A stretch of DNA of 64,000 nt from contig CM038923.1 in assembly GCA_021904315.1 (NCBI GenBank), positions 19,598,038 to 19,662,037 of the forward strand, written 5' to 3'. Numbering within the stretch: position 1 is the first letter of the stretch; every line of letters starts with the position of its first letter. Below are positions 1 through 64,000 of this stretch, one piece after another. A model generated the notes under the pieces. It was given only the letters and a program-made list of their open reading frames with translations. It did not search any database and was not told the DNA's origin. This DNA is from Sphagnum magellanicum (lineage: Eukaryota; Streptophyta; Sphagnopsida; Sphagnales; Sphagnaceae). The translations under genes were made by a program, and so were the position numbers.

Positions 1-331
1 AACCCCACAGGGAACGGGCAATGACTAAAAATTTTTTTTCAGGCACTACCCACACAGACAGACATCACTGTTGCTTTAATATATAAGATTTACAAGTGGG
101 GAAATTGATTAGTTGCACAAATTGCATGTTACAGACATGAGCACATGTGACATTACAAACATTTAACACATTTCAAAATAAACCTTTCCACCATTTCTTT
201 TTATCAATTAAAAATTTGGTGAATTTTTCCAAAGTTTCATTAAAATTACAGATCTTACAAATCATCACCACTCCTATATAACATGTGGTGGGAACTGAAT
301 CCCCACCCTCTATTCTTTTGGACTTTATCAA
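1..331. other. 3' flank of HNL copy A
   Basis: No gene is visible here. From about 110 to 230 the sequence (an acatgagcacatgtg motif followed by a cattacaaacatttaacac stretch) recurs downstream of HNL copy B near 36,440-36,540. It is therefore the shared 3' flank of the duplicated receptor unit. Both copies diverge outward of this point. Confidence 0.5.
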
Positions 332-455
332 TTAATCTCGGATATCAAACATCCCCCTAAACTTTTCACAATTTGTCGTACAAGAGTCTTTAAGTGCGTC
401 CTTACACCCGTCCAAAATCAACTCTCTGAAGGTGGTCAGGACCTCCAAAGAAAGA

Positions 456-680
456 GGCAAGCTTCCAAGAGATTTACAATAACTCAGATCTAGTGTTCGC
501 AATTTAGGGAAAGCACGTTTAGCCACTTCTGGAAAGCTTCCAAGAGATCCACAACACCTCAGATCTAGTGTTCGCAATTTAGGGAAAGCACCTTTAGCCA
601 CTTCTGGAAAGCTTCCAAGAGATCCACAACAACTCAGATCTAGTGTTTGCAATTTAGGGAAAGCACCTTTAGCCACTTCT
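456..680 (-). repeat. Three tandem 75-bp LRR units
   Basis: Three near-identical 75-bp units (456-530, 531-605, 606-680) encode 25-residue leucine-rich repeats with the core FPKLRTLDL and a CCGSLGSFPEVAK link. HNL copies B and C have one such unit at the same place (VDEGALPKLR), so this is a recent expansion limited to copy A. It keeps the reading frame. Confidence 0.85.
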
Positions 681-1374
681 GGAAATTTAACCACACCCGA
701 ACATATTTCGAACTCTAAAAGAGCTGGAAAAGCCTGGGGAGATGTGAAGGATGTTGGAAGATATTCCAATCCCTCGCAAATTAAATGAAGTTCTTGAAGT
801 TGTACGAACACTTCTGGCATCTTAGCTGGCAGGGTTTTGACACTCATAAGCTCTAACTCTAGAACCTCAAGCTTTGTAAGTGCAAATATCTTGTGAGGCA
901 GCTCCACCAGTGCAAATGAGAAGACTTGTGAGAGCAACCAACCCATATATGTCGTCCAGGGAAGCTCCCATGCCAGGATCATGACCCAAACATTCTGTTC
1001 TTGCAATCCCTTATGGTATCATTTTCATGCCCATATGTTCAGCCCATCTCAAGCTGCCACAACTAGATGTGTCTAATACTTGCAGTGATCTGAGGCAAAC
1101 CACTCCAGAAGGGAGATACTTCAACTTTAGACAGTAAGCTAGAAGCAGGCGTTTCAACACATGTAGTTTCTCTACTGCCTCTGGTAATTCCTCTAGATTA
1201 CCACAAGAAGTGAGCTCAAGACAAACCAAATGATTAAGATCACCAAGTTCCTCAGGTAGCTTCCGAAACCGTCCTTTGCTTAGATCCAGAACCCTTAGTT
1301 TTGGAATGTGGCTCAAGAAACTTGCTGGTAAAGAGACTATTGGATTTCCACCAAGTAGTAGAGACAGCAATTCA

Positions 1375-1506
1375 GGTGCATAAAGTATCTCAGGGAGACT
1401 CTTCAACTTGTTCATGTGCAATGATAGTCTCCGAGCTTTAGGTGCATAAAATATCTCAGGGAGACTCTCCAACTTGTTCATGTGCAATGATAGTCTCCGA
1501 GCTTTA
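1375..1506 (-). repeat. Two tandem 66-bp LRR units
   Basis: Units 1375-1440 and 1441-1506 are near-identical and encode a 22-residue repeat containing ARRLSLHMNKL and SLPEI. Copies B and C have a single unit here (for example KLSLERNKLKRLPRRF in B). This is a second independent in-frame LRR duplication in copy A. Confidence 0.85.
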
Positions 1507-3670
1507 GAAGGTCGCATCGATGTTGCTTTCCAATCTTGGGGGAAGGCTTCCAAATTTTGACCTACTCGATAAAGATAATCCCATTTTGCAGGGGGTTTGC
1601 CGTTTTCTACTATGTAGAAAACCAAGTCTCTCATCACATCATGTATCTTGAATGTCAGAAAATCCTCTTCATCCAACACAACCCCTTCATCTGACTCAAT
1701 GAATGATCGCTCCCACAACTTCTTTAACAAAGAAAATGCATCCACTCTAGGATCATCTCCACCATTTCCGGGAACCAACCCCTCCCCTATCCAATGCCAC
1801 AAAATGTCTTTAAAGTAAATCTCCTCATCTTCAGGAAATGCTGCAAAGAAAAGAAAACAGTCCTCCAAGTGCCAATCCTCCTCAGACAGAAGATCATAGC
1901 CAAGCTTCAAACGCTTATACAACTCCTCTCCAACAGTCCTCTCTTGCACGCATGATTCCCTTAGCTTCTTCAGTTCTGGCTCCCATTGAAGTTCAGGTGA
2001 GGTCCTTCCAAACATTGCTCTGCCTATAACCTTGAGAGCTAACGGAAGACATTGGCACTCCTTGGCCATGCACATTGCCAGTGCCTCTAATTCACATGGA
2101 ACATTGGATGGTGGTCTAAATGCATGCACACAAAAAAGGCTCCAACTATCCTCCTCTGAAAGAGTGGTCATCTGCTCTTGCCTTATATGTGGACTTGCTC
2201 TTTCCAATGAAGACTGGTTTCTAGTGGTCAACAATGTGACACCATCACCCTTGGCTAAGTCAAGTGAATCAAACACTTTGCCTTCCCAAACATCATCCAA
2301 AACCAGGAACACTCTTTTCTGTTCAAACTGAGTTTGTAAATAGCACTTCTAATCCTCTGGATTTGCATACAATTCTGGGTTGAGATGCAGTTTTTTACTT
2401 AGGGTCTGATATAGAGCCATTATGTCAGGCATTAGCCCCACAGTGAGCCAAATGAACTCTGCTCCTTGAAAATGGCCTTGTACCTCTGGCCTCCCATATT
2501 GTGTTTGAAGTAGAAGAGTTTTCCCAACTCCGCCCATGCCCCATATTCCCACATACTAATAGCAACGAGCTGGATCACTTCCTTTTGAGGTCACCAATGT
2601 TTCTACCCTCTCCACGTAGCTCTCCAGACCAAACATTGATTGAGGCAAGTCATGAACCTCTTGTAAAGCTTGATCACATTCTCTTGCCACCTTCAGATTC
2701 AACACATGACTATCAAAAGGTTAGTCCATTTGTTGCTTATAGAAAAAATATCAATACATCATCACTGACTTAAGGTGAATACTCTATACAAGGAAATTTG
2801 CATGGGGCAATCGCTTTGCACATTCATAATTCATCAAAATCTCAAGCAAGCTCGCTTACCTCCCAATAGAAAAATTTAACTGTATTTTACAGTGTAGGTA
2901 ATGCTTCAGTGTTAATGAAATATGGAACTAACTAGGTTATTGAAACTCACCTTTCCACGAGTAATGATAAATTGTAGAAGCAACCCATAGCTGGGATGTT
3001 CTTTACTTGGAGGCTTGCACACCTCCATGTGATCGGCATCCTCAACCTTGTAAGAATTATCTCCTGCTGATCGTTGCGCTGAGCTAAAATCTACCAAAAT
3101 TCCCTAGTCCACTCATAGAACCCAAATTGCACATGTCAGCACCAAACAACATCAAAGCATCATCGGTGTTTGGTTGCAAAAAATCCATTTCATCCAACAC
3201 ATACGTACCACTTGCTCCATTGGCCTGCCCTCACAAAAAGCATATATAATGATTTCGTTTTCAGTGACAGTGCGATCAAAATCCACTGATAACTGTTCCA
3301 TATCTCGTTGGCAGGGTCGAATGTTATCCATTATTCCAGGATGATGTCTGTTGTTGCATCTCAACAACTTGTTCACATATTTAGGAATATTGCTTGATCC
3401 AGCATGTGGAACAGCATAGAAAGCCACCACTCATTTCTCTTTTTGAAGTCAAGTGCACGTTTTGTGTTCCAAACTGACAGTTCCATCTTGATGACTTAGT
3501 GACCTGCCTACAGATAAACCAGGAATGAAACAACCCTCCAGGCAAATGGTGGGTGGGTCCTAGTTGGCCTTTTCACTATTCACTGAATCCTTGACCTCAT
3601 GGATTAAGATAGTCATGGGACATTATTGTTCTCTTGGCACAGGGAATCAATCATCTTCTTGGTAGACCTT

Positions 3671-3895
3671 TCAGTAATAGGAGAATGCTAGCTGCCTTAT
3701 TGTGGAGATGGGGTGGCGTGTTGAAGTATTTTCATCATCTGGACACCCATTGGACATGTGCCAATCATGGCGTTCCAAGTGACCACATCTTGAGATACCA
3801 TCTTGTTGAAGAATCTCCAAGCATCCTCCAAAATTCCCACATTCTGCATACATGTCAACCAAACTACTGCCCAGCAAGGCACCTAAATTTCACTT
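3671..3895 (-). pseudogene. Isolated PPR fragment
   Basis: Minus-strand pieces in two frames (LVDMYAECGNFGG; ILEDAWRFFNKMVSQDVVTWNAMIGT) are one PPR repeat broken by a frame change. The fragment matches right-locus bases 47,135-47,335, where it directly follows the remains of the DYW-region sequence. Here it lies 4 kb beyond the DYW end of the left gene. It has no start and no further repeats, so it is a relic. Confidence 0.75.
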
Positions 3896-5879
3896 GGCTG
3901 AAATAGTAGTTAGTGAACTCATTTCACTTTTAAAACATTGTTGTGAAATTGGTTAGGGAACTAGACCCATGTTTCTTGGTAGTGGTGGGACACTACATAT
4001 GTGTAAAATGTAACACAAGGGATTTTAAAAAAAAGACTTTGTAATCCAAAAAACAATTTTATTTTCATAAAAAGGGAGTGGTCAAGAATATAAAAAACCT
4101 GGATTACAAAAAAAGTATACAAGAACAAGGGTGTACATGGAGATACAAGTAATGTTCATGCTCACGTGACAACTTGCATTTGTCACCTTTCAACAATAAT
4201 TTGTACAAACCATCAATAGAAGAATTTTAAACATGCACAAGAGGTGGACGAAGATTTTTTTTTTCCTCGTACAAAGATAATATGCTTTTCATTGAATAAT
4301 GTTCTTTTCTTTTTATTTTTAGTGTACAAAAAGTCCCTTCAAATCTTTGATACATTTCCTTTCTCAATGAGTTATTATCTTATTTCTATTAATGTAGTAA
4401 AAGTGTCTTATTTTCCTTTCTTTTTTCACATTGAACAAGATACTAACAAGTTCAAATGTCCAATCTTAATTTTACAAACCATACCTAACATTGGGTAATT
4501 GGATAAGCATAAGGTTTAAATTTACATAGCTATGATAGATTTTAAAGGGAGACAAAAAAATGTCCTTGTAAAATTGGAATTGAAAACATAAAGACATGAA
4601 ATTTCAAACATCCTATGAATAAAATCAACATAATATAATAGAATCAATTTCAATAGTGTTAAAAATGTATTATCAAGTGAGGCATTCTTATAATGACATA
4701 TTCCAAGATCATTTGGTAAGAGCATTTTCCAAGGTAATTAGCATAATGTATAATAAAATATCAAAAAAAAATTCAATTGTTGGTCACTATAATTTGCACA
4801 AATTCATCATAACCATAGGCATTGCAAAATGTGGAAATACATGTATGTTATATAATGATTTTGGCATATACCCTTTGTTAATTACCCTCCATTCAGGAAG
4901 GATAAATTGAACAACTATATGTAGCCAAGTAAAATATAGACATGGAAAATATTTACCAATATTAGATATGAAATTAAAAGGGAATAAAAAAATTACCATT
5001 TGGGTAAGGTATATCAAAAACATATTTAACTTTTTATATGCCCATGGGCATATCAATGTAATTATAAGTTTTACCCATCAAACAATAGAATAAACCATGC
5101 TTAGTATTGGCTGGTTGACAATTCCCACTTTTTGGGTCATGCATTTAACAAAACATAATAATGATAGGTAAATCAACATTAATGTTTTAACCTTGCAAGC
5201 TAATGTGTGAATAAATTCTTTTGTTTTGGTTGAAAATGTTTTCATCATTCTTAAAATTTCCACCAATAAACACCTCAAGCCCAATAAGGTGAAATGTCAT
5301 TATGTCATGTGATAATGGGTTTTACAAGGGTTTATTTTAAAATGTAATTGGTGTTCCCCACCATTGATGCCCATCGCAAGTGGATCTAGCATAACAAAAA
5401 GCATAACTAATAGTTATCCCATGGTCAATCTAGGAAAAAACCTTAAAAGGTACTTGAGTAGGACACTAAAATTTCTTCCATGCAAAAATCTTACTAAATC
5501 ATTTATTTTATTTTATTTTTGTTGAATACTTGCCTTGTTGTATTGATCTATTACAAGTGTTTTATCTTCCTTTCTTTTATAAATTGAACAAAAGTTCCAC
5601 AAAGTTTCAATTGTTGAACTTTACTTCAACAAACTGTGCCTAATATTGTTTCATTACCACCCAACATTGATCTTGCCATAATCTAGAGGATTCTCTTTGA
5701 TGTTGGTTGTTTTACAATCTTGTAATGTACGAATGCCTTCAAGTTTCCATTGACAATTATTCATGTTCAGTTCAACATAATTAACTGATGGATTAACATG
5801 AATGTGGGCAACACACATATAATAACATTTTAATAAAGTTGAACCTTTTACAAACTTATGGTTTTTTTTGTAATGGGGC
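3896..5879. other. AT-rich spacer, no gene seen
   Basis: Lies between the loose PPR fragment and the P450 remnant. The few open stretches have no recognisable protein and AT-driven composition. I see no terminal repeats that would mark it as one transposon. The right PPR locus has no counterpart. Confidence 0.4.
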
Positions 5880-6820
5880 CCTATTTTCCATCAATTGATT
5901 AGCAAGAACATTTGTTGAATATTGTTTGGCTAGCTTTGTGAGAAACCAAATGTCATCTTCAGAAATAATTATTTCATCAAAGATGGTAGAGGCAATGGGT
6001 AAAATTAATGACAATGATTTCATACCAATCTTGAAAGCATTCAACTTGCAAGGTTTTGAAATGAAAGTTGTTTTTTCAAACAATTTGGAGGAATATAAAA
6101 AGGGAAACAAAGTAGTTGTTGAATCCGCTATAAAATATTTTGTTAAATCTTGATGAGAAACTTGATGAGAGGTCAAAAATGGGAGTTCTAATCATATATG
6201 CACAATATTGTACTCTATTTGATTTAACAATTTTTTAAAAAAATGCATCTATTATATTCATCAATGTTATTTGATGAATATTTTCCTTGGTTCATAAAAT
6301 GTTCCTTGGTTTTCAATTACAAGATATGCTTGGGGCATCAACGGATACATCTCCAAGCACCTTGGAGTGGGCATTATATGAATTCAACCTCCATCCTGAA
6401 ATTATGAAAAAGGCATAAAAATAACTTGACAAAGTTGTAGGTAAGAATAAGTTATTGTTATATTCAAATCTTCCCAATTCAGCTTACAAAACATTATTAA
6501 AAAAACTTTTGTTTACACCCTCCAACTCCATTGGCAATCCCTCATTTTAATACTAAAGGTTTTCAAATTCTAGACTACAAAATTCGAGCAAACACAAATG
6601 TCCTAATTAATATATAGGCTATTGATCATGATTCTAATGCATGGAAGAGACCTTTAGAATTTGATCTTGATTGATTTTGTGGTTTTGATATCAACATCAA
6701 AAGGTCAAGTTACAACCTATTACCATTTGGATTAGGCTATCAACAATGCCTTGATTTGGATCTCACACAACTCATAGTGCAATATAGTCTTGCAATAATT
6801 CTTAATGTGTAAATGATTAG
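5880..6820 (+). pseudogene. Cytochrome P450 remnant
   Basis: Plus-strand frames give, in order, the landmarks of a plant microsomal P450. These are a mid-protein segment with SDFIP-like NDFIPILKAFNLQGFE (about 6,015-6,065), the I-helix DMLGASTDTSPSTLEWAL with a HPEIMKKA tail (about 6,324-6,417), the post-K-helix region LHPPTPLAIPH-like (about 6,510-6,545), an AIDHDSNAWKRPLEFD stretch (PERF region, about 6,620-6,670), and the haem loop LPFGLGYQQC with its cysteine codon at 6,747-6,749. The family loop is FxxGxRxC; here the Arg position is Gln. Stop codons and frame changes separate the blocks and the N-terminal half is missing. It is a dead gene fragment of CYP71-clan type, present only in the left PPR segment. 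Confidence 0.8.
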
Positions 6821-7977
6821 TCTCCACAATTGGACATTAAACCAAAGGAGATGAATAAGATGGAGGGCGTTCGAGCAATTTCTTTAACAATTCAACCTCT
6901 TGTTGCAATTGCAAAACCTCATTTGCTAATTGAAATATACAAGCAATTCATTTAGATGGGCAATGGAGGTGGGTAGTTTGGGTGGCTAGCAACATAGATT
7001 GTACACACATAGATAATGCATGATTTATGAGTTTGTTTTTCATTGTTGATTGTTTCAATAGGATTGAAAATTCTTCATCACCTAATATACATTGCATTTT
7101 ATCAAATCTTAATCAACCACCTAGTAATGTTAAAAAAAAAACCATTTCTAGCTAGGCGTTGATCTAGACATTTTAGAAGAGAACTAATTACAACATTAAA
7201 AATGTCGAGTGAGACAAATCAAAATTATTCCATGTATGAAACTTTGTTTTATATGTTGTTTTGTTGCCAGAATCAATATCTAATAGTTTAGTGATGATAC
7301 TTCTGTAGCTGAATTCATTGCCTTTTTCCAAGGGAGATCTATAAGACAGAACCTGATAACTCTAATTTAGACTTTGAAATGATGCCACAATTTTTCACAA
7401 CTCTAATAAGCAATGTTTTGTTTTTTCAAAAATTTGATGAGTAAATAATGATAATCAATAATAAGTTGTAGATGTAGAATTTTTCAGGCATCCTAGTATT
7501 TTTCTGACGACCATACCTTGTTCAAAATCCGGTGAAACTTTGCATTTTTTTCTTATATACCTAAAATATATGGTGAGGAAAAACCCCCAAAATCCTCATC
7601 TGGTATCACTTTCTCCATCAAAAGCAGCTTGAGCGTGTGAAATTTCATCACAGGAAAAAACCACTACTAACAAGCCTTTAAAACATGGTTATAATTTTCA
7701 TATCTCCTACCCTCATTGGCCTCCTCACTCTAACAATTTTGGGCAGACCTTTCAAAATCAAGGCTAGCATACATCAGATGGCATTTATTCTCCTGAATTG
7801 GTGTAAAAAATACAAATGGGAGGAGGAATGAAATGTACTACGCTAATTACCAAATTATCAATTGACATTTGCCCTCTGATAACACTGGTCAATTTTGACC
7901 GTGTTACACTACCACTAGACATGCTACTATAACCAGAAAGAACATGATATAGTGATTGACAAGATACATTACTCGAA
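6821..7977. other. Spacer between P450 remnant and PPR-DYW pseudogene
   Basis: No coding sequence recognised. The part just below 7,978 is the 3' flank of the minus-strand PPR-DYW pseudogene. It contains a plain AT-rich stretch without repeats I can define. Confidence 0.35.
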
Positions 7978-10653
7978 TCACCAGTAGTCCATGCAAAGAA
8001 CAAATACCATTTTCAAAGTGATGAAAGCAATTGGCATCCCTCACCATGATTGCTCTCCCCACTATTTTTGAGATGAACTTTGTGGAAGTGTGGCAATATT
8101 CACAAACTCACAGGTTTTTTCTTATTCAGAGAGGGCTACCAGGAGTTGTGTTGATGAGCCCAAATACAATGGCCAGTTTCTCACTATGGTGACACAAATG
8201 AAATGCCTTTTCTTCTACTTCCACATCATGCAGAACAAATTTCATAGAAGGCACATACCCTGCATCATGCATAAGCCCTGACAATCTCTGGAGTTCTGCA
8301 TGAATTTCAATCATCAGAGGGTGGTCTTGATCATCTACTACAAATGTATGCACCTCATTATTCACTTCAATCCAGGTGCGACTCGCTGCCTCTTCACACC
8401 TCTTGCTGTCCTCTGCTGTTCAACATTCTCACGGAGATGCCTGTTACCAGCAGCAACATAGATGTTTGACAGCACCACGTAACCAGCAGCATTGTCAGGC
8501 TCCATTTCAAGACTTCATTTGGCAATATATTCTGCCATCTCCACATTACCATGAATTCTGGAAGTGCAAAGCAAAGCCATGCATGTAGCTACATGCGGTT
8601 TCCAGGGCATTCCCATGACCATATTCTCTACCTCCTGTAGATCGTCAGCACGGCCAAGAAGGTCAACAATGCAGGTGTAATGTTCAAATTTTGGAGAAAT
8701 CATATAGTCTCTGACCATTGAAGCATAAAAGCGCATGCCTTCATCGACCAGACCTGCATGGCTACAAGCTCAGAAGACAAATAAAAGTGATATAATTTGG
8801 CTGTACACCTTCTTCACACATCTGTTCAAAATATTTAAGAGCTTCCTTACCATGCCCATGCATGGCACATCCTCCAGGTATGGTGCTCCAAGTTACCACA
8901 ATTCGAAATGGCATCTTATTGAACACTCTCCAAGCATCGTCCATGCTCCCACCCTTTGCATACATGTCCACCAAACTACTCCCCACAAAGACATCCAGCT
9001 CCAAACCACTTTGAACAACTTCCTGATGAACACACCTGCCCTCTTCAAGGGCAAGTACACTGAAGTAACAGAGTTTGGATCGACACCCTCCTGTTTCATT
9101 TCTTGAAATAGTCCCAGTGCCTTCTGCCCTTGGCCACATTGCATGTGTCCCAATATCATGGCGGTCCATGTGACCACATTTTGAGCTGGCATCTTGTTGA
9201 ACACACTCCAAGCATCCTCCAGGGTTCCACACTTTGCATACATGCCCACCAAACTACTCTCCACAAAGACATCGGACTCCAAACCACGTTGAATGATTTG
9301 CTGATGAATACACCTGCCCTCTTCAAGGGCAAGTACACTGGCGCATGCATTCAGTGCCCCCACAAAAGTACCGGAGTTTGGTCGCACGCCCTCCTGTTGC
9401 ATAAGTTGAAATAGTTCCAATGCATTCTGCCCTTCCCTGCATTGCACATGTCCCAATATCTGGCAGTCCAACTGACCACATCTTGAGATGGCATCTCTTC
9501 GAACACATTACCAGCATCTTCAATGCTCCCACACTTTGCATACATGTCCACCAAGCTGCTCCCCACAAAGACATCAGACTCCAAACCACTTCGAATGATC
9601 TGCTGATGAACACACCTGCCCTCTTCAGTCACAGCCACACTGGCACATGCTTTCAATACCCCCACAAAAGTAACAGAGTGAGGTCGCACACCCTTCTGTT
9701 GCATTTGTTGAAATAGTTCCAGTGCCTTCTGCCCTTGCCCACATTTCACATGTCCCAATACCATAGCATTCCAAGTGACCACATTTCAAGATGGCATCTT
9801 GTTGAACACTCTCCAAGCATCTTCAATGCTCCCACATTTTGCATACATGTCAACCACCAAGCTATTGCACACAAAGACATCGGATTTGTAACCACTTTGA
9901 ATGAGCTGTTTATGAACAAGTCTCCCATCTTCAAGTCTTCCTAAACCAGCACTTGCCTTAATCACCTGAACAAAAGTGAATTTGTCAGGACTCATTCCTT
10001 CTTGTTGCATTTGTTGGAAAAGCTGCATCGCCTTCTCCAGTTGCCCATCCTTCACATGTTTTGTAAGCTTCTGATTCCATGCAAAAATGTTCAATTGCAC
10101 TGTGCCTGGTGCCATTGCAGGCATCTCTGCTGCCACCCATGCTTGGTTTCGTCTGTCCTCAATCCAGAGTGCTTCCCCTGTCTTCTTGTGTTTGAAATCT
10201 GGGTACCTTTCATTGTCTACAACCAGAAATCCAGGTCAAGTTGATCAGCCACGTATTCTCCACATCCTGGCATAATTGGTATCATAATAACAGAGAAATA
10301 CACACTGACCTTCTCCATTTTCATATTTCATTTACTTACCTTCTCCAGCAGACTGATACTAGGCCACCAGTGCAAAGGACCTGAAAAGAATTTCTGCCAG
10401 GTTTAGAGCACGGCAGGATTGCAACAACCAACAGAGAGCAACAAGATTGACACCAACTAGAGCTATGGCTCCATTCACCTGTGAACTCTGACAGGAGTGA
10501 TGTTCAGTTACCTTCTCTGGTCTGTGGTCTCACCAGTGCGAAGGATCCACAAAGACCCCCGCCACAGTTTCTCTGCGTGACCTCCAGGGACTGCAGAAAA
10601 ACTTCCTTCCAAGTCATGCACTTTGATCACATAGAAGTCACGATGAGGTCGTA
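7978..10653 (-). pseudogene. PDF-motif/PPR/DYW pseudogene, left copy (first exon lost)
   Basis: Relic of an organelle RNA-editing-type PPR gene. Minus-strand order: an exon with a VHDLEGSFSAVPGG stretch (10,653-10,512, ending at donor GTAACT); a 54-bp exon KFFSGPLHWWPSISLLEK (10,393-10,340); a long exon from 10,266 with the OSB-like DFKHKKTGEALWIED region, PLS-type PPR repeats (LVDMYAKCGSIEDAW, NVVTWNAMVLGH), an E-type segment (MPWKPHVATCMALL) and a DYW domain. The DYW domain shows HSEKLAIVFGLINT (the HxE motif), then TGA at 8,126-8,128 and at 8,108-8,110, CEYCH (CxxC zinc ligands), and FHHFENGIC. A 1-base gain near 7,995 shifts the final CMDYW and its stop (7,978-7,980). Other breaks include TGA at 9,786 and several frame changes near 8,740, 8,890 and 9,470. 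The first exon present in the right copy is absent. Not functional. Confidence 0.85.
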
Positions 10654-11525
10654 CTGCACATAGACGAGATTGCACACCAACGAGAGCAAAGAATCCTTTT
10701 ATATTTTGGCAACCCTATTGGAACCTGTAGTAGAGATAATTTTTTTCCTTTTGAAATCTGATGTATTGTGGCCTTTTGTTCGTTACACAAATCCTTTGCA
10801 TATGTGGAAATTATTTTTTCAAGTAAAAAAGAAGTGAAAATTTGCAGCTAGGGCGATATGACAACTGGGTTCGGAGATTAGTTGGACAGAAGATGGTGGA
10901 TGAGATTGCTATCCTTGTTCCCATGCCTGATTAGAATTGAATTTTGCAATAGCTCCGCATCATGTTGAGGGTGTTGCACCAAGGTTGCAATGCCCATTTT
11001 AATGAATGATGTAGATTTGAAGCCATCCGATGTCCCCATTGTAACAGTTGAAATGTCGTTGCACATTTTAAACTTTAATGTGTTCATTAAAAAGTGTTCA
11101 AAAGAAAGAGAGAAGGAAAGTGGGGGAAAAGTCCAGGCAGCGTATGAATTAAAAAACAATTCAGGGACAGTCTGATTTTGTGGGGCAGAAGTTACATAAG
11201 ACCAGAAAAAATGGGGCATTGGACAGCGCAGAAATTTCAAAAATTGTGGGCAGCGTGAAGCTTATTTTGCAGTGCACAGAGTGAAATAGATTTAGCAATA
11301 GTGGCTTTGAAGGTGAAAATTGGTTTTAAATTGAACCTCTAGTCTCCAGTGACTGGTGCTTTGGTTTCGGCTGACAACACACACTTTCTATGGCATTTCA
11401 ACTGTTGCTTGTGCGCACTTGAAATGCTATTGGCAAACTCAAAATGTTTGAGCTGGTAGCAAAGCATGCCTAGCTTAAACCTTCATCTCCTTGAGTAAGG
11501 CCACTTCAACGCTGTATTTGTCCTG
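10654..11525 (-). other. Upstream flank of left PPR pseudogene
   Basis: Matches the right-locus upstream region (about 43,075-43,880) in reverse complement, for example the shared block around 11,380-11,470 versus 43,130-43,250. The next 0.65 kb of the right locus, holding its start codon and first exon, is missing between about 10,690 and 10,710. I see no gene in this stretch. Confidence 0.6.
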
Positions 11526-14410
11526 GGAAATGTTAAATTCGGACAAAGACACCCTGAATTTGTTGGAGGACCATATATCTACAATGTTGAGAAGCTGCCC
11601 CAAAAACTTTGGGATTTTTTTATACCCTGGTATGGGTGTAGGTGCTGGTTGGGTGAATGAACTGTTAAAAGAAGGGTATTATATCTTGCAGAGATAAAAC
11701 AAAAGGCAGGTTCATGCAGAGAGTTTACTAATTATCTCAAAACCGGAGTAGATAACTAGTGACCACGTGATATCACAGAATCATCCGGAATGAACCATCC
11801 CCAGTGGGGGATTTGGCATCATCCACTTTAGAATTGGAAAAGTGCGGACTTTGCAATTTGGTAAAATAGCAAAGTCAATTTGGGTTCATGATTTGGCAAA
11901 GTGGACTTGTATACAGGTACAGTGAACTTGTTTTGAGGTGCCTAGGCATGAGGGTAGTAGCCTAAGTAATTGGAAGGGCTAATGGCTTTACCCTTCTTCA
12001 TCATAAGTTCTTGATCTCATTTTCATGGGGTTTGAGCTTCCACCAGAGAAGATTTCTTCCATTTGGAAGATCTTTTTCAAGTTCTCACATTTGACAATCT
12101 ATCTATGAAGGAAGGTAGTTTGTTTTGTCATTTTAATTTAGGCAAAGTCATCTTTGGGTGGTACCATTAGAAATCACCTAATCAAAATTCAAGGAAAGTT
12201 GAACCTAATTTAATTTGATTTAAGAAATTAATCTTTTAAGATGAATTTTTTTATTATTGATTTGCATCACATGGGGTTTGTGTTCCCCACCTATGTATAT
12301 ACTGGAGAAAAAATGTTGATAACTAAATAGGTTACACAAGTAAGAGATTTGTATTTTAAAAATGTTTTTGACATGTGTTTGTGAGATTTTTGACCCTTTA
12401 TCATTAAGTGTAAAGTTACACCATTGTAAATTTTATTTTATTTTTTTGGTTTGTTAACTAGAGTCACTAAGATATGACCCAAATTGTTGGTTGAAACAAA
12501 AGAAAATGAAAATGACTACAAAATTCTAAACATCAATACAATGCCTTTCAAGACCTCCTAGTCCTAACCTTAAAAAATTGCTGAAAAATTTGTGATAGCT
12601 TCAATCAACTATCTATTAAACAAAAAAGAACTATTTGAAGTCCTCATAAAATTTAAAAACATTTTCCATTTGTGTTTTTAAACAAAAAACCCCAAGTGTT
12701 ATTTTCTTTAAAAACATTTCTTGATCACTTGTTTGAAATTTTATTTTATTTTAATTTGCAAATCCAATTCAAATTTCAATTCTACAAGACTTGGGTAATC
12801 TTTTGATATAAAATTTTAAATGAAAAGCGTTCTTAAATGAATTCTATGTTGTTACAAAATTGAGTGGGTTTCAAAATTTGAGAGTGTGATGTTCCTATTG
12901 ATATCACCTAAGGATGAGTTTGCCCATTTAAAATTTCTTGAATATTCCAAAACACAAATCCAAAACTTTAATATTAACCCCAATACAAAACACCAATTTA
13001 TAACCTTAATTTTAAACCTTAAAAGAAAAACCTTAATTTGCAAGCCTTAGAACCATGACCTTAATCTAAACCCCAAAACCATAACCTTTATCCAAAACAC
13101 TAATTTTCACAACTTTATTTTTGACCTCTACACCAAAACCCTAATCCACTTCCCCCTTATTAAAACCCCTAAAATCAACACCATAATTTAAAATCTTTAC
13201 TCAAACCCCCCATCCAAACCCCTAAAACCAAAACCTTCATTTAAAAGCCTAATCTATCCCCTTCAACCAAATCTTAATGTCAAAACCTTAAAACCTTTAT
13301 TTTTAATTTAAAATTGCACTCTTAAACCAAAAATCCAAAACATTGATATTTCCCAAGCCCAATCCTTGAAATCAAAATCACAATATAAAATGACAATTCT
13401 AACCACTAAATCCAAAATCCGAATATAACCCTAAAACCTACAAAATTGGACATATGCTAGGTTGGACTTGGAAGTTTTTAACTCATTAAGATGGGCACTC
13501 CTAACTCAAAGGCAATAATCTGATGTCTTTCATGAAGCCATGGTTTTTTGCATTTTGAATTGGTGGAACAATGAAACAAAGGTTAATCCAAACAAACATG
13601 ATGCATCAAAAGATTGCATTGCACTTAAGGTGGATGAACAACAAGTGACACATCTACTGCTTGAAATCCAAGTAAACAAGGTTTTTTTTAATGTGAATCT
13701 TGATTTATGAACCTAATTGTTAAAAAATCAAGGAACTGAAATTTGCATAGATTAGAGATTTTCCCTTGCTAGTATACTAACTAATTATGTTACTTAATGT
13801 TTCCATTACTATTACTAGTATTAGGAGTCTATATTCATTTACAAAGTTTGTAAAATGTAATTTTCACCCTACAACTTGTAGAAGCATCTCCATCAATGTT
13901 TTGTATGTAATCTTGCACAGTAAAATTTGTTGAAAAAAAGTCGAAATATTCCAGTTTGGCTGAAGAAAATCATGTTAGCTCAAGATAATTGCAAAGTTTG
14001 TAATGGTTGTGGAAGAAGGCATAGTGTAGCTGTGCACTTGCACAAAAGAGTGTAATAATTATCATGCAACTACTATTCAATGTTTTTGATTGGCCTATCA
14101 TAATGATTAGTCTACGTGGTTCTTTATTAATAGGTCCCCCCCACCTGTTTGTTATCCACATTTCAATTTTAGGGGTGGGGTTGCAGAAAAATAAATAACT
14201 AAATGTGGATGTGAAAAATATTTTTGGAAGCTTGCATTCTAAACATCCTTAGAGATGCTCTAATGGATTTAATGATCTGAAGTTGATATTTTTAAAAGAC
14301 TTTCAAACGTGATGTTCTTATTTGTTGTAGACAATGTAAGATGTTCTTGTTGTTGTAGGTTTATAAATAATAACTCAAGCATTGTAAGTAAATTATACTA
14401 GATGTTATTT
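11526..14410. other. Intergenic, no gene seen
   Basis: No coding sequence recognised on either strand. The stretch 12,940-13,445 is strongly G-poor on the plus strand and described separately. The right end borders the left LTR of the Gypsy element. Confidence 0.5.
12940..13445. repeat. Degenerate telomere-like (CCCTAAA-type) tract
   Basis: About 500 bases are built from variants of AAACC(C)TAA and AACCTTAAT, for example ccaaaaccctaatcc near 13,133 and aaaacccctaaaatc near 13,163. There is almost no G on the plus strand. It resembles an old, decayed interstitial plant telomere repeat, but no perfect array remains. Confidence 0.45.
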
Positions 14411-15163
14411 TGTAGCCTAGGAGAAGGCTTGGAACTATGAGGATTAATTTTTAATCAATCCTTCTAGCGCATAGGTAAACTACCAAACATACTTGGAAAC
14501 AACATTTACAATATTCATCATTCACATGATTTCCAACATGAAATTTTACACTCTTTTGGGATAGGATCACCCATGTGCCTAAAATCAAATCTTTATGTGA
14601 GAACTACACCTCAAGGGAGTTCATCACACACACCTAAAGATTTTCCCTTATGGTAATGACTTGCCAAAGATTATAAAGTTTACACAATGGTATTCACAAT
14701 AATTTCCACATGATTTTATTTTTTCAAGGATTCCTATTCACTTTTATAAATCTTTTGATCCAACTAACAACATGAAGTTATTGAATGTAAATTATGCCAA
14801 AAGCTCCAATCTCTACCCCTTATATACTTGAAGGAAAAAGTGCATGAATACTCAACCACATTCATTTACATCTATTCCCCATGTATCAAACCAATCGTCA
14901 CGTGCCACTTATAATTTTTCATCCTTCTATGGATAGGTTTCACATTATTTGGAGTCTAGGATTTGGTCAAGGCTACATATTTCACCTCCCATTATTACTA
15001 ACCCGAAATAGCCACCTAAATTATTCATAACCAACCCTTATGCCCTTATTCAAAAGATTTTCCTTGTAGGGCCCATGAGGCTCATTATTTTATTCCGCAT
15101 TTCTATCCATCCTACTATCCCATACTATTATTTGCAATTAGTACTAACTATTTTGTTATTACA
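14411..15163 (-). repeat. 3' LTR of the Gypsy element
   Basis: Begins TGTAGCC and ends TTACA on the plus strand. It is collinear with 24,170-24,926 through shared landmarks such as the ttcacatgatttccaacatg and tatcaaaccaat blocks and a cattattttattcc block near the end. Confidence 0.85.
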
Positions 15164-15213
15164 TCAATTCACACACTTATTTTATTGTTACGTCCTTGTA
15201 ACAATAAAATGGC

Positions 15214-16112
15214 TTAAGTAATATGGAAATGTTTAAGCTTGTCATGGTTGATCCTACCATACTTCTCCCCGTGAAGATGAGCTAATTCATATGTGTTGTT
15301 GTCAAAAAAGACCTTCATGACCATGTATGGGCCAAACCGTTTTGGAAGGAACTTTTTGAAGGTCCTCCTATCATGGTGGCTGTCATACACCATAACCAAA
15401 TCGCCCTCTTGGAACTTCCTTGGCCTCACCCTCTTGTCAAAAAATATCTTTTGATAAACTTGGGCTAATTTGATAGCTTGTTGTGTTCGCAATTGGCTTT
15501 CTTCCAACTCCACCAATTCCAACAATCTTTTCTTTTGTGATTTTCCTACTCCCAATTGATGTCGTTTTGTTGTGCGAAATGTCATTACTTCATTCTCAAT
15601 GGGCAATGCTGATTCCATCCCATATGTAAGACGAAAAGAGGTGAAGCCAATGGACGACTTGAACGTGGAATTATACACCCATAATGCATGGTGTACTTGC
15701 TTATCCCAATTATGTAAGTTCTTGTGTACCTCAACTTCTTTACTCAGGATGTTGCACACTACTTTGTTTGTGTGTTCCACCAACCCATTGGTGTTAGGCT
15801 TATAAATGGTGGTTACTCTATGTTTGATGAACAACTTTTTCATCAATTTTTCAATGACCTCATTAATGAATCACAATCCATTGTCTGAAATCATCTCGAG
15901 AGGTATCCCAAAACATGTCACAATCCTCTTGTAAACAAACCTTGCCACTTCTTACTTTTTACATGTTTTTAAAGGTCTTACTTCAGCCCATTTTGTGAGG
16001 TAAATTGTTGCCACCACCAAGAATATGTTGGCCTGTGGGGTGACAGGAAGAGGCCCCATTAAGTTAATACCTCATTTTTCAAATGCTCCCAAAGGTGGAA
16101 TTGGCTGTAAAG
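15214..16112 (-). pseudogene. Gypsy integrase, catalytic core and C-terminal part
   Basis: Minus strand. From 16,112 the frame reads QPIPPLGAFEK and GPLPVTPQANIFLVVATIY (the start of the integrase core with the first catalytic Asp region decayed), then TIYKPNTNGLVEHTNKVV with the third catalytic acidic residue in the usual NG.VE context. After that come GFTSFRLTYGMESALPIE and a C-terminal GDLVMVYDSHHDRR module ending KLKHFHIT at 15,217. The last 210 codons are open, while stop codons break the upstream part. It continues the zinc-binding half found at 19,631 and above. Confidence 0.85.
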
Positions 16113-16404
16113 CACTAGTAAAAAGGCAAAATGTAACCACTTTGTTTGTGACTACACGTGATTTATAATCGTTTGCAACTATATTTGAAAATATTTACAA
16201 TTACAAAACCAAATTTCAACTATTTTGGTCATTCTCACATCTATGATGCAACTATTGGAAACATCATCCTATTGGTTGGATGGATTTTAGGTCTATTTTC
16301 ATCCATTAATAGGTTTGATATGTTCCATTAGTTGTAATAGTCATGGAATTAGTTGCATCTTAAAGGTATTATACGGCAACATAGGGGTGTATTTTCATGC
16401 ATGT

Positions 16405-16440
16405 ATTATGTGTGTGTGTGTGCGTGTGTGTGTGTATACA
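16405..16440. repeat. (TG)n microsatellite
   Basis: A short TG-dinucleotide tract with one CG interruption, inside the nested CACTA element. Confidence 0.8.
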
Positions 16441-16479
16441 TTAAATATGCATATGTATGTATATTGTTCATATAATGAT

Positions 16480-17850
16480 TCTCAAAATTAATATTTGCAT
16501 CTGAAAATTGTCATTTCAATCGTAAAAATGATATTTAAATTTTTAAATTGATATTTGAATTTGAAGTTTTAAATATGAATTATTAAAATTGTTACTTGTA
16601 TTCAAAACTAAATGTTGAAATGTAAAACTATAATTCCAATTGTGCAAATTTCATTTAAAAATTATAATCCATGTTTCAACTATGAAAATTGATATTGGAA
16701 TTTCTATTATCAACTATTGAATTTGAAAAAAAAAATTGAATCTGAAATTTAATACTTAAATAACAGTAGTTATTGGAATTATTTTTTATTATTTGAATTT
16801 AAATAAAAAATATTTAATTCTCAAAAATGAAATTTCAATTCCGAAATAAAAATTCAGATTTTAAAATATATATATTTGACCTGAAATTTTATATTTCAAT
16901 TCTGAAAACTGCTCTTCAAAATTCTATAAGCAAATTATTTGAATTTCAAATTGGATATTTGAATCTGAAAATTGTTATTTCAATTTTTTTAAAAATTATT
17001 TGAATTTCAAATCTTTTATTTGAATATGAAATTTATTATTTAAATTTTTTTAAAACTTATTTCATCTAAAAATTGATATTTAAATTCTAAATTATTAGTT
17101 TCGAATCCAAAAATTAGTAATTCAATTCAGAAAATTATTTAACTGATTATAAAATTGGACATTTTCATTTTAATATTTTTATTTGAATATCAAATTTATA
17201 TTTCAACTTTGACAATTTTTCATTTTATTTTTAAATAATCATTTGATTTGAACCTTGAAATTTCAATTCTGATTTTTTTTTTGGATTCTTGTCAGTTCTG
17301 AAAATTTTTACTTAAGTTTTAAAATGCACATTTCAATTTCGACTATTGTTATTCAAATATGAAAATTGACATTTCAATTCGGAAAATTTTTATTTGAATT
17401 ATAAAAACGTATTTGATCTCAAAAAAGATAGTTGAATTCTAAATTATTATTTTCGAATCTAAAAATTAGTAGTTCAATTCAAAAAACTATAATTGAGTCT
17501 AATATTTGACATTTGGATTTTGAATTTTTTATTAAAAAATTTTAAATTTTAAATTTTAAATTTTAAGAAATTATTTGACTTGAAAGTTTAAATCTGAATT
17601 CCAAATTACTAATTTGGATTCTCGAAATTAACTTTTCAATTCAGAAAATTATTAATTGAGTCTTGAAATGGACATTTCAACTTTGAATATTGTTATTTGA
17701 ATCTGAAAATTGACATTTCAATTCTGAAATTTTTTATGTAATTTCAAACATTATTTGATTTAAAAATTGAAATTTGAGTTCTCAAATAAAAATTTAAAAT
17801 TTATATTTTAATTCAGAAAACGTATTGATTCAGTTTTAAGGGATGTTTCT
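16480..17850. repeat. Degenerate short-period repeat field inside the CACTA element
   Basis: About 1.4 kb consist of variants of a roughly 20-35-base phrase such as atttcaattctgaaaatt and tatttgaatttgaaa, alternating TTGAAT and ATTTCAA. No two copies are perfect and the period drifts. It has no coding content and makes up the left-centre of the transposon. Confidence 0.65.
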
Positions 17851-19029
17851 ACAAGTGTTATCAATAATTAATCACTTTTTATGAATAATTGGAAATGAAT
17901 ATTTTTATTAATTATAAGTTACACAAAGTAATTATTGTTTTAACATAGATTTTTATATTATATAATTTATATTCTTATTGTAAAAGAAATGAATTAATGT
18001 CATTAATGTTACATTATTATAAAATCATTGTAATTACTTCAGATAAGAATTAATTATTATGTGCATAATTATTTTCTAATAGAACATAATTATTTGTAAT
18101 CTGTAATTTATAACTTTATGTTTAAATTAAAATTTTGGAGAAATTATAGTTGAAATAATTATTTATATGTTTTTAATTTCGGGTTATCCTAATTTTTTTA
18201 ATTATTTAATTTCTGTAATTAATCATCTATGATAAATATTTTATATTAATTTTTAAATAATTGTAAAATTAATATTTTGTTTAGCAATTTTTTTTAATTT
18301 ATATTTAATAATTATCAAGGGAAAAAAAATTTAACCTATAATTGTTTTTACAACAATAAATGTAATTATGTAGTAATTAGTCTTTTTTTATAAAAAAAAG
18401 TGTGGAAATTTTTATTTTTTAATATAAATTTTTAATTCATTATTTATAATTTGAAACTAAATATTTAAAATAGTTAGTCTTTTAATTATACTATTTAAAT
18501 TATTTCATTTTTGATGACATTCTAAAACATAATTAAATGTTTTTAAATTTTTTAGTTATTTAATAATCTATGAGTTATGTATTAACAACTTGTGAATAAT
18601 TAGATAGCTAGTTTGTTAAATATTAAGAAGTTGGTAATTATTTAAGTAATTGATAATGAACATTTAATATTTTTAGTGTATAATTTATAGTTTAAATATA
18701 TGTAAATATAATCATTATTAGTTAAATGATTATCTAATTATCTAATGAACCATGTACTTGAATTGTTCATAAATCTAAAAACTAAGAAAATAAGGCATGA
18801 AAAATTTTTTTGGAATTATAACTTAGTTTGTGAGGAAGTTGCAACTTCAAAACTTATCATGTATTGTTTGTTTTCCATTCCTATTTTGAACACTATAAAA
18901 ACAAAGGGTGTGGTCATTCAATTTCACATTAAGAAATTTATGCACATGGGATTAGCCTATCAAAAGGCTTAACCCAAAACAAAAAAATAAATTATGCACA
19001 ATTTTAAAATATTTACCTCTTCAACCTAC

Positions 19030-19235
19030 TTGTCTACCTAGTTAAATAAGCACCTAGCTTGACCTACCCACCTAGGTTAACCGATGTACCTACTTACCTA
19101 AGTGCCTACCTATATGAATAGGTATTTAGCTTAGGAAGGTATAACCTACCTACCTTTTTATTTAAGTAAGTACATGAATTTGTAACCTATGTTTATAAAC
19201 ACCTACTTATGTACTTACCAACCTAATATTAATAT
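19030..19235. repeat. Clustered ACCTA/TAGGT pentamers near the CACTA right end
   Basis: Dozens of ACCTA and TAGGT pentamers in both orientations lie within 200 bases. CACTA elements commonly carry short subterminal repeats that bind transposase; that role is an inference here. A weaker version occurs at 36,070-36,260 in the related remnant. Confidence 0.5.
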
Positions 19236-19630
19236 TATTTATTAAAAAAAAATTTAATGCCATGTGACATGTTTACATTGGGCCATGTGCCACAATATAA
19301 GATCATCCAAACATTTGAATTGAACGTCCTAGATTATTATTATTATATTTTAAATAATCAAATATTGGGACACATGGCAACACATCATTTGCCTTCAATT
19401 ATGACCAAAATAGTTACATCTTAGTCACATGTGACAATACGTATACAATGGAATCAAAGGATAAATTTGTATTTGTAGATTTTTTATTTATTAATACCTT
19501 TTGTCATTTACAACTAATTTATCGCATGTGATTTGTCTTAGGCGACTAAAGATATTTTAGTCACAAATGTTGTTTGTGACTAAAGTTTAATCACGAAGAC
19601 TAGTCGAAAATACATGTTTTTTTTCTAGTG

Positions 19631-20110
19631 AAGGAACATGAACCACAAATTTGTTTGCAAATGTCTTGCACACATCACAAGCCCTACAATATTCCATTGC
19701 ATCCTTAGAAAATGTCAGCCAATGATACCTTCCTCGTAAAATCTTTTTTGTGGTAATCCTTCCAACAAAATGACCTCTATAAATGCTTTCATGGAATTCA
19801 AAAAAAAGTGTCGAAGCATCCTCCTTTTCAATACCTTGTCACAAAACCCCATATTTTCCTTAATGGTAATGGTAATCCCCAAAAATGGGCATAAGGGTGT
19901 GCCTTAAGGGCAATCCTTCCTTTGAGTTATTTGTTGGCTCCATTTGGAAATTTGTGATGTAAAAGATAGTCCACCATTTCTTTGTATTCTTTTGACACCT
20001 TCTTTGCATTCAATGCAAACAATTCTACATCCAAAAAATCATCTTTTGAACAATCTCCCACCTCCTCATAAGCTCATGATAATGCGTTGACCTTTTAGAG
20101 GATTTTTCTT
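19631..20110 (-). pseudogene. Gypsy integrase, N-terminal zinc-binding part
   Basis: Minus strand. The frame WLTFSKDAMEYCRACDVCK (about 19,715-19,660) is the integrase HHCC zinc-finger segment with CxxC, followed by TFANKFVVHVP up to the CACTA insertion. Frame changes separate it from the RNase H region upstream. Confidence 0.8.
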
Positions 20111-20567
20111 AGTCAATCCTTGATTATGAATCATATTCCTATAGTAACAAAATTTATCATGCAATCCTCCCTATTAGATTAGGCTTTGAAAATAAATACT
20201 TGAAAGCTTGATGGTCAATAATAATGGTGAATTTGTTATCTAAAAGGTAATGGTGAAACTTCTTCATTGCAAAGATGATTGCTTAGGCTTCTCGTTCTAT
20301 AATAGCATAATTTCGTTATGTTGGAATCAATTATTGACTTGCATAATAGATGGCATGGTCATGCCTTTTTTCATCCAATTGTGAAAATGTTATTCCCACT
20401 GTTATGTTGGAAGCATCCATATGCAACTAAAATAGTTCATACCATTTTGGTGTCATCAAAATTAAAGCATTTGAAAGCATATCCTTGACCTTTTCAAAAA
20501 CATTAATTGCCTTTTCTTCCTCCATAATCTTGAACCCGTGTTTGAGAAATTTGGTGAGGTGATATGC
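20111..20567 (-). pseudogene. Gypsy RNase H region
   Basis: Minus-strand frames read SQLDEKRHDHAIYYASQ, NYAIIEREA and FHHYLLDNKFTIIIDH, the usual plant Gypsy RNase H landmarks including the Glu and Asp of the active site. Several in-frame stops are present. Confidence 0.8.
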
Positions 20568-21330
20568 CTAGGTTGCATACCCCTTGATGAATCTTCCGTA
20601 ATAACTTGCTTGCCCCAAAAATGCTTGCAATTGTCTCTTTGTCTTGGGAAAAGGAAAAAAATTCACCTTTTCAATCTTGGCGCCATTTGTGCGAATCCCA
20701 TCTTGTGAAACAATGTGGCCAAGTAGGTTTCCTTCCATGCATCCGAAATGAGATTTTTCAAGATTCAGAAAAGCATTCGCCATCACCAATTCGTAGAACA
20801 TTCATTTCAAATTGTGAAGATGCGTCTCCCAACTCCCATACATTCAAAAGTCATCCAAGAACACTTGAACAAAAAGTCCAATGTATGGTAAAACACCTTG
20901 TTCATGAACCTTCAAAAAGTTCCAGAGGCATTGCACAACCCAAAGGGCATCACCATATAGGCGAATGTACCCCATCGAGTGGCAAATGTTGTTTTCAAGA
21001 TGTTTTCCTTTGCAATTTTGATCTCGCTATAACCATTATAGCCATCCCCAAAATTGTATAATTCATGACCGACAACCTCATCCAAAATGTCATTGATGAA
21101 AGGAAGTGGGTAGTAATCCTTCTTAGTGCAATCATTAAATTTTTGGTAGTCAACACATACTCATGGCTTCCCAATTTTTTTTTATGGTGACAATGATGGG
21201 CACCACCCACTCTAAATTCTCCACCGGAATGATGAATCATGCGTCCAAAAGCTTATCCAACTCCTCCTTTATCATTTGGGCATAATTGGGATTCATTTTC
21301 CATGGCCTTTGCCGCAAAAGTTTCGTATTT
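20568..21330 (-). pseudogene. Gypsy reverse transcriptase
   Basis: Minus strand. Landmarks in order are PIIVTIKKNWE (start of RT), YYPLPFI-like and GYNGYSEIKIA-like segments in shifting frames, MPFGLCNASGTF, the catalytic box VFLDDF (about 20,855; in place of YxDD/FxDD), then LGHIVSQDGI and QLQAFLGQASYYGRFIKGYA to 20,571. Multiple stops and frameshifts make it inactive. Confidence 0.85.
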
Positions 21331-22226
21331 CAAAGCAATTCAATCTTATGCTCCTCCAAAGTCACTTGCTTCAAATCCTTATAACTCATGGCAAAAAGAT
21401 GATGGTACTTATGAAGTAAAAATTGAAATTCATTTATTTCTTTATGCGTTAAGCCATTCCTTAACAAAATGGGAGATATTGCTTTTTCAATTTCCAGTAA
21501 AAATTGAAATTCATTTATTTCTTTATGCGTTAAGCCATTCCTTAACGAAATGGGAGATATTGCTTTTTCAATTTCCCTTTCGTCCCTCACAATTGCATCG
21601 GGAGATGAACCTTTTTCTTGTGATTTTGGAACCACCTCCAACGCATATAGGTCTACCTCATCTTTGCTAGAAGAGTTATTTGTGTAAACTTCAATTTCCG
21701 TGGTTGATTCCTTTACACTTGAAGTGCCATACTCTAAAGAAGATTCTTTAAATTTCATATTTTTTCTTCCCTCCACAAAAACTCATTGTCTATTTGGCGA
21801 AACACCAATGGACATGAATCCTTCTTTCCAATAGTTTGAGGCATGTGCCTTCTTCAACCAAGGTCGACCCAAAATCGTTGGGTATGCTTCGATCTCGCTT
21901 CAAATTACTTGGAAATCCAAAGTGGTTGTGACTTTAAGAACCAAAATACTAACTGCAGTGATAACCTTTTTTGGTTTCACCCTCTCTTTATTAACCATTC
22001 GTAGACTACACTTGGATTGGCGGTCACATTGCAACCCTAAAGTTTCCATTGTGGAAACTATCAAAACATTCATTCCAGCTCCTCCATCCATTAAAATACC
22101 CTTCAAAGGTATTCCATGGCAAACCACTTCCACTAATGGTGCACATGAATCGAATTTAGCTTCCACCAAATGGACCTCCTTTTCGTGCAATGTTTTAATA
22201 CGATGTGCATTAAGCCTTCGCCACAA
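21330..22226 (-). pseudogene. Gypsy aspartic protease and protease-RT linker
   Basis: Minus strand. The block 22,226-21,900 contains LKGILMDGGAGMNVL, matching the plant Gypsy retropepsin signature (D-[GS]-G-[AS]) followed by hydrophobic strands. The next open block (21,776-21,330) is an acidic linker with HKYHHLFAMSYKDL, the segment that normally precedes RT, and it contains the 81-bp duplication. Confidence 0.8.
21416..21577 (-). repeat. 81-bp tandem duplication in the protease-RT linker
   Basis: Units 21,416-21,496 and 21,497-21,577 differ at only a few bases. They encode two copies of a 27-residue block (EIEKAISPI.LRNGLTHKEI...). The copy number stays in frame, so the duplication could have arisen while pol was still coding. 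Confidence 0.9.
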
Positions 22227-22596
22227 GTCTCACCTTATTATAAGAAACATAGCTACTAATTGTCCCACGATAATGTCCGCCTTCTTGGTGCTCAAGTTTG
22301 CAATCACAAAGCATGGCATTTGTCCGGCCAAAATGGAAAAGTCTTGCATACCCAATCACCTTTAACTCTTTCATTTCCCCTTCTCACGAGCCATTTCCTT
22401 CAACTTTTTATGTTGAGAATTCTCCTTTGTGGTTTCTTCACTCCTTCCCCTCTTTACTACCATGAGATTCGCTTCCGCGACAAATACATCTTCATTCCGT
22501 GCTCCTTTGGTTTTCTGAAATTTTTGTTCAATGAAATTCATTGTCTTCATTTTCTCATGTTCAAATGACATCTTTTGTTTTGGGGGAAGGGTTGTC

Positions 22597-23440
22597 TCAA
22601 GAAATTGAACTTATCTTCAAACAATCTCTTGCATAATGACTTTGTTTCTTACAAATGTAACAAGTGATGGTTGATGAATCTTGAGGTTTGAAAGGACAAG
22701 GTTCCCCTACTTGGACCAAATTGACTTTAAATTGATTCATCTCCTTTATGAGTTGCCCCATCATCGTTTCCAAATTCATGGGCGGCTCTTACACCCTTGG
22801 CATCGGCATCAATGTTGGTATTGGCACTAAAATCGGTGTAGATGTTGAAATAAAAGTAGGTGTATTGTTTTGCAAAATGCCAAAATTGTGGCTTTCCAAT
22901 TTTTTTCCCTACCATTTTGCAATTGTTTAGGCCTCTTCAAGTGTTTCCACTCCTTCATATATAACTTGTTGATGAATTTCCGATCACATAATTTTTTACA
23001 ATCAAAACATTCATCCCATCCAAGATCAATGCATTGGGAGTTGCATTTTTAGCCCTTAAAGTTTTTCACATGTGATCATTGAATTTGAACACTCTAATGG
23101 TATACTTGTCCACATTTTTGGTGGGTTTTTGTCAAAGTTGCGTCATTTACATCATAAGGGCATTAGAATTTTCATGCAGTTGAAATTCTCATACAAACAC
23201 TTCAGACAAGGCCTCCCATGTCCACTTTTGCTCTATGGGCAATCTTTCAAACCATGGCAAAGTTCTCCTTTCCAACAACTCTAGAAAAGATTTCACCCAC
23301 CATTCTTATGTGTGGGCGCCAATGATTCCAAAGATGCATGCTTTCTTGAAATTTCTCAAAAAGGCATTAAGATCTTCATTTCGCCCTCCTCTAAACAAAT
23401 TATGTTTGCCATTTGCAAATTTTTCTTTTATGATGAATTA
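22597..23440 (-). pseudogene. Gypsy gag remnant with zinc knuckle
   Basis: Minus strand. The CCHC knuckle CYICKKQSHYARDC (about 22,663-22,622) fits C-x2-C-x4-H-x4-C, with Ser where Gly usually precedes His. Upstream, broken frames read EWWVKSFLELLE-like and WTWEALSEVF-like segments typical of gag. Many stops are present. Confidence 0.7.
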
Positions 23441-24169
23441 ACAAATTTCCTACCAACTATTATCTATCACAATCTTCCTTCCTCTTGATTATATTTTGAA
23501 TTTTTGTTTTTTTTTTTTTGTTTTTTCAAAAGAATTTCGTTTCATACCGTTACAAAAACATGAATAGTCCATACAAGTTCAATGTAAATTATGATGGGTA
23601 AAACGAAAGGATCATTGGATTGCATCACTTGAGTCATGAAAATAGGTCCAAAGTTTACAATTAAAACTTGATGAAAATGCATTTTGAATACTACTATTAA
23701 TTCAATATTGAAGTTTCTACCTATCAAAAATATGGCTTGCATGGGATTATCCATGGATACTATTGTGCCATCACTAATTATTTTTATGGGTAAGATTCTT
23801 TTTTATGTTTTGAATGTTTGCATGACCTTTTTTACTCGATCTTCTTTTCATCTTCCTGCTTTGCAACATTTGATGCTCCTTTTATGAAACTCCTATATTG
23901 CCTGTAAAGTGTTGAAGAATTGAAAAACTTAATTGCTTCCACAATCCATTCCAGTCTAAGGTATTTTCCCAATATAATTTCGTCCTTCCTCTTTTCGATC
24001 CTATTGGCTTTGAATTTTCTCACCTTTGTTGGATTTGTCACACATTTGATATATGTATGTCACAAGCAAAACATTTAACGACTTTTTTCAAAATCTTATG
24101 AGGCATATCCTTTTTCTACTCTTAATTTCTACCTATGTAAAATATAGGTCCCGGGAACAGAAACAAAAA

Positions 24170-24926
24170 TGTAGCCTAGGAGAGGGTTTGGAATAAGGGG
24201 ATTAATTTTTTATCAATCCCTTCTAGCACATAGGTAGACTATTAAACATACTTCAAAATAACACTTGCTATATTCATCATTCACATGATTTCCAACATGA
24301 CATTTTACATTATTTTGGGATAGGATCACTCACGCACCTAAAATCAAATATGTGAGAACTACACCCCAAGGGAATTCATCACACGCACTCAAAGATTCTC
24401 CTTTATGGGGATCACTTGCTAAAAACTATAAAGTTTACACAATGGTATTCACAATAATCTCCACATGAATTTATTTTTTCAAGGATTTTTATTCACATAT
24501 GATACTTCTACAAGTCTTTTGATCAAACTAACAACATGAAATTAATGAATGTAAATTATGCCAAAAGCTTCAATCTCTACCCCTTATATATTTGAAGGAA
24601 AGAATACATGAATAGTCAACCACATTCATCTACATCTATTCCCCATGTATCAAACCAATTATCACGTGCCACTTATAACTTTTCATCCTTCTATAGATAG
24701 GTTTCACATTATTGGGGGTTAAAATTTGGTCCAACCTACATACTTGACCTCCCATTATTACTTACTCAAAATAGTTACCTAAATTATTCATAACCAACCT
24801 TTATGCCCCTAGTCAAAAGATTCTCCTTATAGGGCCCATGAGGCTCATTATTTTATTCCCCATTTTTATCCATCCTATTTCCCCATACTATTATTTGCAA
24901 TTACTACTCATTATTTTGTTGTTATA
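24170..24926 (-). repeat. 5' LTR of the Gypsy element
   Basis: Direct repeat of 14,411-15,163 with the same start (TGTAGCCTAGGAGA) and a diverged end (GTTATA instead of ATTACA). The internal primer-binding side lies below 24,170. Confidence 0.85.
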
Positions 24927-25441
24927 GTTTTTAATTAATCAATTCCTAAAGAATCAAAAGGTAATTTATGTAATCTATTAGATTTGATGTTACAATTCAT
25001 TTAGAAATATAATGTGTTCTTCTCACAACAACTACTTTAACATTGTGATAAATGTCATTGGTTCATTACACAATTCAACATAAATGGGCCATTGTGATTG
25101 AAAATTGTCAAAACATAAACACAACAAACAAAACATGCATGTAGAAGAAAACATCCTTCATTAAAAGGCTTTCCCTGTTCATTTGTTTTCTCCAAAACAA
25201 AAAACCAACTCATAGAAAATAAGCTGGAAGTACCATTACTTTTGTTACCTCATCCATTATTATTCATTAACATTTAGGTTACACTGGAACTTTCCATTAT
25301 CTATTTGCATATTTGCTTTTGTAGGTTATATTTCGCTTTTTAGAAAACATATAGTGCACTACCTTGGAGTCTTGTTGGAGTTTCCAACAAAGAAATCTTG
25401 TTGTAAAGTGTTGATGGTGGAAGCAGCAACTGCAAATCAAC
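24927..25441. other. Intergenic, no gene seen
   Basis: Separates the Gypsy 5' LTR from the UGT pseudogene. Nothing recognisable on either strand. Confidence 0.4.
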
Positions 25442-27000
25442 ATGGTGGTCGATCGAAAACTAATCCCATTTAGAGTTCATGTGGTAGTCTTCCCATTTCC
25501 TATCGCAACAACATTCGCTTTAATATTGTCGATATGCAACTTGGGGAGTATGGGGTGTCGACCATTCTCATTTTCCAGAAATTGCAACGAGCAACTTGCA
25601 AGATACGTTTGTAGAGCTGATGAAAGAACTAATGGATTCGTGAACATCCAATGGTACTAGCTATGATCCTTCTACTCCTCCAAGTAGTGATCATAATTTC
25701 GGCCCTCCTTTGTGCATCATCTTCGACATGTGGTTAGGTTGGACCCAGGTATTTATGCCGACAACACTAATATGTTTGATTCAATTTGATCTTCAAATGC
25801 CTTGCTTGTGAAGGTTGTGCAACTCGAGTTGGAAAAAAGATAAAGATGGTGAGTAATTATGGACTTTTTTATTGCAAGCATGTTTAAGCAAACAATATCA
25901 ACTATTGCAAAGAGAAGAGGGTTTTTGGTCATGGCAAATTTGACTAGCTTCAAAGCTTTTTTGTTTGGAAATCTATGAATCGGTGGTCGTTGCTGTCATG
26001 TGTTTTGGCATCTTAATAAAAACAATAAATTAATTCCACATACATGCACTTGGAATGCATGATATAGCTCATGAATTCAAGGTGCCGACATATTATTTTT
26101 CTCCATCCTTGACACACTTTGTTTCATTGGTATTTGGACTCCCAAAATTGAATGCCTAAGGCTGCATTCTTACACAATTTGATGGAAAGCCATACATAAT
26201 TCTTAATTTTCCTCCAATTGTGCCCTTTGATTTGCCCATGCTTGCTAGGAAATCAAAAGCAACCAAAAATCTTGTTTTATCATGGGGAGTGCTTATGGAG
26301 GGCTAATTTTTTGTTAATAGTGTGTTTGAATTGGAATCTAACATCATCAAAGGTTTACAAGATATGCATCCAAGCAATTACAAAGGAAACCATGTGAGTG
26401 AGTTCCACCATCATTATAGTAGGTTCATTAGTAGTAGAAGATGGACTTGAAATGCAAAAAGATATAGTTGACAATTTAAAACAACGTCAGATCTTATCTT
26501 TCTCATATCCCTACACATTTCAATTCACTACTTTTTACACTCGAAGAATTCATGGATTATGTTAAGGGCTTCATCCTTGTAAGATCAAATGGAGAGCTTT
26601 GCACCATTCTAGGTTTTCTTCCAATTGCATGCACCTTTAAATCTGGTTTTGTCGATGTTTTTTAGCAAGGAAATAGAACAAAGTTGAAAATTCCATCTTT
26701 GAACGAAGTTGCTTTTAGGTAGCTGCCAGAGTGTTTGAAAATTAGTGTATATAAGTTACAACATATTGTGTCATCAAAGGTTTTTTTTGTGAATATCGAA
26801 CTATTAGCATGAACAAATATGAATTGAGTCAAATATGTTGCATGGCCCAAGGCCAACAAATGATAATGCATAACCAAGTTTTCAATTTGATTTTTGAAAT
26901 TGTTGTTAGACCCCAAAATTATGAGTCCACTTGAATGTTATTTTTGAATTCTCATTGTTACAAACTACCAACAAATGTATTATCAAAATTGGAATCAACG
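25442..27000 (+). pseudogene. UDP-glycosyltransferase pseudogene, left copy
   Basis: Plus strand. The start MVVDRKL leads into VHVVVFPFP, the strand that opens plant family-1 glycosyltransferases. Then, in shifted frames, come PLCIIFDMWLGWTQ (about 25,706-25,747, a very typical UGT segment), a FSPSLTHFVSLVFGLPKLNA block (about 26,099-26,158), DGKPYIILNFPPIVPFDLP (about 26,181-26,237) and NSVFELESNIIKGLQ (about 26,320-26,360). The UDP-sugar-binding PSPG box is not found. Stops and at least four frame changes break it. From about 26,000 to 27,840 it and its 3' flank match 56,185-58,000 in reverse complement. Confidence 0.8.
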
Positions 27001-27840
27001 AGGCCTTTTGCAAAGTTGTAGTTCATGGTCTTTAGCAAAGGGCATGTTGTTGTGAATTAACATTGAAATCTCAACTTCTAATATGGTAAGGTAGCTTGTG
27101 GATTTTAATTCCACATTACATGTTTGGGGATTTAGGGTTACATGTGGGACTTTATATCACAATGTTGTCCAAATCACCACATGCCATTGTTCCATTCAAA
27201 AGTCAAGGTTCATTTTGTCAAAGTATAATGTGGAGTCATATAGGTACTCTAATCAAATCCCGCATTTCATATAGAAACACCATTTAGTTCATTCGTTTGT
27301 AGGAATGTATGCAAAATATCCTTGATTCACATTAAGTTTCAAAAATCTCATAAGGTTTTAATTAGTCCATATGTAACACCATCAATAAATAACTTTCCAT
27401 TTTCATGTTTGATTCCTCCTTTTAGATCAAGGTGCAAACAAGATAAAAGAAGTTGAGAACACTTCTTGAGTTAATTTATTTATTAATTATATTTTTGAAC
27501 TAGTTACTCAAGATTGAATGAACAATGTTTAGACCAAGGTTGCTAGAAAGGGCCTTGAGTGAACTAGCACCCATGTTGGTACCATGGTAAAAATTTCAAA
27601 ATCCATTTATAATATTTTAAAATATTACAAATTTCCCATGCTCAGACTAAATCAGGGTCTTTAAGTTCAAATCTAACTTTTTTGAGCTTAATATGGCCAC
27701 TAATAGGTCTCACTCAAAAAGGTCGAAGTACCCAAGTGGGTGTTGGTTCAACATGGCCACTAGAAAGGATGGTCCTTAATTTGTAGTCCTATAATTCCAT
27801 TTTTTACCCATTGCAGTGGGATGTAGCCTTGAATTTACAT
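26000..27840 (+). repeat. Inverted duplicate arm of the UGT segment (left)
   Basis: Collinear, in reverse complement, with 56,185-58,000. Shared landmarks are FGLPKLNA, the NMLHGPR/QICCMAQGQ-region DNA, the caatggcatgtggtgattt block, and a terminal block around 27,780-27,815 that matches 56,205-56,245. The left arm extends further 5' and keeps the UGT N-terminus. Confidence 0.8.
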
Positions 27841-28575
27841 TGGGGCTAGCACTCCTAGTGTTTTTAGTGTTGTCCCCAATATTTTTGTCATTATCCCTGG
27901 TGTTCCCATGGTTGACCTTAGCATCTTCATCCTTTTTTTGCATAATTTTTTTTTCCCAACACCCCCAATGGCCCTTGGCATACCTTGTTGTCACCCCCAA
28001 CATAGTGTTTTTTCTAGGAATTTTTGTTTCTAGGTGAAGTGGTAATCATGTATTGAAATATGTAAAAAAAGTGACAATCATCCCTTGGAAGGTTTAGCCA
28101 AATGTGGCTAGGAACAAGAAATAAAGTAAAAACCTTTAATCATCCTTCTATATGTTTGGCTACACATTGAAAATCAAATATATGTATTTAACAATTTTTA
28201 AATTTTTTTCGTTCATGTCTAGCAAATAGAAAACCTCAAAATCACTGTTTTTCAATTTTTTGTTTTAATTTTCTCTTTTTGGTGAAATTTCGCCAATAAA
28301 ATAACATTAGCCCAATGTCCTCCATGTCCCATCATCGTTCCCAACGTGTTTATATTTTGAAAAACTTAAAGGTCCCTTGTGCCCCCCAACATCAGTTGAC
28401 ATCATTTAAGCATCCATTATCATCATTTGGAAATGCTTGGTGCCATTATTCGTGGTTTTGTTTTTGCCCAATTTCACCCAATGTCCTAATGTCCTTCTCG
28501 ATTTTATTCAACTTCCTTTTGGCATTGATCAACATTCCCAACATTATTTCACATCCTCTCAACACTTCTAATGCT
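27841..28575. other. Intergenic, no gene seen
   Basis: CT-rich low-complexity sequence, with words such as cccaatgtcc and ccccaacat that become ordered into the 71-bp array just downstream. No protein recognised. Confidence 0.4.
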
Positions 28576-28788
28576 CTCCCCAACATTTATGGTGTTGCCC
28601 AATATCCTCTTAGCATTGTTTGAAGCTTTCAATTTTATCCTCAATTCTCCCCAACATTTGTGGTGTTGCCCAATATTGTCTTAACATTGTTTGGAACTTT
28701 TGATCCTATTTTCAAGGCTCCCCAACATTTGTGGTGTTGCCCAATATCCTTTTAGCATTGTTTGAAGTTCTCAACTACTGTTGGGCAA
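28576..28788. repeat. Three tandem 71-bp repeats
   Basis: Units begin ctccccaacattt at 28,576, 28,647 and 28,718, followed by tggtgttgcccaatat and tagcattgtttg. The spacing is 71 bases each time and the units differ at scattered sites. Confidence 0.85.
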
Positions 28789-29640
28789 TTTTCATTGGGT
28801 GACCCAATTCTCACCCATGTGAGAACTAGACATGAAAATTCAAATCTAGTTTTCAAGCCTTGGGAAAGAAAATGGGTAGGTTGTAATTAGGTTTAGGGTT
28901 AGAAGTTGTAGGGTTTAAAGTTTAGGGTGGTGGCTCCACTATGGGAAACCATGAATGAAGAAGGATATAAAACTTAAGAGGGTGGAAACAAGGTAAAGTA
29001 GACAACTCACTCTATGTCAAAAAAAATTATAAGTAGTCATGAATTTTTTTTAATGTATTGAAAGTATAAATTTTATTTCGTATAATAATTAACATGATGA
29101 TAATCTTTCATCCTATATTTAAAATGTTGAAAAACACCATTTTGAAAGTAGAATGAAGTAGAATTTTAAAAAATGTTTTTACTTGCACAAAATGTTCGAT
29201 CATACAAAATGGGCTACATATAGATGAAATATTGATTTTTTTAAAATTTTAAATTAATGGGGCCCTAAAATATACTTATGTATTGTCAAATTATGCATGT
29301 TATAGTCATAATATATCAAATTTTTAATATGAAATAGGTTTGAACACCATTTTGACCCAATTAGTTTCAAATGTATTTTCAACCGACTTTTATGATTCCA
29401 ACATTGTTCAAACTTTGTATCAAACTTCCAATAAATTAAATGTAATGACCTATGTTTTCATATTTTTACTTCAAAATATTTTGAATCTACTTTTTTGTGT
29501 CTATATACAGAATTATTTCATTTTTAAATTGGATTTTGGACAAACTTTTTTTTTGGTCTTTTTTACCTTGCTAGCACCTAGGAAGCTTTTTGGCCTTGTT
29601 AATGTGTGTTTTTTTGTTTTTTCATTGTGTTTTGTTTTTT
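28789..29640. other. Intergenic, no gene seen; short TTTAGGG-like words
   Basis: Between 28,885 and 28,940 there are several telomere-like words (tttagggtt, tagggttta, tttagggtgg). No coding sequence is recognised elsewhere in the interval. Confidence 0.35.
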
Positions 29641-30150
29641 TTTTTTTTTGTCTTGCATTTTTCCTCGCCTTGTTTTTGTTGTTGTCTACTTTTCACCTTG
29701 CATGGTTTGCTCCTCACCTTGCATTGTTACTTCTTTTTCCTTGCCTTGTGTTGCTAATGTTCGTTTTTCGTCCTACATTGTTGTTATTTATTCTTCACCT
29801 TGTGTTGTTACTATTTGTTCCTTACTTTATGTCGTTGCTTGCCTTATGTTGTTATTGTTCATTGTTCACCTTGCATTATTATTGTTCACTACTCACCTTG
29901 CATTATTGTTATTCATTCCACTCTAAGTATTCATCTCGCCCTCCCTTGTGTTGTTTTTTTAACCTTGCGTTTCTATTGCTTGCTCTTCACATTGCATTAC
30001 TATTATTCGTTCCTTATTTAACATTGATGTTTTTTGTTCTTCACCTTACGTTGCTGCTAGTATTCGTTCCTCACCTTACATTGTTGTTGTTCACTCCTTG
30101 CCTTAGGTTGTTGATGTTCGCCCCTCACCTTGCATTGTTGTTAACAATTG
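29640..30150. repeat. Degenerate 27-30-bp minisatellite
   Basis: Variants of cctcaccttgcattgttgttgttc repeat about 17 times with a 27-30-base period. Because the period is often a multiple of three, long open frames appear (up to 273 codons on the plus strand, from 29,340) rich in Leu, Phe and Cys. I regard these frames as by-products of the repeat, not as genes. Confidence 0.7.
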
Positions 30151-30159
30151 TTGCTCATT

Positions 30160-30790
30160 GAAATGATGTATCCCCCTCCCTCCCCACCCCAATTCCACCA
30201 TGTGCAGGTTTTAAAGTTTGGAGCATGAGGTGTCATCTTATGAAAATAATGTAGTTTAAAAAAAACAATTATTCAAAATTTTTGTTGTTTTATTTTTATT
30301 TTATTTTTATTTTATTTATGTTTTTGGATTTGTCTAACTTAATTTTCTCATTTTTAGCTTTTGATTTTTTTTTTTTCAATTTTTGGTTGCATGGTTATTC
30401 TTTTATGAAATTCAACTACATTCTAATATGCATTATAACCTCACATTACACTTCATTATTGTAAATGTTCTTGTAAATTGTAAATGATTTTGTAAATTTG
30501 TTTTTTTGTAGCTTAGAAGTTTGCATAATATTGTTTGGTGTTTTTTGCCATTCATTTGGTAGAATTTTATTTTACAATTGATGACCAAATAGTCATCCCA
30601 AAATGAAAACAAAATGAATAATAATGATGAAATATATTTAAATGACGTTCTAATGGAAGAGAAGAGAATGGAAGAAAAGTTTGAAATTCAACCAAGTCTG
30701 CAAACACAAAAAAAATATTAATGCATACAAAGGGAAAGAAAAAATGAAAGAAAATTTGAAAAAAATGCATCTTCAAAGAAAAAAATGCAT
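30160..30790. other. Intergenic, T-rich/A-rich low complexity
   Basis: Poly-pyrimidine and ttttattttt-type runs with no recognisable gene. Confidence 0.4.
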
Positions 30791-32880
30791 ACATGATACA
30801 TGATACACTATGTTGGTCATTTTATTATGTAAATGACAATAAGCTAATGGATTTTAAGTGTTATCAATTGATGAGATGCATTCTTTATTATGCAAGTTCA
30901 ATTTTAATAACAAATGCCAAAATTGAAGCAAACAAAGGTTTAATATTGTATAACAATGCAAATGGAATTATTGTATTAGAAACACATGTTTATGAAAACC
31001 ATTATATGATTGCGAAAATATTTTGAAGAAGTAAACAATTTATTAAATGAACCTTATGAAAGGCAACCTGCAAAGAAAAGACCTCATGTAAATGGAACCA
31101 CTATCTCTAATTTTTTTACTACCAAAGATTTTTATTAAAAAAATGATGTGTAGCAAAAATAATTTTTGGAATATTTAGCTCATTTAATTGTTCAAAACCA
31201 TTTGCCAATGCATCTTATTGAAAGCCAATGGTTAAAAATATTTAGTTTACATTTATGTCCAAGGGTTGTTTTGCCTTTTAGGAAACAATTTTCAAAAGAA
31301 ATTTTGTCAAAGTTGGTCGAAAAAATTAAGCAATTGTATGTCCTACTTGCTTTAGTAGATTTCTATTATGTAACAACAAGTTTTGATTTATGGATGTCAA
31401 AAGGGGCTTATGACATTTATGCCCTTGTTATTAATTTTTTGGGGTTTGAATAACAACCAAAACATATTGCAATTGGGCTTTTTGAAGCATTTAACACCTC
31501 TAGCCATGCATTAGCCAAAGACTTAATTAAATTGTTATGCAAATATGATTCGAGAAAAATAAATCATTACTTGTGTATGATTTCATTCAAATACTATAAC
31601 TCCGGCCTTAAAGTTTATTATAAGTTGTGATGTTTTAGGTTTGACAAAAAGTTTTCAGGGTAGCTATTTTGACCATGCATTCTCTAAGGCCTATTAATAT
31701 GTTTCAATTGATGAAAAAATATATAAAGGTTTGAAATATATATCTATCAAAATTGCCTAATTTGACCTATAAAAATTCATAATTTGGCCAAAAAAGTTAG
31801 GGAAAGAAAGGTAAGAATGGAACAAGGTTTATGTAAATTTCAATCTTCCTGAAAGAAAATTGAACACTTCAATTAAAACAAGGTTATCATCAAAACTTTA
31901 ATATTTCCTTGTTTATTATTACTTTTGTTAATATTTATTACAATGTAAATGATGATCATTTGTGTTTTTTTTTTGGTAAGTTTGCCAACATAATCATTTT
32001 CTTTCAAAAAACTTTGTAGTCCAAGAATGTTATAATGCTTTGTTATAACAAGCAAAGTTTTGTGAGGATGACAACCATAGTTCCACCCCCTTTGACATGG
32101 CATATTTGTCAAATTGTTGTTGATTGTTTATCCCTATGTTATTAATTACTTGTGTTCTAAACCAATCTAGTGGACATTGGTTGTTAAATGATGCCCTTCA
32201 TTAGACCATTTCCATGAGCTTGAAATTGAAAGAAGAACCAAAAAATGCACCATCTTTTTAGACCCTAATGGAAGAGGATTTTAGTGTGGCATTTGAGTTA
32301 ATTTGTTTGGCTTCCAACATTAGAAAAGAGGTTTGTGGAGTTCTAAATAGTTTTCTTTCCTTCTTGAAGAAATTTAACAAAAGAAAAACACATAATATGT
32401 TAGTTTTAATGTTGGACACAAGATTAAAAAGTTTTCGTTTAGTGTCTTCTTTCATTGGTCGTGATCAAGGAGTAGCAATTGTTGAACAATAGGATACAAT
32501 GTCATTATAACCTATGTTCATGAAATGTTATTATCACTTGCATCCATTGATATAATTTGATAATGATTTTGTTAACAAAGAGTGGATGAAGATAGTAGTT
32601 TGGATATTTTTCAAATGACAACAGGTAGTATTGAACCAACAAAAAAGCTTGTTAAGAGAGAACTATTGGTTTTTTGGCAATATCAGATGTGAAGGAAATC
32701 AAGTGTCACTTTCAATGGTGGGAGAGACATGAAGCCATGTTTCCCACAATTGCGTTTCTTATTCATTAGATTTTAGGGATTGTTGGTTCCCAAATAGAGA
32801 CTAAAAGGATCTTTTCCTTGGTGGGATTCTTCACTAGTTTGAAAAGATGTCATTTATAATCAATTAAATGATGAAGGTAA
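30791..32880 (+). pseudogene. hAT-type (ZBED-like) transposase remnant
   Basis: Plus strand, in broken frames. It has a BED-finger-like start (NAKIEANKGLILYNNANGI, about 30,910-30,970), then PAKKRPHVNGTTISNFF and YLAHLIVQNHLPMHLIESQWLK. DLWMSKGAYDIYALVINFLGFE follows (31,387-31,450), then NKRKTHNMLVLMLDTRLKSFRLV (32,378-32,445). The hAT C-terminal dimerisation region closes it: QWWERHEAMFPTIAFLIH, then ILGIVGSQIETKRIFSL (about 32,715-32,825). More than five stops or frame changes separate these blocks. Terminal inverted repeats were not found, so the element's limits are uncertain. Confidence 0.82.
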
Positions 32881-32989
32881 TAGAGGAAAAAAAAGGTTTG
32901 GAGTTGAATGACAAATCAACACATAAAAAAAGGTTTAGGAGGGAAAGAAAGAAGGTCCTACTTGTGCATTTTATTTTTTCAATTCCAAA

Positions 32990-33450
32990 TTGTTTTTCTT
33001 TCTCTTTGTGCAAATTGCCTTTGTTGCTCAACTCCAAACCTTTTATCTCCTTCTCTATTGCCTTTGTTGTCCAACTCCAACCCCTTTTTTTTTCGTTTTA
33101 TGTAAGTCATCTTCATCACTCAACTCCAAACCCTTGTTTTTTTTTCTCTACATGTAGCTCACCTTCATTACTTACTTCCAAACCTTCTTTCTCTGTAAGT
33201 TACCTTCGTCATTCAACTCCAATATTCTTTCTTTTTTTTAATAGGTCATTTGTCACATTCCTCATTCAATTCCAAACCCCCCCTCTTTTTATTTTTTTGT
33301 GTGCCTTCGTTGTTTAATTCCAAACCCCCATGTTCTATTTGTTTATTTTTGCACCTTCATTGTTCAACTCCAAACCACCCTTCTCTTTATGCAAAGGCAT
33401 TGCTTTGGTTGCTTAGTTTTAGAAGCCCCCCATCCATCTTTTATTTTCTT
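32990..33450. repeat. Degenerate pyrimidine-rich minisatellite
   Basis: Irregular repeats of a phrase such as ttcattgttcaactccaaaccc followed by a T-rich run, spaced about 45-65 bases. Open frames across it are by-products of the composition. It immediately follows the hAT C-terminus. Confidence 0.6.
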
Positions 33451-34109
33451 TCCTAAGTCTTGGTTCATTATTAGAGATTGCCACCTCAAATATTAGCAAA
33501 CTTTTCCCCTTCTTTTTAAGGTCAATTATCATCATCATTCATGGGCATTGTTGTTACATTTGTGGTTTGCACATCCCCCTTCACCCAAACTTGTCTCCGC
33601 CCTCTTTTTCTATAATTAAACTTTTTAGAGAAGTTTGAATGTGTACAACACCCCCCCCCCAGCCCCCCCAACCAATGAATTGCAATGCATTATGTTTCAT
33701 GGAACTTCATGATCCCCCTCCTTCCCAATGCATTGCTTTATCTATGTTGTCATGTTGACATTTGAACCTTTCATCATGTTTGTTTTGTTTATCCTTTTGT
33801 TCTTTACAATCCAAGTCCCTTCACACCTTCCCCATCTACAAGATGTTATTCCAATTTGGTTTGTTGCAACCTCATTGCAGCATGTCCCTTTTGTTGCATT
33901 TGAATTCTTGCCATAGCCTTAGCCTCCCTCTAATTGCCTAAACCTACATCAAGGTTCACACTTATGTACAATAAAAGATGGGCCTTTAAACTAGCTACAA
34001 AATTCTCATGAAACCTATCCTTTATTTCTCATATTGTAGTTATTGTCCAAGTTACATTGAAATTTTCTTTTGAGTTTTTTTCTTAGTTGGGGTGAAGGGA
34101 TTGATAGCA
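33451..34109. other. Intergenic with poly-C tract
   Basis: No gene seen. A run of ten C at 33,651-33,660 followed by a second C-run forms a strongly strand-biased tract. Confidence 0.45.
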
Positions 34110-34435
34110 TGTTCCTAATGCTTGATATTGTCATCCATTATCTATGCATTGAATGGCTAAATTCTTGCACCCCCAAACCCATTCTTAATGTTTTTCCTAG
34201 ACAAAGATTGGTCTAAGGTCTTGTCTACATTGATTAATTTGTAGTGATTATTTTTGACCAACACAAATTTATTGGAAACATTATCCCTTTCTTTTTTAAA
34301 AGCTATTTTGAAAGGTTTGAAACAACTCACATCCAATGGTCTAAAGGCATGAGAAGTGTGAATGGTAATGTAATAGTGTCCAATCCAAATTCCTATGCTT
34401 ATTCTATTGTTTTTAATGAAACATGTGACCCACAT
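34110..34435 (-). pseudogene. Pogo/CENP-B-like DDE transposase fragment
   Basis: Minus strand. The block HTSHAFRPLDVSCFKPFK, then AFKKERD, then LDQSLSRKNIKNGF with a broken PFNA.IMDD tail, matches the C-terminal part of the plant DDE-superfamily (jerky/tigger-like) transposases. Family members read HTSHxLQPLDV and GFxxTGIWPLNP there. Only about 100 codons remain and stops break the end. Confidence 0.75.
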
Positions 34436-35753
34436 CCATTTAATGAATTAATAGATCTCGATTGCATTTTTTGATGCCATCTAGATTGACCTATTGAAGA
34501 ATGATAGAAATTATTTGAATAAAAAAGAAGTCATCCATGTTTTCCTTTGCATTGCCATGCATGTTCCTTCTCTATAATGCTCAATATAATCTTCTTTGAT
34601 CCTATAACCCTTGAATATGTAAAACCTTGGCAAGGAACCTCCTACTGCATTTACAACATAGTTTATAGTCAACCATTCCTTGGATTTGGGAATGGTGTTA
34701 TAAACCTAATGTGAACCCCTTTTTCTCAAAACTTTGGCCCTTGATTGGTGCCATGCTTGAATCCTTATTTCATTTGAGTTCCACATATAATCTTCATTAT
34801 CATGGCTAGATGTTGCACCTTAGCCCTTTCCAACTAGTTAGTGGAATTTGCTCAAGGCCTATAAAATGTACACACTTCAATCTCATGTACACATCCCAAG
34901 AGTCCAAAAATTTGGTTAAATATGGATATGTTAAAAGTGTATGCTTTTGTAACAATTATTTAGAAGAGATTACTTTGAAAAAACCTTCAAAGTTTTCCAA
35001 CAATAAATCAATGTTTAAAGTTGATGTGAAAGTTGTAAATGTGAACCTCATGCCTTGACAAGTTGGAACTTTTTGAAATATGTGAAAACTATAATTGTTT
35101 ATTTTCCTTGCTACTCTTGGGACTACATATTGTTGGATCCATCTATAGTTGTTATGTTTTGTTTTGTATCGTTAATTTACATAAGATGTCCTTTTTTAAA
35201 TTATTTTTTAAATTTTTTAATATTGTGAACTTGTTTTTACTTTCACTTCTTCTAAGCTACCTTCTACTTTGATAGGTCTTTGTTTTTTTATTTCACAAGG
35301 ATTGGATTTTTATCTATTTTACACTTCAAGGATTTTGAAGCTAAAAATAAAATCTCTTGGAAATCTAATAACTTATCTTCCATATTCTATGACAATTTGA
35401 GCATTTTGATCCAACCATTAAACATATATTAAGATTAAACATTTTTAAAATATTGTGATATGTTGGTTAACTTGTGATTGAGAATGATATTTTTGGTGGG
35501 AAATGTAAAAGGCTTAATATTTTGAAATTTGTTTTGGCTTTTATCTCCAAAGTTGTTGGGGTAGATATTATGTTTTAGGACAATTTTGTGCACACAAGAT
35601 TGTTTGTGTCCATGCATTTAAAGTCCACTTTAAACAAGAGTCTAGGGTCCAATTTCCTAGAAACCAATTTGGACTAATTTGAAGCAAATTGAATCCTTGA
35701 ATTGAATTCTACCTTGGTAAATAAAAAAAGTCGTGTTGGACAAGTTGCATTGA
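34436..35753. other. Intergenic, no gene seen
   Basis: AT-rich. Several open frames under 90 codons lack any recognisable family. No rest of the DDE transposase was found on the minus strand upstream of 34,435. Confidence 0.4.
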
Positions 35754-36330
35754 CACTAGTCACAAATGACAACGAATTTTGAATAAAAGATAAAATCAAC
35801 AACATATAATTTCATTTTTTGATTAATCATATACATATTGTCCCTTGCAATTAGAATGCAACTTTTTTGATGAACAATGGTAACAAGTTATGTGTTCCCA
35901 CATGGCCCAACTTTTAATAATTCAAATTATTTTATTATTAATTTGAAATAATCTAAAACATTTTTTTTTTTAATGTTTGAATGATTTAAATTGTGACATG
36001 TGGTGTATTAGAAATTTGCCACATGGCATATTTAATTGAATTTCTCCAAATTAAATTTAAATAAATATTTAGGTATGTAAATTAAATTACATATTTACTT
36101 ACCTATATGCTTGTTTACCCATCTAAGGTCAACACTTATCTAAATAAGACTTATTTACCTTCTGAGGTCAAATACAACTTGAAGTAGGTAAATACAAAGA
36201 AAAGTAGTTAAGTTAAGAAAGTACGTAATTAGATGTAAGTACATGAATATTTATATTTTATTTTAGGTTAAATTATTTTTATTCACTCATCCCATATGCT
36301 TGTGTTTTAAAATATGAAAATGTAAAGTCA
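35754..36330. mobile_element. Remnant of a CACTA element related to the nested one
   Basis: Starts CACTAGTCACAAATGACAACG at 35,754. It then follows, in the same order, features of the right end of the 16,113-19,630 element read inward: a ccacatggcc word with AT-rich neighbours, a tgtttgaatgattt word, a gccacatggcat word, and a 36,070-36,260 zone of tacctac/aggtaaat words matching the ACCTA cluster. The second end was not found; the remnant fades out just before HNL copy B. Confidence 0.55.
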
Positions 36331-36681
36331 AAACACCTTGTTTATATACTTTTCAAAATGAAATGAAAACAAAAACATATGGGATTATCTCTTTAGTTGC
36401 AAATTATTGATAACTAAACATGTGTATAAAAATAATCAGTTACAAACATGAGCACATGTGCCATTACAAACATTTAACACATTTGAAAATCAACCTTTCG
36501 ATCATTTGTTTTCCAATTAAAAATTAGGTGAATTTTTCGAAAATTTCATCAAAATTAGAGATTTTACAAATTATCACCACTCTTCTACAATATGTGGTGG
36601 GAACTGAATGTCTTTTCTCTACTCTTTCAGACATTTTGGATGTCAAGCCTCCTCCATATTGATGACTTTTCACAATTTGTC
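36331..36681. other. 3' flank of HNL copy B
   Basis: 36,430-36,681 is shared with the 3' flank of copy A (about 110-330). No separate gene. Confidence 0.5.
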
Positions 36682-39600
36682 CTAGAAGAGTCTTAAAACT
36701 TTGCTGTCATAAATCAAGTTCCTCAAGCTGGTCAGTACCTTCAAAGAGAAAGGCAAGGTTCCAAGAGCACAGTCATCAAACTGTAGTGTTCGCAATTTAG
36801 GCAGAGCACCTTCATCCACTTCTGGAAATTCAACAAGATTCCAACAGCAACTTATTCGAAACTTTATAAGAGCTGGAAAAGCACCAGAACATGTGAAGGA
36901 TCTTGGAAGATATTCCAAACTTTGCAAGCCAAATAAATGAAGTTCTTGAAGTTGTATGAAACAATATGGCATCTCAGCTGGCAGGGTTTTGACGTTCTCA
37001 AGCCGTAACTCTAAAAACTTAAGCTTTGTAAGTGCAGATATATTGTGAGGCAGCTCCACCACTGTTTTTCCAGAAAGTCTAAGCTTTGTGAGAACACCCA
37101 ACCCACATATGTCTTCCAACGAAGCTCCAACAGTTGGATATACATGACACAAAGATTCTGCTGTTGCCATGCCTAATGGTGTATGTTCAGCCCATGTCAA
37201 GTTCTTACAGCCTAATGTGCATAATACTTGCAATGATGTGAGGCCAACCACTCCAGAAGGGAGATACTTCAATGTCTGGCAATCACATAGATCCAGGCAT
37301 TTCAACACATGTAGTTTCCTTACTGCATCTGGTAAAATCTCTAGATTATCACAACCAGAGAGGTTAAGCCAAACCAAATCCTTAAGATCACCAAGTTCCT
37401 CAGGTAGATTCTGAAACGCTCCTCCACATAGATCCAGAACCCTTAGTTTTCCAAAGCTCGACAAGAAACTTCCTGGTAAAGAGACTATTGGATTTCCACA
37501 AAGTACTAGAGACAGCAAGTCAGGTGCACAAAACCTCCTAGGGAGTCTCTTCAACTTGTTCCTCTCCAATGAAAGTTTCTGAGCTTTCAATATTACTTCC
37601 CACTCTTGCGGGAATTCTTCCAAACTTTGACCTGCTCGATAAAGATAAAGCTGTTTTGCAGGGGGTGTGCCACTATCATTTTCCAGTATGTAGAAAGCCA
37701 AATCTCTCATCACATCATGTAACTTGAACCACAGAAAATCCTCTTCATCTGAGATCTTTACATTTGACTCAATGAATGATCGCCTCCACAACTTATTTAA
37801 CAAGCAAAATGCATCCGCTCTAGGATCATCTCCACCATTTCCAGGAACCAACCCCTGCCCTATCCAACCCCACAAAATCTCATCAAAGTAAATCCTCGAA
37901 TCTTCAGGAAATGCTGCAAAGTAAAGAAAACAATCCTTCAAGCGCCCATCATCCTCAGATAGGAGATCATAGCCAAGCTTCAAATGCTCATACAACTGCT
38001 CTTCAACAGTCCTCTCTTGCATGCGTGATTCCCTTAGCTTCTTCAGTAATGGCTCCCATTGAAGTTCAGGTGAGGTCTTCCCAAACATTGCTCTGCCTAT
38101 AACCTTCAGAGCTAATGGAAGACCTTGGCACTCTTTAGCCATGGACTGTGCCAATGCCTTTAATTCACATGGAACATTGGATGGTGGTCTGAATGCATGC
38201 ACACAAAACAGGCTCCAACTATCCTCCTTTGAAAGTGGAGTCATATGCTCTTGGCTTATCTGTGGACTTGCTCTTTCCAATAAAGAGAGGTTTCTAGTAG
38301 TCAACAATGTGACACTTCCTTTTCCCTTGGCTAAGTCAAGTGAATCAAATGCTTTGTCTTGCCAAACATCATCCAAAACCAGGAACACTCTTTTCCGTCT
38401 AAACTGAGAGTGTAATTTGAGCTTGTAATCCTCTGGGTTCGCAGTCTTCTCTGGTTCGAAACCCAGTTCTGCACTGAGGGTCCGATATAGAGCCATTATG
38501 TCAGGAGTTTGCCCCACAGTGCACCAAATGAACTTGGCTCCTTGAAAATGGCCATGTACCTTTGGGCTCCCATACACTCTTTGAAGAAGAAGAGTTTTCC
38601 CAACTCCACCCATGCCCCATACTCCCACATATTGAGGAGCTGCATCACTTCCTTCTGAGGTCACCAATGTTTCTACCCTCCCCACATAGCTCTCTAGACC
38701 AAACATTGATTGAGGCAAGTCATGAACCTCTTGTAAAGCCTGATCACACTCTCTTGCCACCTTCAAATTCACCATACAACTACCAAAACGTTAGGCCACT
38801 TGTCATACATAGAAAAAATATTACTACATCATCACTCACTTAACATGAATACCCTATCCCGGGAAATTTGCATGGGGCAATCACTTTGCACATTCGTAAT
38901 TCATCAAATCTCAAGCAAGCTCGGTTACCTCCTAATAGAAAAATTTAACTGTATTTTACAGTGTAGGTAATGTTTCAATGTTAATGAAATATGGAACTAA
39001 CTAGGTTATTGAAATTCACCTTTCCACAAGTAATGATAAATTGTAGAAGCAACCCATAGCTGGGATGTTCTTTACTTGGAGGCTTGCACACCTCCATGTG
39101 ATTGGCATCCTCAACCTTGTAAGAATTATCTCCTGCTGATCGTTGTGCCGAGCTAAAATCCACCAAAATTCCCTAGTCCACTCATAGAACCCAAATTGTA
39201 CATGTCAGCCCCAAACAACCTCAAATCATCACGGTTGTTTGGTTGCAAAAAATCCATTTCATCCAACACATACATACCACTTGCTCCATTGGCCTGCCCT
39301 CACAAAAAGCATATATAATGATTTCGTTTTTAGTGACAATGCCATCAAACTCCACTGATAACTCTTCCATATCTCGTTGCCAGGGTTGAATGTTATCCAT
39401 TATTCCATGGTGATGTCTGTTTTTGCATCTCAACAACTTGTTAACATATTCAGCAATATTGCTTGATCCAGCATGTGGAACAGCATAGAAGGCCACACCC
39501 CTCACATTACTCAAAAACACTTTCGCACACTGCACTGTAGCTTTGGACCATGAATCAGTAGCATTTTTGATGGCTAATCTCCTCTTCAATTTTACAACCA

Positions 39601-40695
39601 AGCTCTTCAACACCAACCCTCCAAAACTGTGCCCTATTAACACGATAGGATGATGCCATTCATACCTGCACAAAACATATTCATTCCCTATGCTGATTTT
39701 TCAGGGAATATTTAATTGACTTCTACATTTCATATTAGTTAAGTCTATATTTATGTGTGACTGAAATATATCTTGGGAGTGCACACCTCTGACATTATGC
39801 AAAAAATCCGTTCCACACTCCTGCACTGCAGCTCTTCTCATGGTATTTTCAGAATTTAGAAAGTCAAAGCCCTTTCCACTTTCAAAACCAAGCTTTTTAA
39901 TACCAATCTTTAAAAACATAGGGAATTTTCACAAATAAGGATGATTCCATTCAACCTCCACAATACATTACTGTGCTATGTTCATTTTTCAGGAAACATT
40001 GCAACACCATCTATAATTGGCTGTTATAGTACCACGGATAAGCATACAGATTTTCTATACAATTGAGAGATGACCAAATGGTTGGGTTACAAATCTTATA
40101 TCTGAAAATTTTAGTTGCTTGATATATTTGTGAGTGAAACCACTACATTTGCCCAAGCATGCCATTTTGACATTGAAAGAGAGGTGACTTCGTACCTAGG
40201 ATTCATGAGATTCTGGAATAGGTTATGTGCAATCTCTGACACGTGATCATGAGGGGAGGTTACTACATGTGCATTGTATGATACAGAAAAAATGCGCACA
40301 GCTTCCCCCAAATCAAACGGCAGCCATTCTTGAGGCCAACATACATCATCATGACCTCGTTGCATCCATGTGCTACTCCAGGCATCACTAGTGTCATTTG
40401 TAGTTAATTGGAGCCCATGGAACAACACCACATCCAATTCAGTCCTTTGCTTGCCTCCAGAAGGCGGCCATAGCTGATGCACTGGCCAATCACTCTGCCA
40501 CCAAAATTCCACATTCAAAACATTGTGCAATAACCAAAATCCAGTAAGCATCTGAAATTGCTGAGAGGACAGGCCACCAATTGATTTATGAACGTAATAG
40601 AATGGGCAATTCGAACCAAAACACTTGGAAATAAATTAGTACCACAGACTGGACCAATTTGCAAGGTGAAAGGAACTCACAGAACTAGCGGCCAT
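36682..40695 (-). CDS. HNL copy B: alpha/beta-hydrolase-NB-ARC-LRR immune receptor
   Basis: Intracellular NLR receptor of the hydrolase class. Five coding exons join with matching phase: 40,695-40,681 (MAASS, donor GTGAGT), 40,494-40,196, 39,665-39,278 (donor GTATGT), 39,172-39,020, and 38,760-36,682. This gives about 977 residues. Hydrolase (about 20-285): oxyanion HG 31-32, nucleophile elbow GHSFGG 116-121 (Ser118), acidic candidates Glu227/Asp239, His259 in ANHMEVCKP. NB-ARC: P-loop GMGGVGKT about 334-341, kinase-2 LVLDDVW 412-418, GLPLAL 498-503, LHDV about 632 in place of MHDV. LRRs run from about 670 to the end. All exons are open. The last acceptor is inferred from phase. Start: the same ATG exon recurs in copy C, and the hydrolase frame upstream of the second exon is closed by a stop in C, so translation must enter from this small exon. 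The predicted role is effector sensing through NB-ARC switching; whether the hydrolase is enzymatically active is unknown. Confidence 0.9.
39780..39958 (-). pseudogene. Decayed duplicate of hydrolase exon 3 inside an HNL B intron
   Basis: In the intron between the second and third coding exons, minus-strand sequence aligns to the third exon. GTTGAATGGAATCATCC parallels GTATGAATGGCATCATCC; then come GGTATTAAAAAGCTTGG (GLVLKSL position) and GCAGTGCAGGAGTGTGG, then a DFLHNVRGV segment parallel to FLSNVRGV. The GHSFGG motif has decayed. The same relic is present in copy C (51,500-51,663), so it predates the B/C duplication. Confidence 0.7.
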
Positions 40696-42430
40696 GATGA
40701 TCAAGATGGCTTATCATAGTCATACATAAATGCATGATATGGTAACACTCATAGATACCATGTGCCTTGGTGGTGTCATTAACTGGTAGACTGTCATTCA
40801 ACTTTATTTTTAAGAGCTGAGAGCAATCCAAAAATCCTCACTGCTTGTGTAAGTGGTTCTTGTAACATATAAGAGGAGGGGTGTTGCTCTAAAGAACTAA
40901 TGGCTTTTCATTCTTCATTCAATTGATAGGTGAAAAACAGCAGGTTGGGAGCTGCCATACAAATGGCGGTGTTGCTCTCAAGCATCCATTTTCCTTTCAT
41001 TCACACAAGGGGAGAAAATCCCGGACAAACTTGTGCAGTTACAAATATCATACCCTGTCGCACATTGTTGAACTCTTCTCTCAACTCCTAATCAGACAAT
41101 AGAGTGTCAATTTGAAGCCTCTGTCACCTAGCCACAGATACACATATACAGTACCACTCTAAAAGTCAGACTACACATTATTTGGAAATGCCTGAAGGGT
41201 GAGAAAACAATACATAATATTTTGTTCAGCACCCCAAAATGTTGCATCATCAGGAACAATATCTGAAATTCCTGAGTCTGGAAGCACCATAAGAAGGAAT
41301 GCCCATTAACAAATGACACGCTGAAAACTTGCTATTGAATTTCAACAAGATCATAATCTCTTCAAAAAGAAACTCATATGCTTAGTACCTCAAAAATTGG
41401 GCGCATAGAGGGAGGTTCAATCCTGCTCATGCAAACGCAATCTGTCGAAGACAAGCCTTCAAATAGTTCAAGGTCCTTGAGCAACAACAGGTAGCACTCC
41501 CTCGTTCTGGAATGCGAGTTCAGGAACTCTCAAAACTAAACTTCAAGTGACATTGGAGAGCAATTTTCTGAACTGATCCACCAGATTCCAAGTGTTTAGC
41601 AAACAATCAATGCACAACCAACAAGAAAACATGACGGTAGGAGTCCATCTAGCACAATATCACCAATTGTGGTTTTGTAGATGCCCTAGAAAATGAAGTT
41701 GCTTGCAAGCTGGTAGCATACCAGAGAGATGGTCATCGGCTGCCAGAGTGCAGACTCCGGAGTAGTCAGAGTCGAAAACTAATAGCAAACCTTCAAAACA
41801 CCGAGAGTTGGGAGCTATCGAGCGGTACTGAAAACTATCGAACTTAGCAATACACCTACCATGTGATTTTCCCGTGGATGTTCCCCTTCCAGAAATTACG
41901 ACACAACACCGAGACACACATGACTGATCTTCTGTACTCTCCACACCACATTGAACAGTACAGTTCAGTGAAGCCGCATGAAGCTCGACCACTGGTTCTA
42001 TTATAACCTCCCAGGGGAAACACTGGTCCAAAGAAGCAAGACACACGGGACCTCTTCAAACTTCAACAAACCCCCAACCTATGTGAATTGTACACGGAGG
42101 TTTACAATATGCAACAGCAATCGTCACATCTCCGAAACAAGCTCCATATCCTGTAGGAGAATCCAGCGCGAAAAAGGAATTGACAGACAGTGGCCGGAGC
42201 GAAGAAAAATGTCGGAAGAGAGAAGAGAAACCAAAAGTTCTACAAGTTGCAGGTACGCTAGTACCGAGACGGAAAGCAATTGCTTGCTGCGCAAGGCTGA
42301 AAGCTGCATCCAAAAGTCACCTCTTGGGGAGGTGGAAAACGCAGTCAGCTCTTCGAGACGCCACATTTCTCCTTCCTTCCGTCTCTTGCCGCGTCCTGCG
42401 TAGCCGTGGTTTTATTTTTTTGAAATTTCT
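40696..42430 (-). promoter_or_regulatory. 5' leader and probable promoter region of HNL copy B
   Basis: Minus strand, upstream of the ATG exon. It is strongly similar to 52,418-54,290 upstream of copy C. A GC-richer block (42,400-41,861) ends at a consensus donor GTAGGT after TCACATG in B and at the equivalent place in C (53,781), so it is probably a non-coding leader exon spliced toward the ATG exon. No in-frame ATG is conserved in it apart from short frames. An AATAAAA-like word near 42,410 could be a TATA element. I could not fix the acceptor of the ATG exon or the transcription start. Confidence 0.5.
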
Positions 42431-42639
42431 AAACTGGAAAATGTGGCGATAAAATTAGTCGAAATTGCTATAGGAAAACACAAATTTCCCAATTTTTTTT
42501 GTTAAAAAGGGTAAATTTTGTCAAAAACAAAACACTGCTGCTTACTGCAGAGGTAGTCTTCCTGGCTACGGCGCTGTAAGGTTCGCAATTGTGTATTTTT
42601 TTTCAATTTTCTGATGTCAAAAATTTAGCAAACTTTTCC

Positions 42640-43074
42640 AAAAAAATGAGCAAAATTAGTCAAAATTACTAACGTTTCTTTTTTTTCTCCCCCAACTTTG
42701 GAATTCATTTTTTTCAAGGACTCTTAGATTATGCATTTGGAAGAGGTTGAACCTTTTTTTTAGACATCCACATAGAGATGACATTTCCCTTTCAATCAGC
42801 TCATAACATATTAAGAGATTTGATCAATATTTTAATTCCTTGTTAATATATAATCACACACATATGATAATGAAAATTGTTAGAACTAATTTTATGCATC
42901 ATCTCATATTTATGTAATTGTTAATTAACATGAAAAGTATACATATGTGTGAGATTTGGCATATCTCATTGCTCCATTCTCGAATATTTTTTCATGTGTT
43001 TAGAATTAAAAGGTGAATGTTTTGTCAACCATCTCCAATTCTTTTCATTTCATGTAACATTATATCATCGCATA
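42640..43074. other. Spacer between divergent HNL B and PPR locus
   Basis: No gene seen. HNL B (minus) and the right PPR locus (plus) are transcribed away from each other across this spacer. Similarity to the copy C upstream region ends near 42,630. Confidence 0.45.
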
Positions 43075-46000
43075 ACAAATACAGCCTTGAAGAGGCCTTA
43101 CTCAGGGAGATGTACATTTAAGCTAGGCACGCTTTGGTACCAGCTCAAACATTTTGAGTTGCCCATAGCATTTCAAGTGTGCACAAGCAACAGTTGAAAT
43201 GCCATAGAAAGTATGTGTTGCTGGCTGAAACCAAAGCACCAGTCAGTCACTGGAGATTACCAACAGGTTCAATTTAAAACCAATTTTCACCTTCAAACCC
43301 ACTATTGCTAAATCTATTTCACTCTGTGGACTGCCAAAATAAGCTTCACGCTGCCCAGAATGTTTTTAATTTCTGGGCTGTCCAAGTCCCATTTTTTCTG
43401 GTCTGATGAAACTTCTGCCCCACAAAATCAGACTGCCCTTGAATATTTTTTTAATTCATAGGCTGCCTACACTTTCCCCCCCCCCGCACTTTCCTTGTCT
43501 CTTTCTTTTAAACACATTTTAATCAACACATTAATGTTTTAAATGTGCAATAACATTTCAACTGTTACAATGGAGACATTGGATGGCTTCAAATCCACAT
43601 CATTCATTAAAATGGTTATTGCAACCTTCTGGTGCAACACCACCAACATACTTATTGCAAAATCCACAATGAAGCAATCTCATCCACCATCTTCTGTCCA
43701 AGTAACCTCCCAACCTGGTTGTCAATTCGCCCTGGCCATAAATTTTTACTTTTTTTTTCCTTGAAAAAATAGTTTCCACATATGCAAAGGATTTCTGTAC
43801 AACAAACCAAACGCCATAATTCATCAGATTTCAAAGAAAAAAAATTTTAATTGCCATATCTATACATACCGTTCGAGTAGGGTTCCCAAATTTATAAGGA
43901 TCCTTGAAATTTTTTTTACTTTCATCCCGAGTCCATAGCCAGATTTGGCTAAACCTTCTTGTGGATGATCACCAGTTTGGCTACACCACACAATTGGAAA
44001 AAGAAAACCCCGGTGCTCCTGGCCTCATCGATTTACGGCAATTGCATGCGGACTGACGACATCAATTCTTCCACCAAGAAATCCACAAGCGGTCATGGTG
44101 CGAGCGAGATTGGACTCGAATGAACTTCAGACCCTCCAGAGCGAATTGCATTTCGGTCTCCTTGGGATACTCTTGGATTGTGAGGAGCGAGAGAGAGAGA
44201 GAAATTGCCAAGGGTTTTTTGAGAAGCAGCCATGTCTTCCTCATCATCTATTCAGCAAGTTCAATGTCCATGTGCAACATCTAACTCTTTCCCAGGCGAG
44301 AAAAGCACCAGCAGCACCTCCACCACCGCATGGAGAAGAGAGAGTTCAACCAGGAGGAGCTTGCTGCTCCGTGTCTGTGTGCACCGTCAATCCCAATTGA
44401 CCCATCAACAACTTTTGCAGTACGCCGGATTTCTTCCCAGCGTGCACCGAATAGAAACAGAGGCGGCAATCAGAGCTCCCGGCCAATGTAAGCTTTCTTG
44501 CGTTGTTCCTCTCTCAGCGTGTGTCTACTGTCTGCCTCTCGTGGTTTGTTTGCCGAAAACTGTTGATCCGGAAGCGAATCGAAAGATTGCACACGTTGTA
44601 TGCGAGATGCAGTACGACCTCATCGTGACTTCGATGTCATCAAAGTGCATGACTGGGAAGGAAGTTTTTCTGCAGTCCCTGGAGGTCACACAGAGAAACT
44701 GTGGCGGGAGTTCTTTGTGGATCCTTCGCATTGGTGGGACCACAGACCAGAGAAGGCAACTGAACATCACTCCTGTCAGAGTTCACATGTCAATGGAGCC
44801 ATAGCTCTAGTTGGTGTCAATCTTGTTGCTCTCTGTTGGTTGTTGCAATCCTTCCCTGGTCTAAACTTGGCAGAAATTCTTTTGAGGTCCTTTGCACTGG
44901 TGGGCTAGTATCAGTCTGCTGGAGAAGGTAAGTAAATGAAATATGAAGATGGAGAAGGTCAGTGTGACTTTCTCTGGTATTATGATACCAATTATGCCAG
45001 GATGTGGAGAATACATGGCTGATCAGCTTGACCTGGATTTCTGGTTGTGGACAAATGAAAGGTACCCCAGATTTCAAACACAAGAAGACCGGGGAAGCAC
45101 TCTGGATTGAGGACAGACGAAACCCAGCATGGGTGGCAGCAGAGATGGCTGCAATGGCACTAGGCACAGTGCAATTGACCATTTTTGCATGGAATCAGAA
45201 GCTTACAAAACATGTGAAGGATGGGCAACTGGAGAAGGCAATGCAGCTTCTCCAACAAATGCAACAAGAAGGAACAAGTCCTGACACATTCACTTTTGTT
45301 CAGGTGATTAAGGCATGTGCTGGTTTAGGAAGACTTGAAGATGGGAGACTTGTTCATAAACAGCTCATTCAAAGTGGTTACAAGTCCGATGTCTTTGTGT
45401 GCAATAGCTTGGTGGACATCTATACAAAATGTGGGAGCATTGAGGAAGCTTGGACAGTGTTTGAGAAGATGCCATCTCAAAATGTTGTCACTTGGACCAC
45501 CATCATATTGGGACATGTGCAATGTCAGCAAGGGTATTGAAAGCATGTGCCAGTAGGGCTGCGATTGAAGAGGGCAGGTGTGTTCATCAGCAGATCATGC
45601 AAAGTGGTTTGGAGTCTGATGTCTTTGTGGGGAGCAGCTTAGTGGACATGTATGCAAAGTCTGGGAGCATTGAGGATGCTGGTAATGTGTTCAAGAAGAT
45701 GTCATCTCAAGATGTGGTTAGTTAGACTGTCATGATATTGGGACACGTGCAATGCAGGGAAGGGCAGAAGGCATTTGAACTATTTCAACAAATGCAATAG
45801 GAGGGTGTGCAACCAGACTCTGTTACTTTTGTGGGGGTGCTGAATGCATGTGCCAGTGTACTTGCCTTTGAAAAGGGCAGCTGTGTTCAACAGCAAATCA
45901 TTGAACATGGTTTGGAGCCTAATGTCTTTGTGTGGAGTAGTTTGGTGGACATGTATGCAAAGTGTGGGAGCCTGGAGGATGCTTGGAGTGTGTTGAAGAA

Positions 46001-47587
46001 GATGCCATCTCGAAATGTGGTCACTTGGAGCACCATGATATTGGGACATGTTAAATGTGGGCAAGGGCAGAAGGAACTTGGACAATTTCAACATGTGCAA
46101 CAGGAAGGTGTGCAACCAGACTCTGTTACTTTGGTGGGGGTGCTGAAAGCATGTCCCAGCATGGTTGCAATTGAAGAGGGTAGGTGTGTTCATCGGGACA
46201 TTATTCAAAGCGGATTGGAATCTGATGTCTTTGTGGGGAGTAGCTTAGTTAACATGTATGCAAAGTGTTGGAGCATAGAGGATGCTTGGAGGGTGTTCAA
46301 CAAATGCCATCCCGAACTGTGGTCACTGGGAATGCCATACTTGGAGGATGTGCCATGAATGGGCATGGTAAGGAAGCTCTTAAATATTTTGAACAGATGT
46401 GCGCAGAAGGTGTACAGCCAGATGATACCACTTTTATTTGTCTTCTGTCAGCTTGTCACCATGCATGTTTGGTTGATGAAGGCATGCACTGTTACACTTC
46501 AATGGTCACCGACTGTGTGATTTCTGCAAAGTTGCAACATTACACCTGCATGGTCGACCATGCTGGTCATGTACAGGAGGTAGAGAATATGGTCATGGCA
46601 ATGCCCTGGAAACCGCATGTGGCTGCATGGATGGCTTTACTTGGTGCTTCCAGAATTCATGGTAATGTGGACATGGCAGAACGTGTTGCCAGACGAATTC
46701 TTGAAATGGAAACTGACAATGCTGCTCATTACGGGGTGCCGTCAAACATCTCTGCTGCTGCTGGCAACCGGCATCTCTGTGAGAATGTTAAATGTTAGAG
46801 AGAGGAAAAAGGTGGGATGAAATAGCCGGGTCACACCTGGATTGAAGTGAACAATGAGGTGCATACGTTTGTAGTAAAGGATCAAGGCACTGCCAGATTA
46901 TTGAATTCATGCAGATTTGCAGAGGTTGTCAGGGCTCATGCACGATGTGGGGTATGTGCCTTGTACAAGATTCATTCTGCATGTTGTGGAAGAAGAAGAA
47001 TTGGTGTTTCAGTTGTGTCACCATAGTGACCATTTTGTGGGATTGGTGAATACATGTGCCAATGTCGCTGCACTTGAAGTGGGCAGGTGGGCTCATTATC
47101 GGATCATTCAATGTGGATGGGATTTAGGTGCCTTATTGTGCAGTAGTTTGGTTGACATGTATGCAGAATGTGGGAATTTTGGAGGATGCTTGGAGATTCT
47201 TCAACAAGATGGCATCTCAAGATGTGGTCACTTGGAACCCCATGATTGGCACATGTCCAATGGGTGTCCAGATGATGAAAATGCTTCAACATGCCACCCC
47301 ATCTACACAATTAGGCAGCTAGCATTCTCCTATTACTGAAAGGTGTACCGAGAACATGATTGATTCCCTGTGTCAAGAGAACAATAATGTCCCATGACTA
47401 TCTTAATCCATGAGGTCAAGGATTCAATGAATAGTGAAAAGCCAACTTGGACCCGTCCCCCATTTGCTTGGAGGGTTGTTCCATTCCTGGTTTATCTGTA
47501 GGCAGGTCGCTAAGTCATCAAGATGAAAGTGTCAGTTCGGAACACAAAACCTGCACTTGACTTCAAATTGAGAAACAACAGAATGAG
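43075..47587 (+). repeat. PPR locus segmental copy (right copy)
   Basis: Reverse-complement counterpart of 3,428-11,525. It ends with gaatgag at 47,587, the same word at which the left copy meets truncated HNL A. It contains the PPR pseudogene with first exon and its upstream region. Confidence 0.8.
44232..47339 (+). pseudogene. PDF-motif/PPR pseudogene, right copy (DYW domain lost)
   Basis: Plus strand. Exon 1 (44,232-44,487) encodes a Ser/Thr/Arg-rich start (MSSSSSIQQV...) like an organelle transit peptide, donor GTAAGC. Exon 2 (44,613-44,755) joins in phase and reads VHDWEGSFSAVPGG, then KLWREFFVDPSHWWDHRPEK. Exon 3 (44,874-44,927) reads KFF.GPLHWW. Exon 4 starts at 45,001 and contains PDFKHKKTGEALWIEDRRNP followed by about nine PPR repeats and an E-type segment (MPWKPHVAAWMALLGASRIHG). 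FFxDPxxWW plus PDFKHKxTGEALW is the PDF motif of plant OSB single-stranded-DNA-binding proteins. Breaks: exon 2 donor is GC (left copy GT), TGA in exon 3, frame change near 45,540, TAG near 45,723 and 45,798, frame change near 46,300, TAG near 46,796. After the E-type segment and a HHS remnant, the frame passes directly into another PPR unit, so the DYW domain is missing. Confidence 0.85.
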
Positions 47588-48229
47588 ATTTGCCTTTCAA
47601 GACAGTGCGAAGAACTCTGTGTCCTTCAAATAATTAATAATTCCTCCATATTACAGATGATTGACAATATGTAGATTATTTAAGTCATCTATACCATATA
47701 CTAAAATATTTAATTAAAAAAAATTATTTCTGTTTCTTTTTACCTGTTTTACCAATGTTTGTTCCTTAAACATTGGACATTAATATGATCAATATGAATA
47801 GCATTGATGTCATATGCCTTGTTTTCTTATATTGTACAGCATTCACATGATTTCTGGAATGGATATTTTGATTATCCATCATTCTTCTTAACCAAGCATC
47901 CAAGAGTAAGCAATCCTGAAGGGCACTTCTGAACTACAACTCAAAATTGGTTTGAACACCTCTAATTGAAGTTACATGAAAAAAAATGATATTTTATTAT
48001 GCCTCAAATACCATTCGGTGAAAGCTCTTCCACCTAGCATGGTCCATATGACTATAATTTTTACCCAAACTGCATACACTAAGCCCAAAATGCAGAATCA
48101 TTCTTTGGAACTCCTAAATTCCAAAGCCAATTTGACATTTGGCCATACAATGCTATTTTGTATTACAATCATGTCCCCATGCACTGATATGGCACTCCGC
48201 TTTCCCTTCCCTGTTGGAGGCTCATCATA
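47588..48229. other. Spacer between PPR locus and HNL copy C
   Basis: No gene recognised on either strand. AT-rich, not shared with the left locus. Confidence 0.4.
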
Positions 48230-48335
48230 GAATAGCAGCACATGTCTTCATCAACCAAGCCTGGATGGTTGCAAGCTGACAGAAGGCAAAGAACAGTGAT
48301 ATAATTTGACTCTATGTGTTCTTTCACTTATCAAT
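48230..48335 (-). pseudogene. Short PPR fragment next to HNL copy C
   Basis: The minus strand reads NYITVLCLLSACNHPGLVDE, the hallmark end-of-array PPR segment. The left PPR gene has the same segment near 8,750-8,800. It stops about 40 bases before the HNL C 3' flank begins (about 48,370), so it marks another recombination scar between the two gene families. Confidence 0.75.
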
Positions 48336-48414
48336 CCAAATGCCAAAGAGCTTTATACAATATCAATATCGGATGTCAAACCTCCTCCATATTGATGACT
48401 TTTCACAAGTTGTC

Positions 48415-51400
48415 CTACAAGAGTCTTTTAAGTGTTGTTTTCTCACAGAAAGACAAATCCAAGTTCCTCAAGCTGGTCAGGACTTCCAAAGAGAGAGGCA
48501 AGCTTCCAAGAGAGTTACAATAACTGAAATCTAGTGATCGCAATTTAGGCAGAGCACCTTCATCCACTTCTGGAAATTCAACAAGGCTCACACACTCAAT
48601 TGAAACTTTATAAGAGCTGGAAAAGCGCCACGACATGTGAAGGACCTTGGAAGATATTCCAAACTTTCGCAACATAAATCAAGGTCTTGAAGTTGTATGA
48701 ACGCATGTGGCATCTCAGCTGGCAGGGTTTCAACATCCATAAGCCGTAACTGTAGAAACTTAAGCTTTGTAAGTGCACATATGTTGTGAGGCAGCTCCAC
48801 CCCTGGATCTGTTCTTCCAAAAATTTGAAGTTCTGTGAGAACAACCAACCCACATATGTCTTCCAACGAAGCTCTGATGGTTGGACCCAAGGACTCTGCT
48901 CTTGCCATGCCTGATGGTGTATGTTCAGCCCATTCCAAGCTCACACAAAATGATGCATCTAATACTTGCAATGATGTGAGGCCAACCACTCCAGAAGGAA
49001 GATACTTCAAGTCAATGCACCCATATAGCATCAGGAATTTCAATGCATGTAGTTTCCCTACTGTGTCTGGTAAAATCTGTAGATTATCACAATGAGACAG
49101 GTCAAGAGAAACCAAATGCTTTAGATTACCAAGTTCCTCAGGTAAACTGTAAAACTGTCCATGGCTTGGATCCAGAACCCTCAGTTTTGGAAGATTGCTC
49201 AAGAAACTTGCTGGTAAAGAGACTATTGGATTCCTACCAAGTAGTAGAGACACCAATTTAGGTGCACAAAAACTCTCAGGAAGTCTCTCCAACTTGTTCG
49301 TGTCCAATGATAGTCTCAGAGCTTCTGATATTGCTGTACACTCTTTGGGGACTTCTTCAAAATTTTGACCTGCTCGATAAAAATAAAGCTGTTTTGCAGG
49401 GGGTGTGCCACAATCCTTTTCCAGTATGTAGAAAGCCAAGTCTCTCATCACATCATGTGCCTTGAACCTCAGGGCATCCTCTAAAACAGAATCAATCTCT
49501 CCATGTGACTCAATGAATGATCGCTCCCACAACTTATTTAACAAGGAAAATGCATCTGCTCTAGGATCATTTCCATCATGTGCAGGAACTAACCCCTCCC
49601 CTATCCAATGAAACAAAACTCTATCAAACAAAATCTCATCATCTTCAGGAAATGCTGCAAAGTAGTGAAAACATTGCTTCAAGCGCCAATCATCCTCAGA
49701 CAGCAGATCATAGCCAAGCTTCAAACGCTCATACAACTCCTCTTCAACAGGCCTCTCTTGCATGCGTGATTCCCTTAGCTTCTTCAGTAGTGGTTCCCAT
49801 TCACATGAGGCCTTTCGAAACATTGCTCCACCTATGACCTTAAGAGCTAACGGAACACCTTGGCACTCCTCAGCCATGCACTGTGCCAATGCCTTTAATT
49901 CACAGGGAACATTGGATGGTGGTCTGAATGCATGCACACAAAAAAGGCTCCAACTATCCTCCTTTGAAAGAGGAGTCATATGCTCTTGCCTTATGTGTGG
50001 ACTTGCTCTTTTCAATAAAGACTGGTTTCTTGTGCTCAACAATGTGACACTTCCTTTTCCCTTGGCTAAGTCAAGTGAATCAAACGCCTTGTCTTTCCAA
50101 ACATCATCCAAAACCAGGAACACTCTTTTCCGTCTAAACTGAGAGTGTAATTTGAGCTTGTAATCCTCTGGGTTTGCATAAAATTCTGCGTCAAGATGCA
50201 GTATTTTACTTAGGGTCTGATATAGAGCCATTATGTCAGGCGTTTGCCCCACAGTGAGCCAAATGAACTTGGCTCCTTGAAAATGGCCTTGTACCTCTGG
50301 GCTCCCATACAGTGTTTGAAGAAGAAGAGTTTTCCCAACTCCACCCATGCCCCATACTCCGACATAGCAAGGAGCTGCATCACTTCCTTCTAAGGTCACC
50401 AATGTTTCTACCCTCTTCACATAGCTCTCCAGACCAAACATTGATTGAGGCAAGTCATGAACCTCTTGCAAAGCTTCATCACATTCTCTTGCCACCTTCA
50501 GATTCAACATACAACTATCAAAAGGTCAGTCCATTTGTCATTCATAGAAAAAATATTACTACATCATCCCTCACTGAAGGTGAATATACCAGGAAATTTG
50601 CACACGGCAGCCACTTTGCACATTCGTAATTCATCAAAGTCTCAAGCAAGCTCACTTACCTCCTTAACAGAAAAATTTAATTGTATTTTATAGAGTAGGT
50701 AATGCTTCAATGTTAATGAAATATCTAACTAAGTAGGTCATTGAAACTCACCTTTCCACAAGTAATGATAAATTGTAGAAGCAACCCATAGCTGGGATGT
50801 TCTTTACTTGGAGGCTTGCACACCTCCATGTGATTGGCATCCTCAACCATGTAGGAATGAGCTCTTGCTAACCATTGGGCAGAACTAAAATCCACCAAAA
50901 TTCCCTAGACTGGCCATAGAACCCAAATGACACATTTCAGCACCGAACAGCAAAGCATCACAGGTTGCAAAAAATTCATTTCATCCAACAAATATGTACC
51001 AGATGCTCCATTGGCCTGCCCTCACAAAAAGCATATATATTGACTTTGTTTTCATGGACAATGTGAACAAAATCCACTGATAACTGTTCCATATCTCGTT
51101 GCCAGGGTTGAATGTTATCCATTATTCCAGGATGATGTCTGTTGTTGCATCTCAACAACTTGTTCACATATTTAGCAATATTGCTTGCTCCAGCATGTGG
51201 AACAGCATAGAAAGCCACCCCTCTCACATTCCTCAAAAACACTTTCGCACATTGCACTGTAACTTTGGACCAGGAGTTGGTAGGATTTCGGATGGTTGAT
51301 GCCCTCTTCAATTTTACAACCAAGCTCTTCAACACCAACCCTCCGAAACTATGGCCTATTAACACAATAGGATGATACCATTCATACCTGCAAAAAACAT

Positions 51401-52417
51401 ATTCATTCGCTATGCTGATTTTTCAGGAAACATTTAATTGCCTTCTACATTTCATATTAGTGTTGTGTGACTGAAATATATCTTGGAGTGCACACCTCTG
51501 ACATTAATCAAAAAAACGGTTCCATGCTCCAGCACTGCAGCTCTCCTCAAGGCAATTTTCAAATTTTTTACTCCCTTTCCCACTTTCCAAACCAAGCTTT
51601 CTAACACCAATCTTTAAAAACATAGTGCATTTTAACATCTAAGGATGATTCCATTCACCCTGCAACATACGTTACTTTGCCATGTTCATTTTTCAGGAAG
51701 CGTTGAAACACCATCTAAAGTTGTCTGATATACAATCACTGATAAGCCTGATAAGCGTCCAGATTTTCTATACAAATTAGAGATGACCCTATGGTTGGGT
51801 TATAAATCTTATATCTGAAGAATTTGGTTGCTTTGTAAATTTGTAAGTGAAACCACTTCATTGGCCCAAGCATGGTATTTTGATAATCAAAGAGAGGTGG
51901 GTTGTACCTAGGATTGATGAGAGTCTGGAATAGGTTATCTGCAATCTCTGATACATGATCATGAGGGGAGGTTACTACATGTGCATTGTATGATACTGAG
52001 AAAATGCGCACAGCTTCCCCCAAATCAAAGGGAAGCCATTTTTGAGGCCAACATCATCATGCCCTCGTTGTGTCCATGTGCTACTCCAGGCATCACTAGT
52101 GTCATTTGCAGTTAATTGGAGCCCATGGAACAACACCACATCCAATTCAGTCCTTTGGTTGCCTTCAGGAGGCGGCCATAGCTGATGCACTGGCCAATCA
52201 CTCTGCTACCAAAATTCCACATTCAAAATATTGCACAGTAACCAAAGTCCAAATCACAGCACCAGTGAGTATCAAAAATTTGCTGAGAGGACAGGCCACC
52301 AATTCAATTATGAATGTAATAGAATGGGCAATTCAAATCAAAATGCTTGGAAATAAATTAGTATCACAGACTGGACCAATCTGCAAGGTGAAAGGAACTC
52401 ACAGAACTAGCAGCCAT
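48415..52417 (-). pseudogene. HNL copy C: hydrolase-NB-ARC-LRR receptor with two frameshifts
   Basis: Same exon plan as copy B: 52,417-52,403 (MAASS), 52,202-51,908, 51,387-51,000, 50,904-50,752, 50,495 down to 48,415. Exon sizes match B except that the second is 295 rather than 299 bp. A 4-bp deletion (B has ATAC near 40,342; absent near 52,055) shifts the frame after HDDV, about residue 56. A second 4-bp deletion near 48,590 ends the LRR early (LSV then stop at 48,588); the lost end (VEFPEVDEGALPKLR...) is readable in another frame to 48,415. Between these breaks the NB-ARC is open: GMGGVGKT, LVLDDVW, GVPLAL, and AHDV at the MHD position. GHSFGG and ANHMEVCKP are still encoded. The 640-codon NB-LRR exon begins MLNLKVA in frame, so a product without hydrolase from an internal start is conceivable but unproven. 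Confidence 0.85.
51500..51663 (-). pseudogene. Decayed duplicate of hydrolase exon 3 inside an HNL C intron
   Basis: Counterpart of 39,780-39,958. It has an acceptor-like TTGCAG followed by GGTGAATGGAATCATCC, then the GGTGTTAGAAAGCTTGG position and a NVRGV-coding end. The GHSFGG codons are replaced and stops occur, so it is dead in both copies. Confidence 0.7.
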
Positions 52418-54290
52418 GATGATCAAGATCACTTATCGTAGTTATACATAAATCCTTGATATGGTAACACTCATAGATACCATGTGTCTTGGTAGTGTCA
52501 TTCATTGGTAAACTGCCATTCAGCTCTCTTTTTAAGAGCTGAGAGCAATCCAAAAATCCTCACTGCTTGGATAAGTGGCTCTTATAACATATAAGAGGAG
52601 GGGTGTTGCTCTCAAGAACTAATGGCTTTTCATTCTTCTCTGAATGGATAGGTGAAAAACAGCATGTTGGAAGCTGCCATACAAATGATGGTTTCATGCA
52701 TCCATTTTGCTTTCATTCACACAAGAAGGGGAGAAAATCCCTGACAAACTTGTGCTATTACAAATAGCATACCCTGTTGCACATTGTGGAACTCTTCTCT
52801 GAACTCCCAAGCAAGCAATAGAGAGTCAATTTGTAGACTCTATCACCTAGCCACAGATACATAGACAGTACCACTCTAAAAGTCAAACTCTGCAGGCACG
52901 TTATTTCAGAAAAAGCTGAGGGCCCGTGAGAAAACAATACATAATATTCTATTCAGCTGGTTTTTGGCCCTTGAGTGATTGGATCTGCTGACATGATTAG
53001 TAGACAGTTGTTGACTCTTAAACAAAGAATTACTCTCATGTGATCAAAAAGTTCACAAACCATCAGACCCTAAGCAAGACCCATGTTCAGCCAAAAATAC
53101 CTAAAGAAACAGAGTCCAGCACCCGGAAATCTTGCATCATCAGGAACAATAGCTGAAATTCCTCAGTCTGAAAGCACCATAAGAAAGAATAGCCATTGAC
53201 AGATGACGCACCGAAAAGTTGCTATTGAATTTCAACATTACCTTAAACTTTTCAAAAAAAAAAATCATATGCTTAGGACCTCAAAAATTGGGCGCATAGA
53301 GGGAGGTTCAATCCAGCTCATACAAAGGAAATCTGCAGAAAAGCCTTCAAAATGGTTCGAGGTCCTGAGCAACAACAGGTAGGACTCCTTCGTTCTGGAA
53401 TGGGATTTCAGGAACTCTCAAAACTAAAACTGCAAGTGACATTGGAAAGAAACTTATTGAATTGATCCATCATCCGATTCCTAGTGTTCAGCAAACAATC
53501 AATGCACAACCAACAAGAAAGCATGACGGTAGGAGTCGATCTAGCACAATACCACCAATTATGGTTTTGTAGATGCTCTAGAAAATAAAGTTGCTTGCAA
53601 GCTGGTAGCATACCAGGGAGATGGTCATCGGCTACGAGAATGCAGACTCCAGAGTAGCCAGAGTCGAAAACTAATAGCAAACCTTCAAAACACCGAGGGT
53701 TGGGAGCTATCGACGCTGGAGTACATCGTTCATTTCTCTTGGGAGACAGGAAAACCATCGAACTTAGCAACATACCTACCGTGTGAATTTTCCATGGATG
53801 TTCCCCGTCCAGAAACGACCCAACACCGAGACACACATGACTGACCTTCTGTACTCTCCACACCACATTGGACAGTACAGTTCAGTGAAGCTCCAAGAAG
53901 CTCGACCACTGGTTCTATTATGACCTCCCAGAGGAAACACTGGTCGAAAACAGCAAGACACACGGGACCTGTTCAAACTTCATCAAACCCCAACCTATGT
54001 GAATTGTACACGGAGCTTTATAATATGCAACAGCAATCTTCACATGTCTAAAACAAGGTGCACGACGTGTAGGGCAATCCGGCGCGAAAAAGGAAGTGAC
54101 AGAGAGTGGCCGGAGCGAAGAAAAATGTCAGAAGAAGAAAGTGAAACCAAAAAGTCTACAACCTACAGCTACCACCGAGACAAGAAGCAATTTCTTTCTT
54201 GCTGCGCAAGGGAGAAAGCTGCATCTAAAAGTACCTCTTGGGGATGTGGAAAACGCTGTCAGGTCTTGAAATCTCTAATGTATAAAATTT
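52418..54290 (-). promoter_or_regulatory. 5' leader and probable promoter region of HNL copy C
   Basis: Similar along its length to 40,696-42,430. The putative leader exon ends at donor GTAGGT (exon end 53,781). Relative to B there are insertions (for example near 52,950-53,110) and a length difference of three bases in the leader. Similarity continues outward to about 54,490. Confidence 0.5.
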
Positions 54291-54490
54291 GGTGATAAAA
54301 TTAGTCGAAATTGCTTGAGAAAAACACAAATTTCCCAAATTTTTGTTAAAAAGGGGACAATTCGCCTGAAAAACTCTCGTGCTTACTGCGCAGGTAGTCG
54401 TCCTCGCTACAGCGCAGTAATGTTCTGAACTGTGTATTTTTGTCAATTTTGTGATGTCAAAAATTTGACAAACTTTTCAAAGAAAATTAA

Positions 54491-56184
54491 AAGAGTTGTG
54501 GGTGAAATAGCTTCCTACCACAAGAGGGGTTAGGGCTCTCTCCCTTCTTTGGTTCGTGCAAGTTGCGTGTTTTTTGAGCTTTCTTTGGTCTTCCCATTTG
54601 TTTTCTGCATGATGGTTTGGCCCATCAATTTCTATTGGATTTTTTTTTTTTTAAATAAGAACCCAATAGTCTTGGGATTAATCCAAGATTATAAAATGTC
54701 AATTTAAATATTTTATAATTAAATATAATTCATATTCTTTTAGAATATTCAAATATTATGATGCACATGTTTTTACTACAATATTTATATCATTGATTTA
54801 TAAGTTGTAAGAAAATCGTTGTCATTAATTTAAATAGGACAACTTTGGTTCATAAGTTGTCCCTTGGACAATTCCAAACTAGAATTTATTTGGCCCATTG
54901 TCAAGAGTGACATGAAAAAATGTCTTTTCAATTTTTTTTTTAATTTTTTTTCAACACCATATTCACAAATAAATTTGATGCATCTCATTTCTTTTCAATA
55001 TTCAAGTTGCATTACATTGTTGTTCATGCCTATGATAACTATATTATAATTTAATCACAAATAATGTGAAATAATCACAAGGGGAATATAATTGGTCCTC
55101 AAATAAGAGTGTACGTATTCATTTATTATATATTTCATTTGTTGATTGTGTTGACATCACAATGAGGTTAGCATTTGTAAATAGATTGGACATGTGACTA
55201 CACTTATACAATCCATGTAATTTTAATTGTTTGTGTTGTTTGCAACTCCTTCTTCATCATAAATTGCAATTTAAAAAATTACTTCTTTTTTTTCCAAGTC
55301 CCCCTCCCCCCACTCATTCTTTTTGTGCGAAAAAACAAACCTCCCAAATGCATTGGAAATTGCATCAACAGAAATTCAGCCTGAATGCACCCAAGGCCCC
55401 ACATAAAAAGGCCTTCAAAACCCATCTGAAACAAAAATAAATAAATAAATAATAACGATAAAAGGCCCCCAACCTACGAACTTGGTTTTCAAAATTCCAA
55501 CCATTTACATGACATCTAGGGCGCAATTACCGGCAATTAGTTACATGGATTTGCTCAAAAAGTTGATTCAAATTCTAGAGAAATAAACCAGCAGTTATGG
55601 AAAAAAATTCAAGGAACCACCCAATATTGAAATGTTCACCAACTGTTAATGTGGACAGTGGGTTCATTCTTTTTTGGGGACAAATTTGTCAAACATTTCT
55701 CATTAGAGTTTCAACAACTCAACTGATTTTGTCAGGTCTTTAATGCAGAACATTAAATTTTGTGGAAGATTTTAATTTGTTAGTGGAATGGTACACCCTG
55801 TTCAGTGTCAAAAAGATTTCCCCTATTTCTTGTTTGATGGGGCATTATCCCTAGGGAGTGACTTACAAATGGGCAATTAGGGGGAAAAAAAACAAACAGT
55901 TCTTTTGTACTACCTGTAATGAAGACCCTTTGCTTATTTAAGGTCTTCCCTATTGGATTGCAGTCTGGAAAAGCCTGTTGTTTGAGAGTACATATGAACC
56001 TAAAAAGTGGCAAACCTTGAAGTTGTGTTTGAATGTGCAGGCTTGAGGTGGGTAGTATACGCCAAAAACTACAATAGCACAGGTGTCAGAAACTGTCACA
56101 CCTACCTCCACTAATATATGCTAGAGGGAAGTCCCCAATAGTGTTTTTTCTGGGGCGAATTTCAAAATACTAAGCCTTTTACAT
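54491..56184. other. Intergenic, no gene seen
   Basis: AT-rich with a poly-A/poly-T bias. Small open frames have no recognisable family. Similarity to the HNL B upstream region ends near 54,490. Confidence 0.4.
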
Positions 56185-58000
56185 TACTAAGTTCAAGGCT
56201 AAATCCTGATGCAATGGGTAAAAAATGGAGTTAAGGGACTACAAGGGACCGTCCTTTCGAGCGGCCATGTTGAACCAGCACCCACTTGGGTACCTTCACC
56301 TTTTTGAGTGACACCTATTAGTGACCATATTAAGCTCAAAAAAGTTAGATTTGAACTCAGAGACCCTGATTTAGTCTGAGCGCGGGAAATTTGTAATATT
56401 TAGAAATAATTTAAATGGATTTTGAAATTTTTACCATGGTACCAACTTGGGTGCTGGTTCCCTCAAGGCCCTTTCTAGCAACCTTGGTCTAAACATTGTT
56501 CACTCAATCTTGAATAACTAGCTCAAGAATGTAATAAATAAATAACCTACTTCAAGACGTGTTTTCAATTTCTTTTATCTTGTTTACACCCTAATCCAAA
56601 AGGAGGAATCAAACATGTAAATGGAAAGTTACTTATTGATGGTGTTACATATAGGCGAGTTAAAACCTTATGAGATTTCTGAAACTTCATGTGAATCAAG
56701 GATATTTTGCATACATTCCTACCAACAAATGAACTAAATGATGTTTTTATATGAAATGCGGGATTTGATTAGAGTACCTATATGACTCCACATTAGCACT
56801 ATGACAAAATGAACCTTGACTTTGGAATGGAACAATGGCATGTGGTGATTTGGACAACATTGTGATATTAAGTCCCACCTGTAACCCTAAATCCTCAAAC
56901 ATGTAATGTGGAATTAAAAATCCACAATCTACTTTACCATATTAGAAGTTGAGATTTCAACATCAATTCACAACAACATGCCCTTTGCTAAAGACCATGA
57001 ACTACAACTTTGCAAAAGGCCTCGTTGATTCTAGTTTTGATAATACACTTGTTGGCAGTTTACAACAATGACAATTCAAAAATAACATTCAAATGAACTC
57101 ACAATTTTTGGGTGCAACAACAATTTCAAAAACCAAATTCAAAACTTGGTTATGCATTATCATTTGTTGGCCTTGGGCCATGCAACATATTTGACTCAAT
57201 TCATATTTGTTCATGCTAATAGTTCGATATTCACAAAAGAATTTTTGATGACACAATATTTTGTAGCTTATATACACTAATTCACAAGCACTCTAGCAAC
57301 TGTTTAAAAGCAGTCCCATTCAAAGACAGAATTTTCTACTTTGTTGTGTTTCCTTGCCAAAAAACATAGACAAAACCAAATCCAGAGGTGCATGTAATTG
57401 GAAGAAAACTTGGAATGGTGCAGAACTCTCCATTTCATCTTACAGGGATGAAGCCATTGACATAATCCATGAATTCTAGGAGTGTAAAAAGCAAGGAATT
57501 GAAGTGGGTAAAGATATGAAAAAAACAAGATCTACCATTGTTTAAAATTATCAACTATTTCCAATTACATCTCAAGTCCATCTTCTACTACTGATGAACC
57601 TATTACAGTGATGGTGGAATTCATTCACCTAGTTTCCTTTTCAGCTGTTAAGATGCATATGTTGTAAACCTTTGATGATGTTAGATTCCAGCTCAAACAC
57701 ACTATTCACAAGAACTCTGGCAACCTTCCATAACTACTCCCCATGATACAGCAAGATTTTGGTTGCTTTTGATCCCCTAGCAACAGCCTAGGCAAATCAA
57801 AGGGCACAATTGAAGGAAAGTTGAGAATTGTGTATGGCTTTCCATCCAATTGTGGAGGACTTCGGCCTAAGGCATTCAATTTTGGGAGTCCAAATAACAA
57901 TGAAACAAAGTGTGTCAAGGATGGAGAAAAACAATATCCCGACACCTTGAATTCATGAACTATATCTTGCATTCCAAATGCATATTGAACACTACTAGAT
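56185..58000 (-). repeat. Inverted duplicate arm of the UGT segment (right)
   Basis: Reverse-complement counterpart of 26,000-27,840. It is shorter at the 5' side of the gene, lacking the UGT N-terminus that the left copy keeps. Confidence 0.8.
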
Positions 58001-58040
58001 ATCCTTTTAGAATGCCTACCATTTGATGTGTGTAACAAAT
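57000..58040 (-). pseudogene. UDP-glycosyltransferase pseudogene, right copy
   Basis: Minus strand. The best-kept part (58,038-57,706) reads FSPSLTHFVSLLFGLPKLNALG, then SPPQLDGKPYTILNFPSIVP followed by FDLPRLLLGD, typical of the acceptor-binding half of a plant UGT. A NSVFELESNIIKGLQ block (about 57,700-57,650) follows in another frame. The 3' part is open in short shifted frames and lacks a PSPG box; the N-terminal third is absent. In this block the frame is less damaged than in the left copy, which has a stop after KLNA. Confidence 0.78.
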
Positions 58041-59180
58041 TTGCTTTCTAAAGTGTATGGAACCATGCTCTTGGAATTGAACTTTAATTGCATCATAATT
58101 GATTAAAAAATGTAGTTAGGGCAAAGAAGTATTCATCATTGGGCAAATGGAAAGGCTAACAAACCCTTGAACTTTAATCATACAATGTGATCTTGGACTA
58201 TTGCTTGGTGGAAAATGGTGAATTGTGTTCAATTAGTGCCTCACTTGGCCTTACAAAAACCATCACCCCATTGCATCATGACTTTCATCATAATCTTTTG
58301 ATTAAAGTAAGTTTTTAAAGTGCACCTAAAATGTTCTTAATTTTATAGTTGTTAAAACAAGTTTAATTGCAACTAAAAGGATAGTCCAATTGAACTCAAT
58401 TTCAATTCCAATCAAAATTGATTGAATTGAATTATGTTGAATGGAAAATAAATCATCATCATTGGTACTGCAAAGTTTAGCATGAAAATTGAGAAGATAT
58501 AAATTTATAAATAAAAGAATATGGAGATTCTTAAGGCAACTAACAACATGAAAAAAAATAATTTAAAAAAGAAAAACCATACCCCAAATTTGTTTTGCTT
58601 ACTAATGGATGGCAATGTTATTGCCAATAGCATTTTTTAAATATATCTTTCAAATATATATGTATATGGCCATCCTACCTTTTGATACATGTTCCAACTA
58701 GAACCATTGCATTTTTTTCTTTTTTAATCAAAATATTACCTCTTTTTTGAACAACTTTGACGACAAGATTGTAGATTTTCACGCCAAAAAAAAATTGCCA
58801 TTTTGTTGTTCTCCTAAGGCCTTTTCATATCAATAACAACACCAAATTCTTTTAACAAAATAAATAAATGGTTTTGATTACATGTACATTCTACCTACCT
58901 TTCATCATGGTCCACTTACTTGGCATTGTAATGGCAATTTTAATAAAAAAATTATGTCATGCCTAAATCACTATGACCATAATGGTAGGAGCATGGGGAG
59001 GTCACTTACATTTTATTCCAAATGGGTGTGCAAAAAAATATAGGGTCCAAAGTATTGTAAACAATATAATTTATAATTTATTTAAATGTAAATAGGGTGT
59101 TTATAATTCTTTATAAAAACATAGTTAAAATATACCATTATTTTATAGCATACCAAAAAATAGCTTTTTATTTTAAGTGT
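58041..59180. other. Intergenic, no gene seen
   Basis: AT-rich, no recognisable coding or structured repeat. Confidence 0.4.
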
Positions 59181-59184
59181 TTTG

Positions 59185-59187
<3 letters not shown>

Positions 59188-59224
<37 letters not shown>
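59188..59224. repeat. (AT)n microsatellite
   Basis: Uninterrupted alternating TA tract of about 36 bases. Confidence 0.95.
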
Positions 59225-59226
<2 letters not shown>

Positions 59227-60170
59227 AGGTTTCCCCAAGTGTAGGATTATATTTATGATAATGTAAAGTTCATCCAAAATTTTATACTATCCATGAAGTA
59301 TCATTCATTAATTTTATCAAAAATCATCCATGAAATTTTATGTCAATTTTATGACAACTTACCGAAATTAGTCACCATGATTTTGGAGATAAATTTTGAG
59401 CAATTTGATGGTGAATAAATTTTTGGTGCCATCAAATGGTGAAGATGACTTTTGATGGCCATTGAACAATTATGATGATTTAATCCACATCAAGCAATGT
59501 CAATCATTTTTTGTCACAATTAAGTAATGGCCTTCTTATTATTATAATCATTTTTCATATGACCATTTTAATGATTTTTTAAAATATTTGTTTACTTGCA
59601 ATGTAATTTTTATTTTTTAAAAGGTTGTATGGGGGAAAAAAAAATTCACTAAAGGCAACCTTTGCCTCACATTTTAAAAAAACCAACAAACATGTTTTTG
59701 GTGATGTTGACATGACAACCCACATAAAATTTTAGTAATTAAATAAATTGTTAGAAAATATCTCATGTTCAATTATATTTCATCTTATGTTTTATCCATT
59801 AAATTTCTATTATTGATTTAATAAAAATTCACAAACCATATTTCATAAATTTTCATCCATGGAATTTGGATGAATGAAATCAAATTGTGAATGAGTTATA
59901 TTTCATGGATGACATAAAACTTTTAATTTCATGGATTTAAACTTTATTTCATCGTCAAATTCATTTTCTATACAAATTTATCATTCATCCTTGAAATTTC
60001 CTTCACAAAAACTTATGAATGGAAGTTCATGCAATATTTATTCATTGAAAATTCACAAATGATACTCAATGGATGTATGGATAGTTTTGGAATGCATGGA
60101 CAAATTACAAAGGGAATAGTGGGTGACCGAAGTGAAATCAAATATTGATTCAATTGAGGTTCATTTGTAA
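59225..60170. other. Intergenic, no gene seen
   Basis: AT-rich, with scattered catgaatgaaat/atttcatccatg words. No gene. Confidence 0.4.
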
Positions 60171-60870
60171 CCAAAAAGGAGGGATCCAGAGAAACAGAGA
60201 AGACACAGCAATAACCAAACCTCTCCCGATCTGCCTCGCTCTGACAGAGCGAGCACAACGCAATCTCACAACTATGCAACACACAACTCAAGCGAAATAG
60301 ATCTCAAAGACAAAACTCCATAGCTCTTATTACACATAATGTCTCGTACAAAACCAACTCTCCTGCCTCCCAAAATTGCTATGTCGATTGCCTTCATCCT
60401 AAATTCCCACTAAGCTTTCTTAGATCAAGGAGCCATGAGATGTCTTTGGTCACTAATCGCAGCGGAAAAAGAGAGCAACTAGACGAGAATTCCCTAAGCT
60501 CCTAGCTGTTCTACCAAAACCCACCGATCTACCTCCCACTGATCATCCTCTTCTCTACATCCTTGGATCCAGCTTCCTGCCCTAGCTTCCTCCTCCTCGG
60601 CCCTTTTTCCCAATAGCTTTTCCTCCATCCCTAATCAATGTGGCGCTGCTCCTTTTCATCAAATGCGCCGTCATCTTCCTGTCCTCCCATCCCACACAGA
60701 CCGACCACCTTCTCCCATGCACCCCATGCATATCTAGTTTCCCTCTCACACTAATGAAGAAGAAATCCGCCGCCACTCATCAATAGAGGCGGCCAGATTA
60801 CCGTGATCAAGGTTTTTGTGTTCACACAAACTGCACAGTCATGGAGTCACTGTCCTGCCACCCGTTGTTC
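60171..60870. other. GC-richer island in AT-rich DNA, function unknown
   Basis: About 700 bases with clearly higher GC and plus-strand pyrimidine bias (for example 60,580-60,700 tcctcctcctcgg and ccgccgccac words). Open frames on either strand (a 92-codon and a 64-codon frame on minus) match no family I recognise. A near-perfect palindrome lies at 60,235-60,253. It could be a leader or promoter remnant, or the edge of a lost gene. Confidence 0.4.
60235..60253. repeat. 9-bp palindrome with one-base loop
   Basis: CTCGCTCTG-A-CAGAGCGAG, perfect arms, inside the GC-richer island. Confidence 0.9.
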
Positions 60871-63800
60871 GACTACACATCATAATTGAATCATAATGCT
60901 AGTGGATGGCGTGTTAGTGGATGTTGTTTCACTCTAGCCCATGCGGTTTATGGTTCAAAATGAGCAACTAGCACCCCCAAAGCTTAATAACCCAACTTTT
61001 TTCCATGTTTTTCATGGAGTTTTAAGTGTTTCATGGAAGCAAATTGTCGCATGAACTTAAAGCCTTAGCCTAAAGCTTATAGTTGGAACTTGGGATGGTA
61101 AATTGTCTTTTCCTTTGAACACATGCAAAGAAAACCTAAGAATTTTAACTACAAAATGAATGTTATACAAATATACCTAGTAACAAACATGGGGATGAAT
61201 GTAAGCATTCATTTTCATTATAGATGCATGGTTTTTTTCATTCATTTAATGTATGAATGAAAAAAATGAATTTACATGTTTTTAATAAATAGAATTTCCA
61301 TCAAAATTATGGATGAATGTTTGATTTTATCATTAAGCTATTATTGATTTTTTTTTTTTTTTCCACGATTTTAATAAATTAGAACTTGATGAAACACAAT
61401 CTAATTCTATATGATATATCATTTGTTGAATAATATAATGTAACTTTCATTATAAATGTATTTGATGGTTATAGTTTTAAATGTCCTTATTTTCAATATG
61501 TTTTATTTATATCAATATTATTATGTTAACATTCACCCCATTATTGTTTATTTATTTTTTATTATTATTTTTGCCAAGCAAACTAACCAAGTGTCATTAG
61601 TGATAATGGGTTTTCTTTTTTCGCTCTCCAAAGGTGCCACAACTTCCTTCAAACCTATTTATAAGTGTTCTTGATGACAATGAAGGTTTTTTCTTTTCAT
61701 GTTTTTTTCAAAGTTAGCTAATGTTGTTAACAAAGATGAATTTTGAATGCTTCAAATATCTTTAAATTACTTAATGTCATTGATGACAATGGGTTTTCGA
61801 AATAAACTAAAATTTAATCTTAGGCACCTTAATTAACTTTTTTTTAAACAACCTACTATCATAGATGACAATGAGATTTTTTTTACTAATTATTTATTTT
61901 CAAGGTGCCTTAATTTTTCACAAAGTACATACATAATGTTGTTGAGAAAAATGGGAGGGGGGTTACATTCATCCCATGACAATATTTTTTAAGTTGTTTA
62001 ACATTGTTGACAAAAATAATTTTTTAAACAAAATTTAAAAAAATGTTTTAATCTCATCATTATATTTTCCCCTACTGTAACAATTTCATTATCCATCATT
62101 ATTAATTGACATTCAAGTTTGAAATATTCATATTTAGACAACAAATGAGGATTGATATAAATAATTTTGAATTTATTTATATTTTAACCATGGATGAATT
62201 TCATCCAATGATTTATTTATTTAATCCAAATCATAAATGAAATTCAACCATGCAAAATGACATTCATCCATATGAAATCATTTATCTATGAATATATTTA
62301 TCCATGTACATGCATTAAAACCACATTAATCTTTAAGTTCCAAGCTCAGGTTTTATGCTTGTGCACAAGCCATGCATATTCTTTAAATATGGATTTATTG
62401 AAATTGATGGTGCAAAACAACAAATTGATGTCTATGGTCTAAACGTAAAAACATTATAATTTCAAAAAAACAATGACGATCAAATTAGTTATATGAACAT
62501 GGGAATGACAAAAAAAAAGATTGATTAATTTTTTTAAAAATGTTTAATTAATAATAAGTGGGGAGGTGGTTGGTAAATGGTAGGTAGGTAAAAAAAATTG
62601 AAAAAAAAACCTATGTTACGAAAACATGTGGTGTTGGTTGGCAAAGACATTAGCATTTGGCCATGGAAATCAAGGTTCAATTCTAATTTTGAACATATAC
62701 CAAATATTATAACACATAGGTGCATGGTAAGGTAAGGTAGGGTAAGTATATCTATATATACACATACATATGAATTAATTATTAATTATTTTATGAATTA
62801 TTATTAACATAATTAGGTGAATGAATGAATTGAAAGTAATCAATTAATTAGGAAAATAATTATTTGCATAGGTATTATTCTTATTATTTGGGTCATTTTT
62901 ATTTTTAAAAAAATTGTTTCAAATTTTTTTGGGTTGCCCAAATATTAATATCTCAATTGACTAATAAAAAATCAACCAAATTTACTAGTAAAAAAAACCC
63001 ATGGTCAAAATGGATATGTTCAACATGATTTGACCAAAATGATTACTTGGTTGGGTTGGATTTTGTCACTTTTGTGTGGTTTTTGACTAGTTTTCCTCGT
63101 CAAATAAGGAGTGAATTCTTATAGTGATGGAATTGGGAAGAAATTAAAATGAACTTAGTAAAATAGTTTAATAATTGGTCTTATGGATGAACATTCATGG
63201 ATAAAATTTGATGAATTTTAATGATGAAATGAAGATCATCCATGATTTGTAATATGAAAACATGGGATTAAGTAGGACTACAATCCAATCTAATGACAAT
63301 TTGTGATTAACAAAACTAATGCCACCTATTATGTTATGTTCCTTTGTCACATGACTAAATTTTACCCCTAACCCCAAAACAGTAATGATATATATATATA
63401 TATAAGCATTAAACAACAATGGAATCTTTGAACCAACATGACTAACACAAATAACTAACATAACATGTAGATGAAAATTTAAGAATGAAGTTTAGATAAG
63501 ATTTGATGAATGAAATATAAATTTCAACAATATTTCATAATGATTTTTATGGCATATTGAAATTTCATGAAAGTGTAGAAATTTTATCCATTAGAATTTG
63601 AGTTTTATTCATTTGCTTCGCCTCATAACAAAGGTGAAAAGAATAAGCCATTTGCCCAATTGCCTCCACCTCACAACAAATGTGTGAAATAAATCCCTCT
63701 ATTTGATTCTTGTGTGGAGTATCAAAGAATCACATGATTCTTACTGTGCTCGCAAAGTGTGGTGGAAAAACATAAAACCCAAAAACATGTTATAGTCCTA

Positions 63801-64000
63801 ATTGATGACTTTTGCTAGATGTTCAAATGAGATGGGAATATAGAATCTTATAATCTCATGTACATGGGAATTTTTTTCTACTCACTATGTTTACAATTAT
63901 TATATGGACAACACATATTTGCACCTTAAAGGATGTGCATTGGTCTTGGACATTGCAAGGGTGAAAAATTGACATCAATATATTACTGGTTTTGGATTTG
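60871..64000. other. Intergenic, no gene seen
   Basis: AT-rich to the end of the window. It holds several poly-A/T runs, a short (TA)n near 63,390-63,405, and scattered inverted words around attcatcc/ggatgaat (61,200-62,300), but no recognisable gene, RNA or transposon terminus. Confidence 0.4.

Follow-up and report, generated by a model that had tools for sequence, protein, structure and literature searches.

A five-exon hydrolase-NLR gene from a Sphagnum moss with a candidate five-codon start exon

Hydrolase-NLRs are poorly understood plant immune receptors that are uncommon but known. A tblastn search of the 64-kb window (the whole stretch of Sphagnum magellanicum DNA analysed here) with one such gene, HNL B, located three copies, designated A, B, and C, all on the minus strand, of which HNL B is the only unbroken one. 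This raises the questions of whether HNL B could encode a working receptor, where its translation starts, and how it relates to the hydrolase receptors already described. On balance, we favor a joint reading in which HNL B is a plant hydrolase-NLR that starts in a 15-base exon spliced to position 40494, comprises 977 residues, and may act through hydrolase-driven cell death.

Gene model and hydrolase domain of HNL B

HNL B consists of five exons of 15, 299, 388, 153, and 2079 bases on the minus strand (2934 nt in total). Exon 1 (40681..40695) holds the five codons MAASS followed by a GTGAGT donor; it is the best-supported candidate for the start and is kept in copy C. The hydrolase, spliced together from four exons, begins with the FHGL loop in exon 2 (40196..40494), which ends in phase 2, continues in exon 3 (39278..39665) with Ser118 and Glu227, and ends in exon 4 (39020..39172) with His259. 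Exon 5 (36682..38760) runs uninterrupted from before the NB-ARC domain through the winged helix and LRR to the stop codon, with no intron behind the NB-ARC. The length of the joined exons is divisible by three, and their sole stop is terminal. All four introns are of the GT..AG form, with phases of 0, 2, 0, and 0 calculated from the cumulative exon lengths, donors of GTGAGT, GTACGA, GTATGT, and GTGAAT, and acceptor ends of GGCAG, TGCAG, CTAG, and GAAG, in that order; intron 4 falls after coding nucleotide 855. The exon 5 acceptor ends in AAG, a less usual acceptor form; the alternative acceptor at an upstream TAG was rejected, being in the wrong phase. Every coordinate of the five-exon model in the initial annotation, with its exon sizes, phase compatibility, and 977 residues, was reproduced base for base, and Ser118 (in GHSFGG) and His259 (in DANHMEV) were found at the residues at which it had placed them. 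No tRNA or Rfam match reached the gathering score within the 64-kb window.

The N-terminus of HNL B is an alpha/beta hydrolase with a predicted full catalytic triad, Ser118-Glu227-His259. A tblastn search of plasmids for bacterial relatives matched 10 records (best E value 1e-10), and the alignment of HNL B with six of these (L001-L006) contained 28 columns that were invariant in all seven hydrolases, including H31, G32, S118, E227, and H259. The proposal that Ser118 and His259 are hydrolase residues is thus borne out by their invariance (7/7), and Glu227 adds the third member of the triad. In PADLOC, which contains known and candidate defence proteins, residues 45-298 matched the model PDLC02918 (DUF626_VIII; E 1e-10). 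The same model matched all five of the bacterial proteins scanned (L003 was left out), and two of these, L002 and L005, are otherwise assigned to PD-Lambda-4_A. Pfam matches to the hydrolase stayed below the cut-offs (PGAP1, E 0.034; DUF676, E 0.039; Abhydrolase_6, sub-threshold), and the single NCBIfam match, to a lipase, was weak and far under its cut-off. A sequence search with the hydrolase against solved structures returned no match; the NB-ARC region of L001 also matched nothing there, and hence was unusable as a control for that search. Among viral contigs, no relative fitted the search pattern; among genome contigs, 25 stretches fitted it and none were confirmed.

The low similarity of this domain to characterised lipases could mean that it binds lipids or serves as a scaffold, in the manner of EDS1, and is not an enzyme; PMC10952240 raises lipid binding or an EDS1-like role as one option. 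However, Ser118, Glu227, and His259 are all retained, as is the HGL loop, and we consider a purely non-enzymatic domain rather unlikely.

Downstream of the hydrolase, three Pfam families were detected above their cut-offs: NB-ARC (residues 326-549, E 4e-44), the disease-resistance winged helix WH_DRP (E 1.6e-10), and LRR_14 in the C-terminal LRR (E 1e-20). The NB-ARC, which had been described as complete, is nearly full-length, covering Pfam positions 17-246 of 248. With an unbroken frame, this NB-ARC, the triad, and the PADLOC match, HNL B deserves its description as an apparently intact hydrolase-NLR.

The predicted protein would carry, in order, a serine hydrolase that may be likened, by description, to SERAC1 and sesB, a CC-type NB-ARC with a winged helix, and an LRR. 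The source of analogy for its mode of action is the resistosome model of NLR activation. By that analogy, and provided that the gene is expressed, the LRR and NB-ARC would keep the protein off until the LRR senses a pathogen signal; the signal would cause nucleotide exchange, with ATP binding by the NB-ARC, and oligomerisation. Such an assembly might cluster the hydrolases, so that the Ser118-Glu227-His259 triad could cleave a lipid or another ester, and the cleavage might change the membrane and lead to local cell death. Together with resistosomes, this proposal draws on cell-death data from Nicotiana benthamiana: in Chia et al. 2024 (PMC11218826), two Marchantia polymorpha hydrolase domains caused cell death and ion leakage in that plant. 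The complete HNL B model, with its intact triad, provides a construct for assays of enzyme activity and cell death.

The candidate start exon

From its sequence context, the 15-base exon at 40695-40681 is a likely rather than an established translation start for HNL B. Upstream of it, the block common to B and copy C (40696..42600, minus strand) contains the putative leader and promoter. An in-frame TAA (40711..40713, minus strand), read by eye and in the B/C alignment, lies 15 nt before the MAASS ATG in both copies, so that reaching an earlier methionine would need another splice. We listed every ATG with an in-phase GT no more than 150 nt further on within the 2.2 kb that precede exon 2, and obtained 62 pairs of an ATG and a phase-0 donor in B, 27 of which are kept in C. 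A favorable start context has a purine at -3 and a G at +4, and MAASS is the only one of the 27 kept pairs to combine the two. A stricter pattern (RNNATGG, no more than 33 open bases, then a phase-0 GTRAGT) occurred three times in 128 kb (both strands), namely at the two copies of exon 1 and at one place elsewhere. In dinucleotide shuffles it appeared in 58 of 2000 sequences made from the 2.2 kb upstream and in 7 of 2000 made from the closest 500 nt, frequencies that are not clean probabilities, because the pattern was devised once exon 1 was known. Intron 1 (40495..40680, phase 0) is T-rich: its 39.8% T was reached by 0.3% of the 186-nt segments in the region 36682-42400 and by 6.5% of those along the entire minus strand of the window. 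At the exon 1 donor, the increase in T content ranked 111th among 2441 positions in B and 39th among 2641 in C.

Other features of exon 1 are less distinctive. Scored with a plant donor table not derived from this plant, its donor reached -1.2, because the exon side reads TCT. On the donor alone, 22 of the other 61 pairs in B did better, a ranking to which we give little weight in view of the origin of the table. In copy C, exon 1 (52417-52403) differs from that of B by one synonymous change and has the same GTGAGT donor. This identity (14/15) hardly exceeds that of intron 1 (90%), so conservation is no distinguishing mark for exon 1. Within the 300 nt before exon 1 there are 14 ATGs, 10 of them kept in C. 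A contiguous leader with these 14 upstream ATGs would probably translate poorly, and a nearby transcription start or a spliced leader would be needed. The proposed five-codon start exon therefore holds as the best candidate, given its start context and donor together, the upstream TAA, and the T-rich intron, but it is not unique and its donor ranks low. An excerpt of PMC8831610 describes plant microexons no longer than 15 nt as often missing from annotations; that study concerned internal microexons, not start exons. The possible start of HNL B in an exon of this size is a caution for gene finders, which could miss such exons.

The initial annotation had also taken a TAG in copy C as independent support for the exon 2 acceptor. 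The TAG is present, in frame and two codons before exon 2 (TAG-CAG|AGT), but it is not independent proof: copy C is frameshifted approximately 150 nt into exon 2, so the TAG could be a product of decay and is weak evidence. It excludes an unspliced reading from upstream into exon 2 for copy C only; copy B has no stop at this site, and its frame is open from the ATG at 40551 onward.

The first coding exon might instead lie further upstream, leaving the 15-base stretch intronic. Two minus-strand candidates could be spliced to 40494, one ending at 41389 (MSRIEPPSMRPIFE, 41389..41430, phase-0 donor GTACTA) and one ending at 41054 (MCDR, 41054..41065, phase-0 donor GTATGA, or GTATGC in C). With the same donor table, both donors outscored that of MAASS; the one at 41389 also closes a 37-base run identical in B and C (41423-41387), and GC content drops from 49% to 34% at this exon end. 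However, the start contexts are weaker, with T at -3 for 41430, A at -3 for 41065, and G at +4 in neither, and the 41389 donor reads GTCCTA in copy C. A start in either of these exons appears unlikely.

Copies A and C and the constraint on HNL B

The two other copies are both broken. Copy A (398..3427, minus strand) is truncated inside exon 3, where it begins mid-exon at 3427; its exon 5 portion is interrupted by three stops. Copy C (48460..52417, minus strand) is a paralogue in which all five exons are present, but codons 55 and 922 of B each correspond to a 4-base deletion in it, and a stop falls opposite B codon 969. The alignment of copies B and C begins at approximately 42.6 kb of B and extends to the end of the gene, with identities of 0.93, 0.94, 0.89, 0.93, and 0.86 for exons 1-5 and 0.90, 0.85, 0.81, and 0.88 for introns 1-4. 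With codons containing gaps or stops left out, dN/dS between B and C was 0.41 for the hydrolase (residues 6-285), 0.60 for the NB-ARC and winged helix (286-660), and 1.07 for the LRR (661-977), values that mix constraint and decay because copy C is itself broken.

A ratio near 1 in the LRR and two broken sister copies make relaxed constraint possible, and HNL B might be a silent or decaying gene like both of its neighbors, with a frame that is unbroken only because the gene was lost recently. Against this, its 977 codons are unbroken, its triad and NB-ARC motifs are intact, and the hydrolase dN/dS is 0.41, albeit relative to the broken copy C; we consider such decay quite improbable.

The same comparison bears on starts close to or within exon 2. 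Copy B could begin without exon 1 at the in-frame ATG at 40551 (40549..40551, minus strand), which is in phase and open into a longer, unspliced exon 2 and would add 19 codons (MLTGFWLLHNVLNVEFWWQ followed by SDWPV) in this copy only, but the stretch is T-rich and intron-like and copy C has ATA at the equivalent site, a 13-base insertion, and the TAG, making this start highly improbable. A B-specific acceptor just before 40551 was rejected, being lost in C. A start inside exon 2 was also rejected: its first in-frame methionine is residue 49, which lies beyond the HGL loop and is a threonine in copy C (TWMQRG versus TWTQRG).

NB-ARC type and relationship to known hydrolase receptors

When the NB-ARC of HNL B alone was compared with solved structures (26 sequences, E 1e-6), the scores were 127 bits for MLA13, 118 for ZAR1, 112 for Sr35, and 98 for ADR1, whereas the TIR-type receptors ROQ1 and RPP1 scored 64 and 51 bits. 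The RPW8-type At5g66900 (63 bits) fell just under ROQ1. Of the 15 entries above ROQ1, 14 are presumably CC or RPW8 types, judging by their names, and one is unnamed; with types again assumed from names, CC scores ranged from 74 to 127 bits and RPW8 scores from 63 to 98 bits. Including the LRR gave the same top order with a smaller gap (MLA13 149 versus ROQ1 115). The kinase-2 motif (LVLDDVW) ends in W, which we take to be the non-TIR form. These scores suggest a CC-type rather than a TIR-type NB-ARC, a typing by score comparison rather than by a tree, in a set without PNL, Marchantia, or moss sequences.

With an N-terminal alpha/beta hydrolase, an NB-ARC, and a C-terminal LRR, HNL B has the architecture of a hydrolase-NLR and is a further member of a receptor type already known from mosses and liverworts. 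The moss Hyd-NLRs in the excerpt of PMC11218826 share these three domains with it, as likened by description. That excerpt places minor Sphagnum Hyd-NLR subclades within the CC/RPW8 clade, a hint that they were acquired independently; this placement agrees with the NB-ARC scores of HNL B, which perhaps belongs to a minor branch of moss hydrolase-NLRs within the CC clade. A start microexon, the candidate feature of HNL B, goes unmentioned for moss Hyd-NLRs in the same excerpt. The moss review PMC11850516 describes canonical NLR genes as absent from mosses, which fits badly with a moss CC-type receptor, and PMC12512272 reports that the hydrolase-NLR type is lacking from ferns.

Marchantia HNL, as described in an excerpt of Xue et al. 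2012 (PMC3352924), consists of a hydrolase, an NBS, and an LRR and has three conserved introns, two of phase 0 before the NBS (one of them inside the hydrolase) and one behind it; it was placed nearer TNL and PNL. HNL B has the same domain order and likewise a phase-0 intron between hydrolase and NBS. The hydrolase of HNL B contains two introns, of phase 2 and phase 0; the description gives Marchantia one, of phase 0, at a conserved position. Unlike in that description, HNL B has a phase-2 intron in the hydrolase, the intron behind the NBS is absent, and the NB-ARC scores point to the CC type, away from TNL and PNL. Because of the missing intron behind the NBS, the phase-2 hydrolase intron, and the CC-type score, we did not file HNL B in the Marchantia HNL class. 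The combination of a CC-type NB-ARC and a distinct intron pattern would be consistent with hydrolase-NLRs having originated a second time. We tentatively propose, at somewhat less than even chances, that bryophytes evolved hydrolase-NLRs on at least two occasions, HNL B being a CC-type receptor with a hydrolase gained separately from that of liverwort HNL, an intron pattern of its own, and a start microexon of five codons. If this is true, the microexon may cause standard annotations to omit HNL B and its relatives.

Outside plants, the L001 protein (plasmid pP742402 of the cyanobacterium Gloeothece) is a single chain containing a hydrolase, then an NB-ARC (E 6.8e-14) and WD40 repeats. Its N-terminal hydrolase and those of the PD-Lambda-4_A proteins L002 and L005 are homologous to that of HNL B, with the same triad and 25-27% identity; unlike in HNL B, no LRR was found in these three proteins. 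Pfam gave only sub-threshold AAA matches for L005 and no NTPase match for L002. In fungi, sesB-like lipase domains connect NLRs with SERAC1 and a bryophyte NLR, according to an excerpt of PMC4986451. The fungal sesB-like NB-ARC/NACHT receptors described there share with HNL B a lipase-like N-terminus before a STAND NTPase, and they carry TPR, ANK, or WD40 repeats where HNL B has an LRR.

Upstream region and internal reading frame of HNL B and copy C

The region upstream of HNL B, the five-exon hydrolase-NLR gene (42400-41601), was 81-94% identical, in 100-nt windows, to that upstream of its broken paralogue, copy C, and its conservation between the two copies was roughly equal to that of the exons; its GC content was 43-53% for the most part. 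On the minus strand of both copies, an in-frame ATG lies a short distance upstream of exon 5 (38775-38773 in HNL B and 50510-50508 in copy C), and the reading frames that begin there (697 and 640 amino acids, respectively) encode an NB-ARC-LRR protein without the hydrolase, which could be used by a shorter transcript.

Plasmid-borne relatives of the hydrolase

Of the six plasmid-borne bacterial relatives of the hydrolase (L001-L006), four could be assigned to a protein type or system: the L001 relative is part of an NB-ARC-WD40 protein, those of L002 and L005 occur within PD-Lambda-4_A proteins, and that of L006 lies within an ABC-three-component system.

Other fragments in the window

Pentatricopeptide-repeat (PPR) proteins split over several frames were found at 8765-9471 (minus strand) and 45004-46795 (plus strand); both look broken, and one contains a weak, sub-threshold E motif. 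The 5' break of the truncated copy A adjoins a PPR-like fragment (3430-3960, minus strand; EDAWRFFNKMVSQDVVTWNAMIG), which was identified, and its frames judged broken, by eye. A possible Ty3-type retroelement remnant lies at 15217-15846 (minus strand), where an integrase core was matched below threshold, as was a Tf2-1-like SH3 domain.
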